Origin: Rhizorhapis suberifaciens
Lineage (GTDB): Bacteria > Pseudomonadota > Alphaproteobacteria > Sphingomonadales > Sphingomonadaceae
Reading direction: 5' to 3'
Length of the DNA stretch: 64,000 nucleotides
Assembly (NCBI RefSeq): GCF_014200045.1
Contig: NZ_JACHOV010000005.1
Location: 62,001 to 126,000, forward strand
Shown here: positions 1 to 64,000 of the stretch, piece after piece
Numbering within the stretch: position 1 is the first letter of the stretch
Layout of the letters: every line of letters starts with the position of its first letter
The notes under the pieces: model-generated
Told to the model about the DNA's origin: nothing
Seen by the model: only the letters and a program-made list of their open reading frames with translations
Database searches by the model: none
Translations under genes and position numbers: made by a program

Positions 1-1046
1 CGCTCGGACTTCCTCCCTGGCCACTGTCATCGTTCGGCCGCTATCGCGCGCTGGCCGCCCTTCCGCAGCAGGAAGAATGGTGCGGGCTTCAGGTCTATCG
101 TCCGCGCTTTCCCATTCTGCCAGCAATCGGTGGCCGGTTTCATCCCGTCAGCATAGTTCGATCAGTCCTACCGCTCGTCAAAAGCCTGCATGCCGATCAT
201 CCTTTTGACGTGATCGACGCCAGCTTCTTTTATCCGGACGGTCCAGCCGCCAAAATATTGGCAAATGCGCTCCGGCTTCCCTTTTCGATCAAGGCGAGGG
301 GTGCGGACATCCACCATTGGGGGCAAAAGAAGTCGGCTGCTCCGATGATCAGGGAGGCTGCTGAGGCTGCGTCCGGGTTACTTGCGGTATCGTACGCCCT
401 GAGAGACGACATGGCCGCGCTGGGCATGGAGGGTACGAAGATAAAGGTGCATTATACTGGTGTGGACCTCGATCGCTTCGTTCCAGCGCCCGACAGGACG
501 GCGGCCAAAGCGGCACTCGGTCTTTCCGGTGACATTGTCATCAGCGTGGGCGCACTCATCCCCCGCAAGGGCCAGAACCTGTTGATCCGCGCGCTCCCTT
601 TCCTACCCGATGTTTTTCTGTTGCTTGCGGGCGCAGGACCGGCGGATGCGCTGCGGAAGCTCGCAGAAGAGCAGGGCGTGGCGGAGCGTGTTCGTTTCCT
701 GGGCAGCGTCCCTCACGACCAATTGCCCCAATATCTGGCCGCCGCGGACGTCATGGCGCTTCCCTCGGCTTCCGAAGGCTTGGCCAATGCCTGGGTCGAA
801 GCACTGGCATGCGGCACGCCGATCGTAATCAGCAATGCTGGTGGGGCCAAGGAGCTGGTGAATGGGCGTGAAGCCGGCCGCATCGTAGATCGCGATCCGA
901 GGGCCATAGCGGACGCTATCGGATCATTGTTGCGCGACCGCCCTGATCCGATGGCAGTGCGAAAGTGCGCGATGACCTTCACCTGGCAGGCAAATGGCGA
1001 CGCTCTGCTGGCGCATCTTGGCGAAATCATCGACCGCAGAACTTGA
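1..1046 (+). CDS. Glycosyltransferase family 4 (GT-B fold), 5' end cut by window
   Basis: The frame is open from base 3 to the stop at 1044-1046 without a convincing start, so the gene begins upstream of the window; about 347 residues are visible. The first part carries FDVIDASFFYPDG, like the N-terminal domain of GT4 enzymes that act on sugar-nucleotide donors. The C-terminal half has the GT4 donor-binding pattern: SVGALIPRKGQ, then FLGSVPHDQLPQYLAAADV and PSASEGLANAWVEALACGTP, with the EGLANAWVEA glutamates expected to contact the nucleotide sugar. By family it transfers a sugar from a nucleotide donor to a polysaccharide or lipid acceptor at the cytoplasmic face of the membrane. The acceptor cannot be told from the sequence, and upstream genes that could show the pathway are outside the window. 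Confidence 0.88.
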   Translation, partial: LGLPPWPLSSFGRYRALAALPQQEEWCGLQVYRPRFPILPAIGGRFHPVSIVRSVLPLVKSLHADHPFDVIDASFFYPDGPAAKILANALRLPFSIKARGADIHHWGQKKSAAPMIREAAEAASGLLAVSYALRDDMAALGMEGTKIKVHYTGVDLDRFVPAPDRTAAKAALGLSGDIVISVGALIPRKGQNLLIRALPFLPDVFLLLAGAGPADALRKLAEEQGVAERVRFLGSVPHDQLPQYLAAADVMALPSASEGLANAWVEALACGTPIVISNAGGAKELVNGREAGRIVDRDPRAIADAIGSLLRDRPDPMAVRKCAMTFTWQANGDALLAHLGEIIDRRT

Positions 1047-1075
1047 CCCCTCTGCTTAGAGGCTCTTGTCAATAT

Positions 1076-1090
1076 GTTCCCTATATGTTC
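1076..1090 (+). promoter_or_regulatory. LexA (SOS) box of the alphaproteobacterial type
   Basis: GTTC, seven bases, GTTC: an exact match to the direct-repeat operator known for LexA of Alphaproteobacteria. It ends three bases before the ATG at 1093 and would cover the promoter or first transcribed bases of the radical SAM gene that follows. The match is seen in the sequence; LexA control is inferred. Confidence 0.72.
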
Positions 1091-1092
1091 TA

Positions 1093-2172
1093 ATGCCATT
1101 CATGGCGAGCATTACCGGACGCGGTGCGACCAGGAATGGGACAAGCACGAGATTTGGCCTGCCTGAGCGGGAGCAGGACGGCGATTGGCTGGACGCGCGT
1201 GAAGAGATCGACGGAGCGCCTCCCAAGCTTAGAACCACAGTGACGGTTGAGCATCCCAAGACCATCATTGCACGCAACAAATCACCGGACATTGCCTTCG
1301 ATCGGTCGATCAATGCCTATAGGGGGTGCGAGCATGGGTGCATCTACTGTTTTGCCCGGCCGACGCATGCCTATCATGATCTGTCCCCCGGGATCGATTT
1401 CGAAAGCCGGCTTTTTGCAAAACCGGAGGCCCCTAAACTGTTGCTGGCGGAGCTTTCAAAGCCAGGCTACCGGCCAGCACCCATCGCGATGGGTACCAAT
1501 ACCGATCCCTATCAACCAATTGAAAGGGACTGGCGGATCACACGGGACTGCATTGCCGTTCTTCGCGATTGCCATCATCCGCTGATCATCACGACCAAGT
1601 CGGACCGTGTGATAAGGGATTTGGATATTCTGGGCGATATGGCCAGGGAAGGCCTGGTCGCTGTCGGCATTTCGGTGACCTCGCTCGATCCGAAAATCGC
1701 ACGAACATTGGAGCCGCGCGCTCCCCGCCCCGCCAAAAGGCTTGAAGCCATACGTCAGATTGCCGCGGCGGGCATACCCGCTCATGTGAACGTCGCACCT
1801 GTAGTGCCGGCAATCACCGATCACGAGATCGAACATATTCTACAGACCGCGGCTGAAGCAGGTGCGCAGACAGCGTCCTTCATCATTGTCCGGCTGCCGC
1901 ATGAAGTGGCCCCCTTGTTCCGTGCATGGCTGGAGGAGCATTATCCCGATCGCCTGACCAAGGTGATGGGCATGATCAACGACATACGTGGCGGACGGGA
2001 CAATGATCCGCAGTTCGGATCGCGCATGCGAGGTCGGGGTGTTTGGGCGGATCTTTTGAGGACGAGATTCAAGAAGGCTTGTCTGCGCTACGGTCTCAAC
2101 ACGACTGAAAGGCTGAACCTTCGAACCGACCTGTTCCGCCCGCCTGCCGGGGACCAGATGGAGTTATTCTAA
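1093..2172 (+). CDS. PA0069-family (SplB-like) radical SAM protein
   Basis: A 359-residue protein whose CEHGCIYC (cysteines about 79, 83, 86) is the CX3CX2C motif that binds the 4Fe-4S cluster of radical SAM enzymes. Its overall form, with FDRSINAYRGC ahead of the cluster and MGTNTDPYQP behind it, matches the PA0069 family, a relative of spore photoproduct lyase found in non-sporulating bacteria. The reaction is not known; DNA repair is suggested by the SplB kinship and by the LexA box directly upstream. ATGs at 1093 and 1102 both fit; neither has a clear ribosome site. An upstream TTG at 1066 would put the LexA box inside the coding part and is less likely. It converges with dnaE, leaving only 5 bases between. 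Confidence 0.87.
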   Translation: MPFMASITGRGATRNGTSTRFGLPEREQDGDWLDAREEIDGAPPKLRTTVTVEHPKTIIARNKSPDIAFDRSINAYRGCEHGCIYCFARPTHAYHDLSPGIDFESRLFAKPEAPKLLLAELSKPGYRPAPIAMGTNTDPYQPIERDWRITRDCIAVLRDCHHPLIITTKSDRVIRDLDILGDMAREGLVAVGISVTSLDPKIARTLEPRAPRPAKRLEAIRQIAAAGIPAHVNVAPVVPAITDHEIEHILQTAAEAGAQTASFIIVRLPHEVAPLFRAWLEEHYPDRLTKVMGMINDIRGGRDNDPQFGSRMRGRGVWADLLRTRFKKACLRYGLNTTERLNLRTDLFRPPAGDQMELF

Positions 2173-2177
2173 AAAAA

Positions 2178-5100
2178 TCAGGACACCAGGGCCAGCCGGG
2201 GCGATTCCGCCGCTTTCAGTTCGTAATGCACCACGGAAGGCAGCGCGCCGATACGGGCGGCGAGTTCCGCATCCACCATGAAGTCGCGGCCAAGGCGCAC
2301 GCGAACAATTCGCCCGTCGTCCAGGCGGGAGCGAATGATGATGTCGCTTCGTCCGCCTTTGCTGTGAGAAACGATCTGAGCCACCGATGCTACCGCAGCG
2401 GGCTCTTCAACATCGATTTGAAGAACAAGCCGTGCCTGATTGGAAAGACGGGAAAAAGGTTGGATCCCGCGTATTGTGACGCGGGGAATCTCTTCGCCCG
2501 GCTGGCGTTCCAGTTCAACGGTCAGGAGACCACAATCACCTTCTTTCCCAAGCTCGTCGATCTGGTGGCAAATATCCTCATCGAAGCAGCTCGCCTGAAA
2601 CTGCCCGCTGCTGTCGGATAGCGTGGCCGAAATATAGCGTTTGCCGCGCTTGGTATCGCGCCAGCGGACCTCTTCGATCAGAGCCGCCATCACCGCTCCG
2701 CTGCGACCGCCCTCGATACCGGAGGGCTGACTGCACAGCAGGCCGAAACTCTTGGCGCCGCTGGAATCGGCAATGGCGCGGAAGCGGTCGACCGGGTGGG
2801 CGGAGAAATAAAAGCCGAACGCATCCTTTTCCTGCGCCATCCGGTCCGAAAGAGACCATTGGGTGTTGGTGGGGATCTGAATATCAGGCTGACTGACCTC
2901 TTCCGCTCCGAAAAGGCCACCCTGACCGGTGACACGGGCGTCGGCGGCGCTGGCGGCCACCGAAAGGATCGTCTCGGCGGCTGCATGGACGCCCGCCCGG
3001 TCGGCTTCCAGGCCGTCAAAAGCGCCCCCGGCTGCAAGGCTTTCCAACTGACGCCGGTTAAGAAGGCGCGGCTCCACGCGATGGGCGAAATCATCCAGGC
3101 TTTTGAACGGCCCTTTCGCTTCTCGCTCCGCGACCAGTGTTTCCATTGCCTTTTCGCCGACGCCCTTTAGCCCGCCTAACGCATAGCGAACAGCAAAGGC
3201 GTCCTCATGAAGCTCGACCGAGAACTCCGCTTCGCTGCTGTTGATGCAGGGCGGCAAGCAAGTGAGACCTACCCGCCGCATGTCATCTACAAAAATGCAG
3301 AGCTTGTCCGTCTGATGCATGTCGAAGCACATGGAGGCGGCATAAAATTCCGCGGGATAATGGGCCTTTAGCCAAGCTGTTTGATAAGCAAGCAGAGCAT
3401 AAGCTGCGGCGTGGGACTTGTTGAAGCCATAGCCCGCAAACTTGTCGATCAAGTCGAACAGCTCATTGGCCTTGGCCGCGGGGATATCGCTCTGTTCCGC
3501 GCAGCCTTTCACAAAGCGCTCACGTTGCGCGTCCATTTCAGCCTGGATCTTCTTGCCCATGGCCCGGCGCAGCAGATCCGCATCGCCCAGCGAATATCCC
3601 GCCAGTATCTGCGCGGCCTGCATCACCTGTTCCTGATAGACGAATATTCCATAGGTCTCCGCAAGAATGCCGGAGAGGAGTTCATGAGGATATTCAATGG
3701 CTTCCTGGCCATTTTTTCGACGACCAAACATCGGAATATTGTCCATCGGGCCCGGCCGGTAGAGCGACACGAGCGCAATGATGTCACCGAAATTGGTGGG
3801 CCGCACCTGCGCCAGCGTCTTACGCATCCCTTCCGATTCCAACTGGAACACGCCGACCGTGTCACCGCGCTGAAGCAGCTCATAAACACCGGCGTCATCC
3901 CATTTCAGAAGATCGAGGTCGACATCCACGTGCCGCCGTTTCAGCAGTTGCACGGCCTTGTGGAGCACCGACAGGGTCTTGAGGCCAAGAAAGTCGAACT
4001 TAACCAGCCCCGCGCCTTCGACATATTTCATGTCGAACTGCGTCACGGGCATATCGGAACGCGGATCGCGATAGAGCGGCACGAGCTGAGACAAGGGCCT
4101 GTCGCCGATCACCACGCCCGCCGCGTGGGTGGAACTATGGCGCGGGAAGCCTTCCAGCTTGCGCGCAAGATCGATCAGGCGCTTGACCTGCGCATCGCGT
4201 TTATATTCCTGCTCCATCTCCATGACGCCATTCATGGCGCGCTCAAGCGTCCATGGATCGGTTGGATGGTTGGGCACCAGCTTGGCGAGCCGATCCACCT
4301 GGCCGTAGCTCATCTGGAGCACGCGCCCAGTATCCTTGAGAACTGCGCGCGCCTTCAGCTTTCCAAAGGTGATGATCTGCGCCACATGGTCCACGCCATA
4401 TTTGTTCTGGACGTAACGGATCACCTCTCCGCGTCGGGTTTCGCAGAAGTCGATATCGAAGTCAGGCATCGACACGCGCTCTGGATTGAGGAATCGTTCG
4501 AACAGAAGCCCCAGTGCCAGAGGGTCAAGATCGGTGATAGTCAGTGCCCAGGCGACGACCGACCCGGCACCGGAACCGCGCCCCGGCCCCACCGGAATGT
4601 CATTTTCCTTAGCCCATTTGATGAAGTCGGCGACGATCAGGAAATACCCAGGAAAGCCCATCTGGATGATGATGCCAAGCTCGAATTCCAGCCGGTCGAA
4701 ATATTCCTTGCGCTTTTCCGTGTCGGAGATGCCAAGCTTCTCCAGCCGCATTTCCAGGCCAACCGTTGCATCCGTGCGCAACTGCCGCTCCTCACCCTCC
4801 CGGTCGCCCGCCAGGCTGGGGAGGATAGGTTTGCGCTTGGGAGCCCTGACGGCACAGCGCTGTGCTACCACCAATGTGTTTGCCAGCGCCTCGGGCAAGT
4901 CCTGGAACAATTGCTGCATGTCCGGCGCCGGCTTCATCCAGGCGTCGGGCGAGCTTTTTACCCGGTCATCGCTATCCACATAAGAGGACTGGGCAATGCA
5001 CAGCATCGTGTCATGGGCCGAGTGGAAGTCCGGCTCGGTATAGCAGCAGGGATTGGTCGCAACGATCGGTATGTCGCGATCATAGGCCATGTCGAGCAAT

Positions 5101-5663
5101 AGCTCTTCGGCCTTTTCCTCCACCAAGTCATGTCGCCGAATGATTTCCACGTAGAGCCGGTCGGGAAACAGGCGCTGAAGCCGTTCGGCATAATCGCGCG
5201 CCGCATCCGGCTGATCCTCGGCGAACAATCGGGCAAGCGCTCCTTCTGCGCCTGCGGAAAGCGCAATCAGGCCATCGGTCCGACCCTCCAGCGCGTTCAT
5301 GGACACATGCGCCTCCTCCTCGATCGGTCGATCCAGATGAGCCGACGATACCAAAGCACATAGATTGTCATAGCCGGTCGCATCCTGCGCATAGAGCGCG
5401 AGCCAGTCATATGCTGGCGCGACATTAGGCGGGCGTCCAGGCCGCGCCACACACAACATGGTGCCAATTACCGGCTGCACCCCTTCGCCTTTGCAAGCGT
5501 CGGAGAATGCCATGGCGGCATAGAGGCCATTTCTGTCGGTAAGAGCAGCGGCAGGGAAACCAAGTTTGCGCGCCTGTTTGGCAATAGCCTTGGGCTCTAT
5601 CGCGCCTTCGAGCATCGTATAGGAAGAGAAGATGCGAAGAGGAACAAACGGCGCGTGCGGCAT
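2178..5663 (-). CDS. dnaE: DNA polymerase III subunit alpha (replicative DnaE1)
   Basis: The 1161-residue length and domain order match replicative DnaE1, not the shorter mutagenic DnaE2. An N-terminal PHP domain (about 5-280) starts with FVPLRIFSSYTMLEG; its metal ligands look largely replaced, so proofreading there is unlikely. The palm holds the catalytic aspartates in PDFDIDF (D401, D403) and VKFDFLG (D557), at almost the E. coli numbering. A finger region with GYGFNKSHAAAYA and a tandem HhH region follow. QGGLFG at 914-919 looks like the internal sliding-clamp binding motif, then comes an OB fold. It is the polymerising subunit of the replicative holoenzyme. It lies 75 bases after holB on the same strand and is probably co-transcribed with it. 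Confidence 0.97.
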   Translation of the reverse strand: MPHAPFVPLRIFSSYTMLEGAIEPKAIAKQARKLGFPAAALTDRNGLYAAMAFSDACKGEGVQPVIGTMLCVARPGRPPNVAPAYDWLALYAQDATGYDNLCALVSSAHLDRPIEEEAHVSMNALEGRTDGLIALSAGAEGALARLFAEDQPDAARDYAERLQRLFPDRLYVEIIRRHDLVEEKAEELLLDMAYDRDIPIVATNPCCYTEPDFHSAHDTMLCIAQSSYVDSDDRVKSSPDAWMKPAPDMQQLFQDLPEALANTLVVAQRCAVRAPKRKPILPSLAGDREGEERQLRTDATVGLEMRLEKLGISDTEKRKEYFDRLEFELGIIIQMGFPGYFLIVADFIKWAKENDIPVGPGRGSGAGSVVAWALTITDLDPLALGLLFERFLNPERVSMPDFDIDFCETRRGEVIRYVQNKYGVDHVAQIITFGKLKARAVLKDTGRVLQMSYGQVDRLAKLVPNHPTDPWTLERAMNGVMEMEQEYKRDAQVKRLIDLARKLEGFPRHSSTHAAGVVIGDRPLSQLVPLYRDPRSDMPVTQFDMKYVEGAGLVKFDFLGLKTLSVLHKAVQLLKRRHVDVDLDLLKWDDAGVYELLQRGDTVGVFQLESEGMRKTLAQVRPTNFGDIIALVSLYRPGPMDNIPMFGRRKNGQEAIEYPHELLSGILAETYGIFVYQEQVMQAAQILAGYSLGDADLLRRAMGKKIQAEMDAQRERFVKGCAEQSDIPAAKANELFDLIDKFAGYGFNKSHAAAYALLAYQTAWLKAHYPAEFYAASMCFDMHQTDKLCIFVDDMRRVGLTCLPPCINSSEAEFSVELHEDAFAVRYALGGLKGVGEKAMETLVAEREAKGPFKSLDDFAHRVEPRLLNRRQLESLAAGGAFDGLEADRAGVHAAAETILSVAASAADARVTGQGGLFGAEEVSQPDIQIPTNTQWSLSDRMAQEKDAFGFYFSAHPVDRFRAIADSSGAKSFGLLCSQPSGIEGGRSGAVMAALIEEVRWRDTKRGKRYISATLSDSSGQFQASCFDEDICHQIDELGKEGDCGLLTVELERQPGEEIPRVTIRGIQPFSRLSNQARLVLQIDVEEPAAVASVAQIVSHSKGGRSDIIIRSRLDDGRIVRVRLGRDFMVDAELAARIGALPSVVHYELKAAESPRLALVS

Positions 5664-5738
5664 CGGGCGACCCTAAGGATAGTATCCGATTCTGGAAAGA
5701 GGCAAGTGTGCGTGAGAGTTTTCGAAGCGAGGGACGCT

Positions 5739-6710
5739 TCAGGATCGCGTAGCTTCCGCTACATAGCTGCACATTTCGAAAACCACGGTAGCCGGATCGA
5801 GCGAAAGTGGTATCGCGCTAGCGGCGAGTTGGCGCGCCTGTTCCCAGGAACGAATAGTCCATGGAAGCACATCCACGCCATTGGCCTTACTCCTCGCTGC
5901 GATAAACGCAGGCACGCGCTCCAGAAAAGCTTCATAGCGCGCCCGGGCGGCCTTCTTCGAGAGTGCGTGGGAAAGCGCCAGCCGCTGCGTGTTGGATGGG
6001 TCGCCATCGCGCGCTATGGCTGTCAAGCCGTCTTCGATCCCGGCAAGGTCCAGCCCTGCAAAGCTGAGCGCCCGGCCCGGCGATCCTTCCCCTGCTTTAA
6101 CGAGAGCCGCAATTTCATGATCATCTGCATCAGGAAGTTCTTGTCTTAAGACCGCCTCCATCTGGCGGTCGCCCAATGGCGCGAAGCGCAACATACGGCA
6201 ACGCGAACGGATGGTCGGCAGCAGACGTCCTGGCGCGTGGCTGACCAACATGAAGAGCGTGCCTGAAGGAGGCTCCTCCAGATTCTTGAGGAGAGCGTTT
6301 GCAGCGCCCCGTTCCAGATCATCGGCGGCGTCGATGATGATGACCCGGCGGCTCGACAGGGATGGGGCGTTGCTAAAGAGCCGCTGAAGCGACCTCACCT
6401 GATCCACACCGATATTGCGGGCAAGTTCGCCCGTCGTTTCGCGCTCCAGCCGGGCCAGATACATAAAATCGGGATGAGTGCCCGCATCGATAAGGGAGCG
6501 CACTGGATGCCGTTCCGGCACAAATAGCCCTTCCCCGCCAGGAGGCGGACCGGCTGCTTCGGCCAGCAAGCGCGTGGCGGCCGCCCTGGCAAAACTGGCT
6601 TTCCCCAATCCGCGAGGGCCTGCCAATATCCAGCCATGATGCATGCGTGTTCCGGCATTGGCGGCAAGAAAGGCCTGTATCTGCGCCTCCTGCCCAATAA
6701 AGTCCGTCAT
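5739..6710 (-). CDS. holB: DNA polymerase III subunit delta' (clamp loader)
   Basis: A 323-residue AAA+ protein with GPRGLGKASF (Walker A-like) near residue 33 and LLKNLEEPPSGTLF, the conserved helix found in delta'/gamma clamp-loader subunits, followed by an arginine-finger-like SRCR. By family it is the stator of the complex that loads the sliding clamp. The start ATG overlaps the end of tmk by 4 bases (ATGA), so the two are translationally coupled. tmk-holB is a widely conserved pair. The usual zinc-binding cysteines of delta' are not obvious here, as in many alphaproteobacterial forms. Confidence 0.93.
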   Translation of the reverse strand: MTDFIGQEAQIQAFLAANAGTRMHHGWILAGPRGLGKASFARAAATRLLAEAAGPPPGGEGLFVPERHPVRSLIDAGTHPDFMYLARLERETTGELARNIGVDQVRSLQRLFSNAPSLSSRRVIIIDAADDLERGAANALLKNLEEPPSGTLFMLVSHAPGRLLPTIRSRCRMLRFAPLGDRQMEAVLRQELPDADDHEIAALVKAGEGSPGRALSFAGLDLAGIEDGLTAIARDGDPSNTQRLALSHALSKKAARARYEAFLERVPAFIAARSKANGVDVLPWTIRSWEQARQLAASAIPLSLDPATVVFEMCSYVAEATRS

Positions 6711-7333
6711 GGCAGCAAGTCCGACAGTGCGTCGATAAGAAGGCTGGTTACGATCGCGGTGCTGCCCGACGCGTCAACGATACGAAAGCGCTCCGGTTCT
6801 TGCGCCGCATAGCGATCGAACGCCTCAGCAACCTTGCGATGGAAGTCATTGTTCCGCCCGCTGAAACGATCGGTCGTTCCGCCGTCACGTACGGTTGCCC
6901 GCCGCTCGGCTTGCTCCTGGGGAAGCTGAAGCACCAACGTTCGATCCGGTAACAACCCTTCGCTGCCAAAGCGGTGAAGGGTCTGTATGTCCGCGTCATC
7001 AAGCCCGCTGCCTTCACTCTGATAGGCCCGGCTGCTGTCGAGGAAGCGGTCGCAGATAACCCATTTTCCGGCTTTCAATGCTGGTAGGATCGTTTTTTCC
7101 ACATGGTCCGCTCGCGCAGCGGCAAACAGCAGCGCCTCTGCGCGCGCATTCCAGCGATCTCCATCTCCCTTCAGCAGCAGTCCCCGGATCGCCTCGGCTC
7201 CGGCGCTGCCTCCGGGCTCGCGGGTGGTGACGACCTCAAGCCCCCGTTCCTGCAACGCCTTCGCCAAGGCCTTGAGCTGCGTGGACTTGCCCGCGCCCTC
7301 CCCGCCTTCAAGAGTGATGAAGCGGCCGCTCAC
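6707..7333 (-). CDS. tmk: Thymidylate kinase (dTMP kinase)
   Basis: A 208-residue P-loop kinase: LEGGEGAGKST near residue 8 binds ATP, TTREPGGS is the DRX/REPGG substrate segment, and CDRFLDSSRAYQ follows. It phosphorylates dTMP to dTDP in the cytoplasm on the way to dTTP. The start is GTG and overlaps the stop of the upstream carboxypeptidase gene (GTGA, 4 bases); the end overlaps holB by 4 bases. This tight packing makes a single transcript very likely. Confidence 0.96.
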   Translation of the reverse strand: MSGRFITLEGGEGAGKSTQLKALAKALQERGLEVVTTREPGGSAGAEAIRGLLLKGDGDRWNARAEALLFAAARADHVEKTILPALKAGKWVICDRFLDSSRAYQSEGSGLDDADIQTLHRFGSEGLLPDRTLVLQLPQEQAERRATVRDGGTTDRFSGRNNDFHRKVAEAFDRYAAQEPERFRIVDASGSTAIVTSLLIDALSDLLP

Positions 7334-8493
7334 CCGAACAGCGACGTCAGGCCGTTCCAGAGACGGCCGAAAATGCCCGCTTCATCAACATCGTTTGCGG
7401 CCACCAGCGGCATTATCTGAGGGGCGGTGTCGGGCGTCGAGACGACGAGCCGCGCGATCTGATCCCCCTTCTTGATTGGTGCCTTGATGGGGCCATCATA
7501 AACCAGCTTCACGGTCATGTTGCCGCTGGCCGCGCGCGGCAAAGTGACCGCCATATTTTTAGGCGCAACCAGACCTACCTCGCTGTCGCTGCCCAGTTGC
7601 ACCGGGGCCTTTTCAACCTCTTGCCCTTTTTTGAACAGCGGCTGCGCCTTCCACGCGCGAAATCCCCAATCCATGAAGCGGACGGATTCGGAAATCCGTT
7701 CATTGAAACTGGTCAGACCGGCCACTACCATGATCAGGCGACGCCCGCTCTGTTCGGCGGAGCCGGTAAAGCCATAACCGGCCTCTTCCGTGTGACCGGT
7801 TTTGAGACCATCCGCACCCTCCACCTTGCCCAGCAGGGGATTGCGATTACCCTGGGTAATGGCCGCGCCGCCCATGGTCTTGCCCCAGGTGAACTCCCGC
7901 GTCCCGTAAAATTGCTTGTAGAGCTTCGGCGTTTCCTCGACCGTTGCCTGGGCGAGGCGGGTCAGGTCCTTTGCGGTGGTGTAGGTCACGCCTTCGTCGG
8001 GCCAGCCATTGCTGTTCCCGAAATGGCTGTTTTCCATCCCCAGTCGTTTGGCCTCGTCATTCATCAGGGCGACAAAGGCCTGCTCGGTCCCGGCAATGCC
8101 TTCGGCAATGACGACGCAAGCATCATTGCCGGAAAGGGTCACGATGCCGTGCAACAGGTTTTCAACGCTGACTTCTTCTCCCGGGGACAGGAACATCGTC
8201 GAACCGGCCTGCGGGCCGTGCCACTGCTTCCAGGTTTCCGGACGGACGACGAATTTCTGATCGAGCTTCAATTCGCCTTTCTGGATCAGGCGGAAAGCGA
8301 TGTGCGTGGTCATCATCTTCGCCATCGAAGCGGGCGGCATCCTGTGGTCCGCATTCTTTGCGTAGAGCACGGCACCCGAGGAAACATCCAGCATATAGGC
8401 GATGGGCGCTTCGGTGCTGTAGGGCGGCGCTGCGGCCGTGACCGGGGTGGCGACCAGGGCGAGAGCAAGAGCGGAGGACAGGAGGATTTTCAT
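7330..8493 (-). CDS. D-alanyl-D-alanine carboxypeptidase (PBP5/6 family, S11)
   Basis: A 387-residue exported penicillin-binding protein. A signal peptide (about 1-20, ending VTA-AA) precedes the three active-site motifs of serine acyl enzymes: SMAK (S56, K59), SGN (121-123) and KTG (231-233). The C-terminal part (about 290-370) resembles the beta-rich PBP5 C-terminal domain. It trims the terminal D-Ala from peptidoglycan stem peptides in the periplasm. The last 15 residues (LWNGLTSLFG) could form the amphipathic anchor typical of the family. The gene lies between rlpA (30 bases upstream) and tmk (4-base overlap) in the minus-strand chain. Confidence 0.94.
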   Translation of the reverse strand: MKILLSSALALALVATPVTAAAPPYSTEAPIAYMLDVSSGAVLYAKNADHRMPPASMAKMMTTHIAFRLIQKGELKLDQKFVVRPETWKQWHGPQAGSTMFLSPGEEVSVENLLHGIVTLSGNDACVVIAEGIAGTEQAFVALMNDEAKRLGMENSHFGNSNGWPDEGVTYTTAKDLTRLAQATVEETPKLYKQFYGTREFTWGKTMGGAAITQGNRNPLLGKVEGADGLKTGHTEEAGYGFTGSAEQSGRRLIMVVAGLTSFNERISESVRFMDWGFRAWKAQPLFKKGQEVEKAPVQLGSDSEVGLVAPKNMAVTLPRAASGNMTVKLVYDGPIKAPIKKGDQIARLVVSTPDTAPQIMPLVAANDVDEAGIFGRLWNGLTSLFG

Positions 8494-8523
8494 TCGGTCT
8501 CTCTATAGGGGATTCGAGGCAGG

Positions 8524-9447
8524 TTAGCTGGGATCATTAGCCATAATGCGCGCATTGGAATAGCCTTTCGCCGACGCTTTCTCAACGCCCTGCTGCGCTG
8601 CCGCCTGACTGGAAAAAGGGCCGTATCGCACTCGCCATAAACCGTTGCTTTGCGCCACCCATGCACCGATCTGACCGGCAAGGCCGTCAGCGCGCGCCTT
8701 GTCCGCGAAAGCCCCGACCTGAACCACATATCCGCCGCTTCCCTGAACAAGTGGACTTCGAACCGGACCGACCAAGCTATTTGTTGCGTAGGTCACGCCG
8801 GTTTCCGGGATGATTGCTGCCTGCTTGACCGGAGCGGTCGGGCGCACAGAGCGAGTGAGGCGTTGGCGGAGCGCAAGGAGCAAGGGTTCCGGCGCCTGCA
8901 TGCGTTCCGCCGCCTTCCTGCCGGCACGCAAGGCTGCTCGTTCCTGTTCGGGCGGAGTGACCCTGCGCACCCGCACGGGAGCGAGCCCATTGTGGCGCAT
9001 CCCGAGTTGTTCGGCCGCGCCGCTGGACAGATCGATCACCCGTCCGTTCACAAAGGGTCCGCGATCATTGACTCTCACCAATATCGTCCGTCCAGTGTCG
9101 AGCGATGTCACTTCCACATAGGATGGCAGCGGCAAGGTCTTGTGAGCGGCGGAAATGCCGAGCTGACGGAAGCTCTCGCCATTTGCCGTCGGCTTTCCTT
9201 CATGATCGCCGCCATACCAGCTGGCATAGCCTACCTCGTCATGATCGGGGGCGTCGGCGGGCGTATAGGTGATGCCGCCGATCTGATAGGGCCTGCCAAT
9301 CTTGACCGGATAATCGACCACCGGACGGGAGGCATCGCGACGCGGCGGACCCGGCAAGCGATTGTCGCCCCGCCCGTCAACCATTCCACACCCTGCGAGC
9401 AGCATCGCCGCGCCGGGAATGACTGCCTGTCTAATCGTCCACCGCAT
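8524..9447 (-). CDS. rlpA: RlpA-like lipoprotein, septal lytic transglycosylase with SPOR domain
   Basis: Starting at the ATG at 9447 gives a 307-residue lipoprotein with lipobox LLAGC (lipidated Cys20). A double-psi beta-barrel follows, recognised by GYASWYGGDHEGKPTANGE and VRVNDRGPFVNGRVIDLS, whose aspartate is the conserved catalytic-type residue of RlpA. The C-terminal about 75 residues form a SPOR domain (GGYVVQVGAF to VRYGPF), which binds glycan strands lacking stem peptides at division sites. By family it cuts such denuded strands. An in-frame ATG at 9474 also exists, but 9447 sits better before the signal peptide. It overlaps the upstream transglycosylase gene by 17 bases. Confidence 0.92.
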   Translation of the reverse strand: MRWTIRQAVIPGAAMLLAGCGMVDGRGDNRLPGPPRRDASRPVVDYPVKIGRPYQIGGITYTPADAPDHDEVGYASWYGGDHEGKPTANGESFRQLGISAAHKTLPLPSYVEVTSLDTGRTILVRVNDRGPFVNGRVIDLSSGAAEQLGMRHNGLAPVRVRRVTPPEQERAALRAGRKAAERMQAPEPLLLALRQRLTRSVRPTAPVKQAAIIPETGVTYATNSLVGPVRSPLVQGSGGYVVQVGAFADKARADGLAGQIGAWVAQSNGLWRVRYGPFSSQAAAQQGVEKASAKGYSNARIMANDPS

Positions 9448-10474
9448 CCGCCAGAAGCCCCACCGACAGTCCATAGAAATTCGAGCAGTTATAATCCAGG
9501 ATCACGCGATAGTTGCTGGTCAGCAGATAGGCCGTCTTCCCCTGCCCATCCGGTTCCAGCAGCGTAGCCATCACATTATCGGCAGGCCAGGCTGCCCCCT
9601 GGGGCACCAGCCCCAATTGCCGCCATTCGGCCATCGACTTCCACATGCTGTGTCGTTCAAACACCCGCGGGCAGCGCATTGCGACCGTGCGGTTCGCCAG
9701 CGCCTCCCGATTAAGGTTGGAAGGCACCGTCACTGCAACGCCCCATGGGACATTTTTCCGCCAGCCCGCATCGACGAAATAATTGGCGATGGAAGCAAGT
9801 GCGTCCGCTTCGCTGGTCCAGATGTCGGCCCTGCCGTCCCCATCGCCGTCTTTTGCAACGCGCAGATAAACCGACGGCAGGAATTGCGGATATCCGGTAG
9901 CGCCCGCCCAGCTTCCCACCAGCCGCGAGCGCGGTACGCCGCTGTCCAGCATCTTTAGCGCCGCGAGCAGTTCCGGCTCAAACAGCGCCCGCCGGCGCCC
10001 CTCAAAGGAAAGTGTCGCCAAAGCTCGAACCAGATCGAAATCGCCCGTGAACGAACCATAGTTGGTTTCATGCCCATATATCGCGACCATGATGGCTTCG
10101 GGTACGCCGGTCTGTTGCTCGATGGAGCGCAGCTTGTCGCGATTGGACTGATAGGCGATCCGACCCCGACTGATGCGCGCCGCATCGACATGTTGCAGTC
10201 GATATGGCTCGAAATTCGGGATGGGCGAGTCAAAGGAGCCGCCCGGCTGAGACTGGTCGAGTTGTATGACCCGCGGATTGAAGGTCAGGGTCGGCAGCAC
10301 GTTGGCAAGCGTCGCATCGCTGATCCCCATCGCCCGCGCCTTGGGCCGCAGCGACAGAAGATAGGCCTGAAAGCCAGGAATCTCCTCCATCACCTGCGGC
10401 TGAGGCGCAGGCAAAGGCACCTCGCCGGAAGCCGAAGTCGCCATCAATAAGAAGGCTGTGCCAAGAAATCGCAT
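9431..10474 (-). CDS. Lytic murein transglycosylase, MltB type (SLT_2)
   Basis: A 347-residue exported enzyme. A short signal sequence (about 1-17) leads to an SLT_2 domain in which YGHETNYG places the catalytic glutamate at about 136; GATGYPQFLPSVY and RADIWTSEADALASIANY are further MltB landmarks. By family it cleaves the MurNAc-GlcNAc bond of peptidoglycan to 1,6-anhydro products. No lipobox is visible, so it is probably a soluble periplasmic form. It is the first gene of the minus-strand chain running through rlpA, the carboxypeptidase, tmk and holB, so the promoter for that chain should lie in 10475-10650. Confidence 0.93.
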   Translation of the reverse strand: MRFLGTAFLLMATSASGEVPLPAPQPQVMEEIPGFQAYLLSLRPKARAMGISDATLANVLPTLTFNPRVIQLDQSQPGGSFDSPIPNFEPYRLQHVDAARISRGRIAYQSNRDKLRSIEQQTGVPEAIMVAIYGHETNYGSFTGDFDLVRALATLSFEGRRRALFEPELLAALKMLDSGVPRSRLVGSWAGATGYPQFLPSVYLRVAKDGDGDGRADIWTSEADALASIANYFVDAGWRKNVPWGVAVTVPSNLNREALANRTVAMRCPRVFERHSMWKSMAEWRQLGLVPQGAAWPADNVMATLLEPDGQGKTAYLLTSNYRVILDYNCSNFYGLSVGLLADAVDD

Positions 10475-10654
10475 GTCCCTGCCCTGTTAGTGTTTTGTCC
10501 ATGCACAAGAATGATTTGGTTGTGACACAGACAGCCGCACAAATGAATCCCCTTTCTGGGAATTTTGCCCCTTTTGATTCCCGCCCGACGCCGATAAGAG
10601 GTTTCCACTGTGCAGGCGACGGCTGGCCGACGGCTAAGACGTCAAGCTTGCGGA

Positions 10655-10742
10655 GGAAGGGTGGCAGAGTGGTCGATTGCAGCGGTCTTGAAAACCGCCG
10701 ATGTGCAAGCATCCGTGGGTTCGAATCCCACCCCTTCCGCCA
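10655..10742 (+). tRNA. tRNA-Ser (anticodon UGA)
   Basis: GGAAGGG at 10655-10661 pairs with CCCTTCC before the discriminator, and the CCA end is encoded. The anticodon loop CTTGAAA is closed by GCGGT/ACCGC, giving TGA at 10689-10691. The T arm GTGGGTTCGAATCCCAC is perfect. The 88-base length includes the long variable arm expected of serine tRNAs. No integrase or att-like duplication was seen next to it. Confidence 0.97.
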
Positions 10743-10954
10743 CTTTGGAACAATGTTGGGCGCTCTGCCAGCCGCCGTGCCTACGCCGTTGGTCGCGAGC
10801 AGTCAGAACAGCTTGCTCTTGAAGCCCATTATGCGGTGCTGCAAGTAGCCGCAGGACGTATGCCCAAGTCCGGTTTTGCAACGCGGGACATCTAGTAGTC
10901 CTCCAAATCCATATCCTCGATTGCAAACATCATCGTTGGTGGGACGTGGATATA
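10743..10954. other. Intergenic stretch after tRNA-Ser, nothing recognised
   Basis: Between the tRNA and the converging PilZ gene I see no coding frame, no clear terminator with a T run and no repeat. Confidence 0.5.
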
Positions 10955-11623
10955 TCAACGGCCCCCGCGGTGCGTGGCGACGCACGGCTTGCCGAACATA
11001 TGTACAAGCCAGTGGGTCAGGTCGCCAAAGGCTATGGGCTGGTTGAAGGCGATGCCGGCGCTGCCGCCTCGGCACCAGACCGCCGAGCCCTCGATGGGGC
11101 GAAAGCCTTCCAACGTCACGACCACACCTTGCCCGGCTTTCAATGCTCCGGGAAAACTGATGCCGATGCCAGTTTGGCCAAGATCATGAACCCGCACGCC
11201 ATAATATCGGCTGCCCACCCTTAATTTGGCGCTGCAATCGATTTTGAGACGCGGCCCGGCAGAACGACGGTTGCTGTCCCGGAGGTCGCCTCGACCCAGT
11301 ATTTCATCGAGATCGACCGGATAGTCGAAGCCGATGCCCGCCGATCCCTGTTTGATCCATAATATGGCGCCCCAAAATTGGCGGTCACTGCCCAGCTCGA
11401 TCCGCACGCGCTGACGCGGGAGCAATGGCAAATGGACGTTGGCCATCACGCCGCCCCTACCGGCGTTTCGGATAAGGCACAGTTCCTCAAACCGGTCGGT
11501 TGTCAATTTCCCGACTCGGAACAGGGTCAACAGACGGGCGTCAGGTGGTGGCGTGGGCTGCCGAGCCGGCTCTTCGAAAAGAAAGAGATTGGAAAGATCG
11601 GCATATTCTGCGTCGTCTCGCAT
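10955..11623 (-). CDS. Tandem PilZ-like domain protein
   Basis: About 222 residues from the ATG at 11623, which has GAGGTG upstream; longer readings need a TTG at 11686. Two similar beta-rich units are visible, each ending in a conserved turn: LWIKQGSAGIGFDYPVDL (about 100) and VWCRGGSAGIAFNQPIAF (about 190), with RVHDLGQTGIGISF inside the second. These are the (D/N)xSxxG-like and GxxF features of PilZ folds, but the RxxxR cyclic-di-GMP contacts are weak in the first unit. Binding of c-di-GMP is therefore only possible, not shown. It is transcribed away from glnB. The role is unknown. Confidence 0.72.
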   Translation of the reverse strand: MRDDAEYADLSNLFLFEEPARQPTPPPDARLLTLFRVGKLTTDRFEELCLIRNAGRGGVMANVHLPLLPRQRVRIELGSDRQFWGAILWIKQGSAGIGFDYPVDLDEILGRGDLRDSNRRSAGPRLKIDCSAKLRVGSRYYGVRVHDLGQTGIGISFPGALKAGQGVVVTLEGFRPIEGSAVWCRGGSAGIAFNQPIAFGDLTHWLVHMFGKPCVATHRGGR

Positions 11624-12350
<727 letters not shown>

Positions 12351-12434
12351 GGTCGTGTTCGCTGAATGACGCGGGCCTGGTCGCGGTCCGCTTTTTGCAC
12401 ACCAGAAACATCATCAAACCAGGAAGGTAAGAAT

Positions 12435-13847
12435 ATGGCGAATACGCCCAAAGACGTTCTGAAAATGATCGAAGAAAAGGAGATCGAGTGGGTCGACCTT
12501 CGTTTCACCGATCCCAAGGGCAAGTGGCAGCACCTCAGCATGGTGTCGAGCGTCGTTGGTGAAGACGAACTGACCGACGGCTTCATGTTCGATGGTTCCT
12601 CGATCGAAGGCTGGAAGGCGATCAACGAATCCGACATGATCCTGAAGCCGGATCTGGACGCCGTCTATGTCGATCCGTTCAGCGCGACGCCGATGATGAT
12701 CCTTTTCTGCGATATTGTTGAGCCCGGCACGGGCGAGCTTTATGCGCGTGACCCCCGTTCGACCGCGAAGCGCGCAGAAGCGTATGTAAAGGCGACCGGT
12801 ATCGGCGATACCGTTTATGTGGGTCCGGAAGCCGAATTCTTCATGTTCGACGACGTGAAGTTCGAAAACAGCTACAACAGCAGCTATTACGCCATCGACG
12901 ATATCGAACTGCCGACCAACACCGGCAAGTCCTATGAAGGCGGCAATCTCGGTCACCGTCCGCGCGCCAAGGGCGGCTATTTCCCGGTTGCGCCGGTGGA
13001 CAGCTGCATGGACATTCGCGGCGAAATGGTTTCGACCATGCTTGAAATGGGCCTGCCTTGCGACAAGCACCACCATGAAGTGGCTTCGGCCCAGCATGAG
13101 CTTGGCCTGACGTTCGGCACGCTGGTCACTACCGCCGACCGCATGCAGATTTACAAATATGTCGTGCACATGGTCGCCCAAGCCTATGGCAAGACGGCGA
13201 CCTTCATGCCCAAGCCGATCAAGGAAGACAATGGTTCGGGCATGCACACCCACATCTCCATCTGGGAAAAGGGCAACCCTCTTTTCGCCGGTAATGGTTA
13301 TGCGGGCCTTAGCGACACCTGCCTCTATTTCATCGGCGGCGTCATCAAGCACGCCAAGGCGCTGAATGCCTTCACCAACCCCACCACCAACAGCTACAAG
13401 CGTCTGGTGCCGGGTTATGAAGCGCCGGTTCTGCTGGCCTATTCCAGCCGCAACCGTTCGGCCTCCTGCCGCATTCCTTACGGCGCGGGCGCCAAGGCGA
13501 AGCGCGTTGAATTCCGCTTCCCCGACGCGATGGCCAATCCCTATCTCTGCTATTCAGCGCTGCTGATGGCGGGCCTCGACGGCATCCAGAACAAGATTCA
13601 TCCGGGCGAAGCCATGGACAAGAATCTGTACGATCTTCCACCGGCAGAACTGGCTGAAGTTCCCACCGTTTGCGGTTCGCTCCGCGAAGCGCTGGAGTCG
13701 CTGGAGAAGGATTATGAGTTCCTGCTGAAGGGCGATGTGTTCACCAAGGATCAGATCGATGCTTATATCGAACTGAAATATGCCGACGTTGCCCGCTGGG
13801 AAATGACGCCCAGCCCCGTCGAATTCGACATGTACTACAGCGCCTGA
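12435..13847 (+). CDS. glnA: Glutamine synthetase type I
   Basis: A 470-residue GSI-beta enzyme making glutamine from glutamate, ammonia and ATP. Visible landmarks are FDGSSIEGW, the metal-binding [10 protein letters not shown], the ATP-binding [16 protein letters not shown], and NLYDLPP with Tyr399, the counterpart of the adenylylated Tyr397 of E. coli. The ATG at 12435 follows AGGAAGG. The gene ends 20 bases before a strong hairpin, so glnB-glnA forms a closed unit. Confidence 0.98.
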
Positions 13848-13868
13848 TCCGTGTCACAAAAAGTGGAA

Positions 13869-13902
13869 GGGCTCGGGAGCAATCCCGGGCTCTTTTGCTT
13901 TT
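13869..13902 (+). terminator. Rho-independent terminator of glnA
   Basis: GGGCTCGGGA and TCCCGGGCTC pair over 10 bp (two G-T wobbles) around a GCAA tetraloop, followed by TCTTTTGCTTTT on the plus strand. Confidence 0.85.
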
Positions 13903-14037
13903 GGAAGAACGGAGTTCTGCGACAATATGATGAAAAAGACCCGGCGGCTGTCGTCGCCGGGCCAGGGACAGGGCGCCTGAGAGGCAGTCGCCCTGCGGGT
14001 CGCGGCTTGCGTTTACCATGTTCGGAGCCGCAACGAC

Positions 14038-14106
14038 TGTGACGCAGGTCACGCCAGCGCAAAACAGTTGAACATCAGCCAGTTCAGCTTATGTATGCTC
14101 TACATA
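14038..14106 (+). promoter_or_regulatory. Putative CRP/FNR-type site and promoter of the aldehyde dehydrogenase gene
   Basis: TGTGA-N6-TCACG at 14038-14053 is close to the CRP-family consensus. Fifteen bases on, TTGAAC (14068-14073), a 16-base gap and TATGTA (14090-14095) could be -35 and -10. The -10 lies in a second inverted repeat, TATGTA-N5-TACATA (14090-14106). All are by-eye matches. Confidence 0.4.
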
Positions 14107-14133
14107 CAAATTTCAGCACCAAGGAGCAGGCTC

Positions 14134-15558
14134 ATGGATAGCTACCTCAAACAATATATCGGCGGTGAATGGGTTGAGAGCAAAGGCGGGACACGCCATG
14201 AGGTGATCAATCCAGCGACCGAGGAGCCTTGCACTGAAATCACCTTGGGAACCGCGGCGGACGTCGACCTGGCCGTCGGAGCGGCACGCAAAGCTTTTGA
14301 GAGCTTTTCCAGAACCAGCGTCGACGAGCGGATCGCGCTGCTCGAAAAAATCATCGCAGAATATCAAAAGCGCATACCCGACATTGCCAGGGCTATTTCC
14401 CAGGAAATGGGTTGTCCCATATCCCTGGCGCAGACCGCGCAGGCCGGGGCTGGCCTGGGACATCTGAGCATATCGCTGGAAGCACTGAAGAATTTTCAGT
14501 TCATCGAAAAGGTGGGCGACGCCACTGTGGTACACGAACCCATAGGTGTCGTAGCATTGATCACCCCCTGGAACTGGCCGATGAACCAGACAATCGCAAA
14601 GGTTGCTCCCTGCCTGGCCGCCGGTAACAGTATGATCCTGAAGCCCAGCGAACAGACGCCGAGATCCGGAGCGATTTTGGGCGAGATCATGGATGCGGCT
14701 GGCGTTCCGGCCGGGGTTTTCAATTTGGTGCAAGGCGACGGCCCAGGCGTGGGCACCGCTCTTGCCCAACATCCAGATATTGACATGATCAGCTTCACCG
14801 GCTCTACGCGGGCGGGGATTATGGTCGCAAAGAATGCCGCCGACACAGTGAAGCGTGTGCATCAGGAATTGGGCGGCAAATCACCGAACATCATTCTGGA
14901 GGGCGCTCCGCTTGATGTGGCGCTGCCCGGAGGCGTGGGCGGCGTATTGCTGAACAGCGGACAAAGCTGCATCGCGCCAACCCGCATGCTTGTACATAAG
15001 TCGCAGCATGACGAAGCGCTTGCGAAAGTCGCGGCAATCATGGACGCCAAGGAGGTCGACGATCCATCGAAGGAAGGCGGACACATCGGACCGGTCGTCA
15101 ACAAAGCCCAATGGGACAAGATCCAGGGCCTTATCAAAAAGGGTATCGATGAGGGCGCTACCTTGGCTAGCGGCGGCCTTGGCCGTCCAGAAGGTTTTGA
15201 AACCGGCTATTATGTAAAGCCCACCGTGTTCGGGAATGTCCGCAATGACATGACCATCGCGCGGGAGGAGATTTTCGGCCCGGTGCTGGTACTCATTCCC
15301 TATGAGGATGAGGATGACGCGGTCAGGATCGCCAACGACACACCCTATGGCCTTGGCGCCTATATTGCTGGGGACCCGGCCAAGGCCAAGCCCTTGGTAA
15401 GCAAGTTACGCGCGGGCTGCGTTTTCGTAAACGCCGGCGGCATCAACCTCAACACACCCTTTGGCGGCTATAAGCAGTCGGGAAATGGGCGCGAGTTCGG
15501 CAAATATGGCCTGGCCGAGTTCATGGAGTTAAAATCGGTCATCGGCGAGCTGGTATAA
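14134..15558 (+). CDS. NAD(P)-dependent aldehyde dehydrogenase
   Basis: A 474-residue member of the ALDH superfamily, starting at the ATG at 14134 after AAGGAG. The catalytic pair is present: general base E245 in QELGGKSPN and nucleophile C279 in NSGQSCIAPTRM. PWNWPMNQ, FTGSTRAGI and EEIFGPVL are other superfamily marks. It oxidises an aldehyde to its acid; the substrate cannot be told by reading. The family member is close to the coniferyl/betaine/DhaS-like group. It stands alone, between the glnBA terminator and the converging tamB gene, with its own putative promoter. Confidence 0.92.
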   Translation: MDSYLKQYIGGEWVESKGGTRHEVINPATEEPCTEITLGTAADVDLAVGAARKAFESFSRTSVDERIALLEKIIAEYQKRIPDIARAISQEMGCPISLAQTAQAGAGLGHLSISLEALKNFQFIEKVGDATVVHEPIGVVALITPWNWPMNQTIAKVAPCLAAGNSMILKPSEQTPRSGAILGEIMDAAGVPAGVFNLVQGDGPGVGTALAQHPDIDMISFTGSTRAGIMVAKNAADTVKRVHQELGGKSPNIILEGAPLDVALPGGVGGVLLNSGQSCIAPTRMLVHKSQHDEALAKVAAIMDAKEVDDPSKEGGHIGPVVNKAQWDKIQGLIKKGIDEGATLASGGLGRPEGFETGYYVKPTVFGNVRNDMTIAREEIFGPVLVLIPYEDEDDAVRIANDTPYGLGAYIAGDPAKAKPLVSKLRAGCVFVNAGGINLNTPFGGYKQSGNGREFGKYGLAEFMELKSVIGELV

Positions 15559-15674
15559 GGAAAGCGGATCCATCTTCGGACTTTCAGCCTGCTATGACGT
15601 CCGAAAATGACTGTACGCGCCTTATTGGGCACGACAGAAGGCACAATAGAAGAAGCCCCTATGTCGTCCCGATA

Positions 15675-18600
15675 TCAATAATCCTTCGAAACCCGCAAGT
15701 TCACGCTCTGTCGTCCTATGGTGGAGATACTTGACAGCAAGGACAGCCACCGGGTGATCTGGAACTCCACGCGCGTCGCCGAATAGCCTTGCCCGTCGGT
15801 AATAAGCTCCACATAAGTCCGCCGCGTCACATATTTGCCCGCCGCGACAGAGGTGCCCTGCCCGGTTACCGTGTCCGCCGGCAGGATGCGCAGACGATCC
15901 AGCCCAGCGGCTTTGCGCACAGAATTAATGGGATTGAGCCCACCACCACCGCCCCGCAGCGACGCAACTGCGGCCGCCAATTGCAGCGCCTCGGGTGCCG
16001 AAAGATCGGTGATCGAGCTACCGAAGAGCAAACGAGACAGCAATTCGTCTTCCGGCAACGCAGGGGTGCTGGTGAAGCTGATTTCCGGTTGTTGGCCGGT
16101 GCCATTCACATGAATGATGGCGCTGAGGTCGGTTATATTCGCCGATGCCTGAATGTCCAAAGTCGGATTGATAGGCGTATTGCCCGTAAACCGTATCTCT
16201 CCTTTCTCAAGATCGAAGCTCCGGCCGGCAAACTCATATTCGCCGCGCACCAATGTGGCCGTGCCCAATATTGTGGGGTCGCTGATCGTGCCCCCAATCT
16301 TCAGGTCAGCCCGCCATTCACTTTCCAGCCCCAATCCGACGACCGTCAGTCGATTACGAGCATTGGCGTGCACATCCAACCGCCATGGCGATGCTTTCGC
16401 GGGCTCTTCATCCTCATCCACTTCGCCGCGCCGGTTGATCTCTATCACATGCAGTTCAGGCACCTCCGCCACCGCACTCGCGCGACCCAACATAAAACGG
16501 CTGCGCGCTAATTGGACGTCGCCCGATATAACTCCGCCCACGCCATTGGACTGAATACTGAGCGGTCCCGTCACGGTTGCACCGATATCGTCGCGGTCGA
16601 GAAGCACGGCATTCTCCGCCTGAAGCCGCATGTCGATTCCGATGCCAGAGGGCACGCCCAAATCGAAGCTGCCGCTTCCAGATACCGTACCGTCATTTTT
16701 GGACCTGCCGCTGAAACTGGAAAGCACCAGTTTTGACCCTGAAAAGCTACCCCGCGCCCGTACGCGGGTCAGCGCCATTCCCGTAACCTGACTGGAAAAC
16801 CGTGCGTCATCAGTAGCCACTGAACCACGGATAATGGGAGCCGCAAGCGTCCCATGGGCATCCATGCCGACCGAAATGGGTCCTGAAAGGTCGAATGTCT
16901 CGACATTGGTGAGACGCCAGAGCGTATCGGCTGGGCCATTATAGCGAATTTGCGCGAACAGCGTCGCGCGGCTGAGGCGATCGAACACATAGCCCTGCCC
17001 CAAGGGAGCAAGCCTCATTTGGGCCTGGCCTATCGTCTTTCCCTCACGGACAATGACGGCTCGACCCACAGCGCTGTTGGCTGTTAGCGCGGCATTCAGC
17101 CCCAAGTCCACCGGCTGAGACGAAACGGCAAGGCCCGATCGCGTGAGGCCGCGAATTCGAATCTGCGCTTTGCCTGTTGGAAGCTCTCCCCTAGATCCGA
17201 CATAGCTGATCGCCCCGGTCGCAACGCCGCCAAGGCCAAGGTCTTCATTGTAGATATCCAGCAGGCTGAGCGGCAGGCGATCGAGCCTCGCTTCGATGCG
17301 GGTGGTGGCTCCGCCCAGTTCCCCTGACAATTGTGTTCTGCCGCCGGCAAAAGCGACCGTCATCGGTGCGAGAGCCCAACCGCCCGCCTCCTTGCTGGTC
17401 AGAACGGCTGGCCGAACCAGGCGAATGGGCTTCCGGTCGAGAGTGCCGCTGGCGGCAAGCTCCAGTCGGCCAGGTTCGATATCCGCATCGAAACGGAGAT
17501 CGAACAGTCGCCCTCGCTGCCCGGACATGCTTGCGGTCGCCTTGCCTCGACCGTCAACCAGCCGGGTGTTGGCGGTGATCCGGCCGATACGCATCGTTCC
17601 GCGTCGTACACCGCGTGCTTGCAGCGCCGCATCGATGCTGGTGCCACGCGGCCCCATTAAAACAGATGCCGTCAATGTCCCCTGCCTGACCCGGAAGGCG
17701 GGTGGTCCGATAAAGTCGGCGTTGCGAGCACTAAGCTCCGTCCGAACCTGCTGGACGCCGTTGATAGGCTGCAGCGCGACAAAGCCGGTCATGCCGCCGC
17801 CTGAAATCCCCAGCCGCCCATCGAGTCCCCCCGTCACCGGCCGGATCTGGCCCGACGCGGCAGTCTCGGAAACCGACAGCCGGTGAATGTCGATCACCGC
17901 GTCTCCGCCTCGTGGCAGCAAGATCATTCCTTCGCCATCGAACGGCCCAAGGCGCGAGCCACCCTTCACAGTGAAGGCAAAACCTGAAGAAGCAGGCGTG
18001 AGCAACAGGCGCACATCGGCAAGCCCCGCCGCGTCCATCGGCCGCGCCAGCAGGAGGTCGACCTTCGGCCGATCGATCCTTCCGTCGAGCGTCAACTTTA
18101 GCGGGCCGTAGCGGCTGTGGTTTCCTGCGCCAGAGAACAGGAAGGTCCCGTCCGTCCGCCGGTAACCATTGGCGCTTAGCCTCAATTGAGGTGCTTCAAG
18201 CTTCAGACCGCCAAGAAGCAGCCGACCGTCGGGTCCGAGCGAAAGGTTCGTGAATAAGCTCGGCAAGCCGCCAGTGAGCCCCCGCAGGAAGCCATTATCC
18301 AGCCGTCTCACGTCCGCCCGCGCCCTGCCACTCAATGCAAAGGCGCCAGATTTGCCCGGTACAGCCCTGATATTCGACCTTATATCGACAAGCCCAAGGC
18401 CCGGGACTTGCAAGCCCCTTATATTGCCGGTCAGGGCCGTATCGAACCGACCCGTTGACAGTTCGGCCAGCAACACCAATTCGCTGCGCAGCTTTGCTGC
18501 ATATAGCTTCATCTTGTTGCTTGTGATTGTCTGCCCTTGCAGCTGCAAAACGCCTTTCAAAGACAGGTTTGCGAAAATGCCCTCGATCACTTGCCCTTGT

Positions 18601-19850
18601 CCAACCATGCGCCGCGCGCGCATATCGATGGGGATCAGCGTCGGCCCCTTCTTGCGCGCCTGGCCTTCGCCTGATGCGCGCATGCCGATAAATCGCGTTG
18701 AACCAAAAGCCAGTTCGGGCGCGGTTAACAAATATTCGAAACGCGTCTGATCGAACGGGCCGTCAAAGCGGAGCTTCAATTGCACATTGCGCCCGCGAGC
18801 CACCTTTATGAAAGCCGAAGGGCGACGCAGCCACGTATCGACACGCAAGTCGTCGATCAGATTATGAGCCAGATCGATGCCGCCCTTCGCCGTCAGGTCG
18901 ATCGCGTCGGACTTCAACGCCAGTTGTCCCGACAGCAACCGCTTGTCAAACGTGCCGGCGGCATCCATCTCCAGCTTCGGGGCCGAAAGGCGACCGATCA
19001 AGCCTGGGCGTAATAGTTGCGGCTGCAGCGTTCCAGCCAAATGGTACTGGCCCTTCGCCGCTTCCAGTGTCAGGCCAGCCAATGGTTTTCTGTCAAGGGT
19101 TGCGACCAGCGCGCCGTCCCACTTGGTCCAGCTTCCCTCCCCGTCAATCTCCAGCTTCGCAGGTTTCTTGAGTGCCAACAGCGAACCGATAAGCCCCCCC
19201 TCCGGCGCGTTCACATCAGCTTTGATGTCGAACATGTCGTCGTCCGGACGGGAATCCAGCTTGAGCGCGACCCGGTCATCTTCGCCAATGACCCGTCCAT
19301 AAAGATCCAGTCGCGCTCGCCCCGACAAAATCTCAACCCTGCCGCTTAGCATCGCCACATGCGGCCTGCCGGTAATTGCCTTCGCCACGGTCAGGCGTCT
19401 GACATTCAACTGGACAAGCCGGATGTCGAAATCCGGAAGGATGGGGCCCTTGGTGGTGCTTGGGATAAGTCGCGGCCACCTATAAAGAGTAGCCTCCGGC
19501 ACGCCCAGCCGATCAATGTCCAGTCGATTTGACAACCATGCAATGGGCCACCAATCCAGTTCCACCCGCGGCGAGGAGAGGAACACCCCCTTGGGATCGT
19601 AAAATCGGACGTTCCTCAATACAGCCTTCTTGTATATGCTGCCTTCAATTGAGCCCACGCGAATGCGCAGGCCGGAGCTTGGGGAAAGCGCCGCGACCCT
19701 ATCCACGATAAACCGGTGGCCCATATTGGTATCAAGCCAGGCCAGCCCGGCAATCAGCAGCAGCAGCGACGCTATAAACGCACTGAAAACCCAATGTCGC
19801 CACCGGAATCGGAAACGTCCAGATGTGGGGACTTCGGCTTCCTGATCCAT
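15675..19850 (-). CDS. tamB: Translocation and assembly module subunit TamB
   Basis: A 1391-residue inner-membrane-anchored protein. Residues about 19-40 form a single membrane segment, followed by a very long, beta-rich periplasmic part and the C-terminal TamB (DUF490) domain, recognised by GTATLVRGEYEFAGRSFDL, GEIRFTGNTPINPTLDI and ATRVEFQITRWLSL. TamB bridges the periplasm and works with TamA in placing outer-membrane proteins; AsmA-like members also move lipid. Its ATG shares one base with the stop of tamA (TGATG), so the two are coupled. Start and length agree with the family. Confidence 0.94.
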   Translation of the reverse strand: MDQEAEVPTSGRFRFRWRHWVFSAFIASLLLLIAGLAWLDTNMGHRFIVDRVAALSPSSGLRIRVGSIEGSIYKKAVLRNVRFYDPKGVFLSSPRVELDWWPIAWLSNRLDIDRLGVPEATLYRWPRLIPSTTKGPILPDFDIRLVQLNVRRLTVAKAITGRPHVAMLSGRVEILSGRARLDLYGRVIGEDDRVALKLDSRPDDDMFDIKADVNAPEGGLIGSLLALKKPAKLEIDGEGSWTKWDGALVATLDRKPLAGLTLEAAKGQYHLAGTLQPQLLRPGLIGRLSAPKLEMDAAGTFDKRLLSGQLALKSDAIDLTAKGGIDLAHNLIDDLRVDTWLRRPSAFIKVARGRNVQLKLRFDGPFDQTRFEYLLTAPELAFGSTRFIGMRASGEGQARKKGPTLIPIDMRARRMVGQGQVIEGIFANLSLKGVLQLQGQTITSNKMKLYAAKLRSELVLLAELSTGRFDTALTGNIRGLQVPGLGLVDIRSNIRAVPGKSGAFALSGRARADVRRLDNGFLRGLTGGLPSLFTNLSLGPDGRLLLGGLKLEAPQLRLSANGYRRTDGTFLFSGAGNHSRYGPLKLTLDGRIDRPKVDLLLARPMDAAGLADVRLLLTPASSGFAFTVKGGSRLGPFDGEGMILLPRGGDAVIDIHRLSVSETAASGQIRPVTGGLDGRLGISGGGMTGFVALQPINGVQQVRTELSARNADFIGPPAFRVRQGTLTASVLMGPRGTSIDAALQARGVRRGTMRIGRITANTRLVDGRGKATASMSGQRGRLFDLRFDADIEPGRLELAASGTLDRKPIRLVRPAVLTSKEAGGWALAPMTVAFAGGRTQLSGELGGATTRIEARLDRLPLSLLDIYNEDLGLGGVATGAISYVGSRGELPTGKAQIRIRGLTRSGLAVSSQPVDLGLNAALTANSAVGRAVIVREGKTIGQAQMRLAPLGQGYVFDRLSRATLFAQIRYNGPADTLWRLTNVETFDLSGPISVGMDAHGTLAAPIIRGSVATDDARFSSQVTGMALTRVRARGSFSGSKLVLSSFSGRSKNDGTVSGSGSFDLGVPSGIGIDMRLQAENAVLLDRDDIGATVTGPLSIQSNGVGGVISGDVQLARSRFMLGRASAVAEVPELHVIEINRRGEVDEDEEPAKASPWRLDVHANARNRLTVVGLGLESEWRADLKIGGTISDPTILGTATLVRGEYEFAGRSFDLEKGEIRFTGNTPINPTLDIQASANITDLSAIIHVNGTGQQPEISFTSTPALPEDELLSRLLFGSSITDLSAPEALQLAAAVASLRGGGGGLNPINSVRKAAGLDRLRILPADTVTGQGTSVAAGKYVTRRTYVELITDGQGYSATRVEFQITRWLSLLSSISTIGRQSVNLRVSKDY

Positions 19851-21877
19851 CAGAAGGCCTGTCCCAACGAAACATAGACCGCAATTTTGGGATCGCCTTC
19901 CTGCGGGTTGAGCGGCGTGCCCACGTCGATCCGGATCGGACCGAAGCTGCTATAATAGCGGACGCCGATGCCTGCGCCGAATTGAAGGTCACCGAAATCT
20001 GGCAACTGCCCGGTGGAAATGTTGCCGGCATCCACGAAGGGGACGACGCCGAAATTGCCAAAGCGGATGCGCGCCTCCAGCGAAAACTCTGCCAGACTGC
20101 GCCCACCGATCGGATCGTCATTGATGTCACGGGGACCGATGTCTTGATAGCCATAGCCGCGCACGGAGCCACCACCGCCGGCGTAGAAGCGCCGCGATGG
20201 CGCGATTTGATCGCGCTTTGCTCCAACGATCGTTCCCAGCCGCACTCGACCCGCCAGCACCGCGCGGTCGGACACGGTTTGATAGGCGCTTCCGTCGAGC
20301 TGGGCACGCACATATCCGAACGTTCCTGACTGGAAGGACAGTTCGGGAGACACGCGCATGCCCAATCGAAATCCCCGTGCAGGGTCCAAAAGATCATCGC
20401 TGCCGTCATAGCTGAGGCTGAGCGGCAAGGCCCCGATGAAGAAGGTCCGACGGCGCGGCATGGCAAGTGGACCAGAGGAATCGCGCTCATCCGACGCCAG
20501 CAATTCGGCGCCAACAGACCATGTCCACTTTCTTTGGAAGATGAGATTAGTCTGCCGTTCCAAACTGCCGGAAATCAGGAATGTCTTTGCGTCATAAGCA
20601 TCGCGGTCGAGATTGCTTGCGGAAATTTGGGCATTCAACACCTGGTCCCGCTTTCGGAAATTGTTGCGGCGAAAAATCGCGGCTACTGACTGTTCCTGCG
20701 TTCCGGCAACGCCACGAAAGGTCATTGAGCCTTCGGGCGGAAAGAAGTTGCGGTGCTGCCAACTCGCTTCCGCGCGAATGCCTTCGCCAGTGCCATAGCC
20801 GATCTGTCCAGCCACGGTGCGCGGGGGCGCACGTTCCAAATCCACAGCCAGATCGACGGTCTCCCCGTCGCCTGCGTCCTTCGGTGTCATCGTCACAGAA
20901 GATATAAGACCCGTCGCGATCAGCGCCCGTCGCAGGTCGGTGACTTCTGAAGTCCGATAAGGATCGCCTGGCCTGAAACGCGCAATGCGCTGCACATGCC
21001 GCGCCTTGAAGATATCGCCCGGCGGCACCTCTATTTGCCCAAAACGACGAAAGCCCGCGGGGTCCACTGGCATAGTGATATCCCCCGCCCTGTCTTCGCG
21101 GTCGATACGCACCACCGGCTCTTCGACCTTCGCGAAGGGATAGCCATTCTCTCCCAGCGCAGTGGCCAGTTCCAATCGGGCCGCCACGATATTATCCGCG
21201 TCAATCGGATCACCGGCCTTTACCGGAAAGGACTTATACAGCGCGTCCCGGTTCTCTGTTGCCTGTTCCAAACCGGGCAGCTTCACCTCATCAAGCGTGT
21301 ACCGCTGACCCGGATCGACATCCAGCACGACTTGAATCCGCCGATCCTGGCTGGCGGGAATGATTTCGCTGACGACGCGCGCGTCATAATAGCCCTTGGC
21401 GCGGAGGATACGCTGCAACAGCTCGATATCCTCCTTTGCCCGGCGGTTGATCTGGGCAATGTTGGACTTGTCTCCTTCTCCCTCTCGCAGAACCGACAGG
21501 TCATCAAAGCGCTTCTGGAACTGGTCGTTTCCGACTTCATCCAAACCTTTCAGCACCACGCGATATTTAAGTTCGGCAGTATAGTCGACGGGGGGCGCCG
21601 TGTCCTCTTCAACGACATCCGGCTGCTCTTTGCTCCCTTCGTCGCCTCCTTCGACATCTGCATCGCCCTCCAGAGGCGCGCCGTCCGCTTTATCCATGTC
21701 CGGCCAATCCACGCCCAGTCCCGGCATGGGATCCATAGGGGTCTGGGGATCAAGCTGCCGCTCTTTGCCCGGGGCTTGATTCTGCGCAATGGCGGTCTGA
21801 AGCGGGATGGCCCCCAGAACCGCAATAGTCAAACATCGGATCGCACGTATTTGAAAAGGCAATTTGCCGCAGCACAT
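19850..21877 (-). CDS. tamA: Outer-membrane Omp85 protein TamA
   Basis: A 675-residue protein with a signal peptide (about 1-31, ending TAIA-QN), an acidic stretch rich in Asp/Glu (about 45-90), POTRA-type repeats (about 95-330, for example RRIQVVLDVDPGQRYTLDEV) and a C-terminal Omp85 barrel. The barrel has the family marks GYGTGEGIRAEASW, GGGGSVRGYGYQDI (the conserved VRGY loop) and a terminal strand IAVYVSLGQAF ending in Phe, as expected for outer-membrane barrels. It is the outer-membrane half of the TamAB system. The acidic linker before the POTRA repeats is unusual and may be lineage specific. Confidence 0.94.
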   Translation of the reverse strand: MCCGKLPFQIRAIRCLTIAVLGAIPLQTAIAQNQAPGKERQLDPQTPMDPMPGLGVDWPDMDKADGAPLEGDADVEGGDEGSKEQPDVVEEDTAPPVDYTAELKYRVVLKGLDEVGNDQFQKRFDDLSVLREGEGDKSNIAQINRRAKEDIELLQRILRAKGYYDARVVSEIIPASQDRRIQVVLDVDPGQRYTLDEVKLPGLEQATENRDALYKSFPVKAGDPIDADNIVAARLELATALGENGYPFAKVEEPVVRIDREDRAGDITMPVDPAGFRRFGQIEVPPGDIFKARHVQRIARFRPGDPYRTSEVTDLRRALIATGLISSVTMTPKDAGDGETVDLAVDLERAPPRTVAGQIGYGTGEGIRAEASWQHRNFFPPEGSMTFRGVAGTQEQSVAAIFRRNNFRKRDQVLNAQISASNLDRDAYDAKTFLISGSLERQTNLIFQRKWTWSVGAELLASDERDSSGPLAMPRRRTFFIGALPLSLSYDGSDDLLDPARGFRLGMRVSPELSFQSGTFGYVRAQLDGSAYQTVSDRAVLAGRVRLGTIVGAKRDQIAPSRRFYAGGGGSVRGYGYQDIGPRDINDDPIGGRSLAEFSLEARIRFGNFGVVPFVDAGNISTGQLPDFGDLQFGAGIGVRYYSSFGPIRIDVGTPLNPQEGDPKIAVYVSLGQAF

Positions 21878-21966
21878 GGGTCATGTCCTAACCTTTTGGA
21901 TTAGGGTGCGCCAGTCTGCTAATAGGCCGATTATTGGCATTTGCGTCCGATTGAGGATCACAGGCG

Positions 21967-22491
21967 CTAGAAGCTGCGCTGCAGCCGATCCAGTAATTGA
22001 CGCGCCGGGCTGGGAGGAATGGCCGGCATGATCCGGCCGTCGGCAATCATGCTGCGCTGCAATCGCGCGACCCGGTCATATAGATCCTGGCTGGCCTCGA
22101 TGAGTGCGCGCGCGGCAAAAGGAAAGCGCGCGAGGACTTCGCGATCCGACCGGGCGGTATCGCCCAACTGATATTTGGGATCGGAAAGATCGCTTTGGTG
22201 CAGTTCGCCGTTTATGAGCCCGCGCTGCGTCAACAGCCAGGCGATGACGTGCATTAGCCGTGTTGTCACCTTCAACGATTCGCAAGAAAAACTGACGCGC
22301 ACCATGATTTCGAGCGCTTCTCGATCATCGTCGGCCTGGGCGTCGAAATAGGCGCGGGCTTCGTCAGCCATGACCATAGCCTCAACATAAAGGCTGTCGA
22401 TCAACTTCCGACTCATCTCGCGCGATATTGTGACGTCCTGCATCTCGTTGGACTGCCACAACGATCCGTGGATGTCAGGTGCGTTAAGCAT
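21967..22491 (-). CDS. rcdA: DUF1465 family protein, RcdA-like (CtrA degradation adaptor)
   Basis: About 174 residues from the ATG at 22491, which follows AGGGAG; a GTG at 22512 is also in frame. The helical body with SLYVEAMVMADEARAYFD and VTTRLMHVIAWLLTQRG matches DUF1465, the family of Caulobacter RcdA, an adaptor that helps ClpXP degrade CtrA and other cell-cycle proteins. That role is taken from the family; sphingomonad members may differ in clients. It lies upstream of tamA on the same strand, 89 bases away. Confidence 0.82.
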   Translation of the reverse strand: MLNAPDIHGSLWQSNEMQDVTISREMSRKLIDSLYVEAMVMADEARAYFDAQADDDREALEIMVRVSFSCESLKVTTRLMHVIAWLLTQRGLINGELHQSDLSDPKYQLGDTARSDREVLARFPFAARALIEASQDLYDRVARLQRSMIADGRIMPAIPPSPARQLLDRLQRSF

Positions 22492-22569
22492 ATTTCCGCT
22501 CCCTAGGAGCACATTGTGTCAAAATGGCGTGACATATGACTACGCCCGTAGCCCAGGCAGGCCGCAGCC

Positions 22570-22767
22570 CTAGGCTATGATGTCGGGAATCAATGCGTCT
22601 TCCAGAATCGCAATCTCGTCCCGCATCCGAAGCTTACGCTTTTTCAAGCGAGCAAGCTGCAGATCATCCCGGCCACTCGACTCGGCAAGCGCCATGATCG
22701 CCATATCCAGGTCGCGATGTTCCAGGCGCAGGATTTCCAGGCGGCGCATGATCTCTTCAGGATTCAT
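22570..22767 (-). CDS. DUF465 (YdcH-like) small coiled-coil protein
   Basis: A 65-residue, highly charged helical protein with the DUF465 pattern: LRLEHRDLDMAI in the first helix and LARLKKRKLRMRDEIAILED in the second, which should form a helical hairpin. The function of the family is not known. The ATG at 22767 is chosen; a TTG at 22779 is possible. It is divergent from a second DUF465 gene 180 bases away. Confidence 0.8.
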   Translation of the reverse strand: MNPEEIMRRLEILRLEHRDLDMAIMALAESSGRDDLQLARLKKRKLRMRDEIAILEDALIPDIIA

Positions 22768-22947
22768 AAAGGACAGCAATTCCCGTTCCGGAAAACATAG
22801 TTGGCGGGACTATATGGGGATTTGTACCAACGGGCCATCGCAAATCCTCGCACGGCCCGTCCTAAGCGTGGAAAAGAGTGGAAGACAGGAGGGATTTTTC
22901 ATGATTTACTCCGGCTTCCATGTCCTAAATCAGCTAGGAGGATATAT

Positions 22948-23103
22948 ATGGAAAATAGCCATATCTCAGCTCTTCAGGCCAAACATGCCGGTCTAGACGC
23001 ACGCATTAAGGACGAAAACAATCGCCCCCTGCCGGATGCGACACTCCTTGCCGAACTCAAGAAACAAAAATTGCGAATTAAGGAAGAGCTGAAGGCGCAC
23101 TGA
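22948..23103 (+). CDS. DUF465 (YdcH-like) small protein, second copy
   Basis: A 51-residue protein with the same pattern as its divergent neighbour: ALQAKHAGLDARIKDE then LLAELKKQKLRIKEEL. The ATG follows an excellent ribosome site (TAGGAGGATATAT). Paired DUF465 genes are common in sphingomonads. A GC-rich hairpin lies 18 bases beyond the stop. Function unknown. Confidence 0.82.
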   Translation: MENSHISALQAKHAGLDARIKDENNRPLPDATLLAELKKQKLRIKEELKAH

Positions 23104-23120
23104 CAGCCCTTATTTCCTAG

Positions 23121-23153
23121 CTCCGGGCTCCGGCCAAAATGGCCGGCCCGGAG
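23121..23153. other. GC-rich hairpin after the DUF465 gene
   Basis: CTCCGGGC-TC-CGGCC pairs with GGCCGGCCCGGAG around AAAAT. No T run follows on either strand, so it is a possible 3' end or pause signal rather than a clear intrinsic terminator. Confidence 0.45.
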
Positions 23154-23267
23154 CATGGATCGCCAATTTCCAACTTAAAGTTTGTACCCTGCACCGCAGG
23201 ACCGGATCAGCGGCCAAACGTCACTTTCCGGGGAGCTCTCGCGAAGGAACGCCCTTTCCTTGCCTCC

Positions 23268-23732
23268 TCAATCGTCGCGAGAAATCTTCTCTTGACGTTC
23301 GTGCCGCTCCTGGGCCTCAAGTGTCATGGTTGCGATGGGACGCGCTTCGAGACGCCCTAACGAAATGGGCTCGCCAGTGACCTCGCAATAGCCATATTCG
23401 CCGTCATCGATCCGGCGCAGCGCCGCATCGATTTTGGCAATCAGCTTGCGTTGCCGGTCACGAGTACGCAACTCGATTGACCAGTCGGTTTCGCTAGAGG
23501 CGCGGTCGTTCAGATCGGGTTCGCGAAGCGGCTCATTTTGCAGCACTGCCAAGGTGCCTTCCGCTTCGCTGAGAATCTTCTTTTTCCAACTGAGCAACGA
23601 TTGCCTGAAATATTCCAGTTGCCGCTCATTCATGAACTCTTCGTCCGGCGAAGGCCGATAACCGTCCGGAAGTGCAATCTGTCCGCGTTTGGGTGTTTCC
23701 ATGTCTTCCGGAGAATTCACAATTGATGCCAT
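23268..23732 (-). CDS. dksA: DksA/TraR-type RNA polymerase-binding regulator, zinc-finger cysteines largely lost
   Basis: A 154-residue protein with the DksA layout: a coiled coil (about 38-110) with NDRASSETDWSIELRTRDRQ, whose DRASxE-like tip acts in the polymerase secondary channel, then GYCEVTGEPISLGRLEARP. Only one cysteine remains where classical DksA has four, so zinc is unlikely to be bound in the usual way; this is typical of alphaproteobacterial DksA. By family it acts with ppGpp in the stringent response. The ATG at 23732 follows GGAGGACTT, a strong ribosome site. Confidence 0.9.
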   Translation of the reverse strand: MASIVNSPEDMETPKRGQIALPDGYRPSPDEEFMNERQLEYFRQSLLSWKKKILSEAEGTLAVLQNEPLREPDLNDRASSETDWSIELRTRDRQRKLIAKIDAALRRIDDGEYGYCEVTGEPISLGRLEARPIATMTLEAQERHERQEKISRDD

Positions 23733-24210
23733 AAGTCCTCCGCCACAGTGCCCGCAGCCTGGCCAGCCAACAGACTATTTGACTTGGTTGGGGGCCTATA
23801 ACCGGGCTCCGCAAACCACACAAGCGTTCATATTTGAACAAGGCTCCATATTCCTTCCACAGCCCTTTCATTTTCATGAACCCGTCGCATTTGTTGTTGT
23901 CGGCGGATTAAAAGCTTAGCCATTATTGGGTAGTGGGCCCTATCGACAGACTCGCGATATTGCCGGCGGTCGCTACTATGAATTTACTTCCAAAGCCGAC
24001 GCTTATTTCCCCTCCCCCGGCATCCACCCCTCTGGAAAAAGTCTTCCTGCGCGGCTCATTGCGGGACATTAACCAAATTCAGTTACTATTTTGCAGCTAA
24101 ATGTCCGCTCACGGCAATGGAAACACAGTTAATTCCATTGCGGTTAAGAGTTTCTTCTGCACTTCTACCAAATATCGGGAGCGTAATGGTGATGGGGTCT
24201 CACCTTACGC
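23733..24210. other. Intergenic region dksA / PEP-CTERM-like gene
   Basis: About 480 bases, more AT-rich than the surroundings from 23,820 on. It should hold the divergent promoters. GTTCA-TATT-TGAAC at 23826-23839 is a short perfect inverted repeat. Frames on both strands are short and do not look coding. No repeat or RNA gene recognised. Confidence 0.45.
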
Positions 24211-25077
24211 ATGGCAATAACAAGAGTATCGGCGATGTCAGTACGGATGGCTTTGGCAAAATTATGCGCTTGCGCATGCGGAGGAGCGATCCTTGGCGGC
24301 GGAGCCGTTCATGTGGCCGAATCCTCTCCTCGGCCCGCCTTACTGAAAGCCAGCAAGGCATCGGCCAAAGCGTCCGTGAAGCGAGTGCGCCGCACGGTTA
24401 CTACGACTTCCTGTGCCCCAAGCGTGGTTACCGTTTCAACACCTGCGGCACCTATTCCCCTGCCGATCGCACCAGTTCCAATGCCAACCGAAATGGCGAT
24501 GGCTGGCGGTGGAGGAGTGCCCATCGTCATTGGCGGCAGCGGCGGCTTTGGCGGCAGCAGCGGTTTTTTTGGAGGCTTCTTCGGCGGCGGATCCAGTGGA
24601 GGCAGCGTCGTCGTTTCCTCCACCACCAGCGGGTCCAGCAGCACCAGCGGCGGTTCGACGAGCAGCGGCGGTAGTTCGTCAAGCACCAGTGGTGGCTCTA
24701 CCAGCACCGGCGGTAGTTCCACAAGCACCGGGGGCAGTTCCACCAGTACCGGTGGTAGTTCGACGAGCACCAGCACAGGCGGAAGTTCGACAAGCACGAG
24801 CAGCGGCGTTGTCAGCAGCACGTCTTCGACGTCGAGCAGTTTTGGCGGCACAAGCTCATCGACATCATCTTCGACGAGCAGCAGCACCAGTTCCTCAACC
24901 TCTTCGTCGACCAGCAGCAGCACGTCCAGCTCCACGAGCAGCGGAGGAACGAGCAGCACTTCGACGGGGGGAACGCCCGTTCCCGCGCCACCCATGGTCC
25001 TGCTCTTCGGAGCCGCAGCCGCCGCATTGGTGGCCCGCAGGCGCTTCAGCAACAAGTCGAAGGATGAGGCTCTCTAA
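24211..25077 (+). CDS. Exported Ser/Thr/Gly-rich protein with PEP-CTERM-like sorting tail
   Basis: A 288-residue protein, start uncertain (ATGs at 24211, 24235 and 24247). A signal-like segment (about 12-35, ALAKLCACACGGAILGGGA) is followed by a Pro-rich linker, a Gly/Phe-rich patch (107-130) and about 115 residues of almost only Ser, Thr and Gly (137-255). The end has the three-part shape of a PEP-CTERM sorting signal: TPVPAPP (255-261), a 14-residue hydrophobic helix (MVLLFGAAAAALVA) and RRR. In that family exosortase removes the helix and the protein goes to the surface, often heavily O-glycosylated. VPAPP replaces the usual VPEP. No exosortase lies in the window. Function unknown; a glycosylated surface or matrix protein is an inference. 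Confidence 0.72.
   Translation: MAITRVSAMSVRMALAKLCACACGGAILGGGAVHVAESSPRPALLKASKASAKASVKRVRRTVTTTSCAPSVVTVSTPAAPIPLPIAPVPMPTEMAMAGGGGVPIVIGGSGGFGGSSGFFGGFFGGGSSGGSVVVSSTTSGSSSTSGGSTSSGGSSSSTSGGSTSTGGSSTSTGGSSTSTGGSSTSTSTGGSSTSTSSGVVSSTSSTSSSFGGTSSSTSSSTSSSTSSSTSSSTSSSTSSSTSSGGTSSTSTGGTPVPAPPMVLLFGAAAAALVARRRFSNKSKDEAL
24638..24960 (+). repeat. Degenerate tandem repeats coding Gly-Gly-Ser-Ser-Thr-Ser-Thr and Ser-Ser-Thr-Ser units
   Basis: Units of about 21 bases coding GGSSTST run at about 24700-24800, then 12-base units coding SSST/SSTS at about 24850-24945. Codons vary between units, which argues for an old repeat held by selection on the protein rather than recent slippage. Confidence 0.7.
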
Positions 25078-25514
25078 GCCTGCAGGATAATCTTCTCGAT
25101 TTCGCTTACCGGATGACCGGTAAGGTCCTTGCCAATCTCCCCCACGATCCGTTGTTCGACTTGCTTGTGGTAATGTTTGCGCATGGCTCCCAAGGTGCGC
25201 GGAGCCGCGACCACGATCAGCCTGTCGAATTCGTTGTTCAGCGCCCGTCTTTTAAGCGTTTCCGCCATTTGTGCGGCAAACCGATCTTGCTCCAGCTGAT
25301 GAAAATCCGTCTCTTCATAGGCGCTTCGATGGCCGCCCACGCTGGAAACGGCGCGCCCTGGCTGGTCGCTTCCCTGCTCGCGGTCGGGGGGATTGTCCTG
25401 CACGATCTCTCGCTCCAATTCCAGCTTCGGGACATCGGCAAAGCCGCCGTTGCGGAAAAAAAGCGCTTTTTCGCCATCCAAAACGATGACACAAGTATCG
25501 CGCGCCAGCTTCAT
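25074..25514 (-). CDS. Host attachment family protein (baeRF-like)
   Basis: A 146-residue cytoplasmic protein with VIVLDGEKALFFRNGG at the start, LERE and the conserved EETDFHQLEQDRFAAQMAE and LIVVAAPRTLGAMRKH of the host attachment/Rmf-like family. These are archaeal release-factor-related folds; the plant-pathogen name 'host attachment' has little mechanistic support. The ATG at 25514 follows AGGAGAAG, much better than longer readings. Its stop overlaps the converging PEP-CTERM-like gene by 4 bases. Divergent from serS. Function unknown. Confidence 0.82.
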   Translation of the reverse strand: MKLARDTCVIVLDGEKALFFRNGGFADVPKLELEREIVQDNPPDREQGSDQPGRAVSSVGGHRSAYEETDFHQLEQDRFAAQMAETLKRRALNNEFDRLIVVAAPRTLGAMRKHYHKQVEQRIVGEIGKDLTGHPVSEIEKIILQA

Positions 25515-25636
25515 ATTGCTTCTCCTGATGTGGCAACAGGATAGAAACGAGCAGAATGCGCCTCGGTTGCGCGATTGGCGAGCCTTTGAATAGCCGGACT
25601 TGCCACGATCGCAATCCGCCTTATTAGGTGACGTCC

Positions 25637-26914
25637 ATGCACGACATCCGACTGATCCGCGAAAATCCTGATGCTTTCGACGCCGGACTGGCCAAAAGAG
25701 GTCTTGGACCACTGGCCGGACAATTGCTGGCGCTCGACGAAAAAAAGCGAGCCATTTCAACACAGGTGCAGACATGCCAGGCTCGCCGCAATGAAGCCAG
25801 CAAGCTGATCGGCCAGGCGATGGCGCAAAAGGACATGGCCAAGGCGGAAGCGTTAAAGGCCGAGGTGGCCGAGCTCAAGGACCGCATGCCTGAGCTTGAG
25901 GCACGGGACCGAGCTGTCAGCGAGGAGCTTCACGCGACGCTTCTTGCGATACCCAACCTTCCCGCCGATGATGTGCCCGCAGGCGTGGACGAGAATGACA
26001 ATGTCGAACAGACGCGCTGGGGAAAACCCCGCGAATTCGGCTTCACGCCACAGGACCATGCCGATTTCGGCCCCGCGCTCGGCCTGGACTTTGAGGCCGC
26101 CGCCGCGATGTCGGGCGCGCGCTTCGCCGCACTTCGCGGTCAGATGGCACGCCTTCACCGGGCGCTTGCCCAATTCATGCTTGATCGGCAAAGCTGCGAA
26201 AATGGCTATGAGGAGGTCAATCCACCTCTGCTGGTGCGGGACGAGACCCTGATTGGTACAGGCCAGCTTCCCAAATTCGCCGACGACCTGTTCCGGACGA
26301 CCGACGGCCGCTGGCTTATTCCAACCGCAGAGGTAAGCCTTACCAACCTCGTTCGTGAACAGATCCTTCCGGAAACCTCCCTGCCGCTCCGTTTCACCGC
26401 CCTCACCCCCTGCTTTCGCTCGGAGGCGGGTTCGGCGGGCCGCGACACGCGCGGTTTCATTCGACAGCACCAATTCGAAAAGGTGGAGCTGGTGGCGATC
26501 TGCCGCCCGGAAGACTCCGAAGCCGAACATCAGAAGATGGTCGCGGCTGCAGAAGGCATTTTACAGGCCCTGAACCTGCCCTATCGCCGCGTCCTGCTGT
26601 GCACCGGCGATATGGGTTTTGGCGCGCGGAAGACATATGATCTGGAGGTCTGGCTACCAAGCCAGCAGACCTATCGCGAGATCAGCAGCATCTCCAACTG
26701 CGGTGATTTCCAGGCGCGGCGTATGAACGCCCGTTATAAACCGGAAGGGGAGAAGAACACCCGCTTCCTGCACACGCTCAATGGTTCCGGCCTCGCCGTC
26801 GGCCGAACGCTGGTAGCGGTGCTGGAAAATTATCAGCAGGCGGATGGCAGTGTCGCCATTCCCGAAATACTGGCTCCCTATGTGGGCGGCATTGAGAAGT
26901 TGACGCCGCGCTGA
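25637..26914 (+). CDS. serS: Seryl-tRNA synthetase
   Basis: A 425-residue class II synthetase. The N-terminal helical arm (about 1-105) binds the tRNA long arm. Class II motif 2 is [21 protein letters not shown] (broken here at the usual place) with the ATP-contacting arginines, and motif 3 is [20 protein letters not shown]. It charges tRNA-Ser with serine. The ATG at 25637 gives the conserved start [10 protein letters not shown]; a GTG 9 bases upstream is in frame but not needed. 37 bases separate it from surE. Confidence 0.97.
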
Positions 26915-26951
26915 GTCAGATTTGCCGCCCGGCAGCCCGAGAAAGGTCCCA

Positions 26952-27719
26952 ATGCGTATCCTCCTCACCAATGACGACGGCGTCTATGCTCCTGGCCTGA
27001 AGGTTCTGGAAAAGATCGCCCGCACCCTGTCCGACGACATATGGATCGTCGCGCCGTCGGAGGAGCAGTCGGGCGCCGGACACAGCCTTACGCTCACTCG
27101 CCCCGTCCGGATTCGCAAGCATGGCGAAAAGCATTTCAGCGTCACTGGCACACCGACTGACGCGGTGCTCATGGCGGTGGGACATGTTATGAAGGACAAT
27201 CCGCCGGATCTCGTTCTCTCAGGCGTCAATCGTGGTGCGAACATTGCCGAGGACGTCACATATTCCGGCACCGTCTCTGCGGCAATGGAAGGCTCGCTTG
27301 CCGGCTTCCGCGCCATCGCGCTCAGCCAGATCTATGCCCGCGAAGGCATGGGTGATGCCGTCCCCTTCGCTTGTGCCGAGGCATGGGGAGAAAAGGTGAT
27401 CCGTCCCCTTCTGGACCTGCCAGCGACGCCCCGCACCCTCATCAACATCAATTTTCCTCCGATTGAACCCGATCAGGTACGTGGCATCCGCGCAGTGCGG
27501 CAGGGCTTTCATGACTATGGCCGTTCCACCATTGTCGAAGGCAAGGACCCCCGTGGTTACAGCTATTACTGGTTCGGCCTGGAAAGCGGCATCCGCACTC
27601 CTGATAAGGGCACCGATTTGGAAGCCGCAGCGGACAATTATATCACCGTGACACCGCTGCACCTCGACCTGACCCATTATGAAAGTCTGGATCAGCTGCG
27701 CGGCGCATTTGACGTCTGA
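26952..27719 (+). CDS. surE: 5'/3'-nucleotidase SurE
   Basis: A 255-residue SurE phosphatase. MRILLTNDDGVYAPG gives the metal-binding Asp pair, then APSEEQSGAGHSLTL and SGVNRGANIAEDVTYSGTVSAA, all invariant in the family. It removes phosphate from nucleoside monophosphates and related compounds in the cytoplasm. It follows serS and precedes the NlpD-like gene, a partial version of the surE-pcm-nlpD-rpoS order of other Proteobacteria with pcm missing. Confidence 0.96.
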   Translation: MRILLTNDDGVYAPGLKVLEKIARTLSDDIWIVAPSEEQSGAGHSLTLTRPVRIRKHGEKHFSVTGTPTDAVLMAVGHVMKDNPPDLVLSGVNRGANIAEDVTYSGTVSAAMEGSLAGFRAIALSQIYAREGMGDAVPFACAEAWGEKVIRPLLDLPATPRTLININFPPIEPDQVRGIRAVRQGFHDYGRSTIVEGKDPRGYSYYWFGLESGIRTPDKGTDLEAAADNYITVTPLHLDLTHYESLDQLRGAFDV

Positions 27720-27771
27720 ATCCTGACTGTTAAACAGGAAACTGCTGACCACCATCCTTGGGGGGAGGACT

Positions 27772-28836
27772 TTGCAGCACCCAGTTCCTACCAGCCGCTG
27801 GTTCTTGACGCTGGCAACAGTTTCCTGCCTTAGCGCCTGTATTCCGCCCCCCGCTGATGCACCGGCTGGTCGTCCGCTGCCACCAAAAGCCGGGGCCGAG
27901 CCGCACCTGCCGACGGACCTGGTTGCTCTTATCGAAGCCGAACCGGTGTGGGAGGCGCGGCGGGTCGCCCCCAGCGCAAAGCAAATTGCCGAAAGCGTTT
28001 ACACTGTTCAGCCTGACGACACGTTGCGAAGCATCGGCAATCGTACCGGCGCGGGTTCCGAAATTCTGGCGATCGCAAACGGCCTTGAGGCACCTTATGT
28101 CATCCGACCCGGGCAAAAACTTCGCGTCCCGGCCGGGCGCTATCATCTGGTGTCGGAAGGCGAAACTGGCATAGCCATTGCCCGCGCCTATAGGATTGCA
28201 TGGCGTGACATAGTCTCACGCAACGGCCTTGAGGATCCTTTCATCCTGCGCAACGGTCAGCGCCTTTTGCTCCCGGAGCCCGGCAAACGTCCACAAACGC
28301 TTGAGGAGCGCGCGGCCGCCTTCCGCCTCGACATTGACGACATCCTGACCGGCGGCCAGCCCGCGCTGAAGGAAGGCGAGCAAACAGCCAAAGCTTCCTC
28401 GACTCCCAAACCCCTGCCTGCAACGGCCGCCATCACGGAGCCCAGTCACTTCACCGGCAGTTTTGCCTGGCCTATCAAAGGCAAGCTGCTCTCGCTGTTC
28501 GGACAATATGGTAGCGGCTTGCGCAATGACGGGCTTGACATAGCGGTTCCCAAAGGAACCCCCATCCTCGCTGCGGCGGACGGCGTCGTCGCCTATGCCG
28601 GCGACGAAATCAGACTGTTCGGCGGCCTCGTCCTCATCAACCATGGCGGCGGCTGGGTAACCGCCTATGGTCATGCCGACAGCCTGAATGTGGTGCGAGG
28701 ACAGAAGGTAACCAAGGGGCAGGTCATCGGCCTGTCCGGAGCCAGCGGCTTCGTCTCCGAACCCAGTCTGCATTTTGAAATCCGCAGGGACAGGAAACCG
28801 CTTGATCCGCTGCTGCATTTACCGGAAAGGTCTTAA
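27772..28836 (+). CDS. NlpD-like lipoprotein: two LysM domains and M23 (LytM) domain
   Basis: A 354-residue lipoprotein (lipobox LSAC, Cys23) that starts with TTG, supported by an almost ideal ribosome site GGGGGAGGA just before it. Two LysM repeats (about 77-118 and 124-167; YTVQPDDTLRSIGNRTG and YHLVSEGETGIAIARAY) bind glycan. The M23 domain (about 225-350) has NDGLDIAVPKGTP, where most active M23 enzymes have HxGxD, and LHFEIRR at the end. The zinc ligands look incomplete, which fits NlpD/EnvC-type activators of amidases rather than active peptidases. It probably helps daughter-cell separation. Confidence 0.88.
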   Translation: MQHPVPTSRWFLTLATVSCLSACIPPPADAPAGRPLPPKAGAEPHLPTDLVALIEAEPVWEARRVAPSAKQIAESVYTVQPDDTLRSIGNRTGAGSEILAIANGLEAPYVIRPGQKLRVPAGRYHLVSEGETGIAIARAYRIAWRDIVSRNGLEDPFILRNGQRLLLPEPGKRPQTLEERAAAFRLDIDDILTGGQPALKEGEQTAKASSTPKPLPATAAITEPSHFTGSFAWPIKGKLLSLFGQYGSGLRNDGLDIAVPKGTPILAAADGVVAYAGDEIRLFGGLVLINHGGGWVTAYGHADSLNVVRGQKVTKGQVIGLSGASGFVSEPSLHFEIRRDRKPLDPLLHLPERS

Positions 28837-29031
28837 GTCTTTAGGTTAGGCCGCCGTAATTCGACCCACCTTCATCACGCGTTTGCCTGCCTTTTAACGA
28901 GTGTTCAGGGCGCTGGTCTTGCGCGAAAAAACAACCGTAAAATCTTCAGAAACGCGCCGGCAACCCGTCTGCAAGGGGATGACGGCGCAAAGCAGGTGAC
29001 ATCCGCGCCGATCGGCCCTATTTGGGCGCGC
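28837..29031 (+). other. Short gap before rimO
   Basis: 195 bases without a gene. An in-frame GTG at 28996 could extend rimO by 12 residues, but the ATG at 29032 gives the usual N-terminus. No clear promoter was identified. Confidence 0.4.
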
Positions 29032-30369
29032 ATGGTCACCACCCTCCCCCCGGCGCCGAAGGTCGGCATGGTGTCCTTGGGCTGTCCCAAGGCGCTCGTC
29101 GACAGCGAACGCATCCTGACGAAGCTGCGCTCCGACGGCTATGAACTTTCGGGCAATTATGAAGACGCCGACGTCGTTCTGGTCAACACCTGCGGTTTCC
29201 TCGATTCCGCCAAGGAAGAATCGCTGGAGGCCATAGGCGAGGCTATTGCGGAAAATGGCCGCGTGATCGTTACGGGTTGCATGGGCAATGAGGCGGACGT
29301 CATTCGGGCTCGCTTTCCCGACGTGCTCGCCATCACCGGCGCGCATCAATATGAGGCGGTGGTAAATGCCGTGCATGAGGCATCACCGCCTGTGCCCAAC
29401 GCCTTTGTCGACCTGGTGCCCGAAGGCGGCCTGAAGCTTACGCCGCGCCATTACAGTTATCTGAAGATTTCCGAAGGGTGCAATCACCGCTGCGCCTTTT
29501 GCATTATTCCTTCATTGCGTGGCGATCTCGTCAGTCGCCGTCCTGACGCCATCTTGCGGGAGGCGGAAAAGCTGGTCGCGGCAGGCACCAAGGAATTGCT
29601 GATCATCAGTCAGGACACCTCGGCCTATGGCGTCGACATCAGGCACCAGCCGCGTGAGTGGAAGGGCCGGGAAGTCCGCGCCCACATGACCGATCTTGCC
29701 CGCGAACTGGGCAGCCTTGGTGCATGGGTGCGCCTCCATTATGTCTATCCCTATCCCCATGTGAACGATGTCATCCCGCTGATGGCCGAAGGGCTCATCA
29801 CACCTTATCTCGACATCCCCTTCCAGCACGCCGCGCCTTCCGTTCTGAAAGCCATGAAGCGGCCGGCCAATGAGGCCAAGGTGCTTGAACGCATTCGGGG
29901 CTGGCGCGAAATCTGTCCGGACATCGCCATCCGCTCCAGCTTCGTGGTCGGCTTTCCTGGTGAGACCGAGGCGGATTTCCAATATCTGCTGAACTGGCTG
30001 GACGAGGCCCAACTCGACCGCGTGGGGGCCTTTCGCTTCGAACCGGTAGAGGGAGCGACGGCCAACGCTCTCCCCGATCCAGTGCCGGAGGAGGTCAAAG
30101 AGGAGCGCTACCAGCGCATCATGGAAAAAACCGCCGCCATCAGCGCGGCCAAGCTTGAAGCTAAAATCGGCCGCACCCTTCCCGTCATCATCGATATTGC
30201 GGATGATGAGGGCGGCGCGACCGGCCGATCACAGGCCGATGCGCCGGAAATCGACGGGGAGGTACATCTCCGCGATGCTCACGATCTGAAACCCGGAGAT
30301 ATTGTCGAGGTGCTCATCGAGGACGCCGACGAGCATGATCTTTTCGGAGTGCAGGCTGCCACGATTTAG
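29032..30369 (+). CDS. rimO: Ribosomal protein S12 methylthiotransferase RimO
   Basis: A 445-residue radical SAM methylthiotransferase. The N-terminal UPF0004 domain has cysteines 18, 54 and 83 (GCPK, NTCGF, GCMG) for the auxiliary cluster. The radical SAM motif CNHRCAFC has C150, C154 and C157. A C-terminal TRAM-like domain ends with [17 protein letters not shown]. It adds a methylthio group to the beta carbon of an aspartate in ribosomal protein S12. [12 protein letters not shown] separates RimO from its tRNA-modifying relative MiaB. Confidence 0.96.
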
Positions 30370-30396
30370 TGATGCATCTTAGATTGAACCGTTTGT

Positions 30397-30434
30397 CCCG
30401 AGGCCCTCGACTGCCTGCAAGGCAGGTGCTCGGG
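30397..30434. repeat. Hairpin element, copy A (related to 46305-46342)
   Basis: CCCGAG and CTCGGG form the outer stem (12 bp with flanks GTTTGTCCCGAG/CTCGGGATAAAC, one mismatch) around an inner CTGCCT-GCA-AGGCAG stem. AAACTTC-GC follows it, as in copy B. It lies between the converging rimO and PilZ genes. Confidence 0.6.
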
Positions 30435-30485
30435 ATAAACTTCAGCTAAGGATGACCTAAGATGATCATGCTTAACCCGCCATTC

Positions 30486-30848
30486 TCATCCGTTCAGCTT
30501 GCGGATCAGCGGCTCGCTTTTCATTGAACTGCTGGTTCGCCCAAAGAAAAGGTCCAGGTCGATCTTTTCATCGAATGCCACACCGATGCGGTCCGTCCTG
30601 CACCAGGCGACATGGGCCTCAACGGGGGGCAAGTTGCGCAATCCAATGCTGACGGCGCTATAAACGCGAACGCCATAGGGAATGACCGCCATCAAGCCGC
30701 CTTCGGATATGTTCACAATGCGAAGCGGCAGGCCTTCGGGGAAATCATCGTTGAAGAGCGACCCCTTCACCATGACGCTATAGCGCAATTCATTTGTAAC
30801 AAAATTTTTCGCGCCGGATTGATCCGGTGATCTGACGATGGTGCTCAT
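30486..30848 (-). CDS. PilZ domain protein
   Basis: A 120-residue single-domain protein. LRIVNISEGGLMAVIP carries the (D/N)xSxxG motif of PilZ domains and HVAWCRTDRIGVAFDE the closing strand pair. An arginine-rich RxxxR start is weak (ELRYSV), so c-di-GMP binding is uncertain. It is separated from era by about 100 bases on the same strand. The role is not known. Confidence 0.78.
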   Translation of the reverse strand: MSTIVRSPDQSGAKNFVTNELRYSVMVKGSLFNDDFPEGLPLRIVNISEGGLMAVIPYGVRVYSAVSIGLRNLPPVEAHVAWCRTDRIGVAFDEKIDLDLFFGRTSSSMKSEPLIRKLNG

Positions 30849-30951
30849 ATGTGTCCCCCGGCGCCCCCTTTCGTCGCCTCAAAGGCGGTAAAGGGCCATT
30901 AAACCATATGAAATATCGGCCGCGAGCGGAAGTTCTTTAGCGTCCGCAGCT

Positions 30952-31842
30952 TCAATCCACCCAATCCAGGCCAATATCGCGATACAATCCTCGGTCATCC
31001 TCCCAATCGGCCTTCACCTTTACATGAAGGTATAGGTGGACCTTACGGCCGAGCAGAGATGCAAGCTCCGCTCGTGCACGTGAGCCGATTTCCTTCAGGC
31101 GCGAGCCGCCCTTGCCAAGAATGATGGCGCGCTGGGTAGGCCGGGCCACCAGGATCTGCTGATGGATTTCCACCGATCCGTCCTGGCGCTCGGAATATTT
31201 TTCCGTTTCCACTGCGCTGGCATAGGGCAATTCGGCATGAAGTTGATGATATAGCTGCTCGCGGGTTATTTCGGCAGCCAGCATGCGGTCAGTGGCATCG
31301 GAAACCTGATCCTCTGGAAAATGCCATGGCCCCTCGGGCACCGCTTGGGCAAGCGTGCGCTTCAGTTCCGGCAAGCCGTCTCCGGTGGCCGCGCTGACAA
31401 AGAATGTTTCCGTGAACTCGACCGAGTCATTCAGCCGCCTTGCATGGACCAGCAGCTTCTCCTTCGCGGAAATGTCTACCTTGTTCAGGATCAGCAGCTT
31501 GGGTTCCCTGCGGCCTTTCAGTGCCTCGAGGATGATTTCCACCTTGGCGCCAAGGCCCGCCTTGGAATCGATCACCAGCGCGATGAGATCGGCGTCCTGC
31601 GTGCCGCCCCATGCGGCCTGCACCATTGCCCGGTCCAGACGGCGGCGCGGTTCGAAAATGCCTGGGGTGTCAACCAGCATGATCTGGGCGTCGCCCTCAA
31701 TCGCCACGCCCAACAAGCGGGTCCGCGTGGTTTGTGCTTTGGGGGAGGTGATCGCCACCTTCTGCCCTACCAGCGCATTTACCAGCGTCGATTTACCCGC
31801 ATTGGGAGCACCCACCACGGCTATGAGTCCGCAGCGTGTCAT
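30952..31842 (-). CDS. era: GTPase Era
   Basis: A 296-residue protein: G1 GAPNAGKST (11-19), G2 with TTRTRLLG, G3 DTPG, G4 NKVD, and a C-terminal KH domain with ILGKGGSRLKEIG that binds the 3' end of 16S rRNA. It helps 30S subunit maturation. The start ATG shares one base with the stop of rnc (TAATG), which rules out the longer upstream reading. lepB-rnc-era is a classic operon. Confidence 0.97.
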   Translation of the reverse strand: MTRCGLIAVVGAPNAGKSTLVNALVGQKVAITSPKAQTTRTRLLGVAIEGDAQIMLVDTPGIFEPRRRLDRAMVQAAWGGTQDADLIALVIDSKAGLGAKVEIILEALKGRREPKLLILNKVDISAKEKLLVHARRLNDSVEFTETFFVSAATGDGLPELKRTLAQAVPEGPWHFPEDQVSDATDRMLAAEITREQLYHQLHAELPYASAVETEKYSERQDGSVEIHQQILVARPTQRAIILGKGGSRLKEIGSRARAELASLLGRKVHLYLHVKVKADWEDDRGLYRDIGLDWVD

Positions 31843-32558
31843 TACTCCAATTCCTCCAATATCTTCTTTGCAGCGGCGGTTTCCGCTTCCTGTTTGGAGC
31901 TGCCCTCCGCCGTTGCCTCGGCAACGCCATTGATCGAAACCGTCACGATGAAGCGTGGATTGTGTGCGGGGCCGGTCTTGCCCGTCAGCGCATATTCTGG
32001 CGGCTTGCGGCGGTGGGCGGCCGCCCATTCCTGCAGCGCGGATTTGGGATGCTTTGGCGCTGGCTGCTGGCTATCCACCCGATCGGCCCAGGCCCTGCGT
32101 ACAAACGAACGCGCGACATCTATGCCCCCGTCAATATAGAGAGCGCCGATCAGCGCTTCCATGACATCGCCCAGCACATTATCGCTTTCAATGGCCCCAT
32201 CGTCGCGGGCTTGCTTGCCAAGGCGCATGTTCGGGCCAAGCGCCAGGTTTCTGGCAATCTCGGCGCAGGTTTCTCCGGCGACGAGCGCGTTCAAGCGGCG
32301 GGACAGCATGCCTTCAGGCTCGTCCGCGAAATGCTCGTATAGCCATTCGGCCATGATGAGGCCGAGCACCCGGTCGCCCAGAAATTCCAGTCGTTCGTAG
32401 TTTTTTGGGCCGTGGCTCCCGTGGGTCAGGGCTTCTGTAAAAAGATTCAGGTCGACTGGATCATGGCCGAGCTTCCCCCGCACCCATTCAAGGGAATCGG
32501 GACGGTTCAAAAGCTTTCCCCGATGCGGCTGAAGCGCGCCGCGGTAAACCAGGTCCAT
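31842..32558 (-). CDS. rnc: Ribonuclease III
   Basis: Up to 238 residues. The RNase III signature NYERLEFLGDRVLGL holds the metal-binding Glu/Asp, with DVMEALIGALYIDGG as second half, and a double-stranded RNA binding domain at the end (about 160-230). It processes rRNA precursors and other duplex RNA. The start is unsure: ATG at 32558 lies 52 bases inside lepB and has no ribosome site; TTG at 32510, next to the lepB stop, has GGGGAAAG before it; GTG at 32483 is also possible. Confidence 0.95.
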   Translation of the reverse strand: MDLVYRGALQPHRGKLLNRPDSLEWVRGKLGHDPVDLNLFTEALTHGSHGPKNYERLEFLGDRVLGLIMAEWLYEHFADEPEGMLSRRLNALVAGETCAEIARNLALGPNMRLGKQARDDGAIESDNVLGDVMEALIGALYIDGGIDVARSFVRRAWADRVDSQQPAPKHPKSALQEWAAAHRRKPPEYALTGKTGPAHNPRFIVTVSINGVAEATAEGSSKQEAETAAAKKILEELE

Positions 32559-33358
32559 GGTAGCAGCCAGTTAGCGGAACCATTGGTGGAGAAGACGGAA
32601 ATCAGCGCCTTGCCAACCAGATTCTGCTCAGGAACGAAACCGATGCCCGCTCCATCGACGGCTGGAAAACGACTGTCCGCGCTGCGATCACGATTGTCGC
32701 CCATCAAGAACAGATGCCCCTCCGGCACAACGAACACCTCCGTGTTGTCGGCGATGCCGTTCTCCAGATCCAGGACGTTATAGCTCTTCCCGTTAGGTAG
32801 CGTTTCCCGATACTGCGGATATCGGCAAATGGGCGTTCCATCGGCGGCGCTACTCTCAAACATCGGCCGATAGCAAGGTGACGCCGCATTTTCCTGAGCT
32901 GCTGCATCCAGCATATTCTGCGACACAGGCAGCATAAGGTCTTCGATACGCTTCTTTGGGATGGCAGTACCGTTCAGATAAACCACCCCGTTCTTGACCT
33001 GTACAAGATCACCCGCGACCCCGATGACGCGCTTGATATAATCCTGGCGCTGGGTAGGCGGCGCCTTAAACACAACGACATCACCGCGATCAGGCGTATG
33101 GGGGAGGATACGGCCGGGAATTAAAGGGAGGCTGAACGGCAGGCTGTAGCGGGAATAGCCATAGGGCCACTTTGCCACCAGCAAATAGTCCCCGATCAGC
33201 AATCGGGGCTGCATCGATTCAGAGGGAATATTGAACGGCGACACGATAAAACTACGCAAAATGAAAACGAAGAGACCAAGCTTCACGAGGAACAACAGGA
33301 AATCTCCTGTTTCCGATTTCTTCGTCATCCGTTTGGCCTCGCGCGCGGTTCCGGTCAT
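32507..33358 (-). CDS. lepB: Signal peptidase I
   Basis: A 283-residue membrane protein. One membrane segment (about 20-40) precedes IPSESMQP with catalytic Ser48, and RQDYIKRVIGVAGD gives the general base Lys109. GDNRDRSADSRF is the conserved box E. It removes signal peptides from exported proteins at the outer face of the inner membrane. The ATG at 33358 gives a normal N-terminus. A loop of about 50 residues with two cysteines (about 160-190) is longer than in short Gram-positive forms, as usual for Proteobacteria. Confidence 0.96.
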   Translation of the reverse strand: MTGTAREAKRMTKKSETGDFLLFLVKLGLFVFILRSFIVSPFNIPSESMQPRLLIGDYLLVAKWPYGYSRYSLPFSLPLIPGRILPHTPDRGDVVVFKAPPTQRQDYIKRVIGVAGDLVQVKNGVVYLNGTAIPKKRIEDLMLPVSQNMLDAAAQENAASPCYRPMFESSAADGTPICRYPQYRETLPNGKSYNVLDLENGIADNTEVFVVPEGHLFLMGDNRDRSADSRFPAVDGAGIGFVPEQNLVGKALISVFSTNGSANWLLPWTWFTAARFSRIGESF

Positions 33359-33481
33359 GCTACCGCTTTGCGTTGGATAAGGCTTAGCGTCAAGGGGCGC
33401 AGCGACCATGCTTTTTCGCCCGTGATGGTCTATATCGCAAGTGAATCGGGCGTGCGGGTTGAACCAATGAAAGGTATTGAA

Positions 33482-34984
33482 ATGGATCGTAAAGCTGCCT
33501 GGAACGCGATTGCCGAAGAACCCGTTGCCGAACTCAAGTCGATATTTGAGGGCAATGCGGATCGGCTTCCGGCGTTCAGCCTGGCCAAGGGCGGCATTCG
33601 CTTTGATTGGTCGAAAACCCACCTGACCCCAAGCCTGATCGAAAAATTCGTTTCCCTGGCCGAAGCTTCCGACCTAGCAGGACAGCGGGAGGCGCTGTTC
33701 CGGGGCGACGCCGTCAATGTCACGGAGGGCCGCGCCGCCGAGCATATGGCCGAGCGTGGCGAAGGAAATCCGGAAAGCGTTGCCCGCGCCAAGGCTCTGC
33801 GCAACCGCATGCGGGCACTGATAGACGCCGTGGAAGCGGAGGCTTTTGGCCCGGTCCGGCATGTTTTGCATGTAGGGATTGGCGGTTCGGCCTTGGGACC
33901 CGACCTGCTGATCGACGCGCTGGGCCGGCAGGTGCATCGATATGAGGTCGCCATTGTCTCCAACGTCGACGGAACGGCCCTGGAAGAAGCGATGGAGCGG
34001 TTCGACCCCAGCGCCACATTGCTGGTCGTCGCGTCCAAGACTTTCACCACCACCGAAACCATGCTGAACGCGCAAAGCGTGATCAACTGGATGGTGGAGG
34101 ATGGCGTCGAGGACCCCTATGGGCGCGTGATCGCCCTTACCGCTTCACCTGAAAAAGCGATTGAATGGGGGGTGGATGAAACGCGGGTTCTGCCCTTTTC
34201 GGAAAGTGTTGGAGGGCGCTACTCGCTTTGGTCTTCAATCGGATTCCCCGCTGCGATCGCGCTGGGATGGGAGTCGTATGAGAACCTGCTAGAGGGCGCT
34301 GCGGCGATGGACCGGCATTTCCGGCTGGCCGAATTTCACAAGAACGCGCCGGTGCTGGCCGCCTTTGTCGATCAATATTATGCGCGGGTGATGAACTGCC
34401 AGACACGCGCTGTGTTCGCCTATGACGAGCGGCTGCGGCTGCTGCCCTCCTATCTCCAGCAATTGGAAATGGAGAGCAATGGCAAGAGCGTCACGCGCGA
34501 AGGCCAACTCGTCGATGGTCCGACCGCGGCCATCACTTGGGGAGGCGTTGGGACAGATGCACAGCATGCCGTGTTCCAATTGCTGCATCAGGGGACCCAT
34601 GTCGTGCCGGTCGAATTCATCGCCGCGGTCGAGCCGGGGCATGCCTTGGACCCCGCCCATCATCGTACCCTTCTGGTGAACTGCTTCGCTCAGGGCGCAG
34701 CGCTAATGCAGGGACGCGAGAACAAGGATGATCCCGCCCGAGCTTATCCCGGCAACCGCCCGTCCTCTACGTTTCTGCTTGACGATGTGACCCCGGAAAT
34801 ACTGGGTGGCCTCATCGCCTTCTACGAGCATCGCACCTTCGCCAACGCGGTGCTGATGGGCATTAATCCATTCGACCAGTTCGGTGTGGAGCTAGGCAAG
34901 GAGATCGCAAAATCGATCGAAAAGGGCGGACCGCAGGGCTTCGATCCATCGACCATGGCCTTGATCAGGCTGGCGTTCGAATAG
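33482..34984 (+). CDS. pgi: Glucose-6-phosphate isomerase
   Basis: A 500-residue enzyme converting glucose-6-phosphate to fructose-6-phosphate. HVGIGGSALGPDLL binds the phosphate, VVASKTFTTTETM is another conserved block, and the PGI signatures appear as GGRYSLWSSIGFPAA and the late INPFDQFGVELGKEIAKSI with the catalytic lysine region. The ATG at 33482 follows AAAGG; an ATG at 33467 is also in frame. Divergent from lepB. Slightly short of the E. coli enzyme but normal for Alphaproteobacteria. Confidence 0.96.
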   Translation: MDRKAAWNAIAEEPVAELKSIFEGNADRLPAFSLAKGGIRFDWSKTHLTPSLIEKFVSLAEASDLAGQREALFRGDAVNVTEGRAAEHMAERGEGNPESVARAKALRNRMRALIDAVEAEAFGPVRHVLHVGIGGSALGPDLLIDALGRQVHRYEVAIVSNVDGTALEEAMERFDPSATLLVVASKTFTTTETMLNAQSVINWMVEDGVEDPYGRVIALTASPEKAIEWGVDETRVLPFSESVGGRYSLWSSIGFPAAIALGWESYENLLEGAAAMDRHFRLAEFHKNAPVLAAFVDQYYARVMNCQTRAVFAYDERLRLLPSYLQQLEMESNGKSVTREGQLVDGPTAAITWGGVGTDAQHAVFQLLHQGTHVVPVEFIAAVEPGHALDPAHHRTLLVNCFAQGAALMQGRENKDDPARAYPGNRPSSTFLLDDVTPEILGGLIAFYEHRTFANAVLMGINPFDQFGVELGKEIAKSIEKGGPQGFDPSTMALIRLAFE

Positions 34985-35023
34985 TCTTGCCGACCTCAAT
35001 AGCTTAGAAGCCGCAAACTATGC

Positions 35024-35039
35024 TCCTGCCTGCGCAGGA
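35024..35039. repeat. Short palindromic hairpin, REP-like
   Basis: TCCTGC-CTGC-GCAGGA in the gap between pgi and the next glycosyltransferase. Such short Gly/Cys-type palindromes (TCCTGCG..CGCAGGA) are common dispersed elements in Proteobacteria; only one copy is seen here. Confidence 0.4.
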
Positions 35040-35160
35040 ACACCCATCATGTTGCTTTCTGCCCCAGGCCGGTACTCACCATCTCCTTTGGTAGTAGTCC
35101 GGCTTGGCAGGCGTTATGCTGGCTGATCTACTTGTTGGCCCACAGCCCTGATGTTACCCA

Positions 35161-36276
35161 ATGGCTTCCTTCAGGAATGTGGCGACGGCGCCGGGGAATG
35201 TGGTGCAACAGGCTGATGCTCCCAAAATTCGAACTCGCCGCGGCAAGGTCGCCGATCCTGTCCGTCATGCCGCAGAAACACGCACGGCGGCCGCTGAAAA
35301 GCTTTTAAGCCTTTCCATCGTCATTCCGATCCACAATGAGCTGGACAACCTGCTGCCGCTTTACCGTGAGTTAAAGGACGTCACCGATCGGCTCGGCAGG
35401 ACGTATGAAATCATTCTTGTCGATGATGGTTCGACCGATGGCAGCACTGCGCTTATCCAGCAACTCGCCAATCAGGATGAGAATGTGCGCGGCGTGATTT
35501 TTCGCCGGAACTATGGACAAACGGCCGCCATGCAGGCGGGGATTGGCCATGCCCGCATGGACCTGGTGGTCACCATGGACGGCGACCTGCAGAACGATCC
35601 GGTCGATATCGAACGCATGATCAGCAAGCTAGAAGAAGGGTTTGACCTTGTCCATGGCTGGCGGCGGGATCGGCAGGACGCGCTGGTAAACCGCAAGATC
35701 CCCTCCCGCATCGCGAACTGGATGATCTCACATGTCACCCATTTCCCGATCCATGACCTTGGCTGCACGCTGAAGATCATGCGCCGGGACATCTTGGAGG
35801 AAATCGACCTTTACGGCGACATGCACCGCTTCATCCCGATCCTTCTTTACCAGCGTGGCGCGCGCTGCGCCGAGTTGCCGGTCAATCATCGGCAAAGGGT
35901 GGCAGGCGTTACCAAATATGGCATCGGGCGGACACTGGTGGTGCTGCTCGACCTCATGACCGTCAAGTTCCTGTTGGACTACGCGTCGCATCCCATGCGG
36001 ATTTTTGGAGGGTTGGGGCTTGCCTGCTTTGGACTCTCCGCCCTGGCCTTCCTTGCCACCATTATCATGAAGTTGGACGGGGTGGACATGACCGGAAATC
36101 CGCTGTTGCTGATGACCGTGGTGTCGGGAGGAGCCGGATTGCAGCTGCTCAGCCTGGGCATTCTGGGGGAAGTTATGGCGCGGATCTATTATCGCAAAAA
36201 TTCGAAGACCCATTATGGCATTCGCACCCTGTTGAACTTTCCACCTTTGGGGCACGACGGAGACGCGGGCGAATGA
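35161..36276 (+). CDS. Family 2 glycosyltransferase with C-terminal membrane segments (DPM1/GtrB-like)
   Basis: A 371-residue protein. A disordered basic start (1-50) leads to a GT-A domain: LSIVIPIHNELDNL, ILVDDGSTDGS, TMDGDLQNDP (the metal-binding DxD-like site) and YGDMHRFIP, all typical of polyprenyl-phosphate sugar transferases. Two membrane helices (about 278-300 and 318-340) close the protein. By family it moves a sugar from a nucleotide donor to undecaprenyl phosphate for use outside the membrane. It overlaps the next GT39 gene by 4 bases (ATGA), so its product is probably that enzyme's donor. Confidence 0.9.
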   Translation: MASFRNVATAPGNVVQQADAPKIRTRRGKVADPVRHAAETRTAAAEKLLSLSIVIPIHNELDNLLPLYRELKDVTDRLGRTYEIILVDDGSTDGSTALIQQLANQDENVRGVIFRRNYGQTAAMQAGIGHARMDLVVTMDGDLQNDPVDIERMISKLEEGFDLVHGWRRDRQDALVNRKIPSRIANWMISHVTHFPIHDLGCTLKIMRRDILEEIDLYGDMHRFIPILLYQRGARCAELPVNHRQRVAGVTKYGIGRTLVVLLDLMTVKFLLDYASHPMRIFGGLGLACFGLSALAFLATIIMKLDGVDMTGNPLLLMTVVSGGAGLQLLSLGILGEVMARIYYRKNSKTHYGIRTLLNFPPLGHDGDAGE

Positions 36277-37880
36277 CGGTGATGGATGAGCTGCGCTCCG
36301 GACCAGCACCCATCCTCAAATCGAAGCCAAGCATTTCGGCAAATTCAAATCGTACGATACTGATCGGAATCATGATCATCGGGGCTTTGCTGCGCTTCTA
36401 TGAAATCAGACTGCCGCTGATCGATGCTTTCAGCTGGCGGGAGGCAAGTTCCGCGATGATGGCGGAGAATTTCCGCGAGCGAAGCTGGAACATCTTTTTC
36501 CCGGAGGTGAACTGGACCGGCCCCGGACCAAGCTATCAAGGGCGCGAATTCCAGCTCTTCGGCTATATCGTCGCGCTGCTTTCAGTGCCCCTTGGCTGGC
36601 ATGACTGGATCGGCCGCCTCGTGGCGGGGCTTTTTGGGCTCGTCACATTATTCTCGCTGCACCGGCTCGTAGCGCTCATCTGGGATGAGGTGCATGCTCA
36701 TCTCGCGGCCCTGTCCTACGCCCTGATGCCGGGCGCGATCATGATCGACAGTTCCTTCATTCCCGACCCCGCAATGCTGGCCCTGATCACGCTGGGCATA
36801 TGGTTATTCGTCAAATATTGGGTGACGGGAACGGCCTATCTGCTGCCCTTGGCGACGGCGGCGTTCACGCTGGGGGCCTTGGCCAAACTACCGGGTCTGG
36901 CTGCGGGACTTATCGTTGCTTACCTCGCCGGCGTCTGGACTTGGCGTGGGCGGTGGTCCGCAGCCGCAAAGGTGCTGGTATATGGCGGTATCGGGCTCAT
37001 CGTGGTGGTGGCCTATTATGCCTGGGCTGTTTATCTCGGGAACAGCTATCCCCCCTATCATGTGGCGGGGAGCGGCTACATCTGGGACGATGGGGTAGGA
37101 AGGCTCATTCGAGAGCGTTTCTACCTTGGTTCGGCGAGGGACACCGCTATTTGGTGGTTCTACGGCTATCCGCTCTTGCTCCTGATGGCGGTAGGCATAT
37201 TTGCGCCCCCTCCCAAGACCGCAGAAGGTCGCGATCCCGTCCTGATATACATACCCTTACTTTGGCTCGTGGCAGGCGGGATTGTCTATTTGGCCGCCGC
37301 GCGGGAGATGAATAACAACCCCTGGAACTTCCATTTCTTCCACATACCGCTGGCGATTTTTGCTGGCCGCGGAATGCTGCTGCTCGCGACATTCGAGCGC
37401 ACCTCGATCGTGGCCGCTCCGGCTCTAACCCGTCTGGGCGTCATTTTGATGCTGGTAATGGCCGGGTCCACATTTCCCCTGGTTGCTACGATGAAGCGCC
37501 CCTATGCGGAAAATGCCATGCTGATGGGAAAACGACTGGCGGAGCTTAAAAGACCTGGGGATTTGTCGGCGGTAGTGTCGCCCGACGTGGGCGATCCTAT
37601 CGCGATATATTACAGTAGGGGGCGCGGCTGGGTTTTCCCCCTTGGGGGCGGAGATACCGACTGGGCGACTTTCCTTGAGGACGATGCCTCGGCCATCGCT
37701 CAGTTAGAGAAGCTTCGCGCCGAGGGAGCCGACTGGTTTGCCGTTGCAAAGAACGCTGAGGACAACACAGGACGCAATTTCCTGAAGCATCATGCAGGCG
37801 TCATCGCGCATCTGAACGCGACCGCAAAGCTGGTGGATGATAACGAACGGTATATGATCTACCAGCTAAACGTCCATTGA
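36273..37880 (+). CDS. Family 39 (ArnT/PMT-like) membrane glycosyltransferase
   Basis: A 535-residue polytopic membrane protein with about 11-13 hydrophobic segments from residue 30 to about 410 and a hydrophilic C-terminal part. LIDAFSWREASSAMMAENF holds the Asp/Arg/Glu-type first-loop residues of the ArnT/PMT superfamily (catalytic Asp near residue 50). It should transfer a sugar from a lipid-phosphate donor to a lipid A, glycan or protein acceptor on the periplasmic side. The 4-base overlap with the DPM-like gene supports a donor-synthesis plus transfer pair. Confidence 0.87.
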   Translation: MTVMDELRSGPAPILKSKPSISANSNRTILIGIMIIGALLRFYEIRLPLIDAFSWREASSAMMAENFRERSWNIFFPEVNWTGPGPSYQGREFQLFGYIVALLSVPLGWHDWIGRLVAGLFGLVTLFSLHRLVALIWDEVHAHLAALSYALMPGAIMIDSSFIPDPAMLALITLGIWLFVKYWVTGTAYLLPLATAAFTLGALAKLPGLAAGLIVAYLAGVWTWRGRWSAAAKVLVYGGIGLIVVVAYYAWAVYLGNSYPPYHVAGSGYIWDDGVGRLIRERFYLGSARDTAIWWFYGYPLLLLMAVGIFAPPPKTAEGRDPVLIYIPLLWLVAGGIVYLAAAREMNNNPWNFHFFHIPLAIFAGRGMLLLATFERTSIVAAPALTRLGVILMLVMAGSTFPLVATMKRPYAENAMLMGKRLAELKRPGDLSAVVSPDVGDPIAIYYSRGRGWVFPLGGGDTDWATFLEDDASAIAQLEKLRAEGADWFAVAKNAEDNTGRNFLKHHAGVIAHLNATAKLVDDNERYMIYQLNVH

Positions 37881-37895
37881 ACCGCCCAGCCAGGA

Positions 37896-38252
37896 TCAAG
37901 CAGCCCTCTGAGCCTTCCGTTCGCGGTAGATCATCCAGAGATTGCGCACATATACCGCCAGGCCCAACCCCTGCCCGATGATGAACACGGGGTCTTCGCG
38001 ATAGATGGCATATGCGGTCATCGCGGCTCCACCAACCAATGACAGATGCCAGAAGGCGACTGGCACGACAGAGCGCCCGGCCCGTTCCGAATGGAGCCAC
38101 TGCACGATGAAGCGCATGCCGAAAACGACCTGCGCCCCCAATCCAAGCGCGACCCACCATAATTCGGTGGTGGTCTCAACCTTGAAGAAGGCGAGAATGT
38201 CGATGAGTCGCCTCCCTTTGCGCGAATAGCCGCCTACTTTTGTGGAAGCCAT
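37896..38252 (-). CDS. LAB_N domain protein (lipid-A-disaccharide synthase N-terminal-like)
   Basis: A 118-residue membrane protein with three hydrophobic segments. VVFGMRFIVQWLHSERAGRSVVP is the signature of the LAB_N domain, first named from a fusion to LpxB, and FWHLSLVGGAAMTAYAIYREDPVFIIGQ is its second half. Stand-alone copies are often found beside DPM-like and GT39 enzymes, as here, and are thought to act in glycolipid modification; the mechanism is unknown. It converges on the GT39 gene, leaving 15 bases. The first 15 residues may be over-called, since AAAGGGAGG lies inside them. Confidence 0.85.
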   Translation of the reverse strand: MASTKVGGYSRKGRRLIDILAFFKVETTTELWWVALGLGAQVVFGMRFIVQWLHSERAGRSVVPVAFWHLSLVGGAAMTAYAIYREDPVFIIGQGLGLAVYVRNLWMIYRERKAQRAA

Positions 38253-38292
38253 AGGCGAGCGTCAAGCTTAACTCCCAGGAACAGCTCGACTC

Positions 38293-39636
38293 CTATTTGC
38301 TTGCGCCTGCCTCCACCGGCCGACTAACCCGCCAGATTATCCCGCCAGCATCATCGCTCACCAGCAGCGCACCCCTTCCATCGATCGTGACGTCCACCGG
38401 TCTCCCGCGAACTTCCTCACCCGATAAAAAGCCTGTCAACACGTCGATCGGCAGACCCAAAGGTTTCCCGTTTTCGTCAAATTTCACGAACACCACTTTG
38501 AAGCCGGCAAGCGGCTTGCGGTTCCAGCTTCCGTGCAGCGCAATGAAAGCGCCGCTGGAAAATCCGTCGCCCAATTTCGCGCCCGTCGCAAAGGTGAGAC
38601 CCAGCGGAGCTGTATGCGCACCCAGCCCATAATCGGGTCGATGCGTATATTCCCGCAGGTCTGGCCGTTCGGGCTGAACACGCTTGTCCTCATAACCGCC
38701 CCAGTAATTCCATGGCCAGCCGTAAAAACCGCCGAATTCGACACGGGTCAGATAATCGGGAACAAGATCGCTACCCAGCATATCGCGTTCGTTCACCACC
38801 GCCCAAAGCTCATCGCTATTTGGCTTCCAGGCCATGCCCACCGGATTTCGAAGGCCGCTGGCAAAGATGCGATAGCTCCCCGTCTTGGTGTTCATTTCCA
38901 AAATTGAGGCGCGATTATCCTCCTTGTCCAGCCCATATTCGCCGATATTGCTCGCAGAACCCACGCCGATATAAAGTCGCGAACCATCCGGGCTGGCGAG
39001 CAGGCTGCGCGTCCAATGAAAGTTCGGCTGCTGCTTGGGCAGGTTCAGGACCCTGCGGCCCCTATCCGTGATCTGTATGTCCCCTTCCTTATAGGGAAAG
39101 GCCATCAGCGCATCGCTATTGGCGACCCAGAGCGTTCCGTTCACTAACGCCATGCCATAGGGCGAGTTGAGGCCTTTGAGCAGTATATGACGCTCCTCCG
39201 GCTTCCCGTCTCCATCCTTGTCGCGCAACAGCGTGATCCGGTTGGGAGAGGGCACTTCCGCGCCCGCCTTGCCCATCAAGAATCGCATCACAATGCCTTT
39301 TATCCCCCCGACCTTGCGGGGCGGGCTTGCTGTTTCCGCCACCAATATGTCGCCATTGGGGAGGCGCAGCATGGAGCGGGGGTGCGAAAGCCCCTCGGCC
39401 AAGCGCTCCACCGTCAATCCGGCGGCGGCCACGGGCTTTTCGTCCGCTTTCCATACCCTCATATCGGGAATGTTGATGGTGGGGATCATTTCCCGACGGG
39501 GCGCCGTAATCCTGGGCTCCCGGCCGGAAAGCTGCGCAACCGAAAGCCGAGCCGTATCGCCGCGGGAAAGGTAGAAGATCGCACCGGCCGCAAGCGCCAG
39601 GCAGAGCAGGATGAACAAGAAAATGTGCTTCAGCAT
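38293..39636 (-). CDS. Sorbosone dehydrogenase-like PQQ-type beta-propeller protein
   Basis: A 447-residue protein with an N-terminal membrane anchor or signal (about 4-24), then a six-bladed propeller: LAEGLSHPRSMLRLPNGDIL, NSPYGMALV, LRNPVGMAWKP, NERDMLG and ALHGSWNRKPLAGFKV are family marks of soluble aldose/sorbosone dehydrogenases. By family it may oxidise a sugar or other polyol in the periplasm using PQQ, but many members have no known substrate and no PQQ genes lie in the window. It stands on the minus strand between LAB_N and a small membrane protein. Confidence 0.85.
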   Translation of the reverse strand: MLKHIFLFILLCLALAAGAIFYLSRGDTARLSVAQLSGREPRITAPRREMIPTINIPDMRVWKADEKPVAAAGLTVERLAEGLSHPRSMLRLPNGDILVAETASPPRKVGGIKGIVMRFLMGKAGAEVPSPNRITLLRDKDGDGKPEERHILLKGLNSPYGMALVNGTLWVANSDALMAFPYKEGDIQITDRGRRVLNLPKQQPNFHWTRSLLASPDGSRLYIGVGSASNIGEYGLDKEDNRASILEMNTKTGSYRIFASGLRNPVGMAWKPNSDELWAVVNERDMLGSDLVPDYLTRVEFGGFYGWPWNYWGGYEDKRVQPERPDLREYTHRPDYGLGAHTAPLGLTFATGAKLGDGFSSGAFIALHGSWNRKPLAGFKVVFVKFDENGKPLGLPIDVLTGFLSGEEVRGRPVDVTIDGRGALLVSDDAGGIIWRVSRPVEAGASK

Positions 39637-39682
39637 GGCGACTTACTATGCGCTCATCTGATCACGTTCAAGCGGGCCCAAC

Positions 39683-39859
39683 CTATTTGTGCCGGTCGCG
39701 CAACCACATGGTCAAGCCGATGGCTACGCCCAACCCAAATCCCGCCAACAAACCGATTGTGGGCTGGCCCATTAAACCTCCGGCGATTACGCCCGTTATG
39801 GACAAAAGCGCGATGATGGAGCCCGCACCCTGCGGCGAGCCTTCCTGTTTTTCTTTCAT
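39683..39859 (-). CDS. Small membrane protein, 58 residues
   Basis: MKEKQEGSPQGAG is followed by two hydrophobic, glycine-rich segments (about 14-33 and 34-53) joined by GQPT, and the basic end RDRHK. The ATG has AAGGAG before it. The arrangement suggests a helical hairpin in the inner membrane. I do not recognise the family. It lies 46 bases upstream of the sorbosone-dehydrogenase-like gene on the same strand and is divergent from the next gene. Confidence 0.6.
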   Translation of the reverse strand: MKEKQEGSPQGAGSIIALLSITGVIAGGLMGQPTIGLLAGFGLGVAIGLTMWLRDRHK

Positions 39860-40046
39860 CCGGCTCCTTTGCCATGCTTCAAAGCGGGACGCCAGTTGTG
39901 CCGAAACGAGATGAATGTGCCGAATTGGCATTTGGCTAACGGGCCATTCACTCTTGTTGCTCGCAGCAATGCGTTTGTCCCGAAAACTGGCACGGCCATT
40001 GAAACGCCGTTCCCGATCGTCTTCGATATCTTTCGGGAGTTGCGAA

Positions 40047-40256
40047 TTGCTGGTGCCATATCTGTCTAGCCGAAAGAGTTTTGATGACGCGCAGGACCTG
40101 ATTTTCCGCTTCGGCGATAATGCGGGCTTTGAGGCCGCCGCCCGTGCCGACCGCAGCCGGGACGTCGGCAACCACATTCATTTCTGTCATTGGCGGCAGA
40201 TCGAACGGCTCATCATCCTGTTGTCGGCCGACGAGCCGATCGGCACGGTACACTGA
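40047..40256 (+). CDS. Small conserved-looking protein, 69 residues, TTG start
   Basis: The frame reads SFDDAQDLIFRFGDNAG, then a charged stretch and HIHFCHWRQIERLIILL, a balanced, globular-looking composition. I have the impression of similar short proteins in sphingomonads but cannot name a family. The start is inferred: TTG at 40047 lies 7 bases after GGGAG; GTG at 40053 is the alternative. No ATG fits. It ends 14 bases before the converging argC. Function unknown. Confidence 0.6.
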   Translation: MLVPYLSSRKSFDDAQDLIFRFGDNAGFEAAARADRSRDVGNHIHFCHWRQIERLIILLSADEPIGTVH

Positions 40257-40270
40257 TCCCCATCAATCTC

Positions 40271-41224
40271 CTAAAGGCGCAGTCCCGCCGTCTCATCAAG
40301 GCCCGCAAGGATATTCAGGTTCTGGACAGCAGCGCCCGCCGCGCCCTTGCCCAGATTATCCAGGGCAGCAACCAGCCGCGCCTGACCAGCTTGCTCATTA
40401 CCAAAGACGAATATCTCGAGCCGGTCGGTGGTGCCGACCTGTTCAATCTCCAGTGCACCCCTTGCCTCGCATTCGGCCTTGCTCGCCACCCCAATCAGGC
40501 TTGATTCGGCATAGGCCGCTGCCAGCACGTCCCGCAGCGCATCCACCGAAGGCGAACCGCGCATGGCGGAAACCTGCAACGGCACCTCTACCAGCATGCC
40601 CCGATACACCCGCGCCACAGCCGGGGTGAACAGCGGCGCATATTTTACCCCAGCATGAAGCTGCATCTCCGGCACGTGCTTGTGCCCCAATCCCAAAGCA
40701 TAAGCGCGAAATGCGGTGTCATAACGCTCTGGTGCGTTCGCATCCTCAAAGGCGGCGATCATGGACTTGCCGCCCCCCGAATAGCCCGACACAGCGTTGA
40801 CCGTGAGCGGCCAGTCAGTTGGAAGCAGTCCCGCCCGGATCAGCGGCCGGACCAATGCCAGAAAACCAGTAGGATAGCAGCCGGGATTGGAGACGAAGCG
40901 CGCCTCCCCCAGCCGCTGCCGCATGTCCGGCTCCAGCTCGGCAAAGCCATAGGTCCAGCCATCGGCCACCCGATGCGCCGTCGACGCATCAATGATCTTG
41001 GTCCGGTCGTTGTCGATCAACGAAACCGCCTCACGAGCCGCATCGTCGGGCAGGCAAAGAATGACGACATCAGCATCGTTGAGCGCGTTCTTGCGAGCAG
41101 CCGGAGCCTTACGGTCGTTGTCGGACAGGGTGATGAGCGAAAGCCCACTGCGTCCGACCAGCCGCTCGCGAATTTCTATGCCAGTGGTTCCCGCGCCGCC
41201 ATCGATGAAAACCTGAATACTCAT
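40271..41224 (-). CDS. argC: N-acetyl-gamma-glutamyl-phosphate reductase, short (type 2) form
   Basis: A 317-residue enzyme, short for ArgC but normal for the type 2 group. DGGAGTTGIEIRERL is the NADP-binding start, and SNPGCYPTG holds the catalytic Cys116. SGYSGGGKSM and GHKHVPEM are further type 2 marks. It reduces N-acetylglutamyl phosphate in arginine synthesis. Its ATG overlaps the stop of the upstream NlpC/P60 gene by 4 bases, an odd pairing of a wall hydrolase with an arginine gene that appears in other sphingomonads. Confidence 0.95.
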   Translation of the reverse strand: MSIQVFIDGGAGTTGIEIRERLVGRSGLSLITLSDNDRKAPAARKNALNDADVVILCLPDDAAREAVSLIDNDRTKIIDASTAHRVADGWTYGFAELEPDMRQRLGEARFVSNPGCYPTGFLALVRPLIRAGLLPTDWPLTVNAVSGYSGGGKSMIAAFEDANAPERYDTAFRAYALGLGHKHVPEMQLHAGVKYAPLFTPAVARVYRGMLVEVPLQVSAMRGSPSVDALRDVLAAAYAESSLIGVASKAECEARGALEIEQVGTTDRLEIFVFGNEQAGQARLVAALDNLGKGAAGAAVQNLNILAGLDETAGLRL

Positions 41225-42129
41225 GCCTTGATCCTTTTGCGCGCCAGCAGCGGCTGCGCATGTCCGTCGGCGAGCCGCGCCACGACATCCGCAAGCGGTT
41301 CGGTCGTCACCTGCATCCAATATGCATTGGCATGAATGAGATTGTCGCCGTCCGCCATAAAGCCGACATGGCCGGGAAAGAAAATGATATCGCCCCGCTG
41401 CAGCGCATCGTCAGACCCGATTTCTTCGCCAAGCGCCGCCATTTGCATGTCGGTGTCCCTCGGCGCTGCGATCCCGCATCGAGCGAGACAGAGTTGCACA
41501 AGTCCGGAACAATCCAGGCCGAAACTACTCCGCCCGCCCCACAGATACGGGGAACCGGTAAGCGTTTCCGCAATCATAACGGGATCGTTATCGATTTCCC
41601 CCATGCTGGAAAGGTGACGCAGATGAATGAACCCCCCCGAAGTCTTCAAAAAAGCGCCTTCAACCGCCCCCGCCACGAGCGATCCCATCGGGAGCAGCGA
41701 CACTTCGGGCGATTTGATATTGGCCTCGGCAAAAACCAACGCGGCTGAAGCAGAGACCAAATGGGTGGGTTCAAGCGGTTTGCCCAGTGCAGCGACCGGG
41801 ATGTAGCCAACATAATGGTCATGCGCACTAAAACCCCATGCCCATCCGCCCGCCACATCGATAGCCTGAAACAGCTCGCCCTGAAGCAGTTCGGACACTG
41901 CCGTCGAACCATGATCCGGCTTCGAACGCATCGCCGCCCGAGTCGCGACCAAGGAAAAAGTCTGGGGGCAGGAATAATGAGGTGCGAAATATTTGCCGGC
42001 AAGCGCAAGGTCCGCCAGGTCGCCGCGAATGGCGTTAACTCGCCGGTCCAGCGCTATCGAGCGCCCGGTCAATGTGAAACGGTCCCGTCCTGCCTTAGCT
42101 TGCGACCCGCTTTTTACCCCAATGTTCAT
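41221..42129 (-). CDS. NlpC/P60 family peptidase (C40) with SH3-like domains
   Basis: A 302-residue protein from the ATG at 42129. Two bacterial SH3-like parts (about 60-175) precede the C40 domain, where Cys207 (GLDCSGLVQ), His254 (PGHVGFM) and His266 (LIHANAY) form the catalytic set. SPYLWGGRSSFGLDCSG is the family signature. These enzymes cut the D-Glu-diaminopimelate bond or recycled wall peptides. No signal peptide is seen, which suggests cytoplasmic recycling of murein peptides. It overlaps marR by 35 bases and argC by 4. Confidence 0.9.
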   Translation of the reverse strand: MNIGVKSGSQAKAGRDRFTLTGRSIALDRRVNAIRGDLADLALAGKYFAPHYSCPQTFSLVATRAAMRSKPDHGSTAVSELLQGELFQAIDVAGGWAWGFSAHDHYVGYIPVAALGKPLEPTHLVSASAALVFAEANIKSPEVSLLPMGSLVAGAVEGAFLKTSGGFIHLRHLSSMGEIDNDPVMIAETLTGSPYLWGGRSSFGLDCSGLVQLCLARCGIAAPRDTDMQMAALGEEIGSDDALQRGDIIFFPGHVGFMADGDNLIHANAYWMQVTTEPLADVVARLADGHAQPLLARKRIKA

Positions 42130-42493
42130 CGCTTGATTCAGCGATGAAGCGCTCGAATCCGTCAAGAAAATGCGCCCCTTTCGACGTCCTGGTTATGAAG
42201 ATGTTGCGTCGGTCCGCTTCATCCCGCTCGCGGCGCAGATAGCCGAGAGCGCCCAGTTTGTTCAAGGCACGAGTAATAACGGGCTTCGAAACGTTGAGTT
42301 TGTCAGCCAAACCCCGCACTGTGTGGGGGCCTGGCATGATATACACAATCATCATCAAGGCCATTTGGCGATTGGTGAGATCGGGCTCCCCCGACCGCAC
42401 ATAGTCGACAAGCGTCCGCATCCAGTTGCCCAGAGCCGTTCCGGTCAACGGAGCCGCTTCGTTCAAGTCGGCTTTTGCGCTATGCTTGTTCAT
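42095..42493 (-). CDS. MarR family transcriptional regulator
   Basis: About 132 residues from the ATG at 42493; an ATG at 42508 and a longer reading to 42586 are possible. LTNRQMALMMIVY and HTVRGLADKLNVSKPVITRALNKLG are the helix-turn-helix, and GYLRRERDEADRRNIFITRT is the wing, including the DxR motif of MarR proteins. It binds DNA as a dimer, often sensing small phenolic or oxidising compounds. Its 35-base overlap with the NlpC/P60 gene shows a shared transcript; it may regulate that operon. Confidence 0.87.
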   Translation of the reverse strand: MNKHSAKADLNEAAPLTGTALGNWMRTLVDYVRSGEPDLTNRQMALMMIVYIMPGPHTVRGLADKLNVSKPVITRALNKLGALGYLRRERDEADRRNIFITRTSKGAHFLDGFERFIAESSDEHWGKKRVAS

Positions 42494-42729
42494 GCCAACC
42501 CAACGCATCAGATGCGAACCGGTTGCGAAACGGACTTCAAAAAAGGATTTGATGTGGATGGAAATCGCCCGAAAGGCGGCAACCATCGTTACGACTGTGT
42601 ACCGAATGGCTGGTTTGCGTCATTTTAGAAGGGTATCGATCCTGAAGATCTAGGCTCATTAGGTTGACCGACCTGCAGGCTGCCGAGGGGCTCGGGGCGA
42701 AAGGGTCGAGATAAAGTCAATCATACTCT

Positions 42730-44118
42730 CTACCGATACCGCTCCGCCAACATTGCCCAGGCAGCCCTCATCCCCAGGGCGTCTCCACCCTTGGGCCGGC
42801 CGGGCTTGGCCGAAGGTCTCCAGGCAAAGGTGTCGAAGTGCGCCCATTTCGCGCCCTCCGGCACGAACTTCTGCAGAAACAGCGCCGCGGTCGTGGCCCC
42901 CGCAAATCCGCCTTCTCCAGCATTGTTGATATCGGCAATGTCAGACTTCAGCATCTCGCCATAGGGAGCCCAAAGCGGAAGGCGCCACACCGGATCGTCC
43001 ACCTCGCCGCCTGTCCGCGTCAGCATGTCGGCCAGCGCATCATCATTCGTGAACAAGCCGGGCAGGTCAGGACCGAGCGCCACGCGAGCAGCCCCGGTCA
43101 GAGTCGCAAAATCCAGCACAAGTTCGGGTTTCTCCTCACCCGCTCTCGTAAGTGCATCGGCCAATACCAAACGGCCCTCGGCATCGGTATTCCCAATCTC
43201 GACTGTCAGACCCTTGCGGCTAGAAAGGACATCGCCCGGCCGGAATGCATTGCTGCCTATCGCATTTTCCACCGCGGGGATGAGGAGGTGCAGTTGCACC
43301 GGCAATCGAGCGCCCATAATCAGTCGCGCCAGGGCAAGAGCATGCGCCGCGCCGCCCATATCCTTCTTCATCAGGCGCATCGCGCTGGAAGGCTTGATAT
43401 CAAGCCCCCCACTGTCAAAACAGACGCCCTTGCCGATCACGGCAATCTTCGGATCCTCCGGCTTGCCCCACCGCAATTCGACAAGGCGAGGCGCGAAGGC
43501 CTTGTCTGCCGCCCGCCCGACCGCGTGGATCATGGGATAGCCGCTCTCCAGATCATCTCCGCGCGTCACGGTGAGCTTCGCGTCAAATTCCTTGGCCAGC
43601 GCCTCGGCGGCCGCCTGCAGATGCGGCGGCCCCATGTCAGCGGTCGGCGTGTTGACGAGGTCGCGAACCAGCGCCGTCGCTTCGGCCAGACGCACCACTT
43701 GATCTATCTTGCCCGGCTCGCTGGTCAACAGCACGCGCGGACCCGACGCATTCTCATTCTTTCGATACCTGTCGAAACGATATTGCGCCGTCATCCAGCC
43801 GAATGCAGCTGGGCCTGGGGACGCCCCCTCCAGCCGATAAGCGCCCTCCGGCAGAGCCTCGGCCGCCTTGGCGAGGCACCAGCTAGACAGGTTTTCAACA
43901 TTGGCGACTCCGATGACAACGGACCACAGGTCCGCCTTGTCGTCCGGCAAGATCGCCAGTTCGCCGCCCTTTCCACAGAATTTCTGCGCCGCCGCCGCGC
44001 TGCGCCGGCGTTCCGGTTGCTTCTGCAACCAGGCGGCAAACCCCTTTTCATCGATCAGGTAAATGGATCGCGCGGATTGGCCCGTATCGGGGCGCAAAAG
44101 GTCGGAATAGTCGGTCAT
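42730..44118 (-). CDS. Leucyl aminopeptidase family protein (M17)
   Basis: A 462-residue metallo-aminopeptidase. IGKGVCFDSGGLDIKPS supplies catalytic Lys and metal-binding Asp, and NTDAEGRLVL is the M17 signature with the second Asp and Glu. KKDMGGAA lies between them. The N-terminal about 140 residues form the macro-like domain, less conserved. It removes N-terminal residues from peptides in the cytoplasm. No co-transcribed neighbour is evident; it is divergent from a small gene at 44279. Confidence 0.94.
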   Translation of the reverse strand: MTDYSDLLRPDTGQSARSIYLIDEKGFAAWLQKQPERRRSAAAAQKFCGKGGELAILPDDKADLWSVVIGVANVENLSSWCLAKAAEALPEGAYRLEGASPGPAAFGWMTAQYRFDRYRKNENASGPRVLLTSEPGKIDQVVRLAEATALVRDLVNTPTADMGPPHLQAAAEALAKEFDAKLTVTRGDDLESGYPMIHAVGRAADKAFAPRLVELRWGKPEDPKIAVIGKGVCFDSGGLDIKPSSAMRLMKKDMGGAAHALALARLIMGARLPVQLHLLIPAVENAIGSNAFRPGDVLSSRKGLTVEIGNTDAEGRLVLADALTRAGEEKPELVLDFATLTGAARVALGPDLPGLFTNDDALADMLTRTGGEVDDPVWRLPLWAPYGEMLKSDIADINNAGEGGFAGATTAALFLQKFVPEGAKWAHFDTFAWRPSAKPGRPKGGDALGMRAAWAMLAERYR

Positions 44119-44278
44119 CCCGCCAACCTTATTGCAAGGACCCAGGCGGGGGAATGCCCGATTTTCACGCAGGCATGCTTATGTAGCACAATGAAGCCCC
44201 GCCGAATCCTCGCAGAGCCGGAAACCTCAGCTTCCCCATGCGTTATCGAGGCGTCTATCCTTCTTCTGGAGCGCAGAT
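44119..44278. other. Divergent gap between aminopeptidase and small gene
   Basis: 160 bases that should hold both promoters; no clear -35/-10 pair, repeat or RNA was made out. Confidence 0.4.
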
Positions 44279-44482
44279 ATGAATATCACTGAGAACAAGG
44301 CGGTTCGTGCAGTCCGTGATCGGGCCCTCACATTGGCTGACACCGGCCGTTTTTATGCGGCTCTAGACGTTGAACGTGCCCTCATCAGTGAGGGATGGCC
44401 GAATGCGCGCCGCATGATGGAAAGCGAGCTATTCCGCCAAACCATCCACGACCGCTGCGCCGCCGCTCGTACGCCGCACTAG
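44279..44482 (+). CDS. Small protein, 67 residues, unknown
   Basis: The ATG follows GGAGCG. The sequence reads AVRAVRDRALTLADTGRFYAALDVERALISEGWPNARRMME when split at its natural helices: two amphipathic helices with alternating Leu/Ala and Arg/Asp, and no membrane segment or cysteine pair. Coding-type composition and a good ribosome site support it as real. I do not recognise the family. It precedes the peroxiredoxin gene by 138 bases. Confidence 0.6.
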   Translation: MNITENKAVRAVRDRALTLADTGRFYAALDVERALISEGWPNARRMMESELFRQTIHDRCAAARTPH

Positions 44483-44578
44483 GCGCGGGATTCCTGCATC
44501 TGTCAGGTTCGTTAATTCTCTGGTCAATCGATTCGATCAATCAGTCTGGTCGCGAAACTTGGTTGGCCTGAAAGGGGT

Positions 44579-44606
44579 TTTTGGTGTGAAGCCCTTCACA
44601 CCAAAA
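44579..44606 (+). promoter_or_regulatory. Perfect 12-bp inverted repeat in the peroxiredoxin leader
   Basis: TTTTGGTGTGAA and TTCACACCAAAA, separated by GCCC, end 7 bases before the ribosome site AAGGAG of the peroxiredoxin gene. There is no T run after it on the plus strand. It could be an operator or an RNA hairpin that affects initiation. Confidence 0.6.
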
Positions 44607-44620
44607 CAAAGGAGTTTGAA

Positions 44621-45160
44621 ATGCTTGGCCGTCAGGTACCCGATGTCGTTCTGAAAACCCGCGTTCGCGATGAAAGCATGGGGGGAGACAATCCTTTCCG
44701 CTGGCAGGATGTCCGTACCGGCGATCTGTTCCGCAACAAGCGTATTGTCGTCTTCTCCCTTCCCGGCGCATTCACGCCGACATGCTCCAACGAACAATGC
44801 CCGGCGTTCGAACGGCTTTATGACGAGTTCAAGGCTGCTGGAGCGGACGAAGTCTATTGCGTCTCCGTCAACGACGCGTTCGTCATGTACCAGTGGGGCA
44901 AGCATCTTGGCATCAACCGGCTCAAGTTGCTTCCCGACGGCTCAGGCGATTTTACTCGTCGCATGGGCATGCTGGTCAAGAAGGATCACGTGGGCTTTGG
45001 TGACCGCAGCTGGCGCTACGCGATGGTGGTGGACGATGGGGAAGTCGCCGCCTGGTTCGAGGAGCCAGGCATCAATGATGTCGGCGCAGATGACGACCCC
45101 TATCGCGAAACCCGGCCGGAATCTGTTCTGGATTGGCTGAAAAGTCATCCCAGAAACTGA
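44621..45160 (+). CDS. Peroxiredoxin, Prx5/hybrid type
   Basis: A 179-residue thiol peroxidase. LPGAFTPTCSNEQCPAF holds the peroxidatic Cys55 in the PxxxTxxC motif; Cys60 is a candidate partner, unlike classical Prx5 with a distant second Cys. VNDAFVMYQWG and GRRSWRYAMVVDDG-like segments follow. It reduces hydrogen peroxide and organic peroxides, probably with glutathione/glutaredoxin (a Grx4 gene lies 0.8 kb on) or thioredoxin. The ATG at 44621 follows AAGGAG. The leader carries a strong inverted repeat. Confidence 0.9.
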   Translation: MLGRQVPDVVLKTRVRDESMGGDNPFRWQDVRTGDLFRNKRIVVFSLPGAFTPTCSNEQCPAFERLYDEFKAAGADEVYCVSVNDAFVMYQWGKHLGINRLKLLPDGSGDFTRRMGMLVKKDHVGFGDRSWRYAMVVDDGEVAAWFEEPGINDVGADDDPYRETRPESVLDWLKSHPRN

Positions 45161-45178
45161 CGTCGTTCAATAAATCTA

Positions 45179-45208
45179 ACGGCATCGCCACGAATGTGGG
45201 GATGCCGT
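45179..45208 (+). terminator. Hairpin after the peroxiredoxin gene
   Basis: ACGGCATCGCCAC and GTGGGGATGCCGT pair over 13 positions with one mismatch around GAAT. The following CCTTGTG is only weakly T-rich, so termination may be partial. Confidence 0.55.
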
Positions 45209-45296
45209 CCTTGTGACACACTACCCATCCTTACCGTTGCGTAATCCGCCCGTCCCGCTTATTTCGCTGGTAGAGGTTCAAGTACAGGATGGGCAC

Positions 45297-45623
45297 ATGA
45301 CCAGCTTCCAGGATCGTGAAAAGGCGTTTGAGGCGAAGTTCGCCCGGGACGAAGAATTGCAGTTCAAGATCCTGGCCCGGCGCAATCGCCTGCTTGGTGA
45401 ATGGGCGGCGGAAAAAATGGGGCTGACCCGCGAAGAAACCGACGCCTATGCCAAGGCCGTCGTCCAGGCCGATTTTGAAGAAGCAGGTGATGAGGATGTG
45501 ATTCGCAAGGTGCTGGGCGACCTCACCTCCGCGGGCATCGAGGCCGACGACTTGATGGTTCGTAGCGCTCTAGAAGCAAAAACCGTCGAAGCGCGTCGCC
45601 AATTCATCGAAACCTCTCAATAA
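45297..45623 (+). CDS. ATPase inhibitor zeta subunit (DUF1476)
   Basis: A 108-residue helical protein: MTSFQDREKAFEAKFARDEE at the start, then FKILARRNRLLGEWAAE and VLGDLTSAGI. This is DUF1476, whose Paracoccus member is the zeta subunit that blocks reverse rotation of F1-ATPase by inserting its N-terminus. The family is restricted to Alphaproteobacteria. The ATG at 45297 gives the conserved start. bolA follows 11 bases later, so the two are co-transcribed. Confidence 0.9.
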   Translation: MTSFQDREKAFEAKFARDEELQFKILARRNRLLGEWAAEKMGLTREETDAYAKAVVQADFEEAGDEDVIRKVLGDLTSAGIEADDLMVRSALEAKTVEARRQFIETSQ

Positions 45624-45634
45624 GGACCGATTCG

Positions 45635-45868
45635 ATGGCAATGGCCGCTCAGGAAATCGAAGATATGATCCGCCAGGCTATGCCCGATGCGGAGGTAGAG
45701 ATTACAGACCTTGCGGGCGACGGGGATCATTATTCCGCCCGGGTAGTGTCAGAAAGTTTTCGGGGCATGAGCCGCGTCAAACAGCACCAGGCTGTCTATG
45801 CCGCTCTTGGGGGACGCATGGGCGGCGTGTTGCATGCCTTGCAACTCACGACGGCGGTCCCCAATTAA
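45635..45868 (+). CDS. BolA/IbaG family protein
   Basis: A 77-residue protein with the BolA fold: IEDMIRQAMPDAEVEITD, the HYSARVVSESFRG beta-turn and MSRVKQHQAVYAALG with the conserved His that helps hold a 2Fe-2S cluster with a glutaredoxin. The adjacent monothiol glutaredoxin gene (58 bases on) is the expected partner. Likely role: iron-sulfur cluster handling or iron sensing. No HTH function is claimed. Confidence 0.92.
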   Translation: MAMAAQEIEDMIRQAMPDAEVEITDLAGDGDHYSARVVSESFRGMSRVKQHQAVYAALGGRMGGVLHALQLTTAVPN

Positions 45869-45926
45869 GCCACCATATTGATCATGCCCGGCACTGGCGG
45901 GGCCGTTAGAGTTATTGGAGCAATAT

Positions 45927-46259
45927 ATGACCGACGCCATACAGGCGCGCATTGGGGAAATCGTGAACTCCGCCGATGTCGTGCTGTTCATGAAGGGAAC
46001 GCCGCTGTTCCCCCAATGCGGTTTTTCCAGCCGCGCAATCGCAATTCTCGACCATCTGGGTGTCGATTATGAAAGCGTGGACGTGCTCCAGGACCAGGAT
46101 GTCCGCCATGGCATCAAGGAATTTTCCGACTGGCCGACTATTCCTCAACTCTATGTGAAGGGCGAATTCATCGGCGGCAGCGACATCATGATGGAAATGT
46201 TCGAAGCTGGCGAATTGCAGCAGCTCATGAACGATCAGGGCGTCGCACAGGCGAACTAA
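45927..46259 (+). CDS. grxD: Monothiol glutaredoxin (Grx4 type)
   Basis: A 110-residue glutaredoxin with the monothiol site CGFS (31-34) in GTPLFPQCGFSS and WPTIPQLYVKGEFIGGSDI for glutathione binding. Two such proteins hold a 2Fe-2S cluster with glutathione, and they pair with BolA, which is encoded just upstream. The ATG at 45927 has GGAG before it. It closes the zeta-bolA-grxD run. Confidence 0.95.
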   Translation: MTDAIQARIGEIVNSADVVLFMKGTPLFPQCGFSSRAIAILDHLGVDYESVDVLQDQDVRHGIKEFSDWPTIPQLYVKGEFIGGSDIMMEMFEAGELQQLMNDQGVAQAN

Positions 46260-46304
46260 GCCGTCGGTGGCCGGCTTTTGCGAGCTTTTAGTGAACTTGC
46301 TCGT

Positions 46305-46342
46305 CCCGAGCCGCTCGCTTCCCTGAAAAACGGGCGCTCGGG
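46305..46342. repeat. Hairpin element, copy B (related to 30397-30434)
   Basis: CCCGAGC and GCTCGGG enclose about 24 bases; GTCCCGAG before and AAACTTCGGC after match copy A. It lies after grxD and before the converging DUF1428 gene. Confidence 0.55.
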
Positions 46343-46443
46343 CAAACTTCGGCCGATGGCTGAAGTGGGACGATGGCTTGGTTCAACCGTGTCTCGACTT
46401 TGTTCGGCGCTAACGGCCGTCAGCAATTAACGATGATCGTGAT

Positions 46444-46806
46444 CTAATCCACCCTTGTGTCGTAAAGCACCTCAAACCCGCCGTAGATCAATCGTTTTCC
46501 ATCGAAAGGCATTTCGACCTCACCCACCTTCATCCTGGGGTCTTCCATGACTTTCTTGTTTCCTTCGTCGCGCACTTCCTTTGAAGGCCAGACGATCCAG
46601 GAAAAAACCACGGTTTCGCCCTCCTCTGCAATAACCGCGGTCCGAAAGTCGTTGAGCTTTCCTTCCGGCAAGTCATTGCCCCAGCATTCCACGATATGCA
46701 GCGCGCCATGTTCCCTGAAAATGGGTCCCGCCATGGCGGCGACCCGGCGATAGTCTTCCTTCTTATCCTTGGATACCGGAATGACGAAACCATCCACATA
46801 GGTCAT
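46444..46806 (-). CDS. DUF1428 (YbaA-like) protein
   Basis: A 120-residue ferredoxin-like-fold protein. MTYVDGFVIPVSKDKKEDYR and FSWIVWPSKEVRDEGNKKVM are the family marks, and MPFDGKRLIYGGFE the end. No catalytic residues are evident; function unknown. The ATG at 46806 is 26 bases after the end of the VOC gene on the same strand, so the pair forms a small operon. Confidence 0.88.
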   Translation of the reverse strand: MTYVDGFVIPVSKDKKEDYRRVAAMAGPIFREHGALHIVECWGNDLPEGKLNDFRTAVIAEEGETVVFSWIVWPSKEVRDEGNKKVMEDPRMKVGEVEMPFDGKRLIYGGFEVLYDTRVD

Positions 46807-46832
46807 GATATCTCTCCTCAAACCTGCGGAAC

Positions 46833-47258
46833 TTACTGATCCTGCCCGGCGCCTCCAGCCATTGCGGCCTCGACATCCATCCACATGACTTCCCAGATGT
46901 GGCCGTCCGGATCTTCAAAGCTGCGGCCATACATGAAGCCATAGTCCTGAATTGGGCGGGGCTCCCTGCCACCGGCCGTCAGCGCCTTGTTCACCGTGGC
47001 GTCCACGTCCGAACGGCTGTCCTCAGAAACGCAGAGCAGCACTTCCGTTTCCGTTCGGGCATCGGCAATTTTCTTGGGCGTGAACTGAGCGAACTTTTCA
47101 TGCGTCAGCAGCATCACGAATATCGTGTCGGAAAGTACCATGCATGACGCCGTTGCGTCGCAGAAACGCTCGTTCGGCGTAGCCCCTACGGTCCGATAAA
47201 AGGCCGTCGAACGGGCGAGGTCCGTTACCGGCAGGTTGACGAAAATCATTTTCGACAT
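46833..47258 (-). CDS. VOC superfamily (glyoxalase-like) protein
   Basis: A 141-residue protein of one to two betaalphabetabetabeta units: FVNLPVTDLARSTAFYRTVG at the start and RSFEDPDGHIWEVMWMD at the end, the latter with the metal-ligand Glu of VOC enzymes. The first ligand position (Asn after FV) is not a typical His, so metal binding may be incomplete. The ATG at 47258 follows GAGGAGAG. It leads DUF1428. A partly palindromic site lies over its promoter. Confidence 0.87.
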   Translation of the reverse strand: MSKMIFVNLPVTDLARSTAFYRTVGATPNERFCDATASCMVLSDTIFVMLLTHEKFAQFTPKKIADARTETEVLLCVSEDSRSDVDATVNKALTAGGREPRPIQDYGFMYGRSFEDPDGHIWEVMWMDVEAAMAGGAGQDQ

Positions 47259-47291
47259 GGCTCTCTCCTCTCTATTTCTTATATCTTTCTG

Positions 47292-47303
47292 AACCATATA
47301 GTT
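47292..47303 (-). promoter_or_regulatory. Near-palindrome over the putative VOC promoter
   Basis: AACCATATAGTT differs from a perfect 12-bp palindrome by one pair. On the minus strand it overlaps a TATATG -10-like box with TTACAA about 16 bases upstream. Palindromes of the AACCATATGGTT type precede ArsR-linked VOC genes elsewhere, but no ArsR gene is in the window. Confidence 0.35.
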
Positions 47304-47447
47304 ACTAAAAACAACTTTGTAATTTGGCCCGTAAGACGAGTTGAAAGCAACAGCAGACCAACCGTGTCGGCCTCAGCAAGCTTATGGATATAGTGGCTTG
47401 AAATTTTTGCCCCGCAAGGCAGGCGCTAGCGAGGGCCTGGATCGAAC

Positions 47448-48419
47448 CTATAGTTCGCCGCGCGACCGGCGTATTGCAAACCATTTCTTCACATTGGCAT
47501 TATGTTCTTCCAGCGTATCTGCAAAGATATGCCCGCCCTTCCCGTCCGCGACAAAGAAAAGCGCCTTGGTCGCGGCCGGGTGCAGCACCGCCTCGATCGA
47601 GGCACGGCTCGGATTGGCGATGGGTCCCCTGGGCAGTCCCGCCATGGAATAGGTGTTATAGTCGTTGACGGCCAGAATCTCCGACCGCTTTATGCGCCGG
47701 CCAAGAGCCTTGCCCTTGGTGATCGGATAGATGATCGTGGGGTCGGCCTGCAGCCGCATACCGATCCTAAGTCGATTGCTGTACACACCTGCCACGGTTG
47801 GACGCTCGGCGGGGACCCCCGTTTCTTTTTCCACAATGCTCGCCAGCGTTAGCGCTTCGAGCGGCGTCTTCACCACTATATCCTTGCTTCGCTTCGGCCA
47901 GAGCGCCGCCATGGTATTCTTCATGGCGTCCTGCATACGATCAAGGACCGCCTGTCGGCTTTCGCCGCGCTCATAGCTGTAGCTGTCAGGCAGTATGGAC
48001 CCTTCCGCAGGTATGCCCACTGGTCCGGACAGATACTTTTCCGCCTTCAGCTTCTCATAAACGAGGATGGATGGCATTCCCTCCGGGATCGTCACAAGCC
48101 GCGCAACAACCTTCCCGCTTTGCAGCAGGTTCAATATGTCGCGATTGCTGGCATGAGCCGGAATTCTATACTCGCCGGTTTTAATCGGCTGGTCCGACCC
48201 AAAAATTTTAGCGCGAATGAGAAACGTCTCAGCCGAGGAGATAACACGGGATTTTTCCATATCCCGCGCAGCCGCCGTCAGGGTAGCACCCTCCGGCACG
48301 ACTAAAGTCACGTCCGTCTCCGATGGGCCGGCGCCTGTCCAGCCCTGCACGAAGTTAAACGCAACGACCGCGGCGACGACAAGACCGGCAAAAAGAATCA
48401 GCCAGGCAAGTCGTCGCAT
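47448..48419 (-). CDS. mltG: Endolytic murein transglycosylase MltG (YceG)
   Basis: A 323-residue membrane-anchored protein: one membrane segment (about 5-25), a LysM-like part and the YceG domain with ASIVEKETGVPAERP, whose EKET glutamate is catalytic, then FSNRLRIGMRLQ-like VYSNRLRIGMRLQADPT and TYSMAGLPRGPIANP. It cuts nascent glycan strands to set their length. It follows fabF by 6 bases; fabF-(pabC)-mltG is a conserved order, here without pabC. Confidence 0.95.
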   Translation of the reverse strand: MRRLAWLILFAGLVVAAVVAFNFVQGWTGAGPSETDVTLVVPEGATLTAAARDMEKSRVISSAETFLIRAKIFGSDQPIKTGEYRIPAHASNRDILNLLQSGKVVARLVTIPEGMPSILVYEKLKAEKYLSGPVGIPAEGSILPDSYSYERGESRQAVLDRMQDAMKNTMAALWPKRSKDIVVKTPLEALTLASIVEKETGVPAERPTVAGVYSNRLRIGMRLQADPTIIYPITKGKALGRRIKRSEILAVNDYNTYSMAGLPRGPIANPSRASIEAVLHPAATKALFFVADGKGGHIFADTLEEHNANVKKWFAIRRSRGEL

Positions 48420-48425
48420 GACAGA

Positions 48426-49685
48426 TCAAATGGCCTTCATCACAAGGCTGGCATTGGTCCCGCCAAAGCCGAAGCTGTTGTTGAGTACGGCTGTGACTTT
48501 CCGTTCCTTTGCCTTGTGCGGCACCAGGTCGACGCCCACGCAATTTTCGCTGGGGTTATCGAGGTTAAGCGTCGGCGGCACAATCTGATCGCGGAGAGCC
48601 AGGATACAGAAGATGGACTCCACCGCACCCGCGCCGCCCAACAAGTGACCGATTGCCGATTTGGTGGAGGACATCGAAAGTTCGCCAAGGGCATTGCCGA
48701 AAAGGCGACGGACGGCGCCCAATTCCAACTCGTCCCCCAGCGGCGTGGATGTTCCGTGCGCATTGATATAGTCGATGTCCGACAGTGCCAGGCCCGACTT
48801 GCGCATCGCCATTTCCATGGCTCGGAATGCGCCAGAGCCTTCCGGATGCGGGGCGGTCACGTGATAAGCATCGCCCGACAAGCCATAGCCAATCACTTCG
48901 GCATAGATTTTCGCGCCGCGCGCCTTGGCATGCTCATATTCCTCGAGCACCACGACGCCCGCACCCTCTCCCATGACGAAACCATCGCGGTCCACATCAT
49001 AGGGACGTGACGCGCGCTCCGGCTGGTCATTGAAATTGGTCGAAAGCGCGCGCGCTTGGGCGAATCCCGCAATCCCGAGCGGACAAATCGCACTTTCCGC
49101 GCCGCCCGCCAACATGACATCGGCATCGTCCATGGCGATCATTCGCGCCGCATCGCCGATGCTGTGCGCGCCCGTCGAACAAGCCGTAACAACCGCGTGG
49201 TTGGGCCCCATCAGGCCATATTTGATGCTGACCTGGCCAGAGATAAGATTGATCAGGCGGCCGTGGACGAAGTGAGGAGACACGCGACGCGGTCCTTTTT
49301 CGTGCAGGACGATGGATTCGCTCTCGATCCCAGGAAGGCCGCCGATGCCTGACCCGATGGAGCAACCGGCCCTCAGGCGCTCGGCCTCGCTCATGTCCGT
49401 AAGACCGGCGTCCTCCAGCGCTTGCCCGGCGGCATCAATGCCATAGACAATGAAGGGATCAACCTGCCGCTGAACCTTATGATCGACACGCTTACCGGGA
49501 TCAAAGCCATATTCATGATCCGCGGGCTTCACCTCGCAAGCAATGCGGCAAGCCTGGTCGCTGGCGTCGAAGCGAGCGATCGTCGCTGCTCCCGACTTCG
49601 AAGCCAAAATATTCTTCCAGGTCGTTTCCACGCTACCGCCCAGGGGCGAAACCATGCCCAAACCGGTTACTACGACGCGACGCAT
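48426..49685 (-). CDS. fabF: Beta-ketoacyl-ACP synthase II
   Basis: A 419-residue condensing enzyme. VVTACSTGAHS holds the nucleophile Cys169, and NAHGTSTPLGD and SAIGHLLGGAG hold the two histidines. It extends acyl-ACP by two carbons with malonyl-ACP. The ATG at 49685 gives the normal start MRRVVVTGLG. An intrinsic terminator between acpP and fabF suggests that fabF is made at a lower level than acpP or partly from its own promoter. Confidence 0.97.
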   Translation of the reverse strand: MRRVVVTGLGMVSPLGGSVETTWKNILASKSGAATIARFDASDQACRIACEVKPADHEYGFDPGKRVDHKVQRQVDPFIVYGIDAAGQALEDAGLTDMSEAERLRAGCSIGSGIGGLPGIESESIVLHEKGPRRVSPHFVHGRLINLISGQVSIKYGLMGPNHAVVTACSTGAHSIGDAARMIAMDDADVMLAGGAESAICPLGIAGFAQARALSTNFNDQPERASRPYDVDRDGFVMGEGAGVVVLEEYEHAKARGAKIYAEVIGYGLSGDAYHVTAPHPEGSGAFRAMEMAMRKSGLALSDIDYINAHGTSTPLGDELELGAVRRLFGNALGELSMSSTKSAIGHLLGGAGAVESIFCILALRDQIVPPTLNLDNPSENCVGVDLVPHKAKERKVTAVLNNSFGFGGTNASLVMKAI

Positions 49686-49712
49686 ATCGTGCTCCAATTC
49701 CATTCACTACGC

Positions 49713-49757
49713 AAAACGGCTCTCCTTCCACGGGAAAGCCCCGGGGCCGGAGAGCCG
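49713..49757 (-). terminator. Intrinsic terminator between acpP and fabF
   Basis: Read on the minus strand, CGGCTCTCC pairs with GGAGAGCCG (9 bp, GC-rich inner loop) and is followed by TTTT. It lies inside the fab gene run, so it can only be partial or there is a promoter after it. Confidence 0.7.
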
Positions 49758-49803
49758 CTACGTTCAGATCATCGGCCCGTAATTTGGGTTCACACCGGCC
49801 AGA

Positions 49804-50040
49804 TCAGCCCTTGTTATTTTCGATATAATCAATGGCGTCCTTCACCGTTGCGATCTTTTCCGCCGCATCGTCGGGGATCTCAACGCCGAACTCTTCTTCG
49901 AAAGCCATGACCAGCTCAACAATGTCGAGGCTGTCGGCACCCAGATCGTCAATGAAGCTAGCTTCTTCGTTCACCTTTTCGGCTTCGACGCCAAGATGTT
50001 CGACTACGATCTTCTTTACCCGGTCGGCAGTCTCGCTCAT
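49804..50040 (-). CDS. acpP: Acyl carrier protein
   Basis: A 78-residue, very acidic protein. [13 protein letters not shown] carries Ser37, the attachment site for 4'-phosphopantetheine. It carries the growing acyl chain in fatty acid synthesis. AGAAGGA precedes the ATG. It lies between fabG (94 bases upstream) and a terminator, an arrangement that permits high expression of this abundant protein. Confidence 0.98.
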
Positions 50041-50134
50041 GTGAAATCCTTCTGGTTGGGATATGAATTTTTCAATCGGAATCGCCCTAGTGGCTGATTA
50101 CGGGGTTCGCAAGACTATTTGCGGAAAGCCTGCA

Positions 50135-50872
50135 TTACAGCATCGCCATACCGCCGTTGACGTGCAACGTCTGGCCGGTGACATAACCGGCCTCTTTGCT
50201 GGCCAGATAGGCCACGGCCGCGCCGATATCGTCGCCCTCGCCAAGCTTTCCTGCCGGGATCTTTCCAAGCAGCGCTTCCTTCTGCGCATCGGGAAGTACA
50301 TCCGTCATGGCGGATTTGATGAAGCCGGGGGCCACGCAATTGACCGTGATGCTACGGCTCGCAAGCTCCTGCGCCAAGGCCTTCGACATGCCGACGAGCC
50401 CCGCCTTTGACGCCGCGTAATTGGCCTGCCCGGGATTGCCCGTCGCGCCGACAACGGACGTGATCGAGATGATACGACCAAAGCGCGCCTTCATCATCGG
50501 CTTGCATGCCGCGCGGGCCAGGCGGAAGGCGGCCTCCAGATTGACCCGTATCACCTGATCCCACTCTTCGTCCTTCATCCGCATCGCAAGATTGTCGCGC
50601 GTCACACCAGCATTGTTGATGAGAATATCCAGCTTGCCCAGCTTTTCGACTGCGGCAGGAACCAGCCCATCCACCGCCGCAGGATCGGAGAGGTTGCAAG
50701 GCAGGATCACATGATCGCCGCCTAGTTCAGCCCGGAATCCTGCCAGTTTTTCTTCGCTCGTGCCGGACAAGGCCAGCTGCGCGCCCTGCCCAGCCAACGC
50801 CTTGGCAATGGCCGAGCCAATTCCGCCGGTGGAACCTGTAACAAGGGCAGTCATGCCTGTGAGATCGAACAT
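50135..50872 (-). CDS. fabG: 3-oxoacyl-ACP reductase
   Basis: A 245-residue short-chain dehydrogenase. TGSTGGIG binds NADPH, and Ser139, Tyr152 and Lys156 (SVVG, NYAASK) are the catalytic triad; PGFIKSAMTDVLP is typical of FabG. It reduces 3-oxoacyl-ACP to the 3-hydroxy form. The ATG at 50872 is chosen; a longer start at 50896 adds eight residues. It follows fabD by 51 bases. Confidence 0.97.
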   Translation of the reverse strand: MFDLTGMTALVTGSTGGIGSAIAKALAGQGAQLALSGTSEEKLAGFRAELGGDHVILPCNLSDPAAVDGLVPAAVEKLGKLDILINNAGVTRDNLAMRMKDEEWDQVIRVNLEAAFRLARAACKPMMKARFGRIISITSVVGATGNPGQANYAASKAGLVGMSKALAQELASRSITVNCVAPGFIKSAMTDVLPDAQKEALLGKIPAGKLGEGDDIGAAVAYLASKEAGYVTGQTLHVNGGMAML

Positions 50873-50923
50873 ATATGTCCCTTTTTGCTGCATCATTCCG
50901 TAAAACGGAGCTGACCGATAAAA

Positions 50924-51859
50924 TTAGAGGCTCGCCGCCAAGGCTTCGATATCGTCCATCGAAACGACGCTCGTGACCTTAGAATCCGGAGCGATGCGCT
51001 TCACCATTGCACCCAGCACCTTGCCGCCCAGTTCGACGAACTCGCCGACCCCGGCCTCAGACATGGCGGCGACGGATTCGCGCCAGCGGACCATGGCGGT
51101 CACTTGCTCGACAAGCCGTGCCCGAATACCGTCGGGATCGGCGATGGGCGCGGCGAGAACGTTCGCATAGACCGGGACCAGGGGCGCGCGCAGGTCCGCG
51201 CTGGCCAGAGCCTCTGCCATGGCGTCGGCCGCTGGTCGCATCAGAGGGCAATGAAAGGGCGCAGAAACCGGCAGCAGCACCGCTCGCTTCGCGCCCATCT
51301 CCTTCGCCAATGGCAATGCCCGCTCAACCGCGCTGCGATGGCCGGAAATCACTACCTGAGAGGGATCATTATCATTGGCGACCGTACAAACCTCGCCCTG
51401 TGCCGCTGCATTGGCAATTGCCTGGGCCTTTTCCAGATCCGCGCCGAGCAACGCCGCCATGGCTCCTTCGCCCACAGGGACAGCCGCCTGCATCGCCTTG
51501 CCGCGCAATTTGAGCAGCTTTGCCGTCGTCGCAAGGTCCAGCGCCTCCGCCGCACACAGGGCGGTATATTCGCCAAGGCTGTGGCCCGCCACGAAATCCG
51601 CCTTGTCGGCTAGCCTGATGCCGCCTTCCTTTTCCAGCACCCGAAGCGTGGCGATCGCGTTCGCCATGATCGCGGGCTGAGCATTTTCCGTCAGCGTCAG
51701 GTCGCTTTCGGGTCCTTCACACATGATGCGGAACAGATGTTGCCCTAAGGCGTCGTCCACTTCCTGGAACACCTCGCGCGCGATCGGACTTGCATCGACA
51801 AGCGCCTTGCCCATGCCTACAGACTGGCTACCCTGGCCCGGAAAGATGAATGCCCTCAT
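50924..51859 (-). CDS. fabD: Malonyl-CoA:ACP transacylase
   Basis: A 311-residue acyltransferase. IFPGQGSQSVGMG opens the protein, GHSLGE holds the nucleophile Ser94, and VSAPFHCPLM holds the catalytic His. It moves malonyl groups from CoA to ACP. It is the first gene of fabD-fabG-acpP-fabF-mltG; the promoter should lie in 51860-52017, shared with the divergent efflux operon. Confidence 0.97.
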   Translation of the reverse strand: MRAFIFPGQGSQSVGMGKALVDASPIAREVFQEVDDALGQHLFRIMCEGPESDLTLTENAQPAIMANAIATLRVLEKEGGIRLADKADFVAGHSLGEYTALCAAEALDLATTAKLLKLRGKAMQAAVPVGEGAMAALLGADLEKAQAIANAAAQGEVCTVANDNDPSQVVISGHRSAVERALPLAKEMGAKRAVLLPVSAPFHCPLMRPAADAMAEALASADLRAPLVPVYANVLAAPIADPDGIRARLVEQVTAMVRWRESVAAMSEAGVGEFVELGGKVLGAMVKRIAPDSKVTSVVSMDDIEALAASL

Positions 51860-52017
51860 TGCCCGATACTCCCTTTGCCCGCCCGGTTTGTTACACTTTG
51901 CGACACTAAATTCATTGTGGTGAAAGGTGGATTTGGGCAGGAACTAGATAGGCAAGGGCCGCTACGCAAGCGGGACGTGCCGAAAATTCGTTTAACCTCT
52001 TTCGGAGTCACCCAGTC

Positions 52018-53412
52018 GTGCGTCACACAGTTCTCCTGACCTTGGGACTTGCGGTTGTGACGGGCGGCTGCGCTGCTGGACCCGATTATCGAGCGCCGAA
52101 CGAGGCCGCACTGGGAGTGCCCGATCAATATTATCAGGACCAGGGCGAAGCGATTACCGATGTCCAGCTTGCGAACTGGTGGAGGCAACTGAATGACCCA
52201 ACGCTCAATGCCTTGATCGACAAGGCCATCGGAGCGAATCTGGAAGTGGCCCAGGCCAAGGCGCGCTTGCGTCAGGCCAGGGAAGCGACGGTGCAATCTC
52301 GTGCCGAATGGCTGCCCACCGTCGATGCGTCAGCAGGTGCAGGCCGTGATTTCGATAACGATGCAAAGGACAGCAGCCGCTTTACCCTCGCTGCTGACGC
52401 TGCATGGGAAATCGACCTTTTCGGCGGGATCAGCCGCTTGGTCGAGGCGTCCCGAGCCGATGCCCAGGCGACTTATTATAATCTTGCCAGCGTCCGCACC
52501 GCGATCATTGCAGAGCTCGCCACCAACTATATTCAGGCGCGATTGGCGCAGGAACAACTCGGCATCGCCCGCAACACTCTGGACATCCAGACGGAAAACC
52601 TCAACATCGCCGGCTGGAGAGTTCAGGCTGGTCTGGTGTCGTCGCTGGATGAGGAAAGCGCCCGGTCCCAACGCGCGCAAACGGCCGCCAGCATTCCGGC
52701 ACTGGAAGCGATCTATCGTGGGGCTTTGAACCGCATTGCCGTGCTGACCGGCCAAGCACCAGGAGCTTCCACCGCGATGCTCGAAGCGGGTGGCCCAATC
52801 CCGACAGCGCCAGCCGGCCTGGTGACGGGCATACCGGGGGACACGCTTCGACAGCGGCCCGATGTCCGCAGCGCCGAGCGCACGCTTGCGGCGGAAACGG
52901 CGCGGATAGGCGTCGCCAAGGCCCAATTGCTGCCTACGTTTCAGATCAGCGGCAACGTCGGCACCAGCGCCCTTTCCCTGGGCAAGTTGACCGACGTCAT
53001 CACCGGCGGATTGTTCGCCAACGTGGCGCAGGTGATTTTTGACGGAGGCCGGCGCGCTTCGGAAATCCGGGCGCAGCGCGCCGCGACGGAAGGCGCGTTC
53101 GCCACATACAAGCTAAGCGTGCTCAGCGCTCTGGAAGATGTCGAAAATGCCCTGTCAGCCGTACAGTCGGCAAGGGGACGCACCGAACAGTTTGCGATTG
53201 CGCTGGATGCTTCCCAAAACAGCGCACTTCTTGCCCGCAGCCAATATCAGGCTGGGCTTACCGACTTTCAAACCTTACTGACTGCCGAGCAATCCCTGCT
53301 CTCCGCGCGCGAGGGCCTTGCCAGCGCCCAGGCCGATCAAGCCTTGGCCTTGGTACAGCTCTATAGCGCGCTGGGCGGCGGCTGGCAGACGATGGACGGA
53401 ACGACGCAATGA
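52018..53412 (+). CDS. NodT-family outer-membrane efflux lipoprotein (TolC-like)
   Basis: A 464-residue protein starting with GTG. The lipobox VTGGC puts the lipid on Cys18; PDYRAPNEA after it and the two repeated OEP domains with long helices (LRQAREATVQSRAEWLP, LLPTFQISGNVGTSALS) are typical of the NodT/OprM group. It forms the trimeric outer-membrane duct of a tripartite pump. Its stop overlaps the adaptor gene by 4 bases, so adaptor, ATPase and permease downstream belong to one operon. Confidence 0.94.
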   Translation: MRHTVLLTLGLAVVTGGCAAGPDYRAPNEAALGVPDQYYQDQGEAITDVQLANWWRQLNDPTLNALIDKAIGANLEVAQAKARLRQAREATVQSRAEWLPTVDASAGAGRDFDNDAKDSSRFTLAADAAWEIDLFGGISRLVEASRADAQATYYNLASVRTAIIAELATNYIQARLAQEQLGIARNTLDIQTENLNIAGWRVQAGLVSSLDEESARSQRAQTAASIPALEAIYRGALNRIAVLTGQAPGASTAMLEAGGPIPTAPAGLVTGIPGDTLRQRPDVRSAERTLAAETARIGVAKAQLLPTFQISGNVGTSALSLGKLTDVITGGLFANVAQVIFDGGRRASEIRAQRAATEGAFATYKLSVLSALEDVENALSAVQSARGRTEQFAIALDASQNSALLARSQYQAGLTDFQTLLTAEQSLLSAREGLASAQADQALALVQLYSALGGGWQTMDGTTQ

Positions 53413-54767
53413 ACGACGAAAGCAGAACCATAACGGACGCGCAGGAGGGCATCGACCTCCACGAATTCCTAGGCGTGAAGCCAGAGCAGCCATGGAAGAA
53501 ATGGGCAGTTCGCGGTGGCATCGGTATATTGCTGCTGGTCCTCGTGCTTCTCCTGGGCCGTTGCTTTGCGAGCCGCGATGCCGCGCAATATGCAACCGAA
53601 GATCTGGAACGCGGCAATCTGGTTGTCACCGTTTCCGCGACCGGCAATCTGAAACCGATCAATCAGGTCGATGTCGGATCTGAACAGTCGGGTCTCATCA
53701 CCGATGTTTATGTCGACGTGAATGATCGGGTGGTGAAGGGACAGCCCCTTGCCACCCTCGATACGTCACGCCTGGTGGACACCGTAAATCAGGCGCGGGC
53801 CGAGGTGGCTGCCGCAGAGGCGGGCGTAGGGGAATCTCAGGCTACCGCTTCTCAGACCAGGTCCAATCTCGAACGGCTGGAGCAGGTCTATAAGCTTTCC
53901 GGCGGAAAAGTCCCGTCCAAGACCGAATTGGATGCTGGCCGGGCCGACTCCCGCCGTGCAGTTGCAGCCGTGCGCTCCGCTCAGGCGCAGGTTCTGCAGG
54001 CACGGGCGCAACTTGCCACTGCACTGACCAATCTCACCAAGGGCCGAATTTATTCGCCCGTCACCGGCGTGGTTCTTTCCCGCGATATTGAGCCGGGGCA
54101 AACCGTTGCGGCTTCTCTCAACGCTCCCGTCCTGTTCACCATCGCCGAAGATCTTTCGCAGATGGAACTCGACGTGGATGTGGATGAGGCAGATGTGGGC
54201 GAAGTTAAGGCTGGGCAGCGCGCTACCTTTACCGTGGACGCATTCCCCGGCCAGACATTCCCGGCCCGTATCGAACGAGTCAATGTGGGCTCCAATTCCA
54301 GCGAAAGCGCCTCTTCCTCCTCATCCTCCTCTTCGTCCAGCAGCGCCTCGACCGGCAATGTGGTTGCCTACACCGCCGTTCTTTCAGTCAATAATGAAAA
54401 GCTGAACCTTAGACCCGGCATGACCGCGACGGCGGAAATCGTCACGCGCGAGGAGAATAATGTCCTTCTGGTGCCTAACGCTGCGCTGCGTTTTTCTCCT
54501 GAAAGGGCAGCTCGCGCGGGCCGCCAGAATAGCGGCGTCACCAGTGTGCTCATGCCGCCCCGCGGCCGTCGCAATCGGGGCAATCAGGAAGTCACCATTG
54601 GTCGCGGCAGCAAGCAGACGATCTACATCCTTGATGAAGATGGCCAGCCTCAGCCGATTCAGGTGCGCGTCGGCGAATCCAACGGCAGTCAGTCCCAAGT
54701 CACTGGCAAGGACCTGAAGCCAGGTATGAAGGTCGTTACAGGCCAGCTCGCCAGCGGAGAGAAGTGA
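53409..54767 (+). CDS. Periplasmic adaptor (membrane fusion) protein, MacA-like
   Basis: A 452-residue adaptor: a short cytoplasmic start, one membrane segment (about 36-53), then barrel-sandwich, helical hairpin and beta-barrel domains, with VTVSATGNLKPINQVDVGSE-like strands and TNLTKGRIYSPVTGVVLSRD of the lipoyl-type half-motif. An almost pure serine run (about 297-316) interrupts the barrel domain, unlike E. coli MacA. It joins the permease in the inner membrane to the NodT duct. ABC-type partners downstream point to MacA rather than an RND adaptor. Confidence 0.92.
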   Translation: MNDESRTITDAQEGIDLHEFLGVKPEQPWKKWAVRGGIGILLLVLVLLLGRCFASRDAAQYATEDLERGNLVVTVSATGNLKPINQVDVGSEQSGLITDVYVDVNDRVVKGQPLATLDTSRLVDTVNQARAEVAAAEAGVGESQATASQTRSNLERLEQVYKLSGGKVPSKTELDAGRADSRRAVAAVRSAQAQVLQARAQLATALTNLTKGRIYSPVTGVVLSRDIEPGQTVAASLNAPVLFTIAEDLSQMELDVDVDEADVGEVKAGQRATFTVDAFPGQTFPARIERVNVGSNSSESASSSSSSSSSSSASTGNVVAYTAVLSVNNEKLNLRPGMTATAEIVTREENNVLLVPNAALRFSPERAARAGRQNSGVTSVLMPPRGRRNRGNQEVTIGRGSKQTIYILDEDGQPQPIQVRVGESNGSQSQVTGKDLKPGMKVVTGQLASGEK

Positions 54768-54774
54768 GGCCGTG

Positions 54775-55479
54775 ATGCACCCTCCCCTCATTTCCCTGCG
54801 GGGCGTGACCAAAAGCTTTGGCGAAGGCCCTGCCGCTTTTCAGGCGCTGAAAGGCGTGGACATGGACATCCAGCAAGGGGATTTCGTCGCCGTAATGGGA
54901 CCGTCGGGCTCCGGCAAATCGACAACGATGAACATTCTGGGTTGCCTGGACGTGCCGACCAGCGGCAGCTTCACCTTTCGCGGTGTTCATGTCGAACGGT
55001 TGGACCGGGATCAACGGGCGCTGCTGCGGCGCAAATATCTCGGCTTCGTGTTCCAGGGCTTCAACCTGTTGGCCCGTACCACTGCGCTTGAAAATGTTGA
55101 GCTACCCCTGCTCTATCGCGGCGAAAGCAAGATGGCCCGGCATGAAGCTGGCATGGCCGCTTTGGACAAGGTGGGCCTGAAAGATTGGTGGGACCACACG
55201 CCTGCCGAACTTTCCGGCGGACAGCAGCAGCGTGTCGCTATCGCACGCGCCATCGTCACTCGCCCCGATGTGCTGCTTGCAGATGAGCCGACCGGCAATC
55301 TGGATACCGAACGATCGATTGAGATCATGCAGCTTCTGACTGACCTCAATCGCAATAGCGGCATCACCATTTTGATGGTCACGCACGAAGAAGAGATGGC
55401 CGCCTTTGCTCACACCATTGTTCATTTTCGCGATGGGCTGGTGGAACGGCACCACAAGAACGGGGTGAAGACGGCATGA
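54775..55479 (+). CDS. ABC transporter ATP-binding protein, MacB/LolD type
   Basis: A 234-residue ATPase. MGPSGSGKST is Walker A, LSGGQQQRVAIARAI the ABC signature and VLLADEPTGNLD Walker B, with MVTHEEEMA the H-loop. FVFQGFNLLARTTALENVELP is typical of the LolD/MacB subfamily. The GTG right before the ATG at 54775 is in frame but not needed. In E. coli the matching domain is fused to the permease; here the permease is a separate gene 37 bases on. Confidence 0.94.
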   Translation: MHPPLISLRGVTKSFGEGPAAFQALKGVDMDIQQGDFVAVMGPSGSGKSTTMNILGCLDVPTSGSFTFRGVHVERLDRDQRALLRRKYLGFVFQGFNLLARTTALENVELPLLYRGESKMARHEAGMAALDKVGLKDWWDHTPAELSGGQQQRVAIARAIVTRPDVLLADEPTGNLDTERSIEIMQLLTDLNRNSGITILMVTHEEEMAAFAHTIVHFRDGLVERHHKNGVKTA

Positions 55480-55516
55480 TAGCGACGCCATTCCCTCGGG
55501 CCGGAGAAGCGGCCTC

Positions 55517-56725
55517 ATGCTAGGCACGACCATCGTTCTCGCCATTCGCGAAATCCGCCGGCACATCCTGCGATCCTTCCTCACGATATTGGGCATCGTC
55601 ATCGGCGTTTCGGCCGTCGTGACGATGGTAACACTTGGCAACGGCGCCACGGCAGCGGTTCAGGAACAGATCAGCAGCCTTGGCGCCAACATCCTGCAGA
55701 TCCGCCCCGGCCAGGGTTTTGGGCGCGGCGGTGGGGGACCGCGGCCTCCTGATTTCAAAACAGGCGATGTCACCGCCATCGCCCAGCAGATTGCTGGCGT
55801 GAAAGCAGTAGCGCCTCAGGTCCAATCTTCTGCGGTCGCTGTACGAAATGCTGCCAATTGGACCACGACTGTGAATGGCACCAGTTCGGCCTATTTCGCT
55901 GCGCAGAAATGGGATTTGGTCGCTGGCCGAATCTTCAATCCCTCCGAGGAACAGGCGGGCAAGTCCGTCTGCATCATCGGCAACACCGTCCGCGTGAACC
56001 TTTTCAACCATGGCGATCCCGTAGGCGAACGCTTCCGCATCAAGGATGTAAGCTGCGAAGTCATCGGAGTTCTTTCTGCGCGTGGTCAGGGAGGTATGGG
56101 CAATGATCAGGATGATGTCGTCATCATGCCGATCAAGACGGCGCAACGTCGCTTTGAGGGCAACCAGGACGTAGAGTCCATCACCGTTGCCGTCGACGAT
56201 GCCTATGAAACCTCTGCCGTCCAAACCTCCATTGAAAAGCTTCTACGGGAAAGGCGGCATATCACGGGCGGCAAGCAGGACGATTTCAACATCTTCGATA
56301 CCAAGCAGATCAGCGATACATTGCAGGGCACGACCAAGATCCTGACCGCGCTGCTCGGAGCGGTAGCGGCGGTCAGTCTGCTGGTCGGCGGTATCGGCAT
56401 CATGAATATCATGCTTGTATCGGTGACCGAGCGCACACGGGAAATCGGCATCCGCCTCGCTATCGGCGCTGTTGCCAGAGAGGTGTTGTTGCAGTTCCTG
56501 GTGGAAGCGGTCGTGCTTGCCTGTCTTGGAGGTCTGCTTGGCATATTGATCGCGCTCGTTGCCAGCATGGTGGTAGCGCCGATGATCCAGGTGCCGTTCG
56601 CCTTTGACTGGCAGATCAATTTGCTGGCCTTCATTTTTTCGGCGGCGATAGGCGTTATATTCGGCTTTTTCCCTGCCCAGCGCGCCGCATCGCTTAATCC
56701 CATCGACGCGTTGAGACACGAATAG
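55517..56725 (+). CDS. ABC transporter permease, MacB/FtsX type
   Basis: A 402-residue membrane protein. One helix near the start (SFLTILGIVIGVSAVVTMV), a large periplasmic MacB_PCD domain (about 45-240) with a Gly-rich GRGGGGPRPPD loop, and three helices in the FtsX domain near the end (GGIGIMNIMLVSVTERTREIGIRLAIGA is the signature). It is a mechanotransmission type pump that drives substrate from the periplasm through the adaptor and outer-membrane duct. The substrate is not predictable: macrolides, lipopeptides or own surface products are all possible. Confidence 0.93.
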   Translation: MLGTTIVLAIREIRRHILRSFLTILGIVIGVSAVVTMVTLGNGATAAVQEQISSLGANILQIRPGQGFGRGGGGPRPPDFKTGDVTAIAQQIAGVKAVAPQVQSSAVAVRNAANWTTTVNGTSSAYFAAQKWDLVAGRIFNPSEEQAGKSVCIIGNTVRVNLFNHGDPVGERFRIKDVSCEVIGVLSARGQGGMGNDQDDVVIMPIKTAQRRFEGNQDVESITVAVDDAYETSAVQTSIEKLLRERRHITGGKQDDFNIFDTKQISDTLQGTTKILTALLGAVAAVSLLVGGIGIMNIMLVSVTERTREIGIRLAIGAVAREVLLQFLVEAVVLACLGGLLGILIALVASMVVAPMIQVPFAFDWQINLLAFIFSAAIGVIFGFFPAQRAASLNPIDALRHE

Positions 56726-56733
56726 GGCGGGGC

Positions 56734-58203
56734 CTACTCCCGCGCGCTGTGCAACAGCCAGGCCGGCACCAGCCGATGACCAGTAGCGCGGTCCACAAGG
56801 GCCAGAATGTCCTGCACCATGTTCCATTCGGCGCGCATCACGCCAAACGCCCAAATTACCAATAGAGCTCCGCACATGGCCGCCGCGCTCCATGTGCCGG
56901 TTTGCTGGAACAAGACGAACGCAATCAGCAACGCTGAACCTGCTACATAATAGAACAGCCTTGTTCCTCCCAGGAAAAAAGGATGTTCGAGCGCCCGGTT
57001 CGCCATTGCAAGCCCAAGGACAAAGGCCAGAAGCTCGGCCAGGACGAAGCCGGCGACGATGCCTTCGATGCCATCTATCAACATCAACCCCGCAAATGCT
57101 GCAGGAAAGGCAATCATCCGCACCGCATTGCCGATCATGACAATATGGCTGCGGCCCAGCCCGATGGCCGCCGTCACCGGCCACATTCGAACAAAACGCG
57201 CGCTTTGAAGCGTGGCGATTAGCGCGATATCCAGCCACGCCACGGCAAACTGCTCGCCATAAAGCAGGGGCACAGCCAATGGCGCGACGAGAACAAAGCC
57301 AAATTGCATCGCCAGGCCGGCAAGCATCGTTTGCCCGCCGAGCGCTGCATAAGCACGCTTCCAGGCGGCAACGTCCCGTCTGTCGGAAATGCGCGGCAGG
57401 AACATCGTGGTCATGAACCGCATCAGCATCGCCGAGGGATAGTAAATGAGCAGGATCACCGCCGAATAATGCCCCAGCGCCGCTACGCCCAACTGGTTGG
57501 AAATGAAGATGCGATCACCCTGCCCCCCGATAAAAATCAGCAATCCATTGATCATCAGCGGCCAGGCAAATCGCGTAAGCCGGGAGGCATATTCGGAGGC
57601 ATAGCGGGCGGCATAACGTTGCCGCGCCACCAGGTGCGACATGAGCACGGTCACCAGCGACCGGGCGATCAAGCCATAAAGAATGGCCGTAAAATCCCTC
57701 ACCGCCAGCGCTGCTCCGGTCGTGACGATCAGGCTGACGACCTCTGCTGCCAAAACGATCCGCCCTTCGCCACGGAAGTCACTTTCGCGTTGCTGACGGC
57801 GATAGTCCCAGTGGACCAGCCCCATTAACAAAGGCGCGATGGCGAGCACGACAATGTCAGGCGCAAGCTGTGGCGCGCCCGAGAGCGATGCAATCGGACC
57901 AGACAATATAATCAGCCCCAGTGCGATCGCTATCCCCCGCCCTATCGATACCAGGTGCGTAAGGCCCAACAGCGCCCGATCATTGCCGTCCCTGTCCTGC
58001 ACCAGAAAACGATCGCTGCCGCTGTCCGTCACAGAGTCGAAGAATTGCGCCGTCAGGATGAGAATGGCCGCAAGGCCGAGTTGCTCGGGACCCAATATCC
58101 GCGCCAGCACCGTATAGCGCGCAAGGGCGCAAATCTGGGCAACGCCCGATGCGGCCAGGAATGCCTTTGTCCCCCGCCGGGGCGGTTCCCTTTCACCAGA
58201 CAA
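56734..58203 (-). CDS. Polysaccharide/oligosaccharide flippase (Wzx/MOP superfamily)
   Basis: A 489-residue polytopic membrane protein with 12-14 hydrophobic segments. The N-terminal ARYTVLARILGPEQLGLAAI and the paired DRIFISNQLGVAALGHYS are typical of the lipopolysaccharide biosynthesis/oligosaccharide flippase family (MOP). It should move lipid-linked glycan across the inner membrane. It stands alone: the preceding operon converges on it and the type I secretion-like gene diverges from it, with no polymerase or transferase beside it. Confidence 0.87.
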   Translation of the reverse strand: MSGEREPPRRGTKAFLAASGVAQICALARYTVLARILGPEQLGLAAILILTAQFFDSVTDSGSDRFLVQDRDGNDRALLGLTHLVSIGRGIAIALGLIILSGPIASLSGAPQLAPDIVVLAIAPLLMGLVHWDYRRQQRESDFRGEGRIVLAAEVVSLIVTTGAALAVRDFTAILYGLIARSLVTVLMSHLVARQRYAARYASEYASRLTRFAWPLMINGLLIFIGGQGDRIFISNQLGVAALGHYSAVILLIYYPSAMLMRFMTTMFLPRISDRRDVAAWKRAYAALGGQTMLAGLAMQFGFVLVAPLAVPLLYGEQFAVAWLDIALIATLQSARFVRMWPVTAAIGLGRSHIVMIGNAVRMIAFPAAFAGLMLIDGIEGIVAGFVLAELLAFVLGLAMANRALEHPFFLGGTRLFYYVAGSALLIAFVLFQQTGTWSAAAMCGALLVIWAFGVMRAEWNMVQDILALVDRATGHRLVPAWLLHSARE

Positions 58204-58254
58204 GCCTGAAGCGCTCCCGATCCATTTTCATTCCATCGCCTACGCAAAAAGTGG

Positions 58255-60027
58255 ATGCAAATAAAGCTGCCTGCCGAAATGGACCCAATTGATATCGGGA
58301 CCAGGCGCCCGTCCGGATTACAAGAGGTTCTGCAAAGGATCGGCCGCATGCCTGCCCAACACCCCTCCCGCATCGCTACCGTTCTGAAAAAATCGAGATC
58401 GGTCTTCACCTCGATTTTCATTTTGAGCGCCGCCCTCAACGTCCTGCTTTTGGGCGGTGCGCTCTACATGATGCTGGTCTATGACGTCGTCCTTCCGGCG
58501 GGCAGCCTGCCGACTCTCTGGGGCCTCCTCCTGATCGTTATTCTGGTCTATGCCTTCCAAACGATCATCGACATCATCCGCACCCGCCTTTTAAGTCGCG
58601 TAGGCGCCACAATAGACCAGGACTTGGGCCAGGACATATTCGATCTCGTCTCTCAACTCGCAATCGACCGTCCAGGAAAGGGAGAAAGCCTGCAGCCCAT
58701 CCGGGACCTCGACCAGGTCCGGAATTTCCTGGCGAGCAGCGGACTTCTGGCCATTGCCGATCTTCCATGGATGATCTTTTTCATCTTGGTACTGGCGTTG
58801 CTGCATTGGTCACTGGGCCTGACCGTCCTTCTCGGTGGAATTGCCTTGCTCGCCCTGACCTATTCGACCGACCGCCTGACCCGGGCGCCTACCGAACTGC
58901 TGACGCACAACGCCAATCAGCGTCTCGCCCTTGCCGAAAGCAGCCGCCGCCATGCCGAAATATTGAAGGCGATGGCCATGGGACCGGACATGCAGCGCCG
59001 CTGGAACGGCTATAGCCAAGCCTTTCTGGGCGCGCAGCAGTCGCTGGCCGACACGGCGGGAACGATGGGAAGCATCAGCAAGATAGCAAGGATGCTCCTT
59101 CAATCTCTGGTACTGACGGTCGGCGCGATCCTGGTCATAGAGGGCAAGGCGACGGGTGGAGTCATCTTTGCCAGTTCCATTCTGGCTTCGCGAGCCCTGG
59201 CGCCGGTAGAACAGGCCATAGGCAATTGGCGGAGTCTTGCCGCTGCCCGGCAAAGCTGGCGAAGGCTGGAGCATCATCTGGCCGAGCTCAGTCCGGAACA
59301 CATTCCGCTCCACCTGCCGACGCCCTCCAGGCAATTGCAGGTCCAACATCTGGCGGTCATTCCTCCTGGAGCGACAAATCCGGCTCTCGCGGGCATAGCG
59401 TTCACCCTCGCCGCCGGCGATGTTCTGGGCGTTATCGGACCAAGCGGATCGGGGAAATCGACCCTGCTGCGGGTCATGGCGGGCATATGGCCCCCCACCC
59501 ACGGCCATGTCCGGTTGGATAGTGCGGCGCTGGACCAATATGCCGAACAACAGCGTGGACGCGCTTTAGGATATCTGCCGCAAAATGCAGAGCTGATCGA
59601 CGGCAGCATCGCGGAAAATATCGCGCGCTTCATGGAAGGAGCGAAATCGGATCATGTTATATCGGCCGCTGAAATGGCCGGCGTTCACGAACTGGTGAAA
59701 CGCATGCCGCAGGGCTATGGGACAACCGTGGGCCCCAACGGAGCCTTCCTATCGGCGGGCCAACGGCAGCGGATCGCCTTGGCGAGGGCTCTGTTTGGCA
59801 ATCCCTTTCTTCTTCTGTTGGACGAACCCAATTCAAATCTTGATCCAGAGGGTGAAGCAGCGCTCGCAGCTGCCGTCGACGGGGTTCGCGAGCGCGGCGG
59901 GATCGTCATCCTGGCCGCCCACCGCAGGTCGATATTACGATCCGCGGATAAAATGCTGCATCTTGAGGCAGGTCGCATGAAATCCTTTGGGCCAAAGCAT
60001 AGGGTGCTCGAAGAATTGGAGAGGTGA
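58255..60027 (+). CDS. Type I secretion-like ABC permease/ATPase (PrtD family)
   Basis: Up to 590 residues; an ATG at 58348 with AAGGA before it gives 559. Six helices (about 50-330, FTSIFILSAALNVLLLGGALYMML the first) precede the ATPase: Walker A GPSGSGKST (about 395), signature LSAGQRQRIALARAL (about 499), Walker B LLLLDEPNSNLD (about 519) and a final HRRSIL. No C39 peptidase precedes the helices, which fits PrtD/HasD. Such proteins need an HlyD-type partner and a TolC; neither is adjacent, so it is an orphan here. Cargo could be an RTX protein, not seen in the window. Confidence 0.87.
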   Translation: MQIKLPAEMDPIDIGTRRPSGLQEVLQRIGRMPAQHPSRIATVLKKSRSVFTSIFILSAALNVLLLGGALYMMLVYDVVLPAGSLPTLWGLLLIVILVYAFQTIIDIIRTRLLSRVGATIDQDLGQDIFDLVSQLAIDRPGKGESLQPIRDLDQVRNFLASSGLLAIADLPWMIFFILVLALLHWSLGLTVLLGGIALLALTYSTDRLTRAPTELLTHNANQRLALAESSRRHAEILKAMAMGPDMQRRWNGYSQAFLGAQQSLADTAGTMGSISKIARMLLQSLVLTVGAILVIEGKATGGVIFASSILASRALAPVEQAIGNWRSLAAARQSWRRLEHHLAELSPEHIPLHLPTPSRQLQVQHLAVIPPGATNPALAGIAFTLAAGDVLGVIGPSGSGKSTLLRVMAGIWPPTHGHVRLDSAALDQYAEQQRGRALGYLPQNAELIDGSIAENIARFMEGAKSDHVISAAEMAGVHELVKRMPQGYGTTVGPNGAFLSAGQRQRIALARALFGNPFLLLLDEPNSNLDPEGEAALAAAVDGVRERGGIVILAAHRRSILRSADKMLHLEAGRMKSFGPKHRVLEELER

Positions 60028-60175
60028 TCTGCCCCCATAAGCCATACGACTTACCTAAAAAGAACCGTCCATAATGGACCGTCATGGTGGAACGAGCAGC
60101 CACTTCTTCACCCAATCTTTACCACATCCCGGCATCCTGCAAAGCACGCATCAACCTTCAGATCGGATTGAGATC

Positions 60176-60364
60176 ATGGCGGCGCTATCCAGGGTAGATA
60201 TCGAAACATCAGAGCCGCAGGCGAGCATGGCCGAGCTCATTCCTTTCCCCGCTACAGGAAGTCGGAGCGCGCGAGCCAAGCTGGAGGACATGGCCTCGAT
60301 GTGCGTTGGTTATTTGTCGCTGCTGGGGTTTGTTTCCGGCATGGCGCTGCTCATCGTTCGCTAA
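60176..60364 (+). CDS. Small protein with one C-terminal membrane segment, 62 residues
   Basis: Starting at the ATG at 60176, the sequence has a hydrophilic part rich in Ala, Ser and Glu and a hydrophobic tail (about 42-60, CVGYLSLLGFVSGMALLI) ending in VR. It looks like a tail-anchored inner-membrane protein. The ribosome site is weak, and it lies 148 bases beyond the ABC gene. No family recognised. It ends 3 bases before the converging MFS gene. Confidence 0.5.
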   Translation: MAALSRVDIETSEPQASMAELIPFPATGSRSARAKLEDMASMCVGYLSLLGFVSGMALLIVR

Positions 60365-60367
60365 ACG

Positions 60368-61669
60368 TCAAGAGCCGATCAGACGACGAAGGACGGGCCA
60401 CATGGCCGCGTCTGAAAGCAGCCACCAGGCCAGCGCCGCGACAAACAGCGTAGCGATGCCCAGGGCGGCGATCACGTCGGTCACGCTTGCACCGAGGGCC
60501 AGCATGACGGTGGCTGCCACTATGGTCAGGACGACGATGGCCGCATTCACGATATTATTGGCTGCAATTGTCCGCGACCGCTCTCCGGGGGGGCTGCGGG
60601 TTTGCAGTATCGCGTAAAGGGGGACGATGAACATCCCCCCGGCGATTGCAATTCCCGCAAGGTCGATGACAATCCGCCAACTCCCAGTACTTTCCATGAA
60701 GGCCGCAATGGACGCGCCGGGCGCCTCAATGACGAAAGCGTTTGCCGCGAGAGACAGGTCGATCATCAGGGCTGCCAGCGCCAGCGCCGTTACCGGCACA
60801 TATCGGGCCGAAACTTCCCCCTGCAACAGGCGATTCACCAGCATGGAGCCGATAGCCACACTGACGGAAAAGATCAGCAGAAACAATGTCGCCACTTGCT
60901 GACTGGCCCCCAATGTCCCGCGCACCATAGGCGCAAGCTCAGCCAGCAGAACCGCGCCAACCGAAAAGAACCAGCTGATCCCAAGGATCGATGGCCAAAC
61001 GCCTGGGCCATGGCGAGCGATCTTCAAAATCAGCCATGTGCTTTGGAAAATATTCCGGTTGATGCAAAGTTCGGGGGCCAGGGCGGGCGCGGATGGCACT
61101 GCCAGGCTTGTCAGGAAACCCGTCACTGCCAGTCCTGAGGCTACAAGCCCTGCTTCTTGCGGCGAGACAACCCCTGCCAATAGCTGTCCGCTCAGAACCG
61201 CGACGAAAGTCCCTGCCTCAACGAGCCCTGTACCGCCCATGATCTCATGGGGCCGCAGATGCTGGGGCAAAATGGCATATTTGATCGGCCCGAAAAAAGC
61301 GGAATGGACGCCGAGCAGGAACAGCGCCCCCAATAACAAGGGAATGGATGCTATCCAGAAGCCAGCGAGGCCAAGGCCCATGATGACCACTTCTGCGCCC
61401 TTCACCACGCGCATCAATTTCATTTTGTCCCAAGCGTCGGCACATTGTCCCGCCAGGGCTGAAAAAAGAAAAAAAGGTAGGATGAACAGGCCGGTCGCCA
61501 CCGTCGCCAATATCTCCCCCTTGCCGGGATGGTTCACATAGAGGCTGAAATTGGCGAGGAACAAAAGGGAGAATTTGAAAAGATTATCGTTGAACGCACC
61601 CAGGAACATCACCACGAACACCGGCCCGAATCGGCGCTTGGCAAGCAGTGACAGGTCAGGTGCGGACAT
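60368..61669 (-). CDS. MFS transporter, lysophospholipid transporter LplT-like
   Basis: A 433-residue, 12-helix transporter. FGPVFVVMFLGAFNDNLFKF at the start, and FFGPIKYAILPQHLRPHEIMGGTGLVEAG, are hallmarks of the LplT group, often fused or linked to acyltransferases (Aas). It may flip lysophospholipids across the inner membrane for re-acylation. No acyltransferase gene lies next to it. trxB is 97 bases upstream on the same strand, without an obvious link. Confidence 0.88.
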   Translation of the reverse strand: MSAPDLSLLAKRRFGPVFVVMFLGAFNDNLFKFSLLFLANFSLYVNHPGKGEILATVATGLFILPFFLFSALAGQCADAWDKMKLMRVVKGAEVVIMGLGLAGFWIASIPLLLGALFLLGVHSAFFGPIKYAILPQHLRPHEIMGGTGLVEAGTFVAVLSGQLLAGVVSPQEAGLVASGLAVTGFLTSLAVPSAPALAPELCINRNIFQSTWLILKIARHGPGVWPSILGISWFFSVGAVLLAELAPMVRGTLGASQQVATLFLLIFSVSVAIGSMLVNRLLQGEVSARYVPVTALALAALMIDLSLAANAFVIEAPGASIAAFMESTGSWRIVIDLAGIAIAGGMFIVPLYAILQTRSPPGERSRTIAANNIVNAAIVVLTIVAATVMLALGASVTDVIAALGIATLFVAALAWWLLSDAAMWPVLRRLIGS

Positions 61670-61766
61670 AACCGTTCCTCAAGTCACGGGATTATCAGCC
61701 CTAGGGATACGACTGTAAAGACGGGGACGAAAACCGATTTGGCAAAATCCTCCAGAACTCAGCCGC

Positions 61767-62732
61767 TTATTCGGCGGCAGCCACCATCTCAAAATCCGCC
61801 TCCGCTAGGAAACGTTCGGCATCCAGCGCCGCCATACACCCCATGCCTGCGGCCGTCACCGCCTGCCGGTAGATCTTGTCCGTCACGTCGCCTGCCGCGA
61901 AGACACCAGGAATACTGGTGCGGGACGTGCCTTTTTCGACCAGAAGATAGCCTTCATCGAGCGGCAAGATGCCTTCAAATAGTTCGGTAGCGGGCTTGTG
62001 CCCGATGGCCACAAAAGCGCCATCCGCCGTGACATGCGACTTCTCGCCCGTCACTGTGTCCAGCAGGTCCACGCCCACCAGTCCCTCAGGAGTCCCGCCG
62101 CCGACGAAACGCTCCACGCTCTTGTTCCACAACACCTTGATATTGGGGTGTGCAAACAGCCGATCCTGCAGGATTTTTTCCGCGCGAAAACTGTCACGCC
62201 GATGGATCAGCGTCACGTCGTGACTGTGATTGGTGAGGTACAGCGCCTCCTCGACCGCGGTATTGCCGCCACCGATCACCACGACCTTCTTGCCACGATA
62301 GAAAAAGCCGTCGCACGTGGCACAGGCGGAAACACCCTTCCCCTGCAGCAAAATCTCGCTTTCCAGACCAAGCCACTTGGCTTGAGCGCCCGTGGCGATC
62401 ACCAGCGTATCGCCATAATATTCCACTCCTCCGTCACCGATCAAGCGAAACGGCCGCTTCGAAAGGTCCACCTCGACGATTTGATCGTACATCATGCGGG
62501 CGCCGACATGTTCCGCCTGGGCCTGCATCTCTTCCATCAGCCAAGGCCCCTGAATCACATCACGGAAGCCGGGATAATTTTCCACATCCGTCGTGATCGT
62601 CAGCTGTCCGCCCGGTTGCAGACCCTGAACCACGATCGGCGCAAGCCCCGCCCGCGCCCCATAAATGGCCGCGCTAAGCCCCGCAGGGCCGGAACCAAGG
62701 ATCAGCATGCGGGTGGAATGGGTGGATGTCAT
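61767..62732 (-). CDS. trxB: Thioredoxin-disulfide reductase
   Basis: A 321-residue flavoenzyme. GSGPAGLSAAIYGARAGL binds FAD, CATC (Cys137, Cys140) is the redox pair, and VVVIGGGNTAVEEALYL binds NADPH; GVFAAGDVTDKIYRQ is the FAD signature. It passes electrons from NADPH to thioredoxin, which may also feed the peroxiredoxin above. The ATG at 62732 gives a normal start; a longer reading to 62819 has no support. Confidence 0.97.
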   Translation of the reverse strand: MTSTHSTRMLILGSGPAGLSAAIYGARAGLAPIVVQGLQPGGQLTITTDVENYPGFRDVIQGPWLMEEMQAQAEHVGARMMYDQIVEVDLSKRPFRLIGDGGVEYYGDTLVIATGAQAKWLGLESEILLQGKGVSACATCDGFFYRGKKVVVIGGGNTAVEEALYLTNHSHDVTLIHRRDSFRAEKILQDRLFAHPNIKVLWNKSVERFVGGGTPEGLVGVDLLDTVTGEKSHVTADGAFVAIGHKPATELFEGILPLDEGYLLVEKGTSRTSIPGVFAAGDVTDKIYRQAVTAAGMGCMAALDAERFLAEADFEMVAAAE

Positions 62733-62851
62733 GGGCAGCTTTCCGATTGTTGCTCTGTCGATTCGCTCAGATGCGGGAGATAGTGATTGGCGCGGGTCCT
62801 GCGCAAGCGGCGCGAACATAGAGTTTCTTTGCCGACTGGAAGCAGCCGCCT

Positions 62852-63589
62852 TTAATCCATGACGGACGGCAGATCCTCGAACCCTTTCCGCAAGGCTGCT
62901 GCCCAGCTCTGCGAAATTGCGCCGAACTGCGGATCGTCCGCCTCGATCCGTGTGCGCGTGCGGAAATCGAAGGTATCTCGTTCAATGATCGCAAGGTCCA
63001 GAGGCATGCCGACGGAAAGGTTCGACCGCAGCGTCGAATCCATCGACACGCACACTGCCTTGACGCACTCTTCGATCGAGGAGCCGGGGCTGATCACGCG
63101 ATCGAGGATAGGCTTGCCATATTTATGCTCGCCAATCTGGAAATAGGGCGTGTCTACCGTCGCCTCGATGAAATTGCCGGCGCTGTACATAAGATATAGC
63201 CGCGGCCTGCCGCCCTTGCGCTGACCGCACACCATGATCGTGGCGTCCGCGGCCGATCCTTGCAATTCGATTGTATGGCGATACTTGCCCTGCATTGAGG
63301 CCATCGCCTCGCCTGTAAGCTGAGCGACGCGGAACATACTGTCACAATTAAGGATGGTTTCGACATTGGGGTCGTCAGCGGCTTTCTGGATGCCCCGCGC
63401 CAATATCGACTGGACCCCCTGAGTGATCGACAAATTACCCGACATCAATATGCCGATGGCGCGCTCGCCAGGCACTTCATACGTAAACAGCTTCCGAAAG
63501 CGCGAGATATTGTCCATACCCGCATTGGTTCGGGTGTCCGCAAGCATCACAATGCCCGCATCCACTCTTACCGCCACGCAGTAGGTCAT
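62852..63589 (-). CDS. Anbu/BPH-type proteasome-related protease
   Basis: A 245-residue protein of the N-terminal-nucleophile class. MTYCVAVRVDAGIVMLADTRTNAG-type start (split) gives Thr2 as the nucleophile after Met removal; ISRFRKLF and GQRKGGRPRLYLMYSAGNFIE-like strands follow the proteasome beta fold. This is Anbu, an ancestral-type proteasome subunit that forms helical or ring-like assemblies and whose substrates are not known. In many genomes it is linked to a transglutaminase, an alpha-E and an ATP-grasp gene; none is adjacent in this window. AGAGGA precedes the ATG at 63589. Confidence 0.9.
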   Translation of the reverse strand: MTYCVAVRVDAGIVMLADTRTNAGMDNISRFRKLFTYEVPGERAIGILMSGNLSITQGVQSILARGIQKAADDPNVETILNCDSMFRVAQLTGEAMASMQGKYRHTIELQGSAADATIMVCGQRKGGRPRLYLMYSAGNFIEATVDTPYFQIGEHKYGKPILDRVISPGSSIEECVKAVCVSMDSTLRSNLSVGMPLDLAIIERDTFDFRTRTRIEADDPQFGAISQSWAAALRKGFEDLPSVMD

Positions 63590-63613
63590 TTTCCTCTCGC
63601 CTCGTGTCGTTGT

Positions 63614-63718
63614 TATTGCTGCCGGGCCTGTTCGGCCTCGTTGGGGCTGGGGTGCGCGATCCAAACGTCCGCGTCAATGAAGATCTCACCCGCGGCCTTG
63701 AAGGAACCGCATCTCAAA
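63614..63718 (-). CDS. Possible 34-residue reading frame before the Anbu gene
   Basis: From a TTG at 63718, the frame reads GEIFIDADVWIAHPSPNEAEQ with acidic-type codon choice and ends TAA at 63614, 25 bases before the Anbu start. There is no ribosome site. It may be a real peptide or chance. Confidence 0.2.
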
Positions 63719-63752
63719 GGCCCAGGCGCGCCGCAATAACAAGGGGTGCAAA

Positions 63753-64000
63753 CTATTTTCCCGAACCCTTGCCATTATTGTTCGCGCTCTTGGAATTGCC
63801 ATTATCAGAACCGCTATCATTATGCGGGTTGCTTTTGGCAGCGGCGGCGGCAGCTTTTCCGGGCACTGAATTGGATGGCTGTGAGCTTTCCCCCGCGTCG
63901 GCTTCAGGCGCTGTTGGAGCAGCTGCTGCAAAAGCGGGCTGGCCTTCGGACGGCTCAATTGAGGCGAAAAGGCTGGCCGATCTTTCAAGGCTGCTGGCAA
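63753..64000 (-). CDS. C-terminal tail of an unidentified protein, cut by window edge
   Basis: On the minus strand a frame is open from the window edge to TAG at 63753-63755. It is low in complexity: first Ala/Pro/Glu (APTAPEADAGESSQPSN), then Ala, then Asn/Ser/Gly/Lys (NGNSKSANNNGKGSGK) at the end. This looks like the disordered hydrophilic tail of a larger protein that starts outside the window. Another frame over the same bases is also open, so the choice rests on composition. Confidence 0.45.
   Translation of the reverse strand, partial: ASSLERSASLFASIEPSEGQPAFAAAAPTAPEADAGESSQPSNSVPGKAAAAAAKSNPHNDSGSDNGNSKSANNNGKGSGK

Follow-up and report, generated by a model that had tools for sequence, protein, structure and literature searches.

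A PA0069-family radical SAM gene of Rhizorhapis suberifaciens with a conserved LexA-type operator in its promoter, a probably leaderless start, and a predicted spore photoproduct lyase-like fold

The window analyzed here, a stretch of 64,000 nt from Rhizorhapis suberifaciens, carries a gene for a radical SAM protein with an exact GTTC-N7-GTTC match, GTTCCCTATATGTTC, at its 5' end (1076-1090, plus strand). The first-pass annotation had described an exact LexA operator ending three bases before an ATG; the operator is there, and the gap to that codon, ATG 1093, is two bases. The features of the locus are listed below.

1066-1071, plus strand: probable -35 element TTGTCA, read by eye, 17 nt from the -10 candidate
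1076-1090, plus strand: predicted LexA operator GTTC-N7-GTTC, exact match; 99 of the 105 orthologue loci in the family also carry an exact box
1089-1094, plus strand: probable -10 element TCTAAT, read by eye, which overlaps the last bases of the operator and lies in a place that fits the peak among orthologues
1102-1104, plus strand: likely start codon ATG (alternative, ATG 1093), 7 nt after the -10 candidate, where the loci L339 and L345 align a Met
1102-2172, plus strand: PA0069-family radical SAM gene of 356 codons and a stop, from the ORF list, matching NF033668 (476 bits) and PF04055
1327-1350, plus strand: codons of the CxxxCxxC cluster (C79, C83, and C86, counted from ATG 1093), invariant in 45/45 orthologues and an insert site in some relatives

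The longest possible reading of the frame, from TTG 1066, would comprise 368 codons. Membership in the PA0069 family, which had also been proposed from the sequence, is borne out by the NCBIfam model NF033668 (cutoff of 360 bits), whose status is that of a "hypothetical equivalog." The Rv2578c-family radical SAM proteins of Actinobacteria are homologous over residues 56-290, but their model, NF038135, gives this protein 217.9 bits against a cutoff of 430. A glycosyltransferase gene and a convergent dnaE are the neighbors in the window, neither an evident partner. The dnaE gene (DNA polymerase III alpha) occupies 2178-5663 on the minus strand, and a dnaE match lies less than 3 kb from the orthologue in 22 of the 80 loci from named organisms.

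Taken alone, the bare pattern is not significant at this gene. The window holds 2 matches where 1.65 are expected, a count reached in 53 of 100 shuffles, and the whole genome (3.36 Mb) has 102 exact matches, compared with 81 for the reversed pattern; we therefore rejected any significance resting on the pattern alone. The second exact match of the window, GTTCAGATCGGGTTC at 23508-23522 (plus strand), has a GC-rich spacer, which suggests a chance match. What sets the box at the radical SAM gene apart from chance is its place and its conservation. The gene was found in 105 of the 119 genomes searched within its own bacterial family, the Sphingomonadaceae (three further loci, L137 to L139, repeat L034, L058, and L061 and were left out before this count), and the 99 loci with an exact box carry it between -300 and +30 nt around the match start. 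Plus-strand boxes that start no more than 100 nt ahead of the match number 95, against 2 control hits on the minus strand and 2 for the reversed pattern over about 700 nt of the same 105 loci, and it is on this comparison that the box exceeds chance.

Among the six family loci that lack an exact box, three (L039, L099, and L134) have a best site with one mismatch, and at two (L067 and L136) the gene appears to sit close behind an upstream ORF, the identity of that neighbor being our own reading; for the last, L069, we found no explanation. The near-match GTTCTTGTTTTGTTT replaces the exact box in L099, in L134, and in L372 from Blastomonas aquatica, possibly as a weakened operator common to related genomes.

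Beyond the family, 143 of 289 alphaproteobacterial genomes pass the PA0069-family cutoff. In the rest of the class, the exact box stands at 63 of 70 loci, a sample combining 30 loci from the class search with 40 picked by hand, mostly one per family label, out of 155 matching genomes. The 80 loci from named organisms divide into 70 with the GTTC box, 5 with CTGT-N8-ACAG, and 5 with neither. The GTTC box accounts for 70 of the 71 alphaproteobacterial loci in this set, one labeled only Proteobacteria counted in, and CTGT-N8-ACAG for 5 of the 9 others (Caballeronia, Burkholderia, two Paraburkholderia, and one betaproteobacterial MAG). Neither box was found in Blastomonas aquatica, with its near-match, and in four MAGs labeled Gammaproteobacteria (two), Nitrosomonadales, and Chromatiales. 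At 20 loci picked by hand from the matches in other classes, exact CTGT-N8-ACAG occurs at 11 and the GTTC box at none. Conservation at orthologues, the check that had been proposed along with the claim, thus comes out in favor of the operator, and a GTTC-N7-GTTC at the promoter that is conserved in this way marks the gene, on sequence grounds, as a predicted member of the alphaproteobacterial LexA regulon.

The genome itself is predicted to have the corresponding regulator and regulon. A profile search gave one LexA match; the lexA gene is preceded by GTTCCCTGTCCGTTC, an operator of the same kind ending 18 nt before the ATG, and an exact box also precedes recA. Across the family, the same operator stands before lexA at 30 of 31 loci and before recA at 26 of 30. 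When eight ORFs adjoining other boxes of the genome were scanned against curated family models, DinB and RadA exceeded the curated cutoffs; the UvrD/PcrA helicase and PolA ORFs, both truncated at the locus end, and the RmuC and UmuD-like ORFs scored below them; and two of the eight had no family match. Many further exact boxes of the genome have no recognized SOS gene beside them. Exact boxes also lie 13 and 24 nt ahead of the starts of two small ORFs (L214, 1089-1487, and L224, 1177-1476, both on the minus strand, on contigs C8 and C14) that gave no NCBIfam match and are candidate SOS genes. The proposed role of the radical SAM gene, under predicted LexA control, in the DNA damage response is supported by its conserved box, the same operator at lexA, and exact boxes at predicted repair genes.

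How the operator is built into the promoter differs between loci. Each locus was assigned a register by the distance between its box and the nearest downstream in-frame ATG, counting only those 3 nt or more past the box and falling back on GTG or TTG where no ATG was present; for four loci (L045, L049, L051, and L056), a further ATG at +24 means that the register may be mislabeled. Box-to-ATG distances in the family cluster at 3-7, 9-12, and 22-27 nt. Outside the family, they are mostly 23-27 nt (45/63). In register I the operator contains the -10 element, and the operator spacer ends in TAT in 37 of 41 loci, compared with 7 of 25 in register III (Fisher P = 3e-7). In register III it contains the -35 element, and the spacer begins with TT in 24 of 25 loci, compared with 4 of 41 in register I (P = 7e-13). 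In register II, to which the present gene belongs, the operator fills the promoter spacer.

The position of the -10 element relative to the start codon, in contrast to these registers, appears to be fixed. When all 98 family loci are taken together, the -10 score is highest for a hexamer whose end lies 6 nt ahead of the ATG (mean of -0.29, with -3.17 at the next best gap), and the 46 register III loci from outside the family peak at the same gap (0.22, next -2.50); the weights behind these scores are approximate, hand-entered values, of which the counts of TAnnnT are independent. At gap 6, TAnnnT occurs in 22/42, 6/21, and 9/25 family loci of registers I, II, and III, respectively, and in 27/46 register III loci outside the family. 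The 15 outside loci of other distance peak at gap 9, not 6. In register II, gap 13 scores slightly above gap 6 (-0.31 and -0.74), and TAnnnT is as frequent at gap 11 as at gap 6; the better score at gap 13 means that a short leader is possible for the present gene.

Shine-Dalgarno cores are rare at these starts. They occur in 0/42, 0/21, 4/25, and 3/10 family loci by register and in 0/2, 3/46, and 2/15 loci outside the family, whereas at lexA and recA within this family 28/31 and 27/30 loci have one, at box-to-ATG distances of 14-82 and 58-88 nt. The start codon is ATG in 93 of 98 family loci and in 62 of 63 outside. The tendency of the -10 element to end 6 nt ahead of the ATG, together with the scarcity of Shine-Dalgarno cores, argues for leaderless mRNA: the signature expected of it (a -10 ending 6-7 nt before the ATG, no Shine-Dalgarno core) is found, by prediction, as a trait of the family, and the mRNA of the radical SAM gene is probably leaderless, unlike those of lexA and recA. 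The situation resembles that in Caulobacter, for which 375 leaderless mRNAs have been described (PMC4117421). The Rhizobiaceae are an exception, since their ATG lies mostly 50-72 nt past the box.

For the present gene, TTGTCA-17-TCTAAT fits a start at ATG 1102. We take this codon as the probable translation start, since L339 and L345 align a Met there and ATG 1093 would leave little room for a promoter. A consensus promoter scanner listed no promoter between 1000 and 1200; TCTAAT lacks the A at position 2 that this scanner demands. On a protein tree, the register changes 33 times, compared with 55 in shuffles. This number is rough: sequences from other families are nested within the sphingomonads on this tree, 37 of its 107 internal branches are left open, and the bootstrap values were not yet stable. 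The repeated changes suggest that the register is labile while LexA control is kept.

The second question concerns the enzyme. A structure model built on 45 orthologues (mean pLDDT of 82) finds spore photoproduct lyase (SPL; 4fhc, 4k9r) at ranks 1 to 6 of a fold search, with Z scores of 18.1-18.6 and rmsd values of 3.4-3.9 over 263-273 residues, followed by NifB at 15.6. Foldseek also places SPL first, with NifB at rank 4 among the SPL entries. The fold of SPL is recovered on a predicted model, and sequence comparison gives little such signal: phmmer with the protein and hmmsearch with the orthologue alignment found no SPL chain among solved structures, a profile alignment to SPL covered only a block of 80 columns at a probability of 17%, and the SPL model TIGR04070 gave 12.2 bits against a cutoff of 400. 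In SPL (Bacillus subtilis numbering), C141 is the H donor and Y99, helped by Y97, forms the relay (PMC3742179, PMC5368176). The only invariant cysteines of the 45 orthologues are the three of CxxxCxxC, the next best column reaching 15/45. In an alignment extended by hand, the place of C141 is taken by T135 or N136. The place of Y97, before the third Cys, holds Tyr in 45/45, and that of Y99, right after it, holds Phe in this protein and in 39/45, with Tyr in 6. The lack of the H-donor cysteine and the replacement of the relay tyrosine, mostly by Phe, suggest that the enzyme is probably not a spore photoproduct lyase. The family had been described as a relative of SPL with no proven reaction; this description gains a predicted SPL-like fold and is sharpened by the loss of key catalytic residues. 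By fold and control, the protein looks like a radical SAM repair enzyme, yet not one to be filed as SPL.

Which substrate such an enzyme would act on leaves room for other readings. The gene could be under LexA control and its product act on something other than DNA lesions, such as a tRNA, a metabolite, or a peptide: the radical SAM fold serves many substrates, further down the fold ranking come, among others, NifB, SuiB, lipoyl synthase, TYW1, viperin, and RlmN, and the neighboring genes point to no partner. However, the SOS genes identified in this genome are genes of DNA repair and replication, and the best fold match, spanning residues 42-341, is a DNA-lesion enzyme, so that we regard a non-DNA substrate as unlikely. 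Far less credible is a LexA-controlled gene encoding a true SPL, which is what SOS papers imply by calling it splB; the top fold match, the CxxxCxxC motif, and the conserved Tyr at the place of Y97 agree with it, but there is no fourth conserved cysteine, the place of Y99 is mostly Phe, the TIGR04070 score is far below its cutoff, and sequence searches of solved structures did not find SPL. The reading of the box as a chance match of a loose eight-base pattern, to which the near-expected counts in window and genome would lend themselves, is practically eliminated, having already been refuted by the orthologue count and its controls.

LexA control of SplB-like radical SAM genes is already in print. 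It was predicted in 2012 for Alpha- and Betaproteobacteria (PMC3323433), with the occurrence of two unrelated LexA operators at one kind of gene used as an argument, and has since been described as shown in several species (PMC8565304). A radical SAM protein is also named in the gram-positive SOS core (PMC7739468), and ChIP-seq and RNA-seq mark vnz_31145 of Streptomyces venezuelae as a LexA target (PMC9380542), likened to the present gene by its SPL-like description, not by family assignment. The same split between two site designs, alpha versus beta, recurs in our data. In contrast, PMC3323433 calls the function photoreactivation and equates the protein with B. subtilis SPL, whose key residues are missing from the PA0069 family. 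We infer that the splB of that work is the PA0069 family, given that none of 142 alphaproteobacterial genomes exceeded the TIGR03886 cutoff and that Agrobacterium and Burkholderia-group loci of the family carry the boxes. A true SPL-like gene (TIGR03886) as the alphaproteobacterial SOS splB was rejected on the same count, with 4 weak matches, in a test that had no positive control, as none of 14 control genomes exceeded the cutoff either. Section 8 of PMC3323433 contains neither the operator register nor a leaderless start. The terms searched for the gene are absent from the papers on D. shibae and Caulobacter that were covered. The literature searched, comprising few subscription journals and some sources in part, gave nothing on Sphingomonas together with leaderless mRNA and nothing on a leaderless start, operator registers, or the loss of SPL residues in the PA0069 family. 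For SplB, PMC8565304 cites work on the Pseudomonas aeruginosa LexA regulon (its reference 57), and a mention of PA0069 in the literature concerns a strain with a tetO tag there.

PA0069 itself reportedly belongs to the P. aeruginosa LexA regulon.

In some relatives the gene is split at the CxxxCxxC codons. Two N-terminal matches were found in 7 of the 357 sphingomonad genomes that have the N-terminal part. A foreign insert lies at these codons in six sphingomonad genomes (G067, G094, G102, G107, G636, and G860), and G479, from another class, has the same kind of insert; in G892 the second copy lies 7 kb off on the opposite strand. The inserts are as follows.

L119, about 1027-2209: insert
L137, minus strand: insert
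L138, minus strand: insert
L139, about 970-1602: insert
L337, about 1223-1717: insert
L431, about 1718-2424: insert
L433, about 1719-2499: insert

They measure 0.5-1.2 kb, have a GC content of 0.49-0.57 compared with 0.60-0.69 in the upstream flank, and begin at the Gly-Cys-Glu-His codons. Each consists of sequence without known domains followed by a duplicate of roughly the first 80 codons, which runs open into the rest of the gene with the reading frame kept and which, in 5 of the 7 inserts, has its own exact LexA box. The CxxxCxxC codons look like a site of integration at which the incoming DNA restores the gene. In Pfam and PADLOC, no known domain was matched by four cargo ORFs from the inserts, and ORF scans of four inserts found no recombinase. 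A Streptomyces member of the Rv2578c family holds the attB of phage Samy (PMC12924846). In G479 (C1:76500-100500; L418 and L419), a C-terminal fragment of the gene is located some 18 kb downstream of the insert, and by eye the intervening ORFs resemble a cluster for arsenic or metal resistance.

Taken together, we consider it highly probable that this is a LexA-repressed SOS gene with its operator inside the promoter, a probably leaderless mRNA, and an SPL-fold product that is probably not a spore photoproduct lyase. LexA would sit on the direct-repeat operator between the -35 and -10 elements, touching the latter, and would there block RNA polymerase. Upon DNA damage, RecA-driven cleavage of LexA would free the promoter, and transcription would start on the ATG or only a few bases away from it, yielding a probably leaderless mRNA. 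The product, an SPL-fold radical SAM enzyme, would probably act on damaged nucleic acid and, having no cysteine H donor of the SPL type, would not carry out the spore photoproduct lyase reaction. The box, its conservation, and its place are read from the sequence itself, and the fold and the missing residues from sequence or prediction; from these we infer LexA binding, induction, the leaderless mRNA, and a DNA substrate.

A wider reading, which we offer tentatively and with more doubt than confidence, is that Proteobacteria possess an SOS-controlled SPL-fold enzyme, placed under two unrelated LexA operators, that reverses a DNA lesion by a chemistry other than that of SPL and with no cysteine H donor, and that in Alphaproteobacteria its mRNA is leaderless, the operator coinciding with the -10 element, the spacer, or the -35 element depending on the lineage, with a constant spacing between promoter and ATG. 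The persistence of LexA control at almost every alphaproteobacterial orthologue examined makes a role in DNA damage likely for the PA0069 family. With the SPL residues missing, the term "photoreactivation" used in SOS papers probably does not fit this family, and a new repair reaction may therefore be within reach of a simple assay. An operator that shifts over a fixed, probably leaderless start would, in addition, provide a natural series for the coevolution of repressor sites and promoters.
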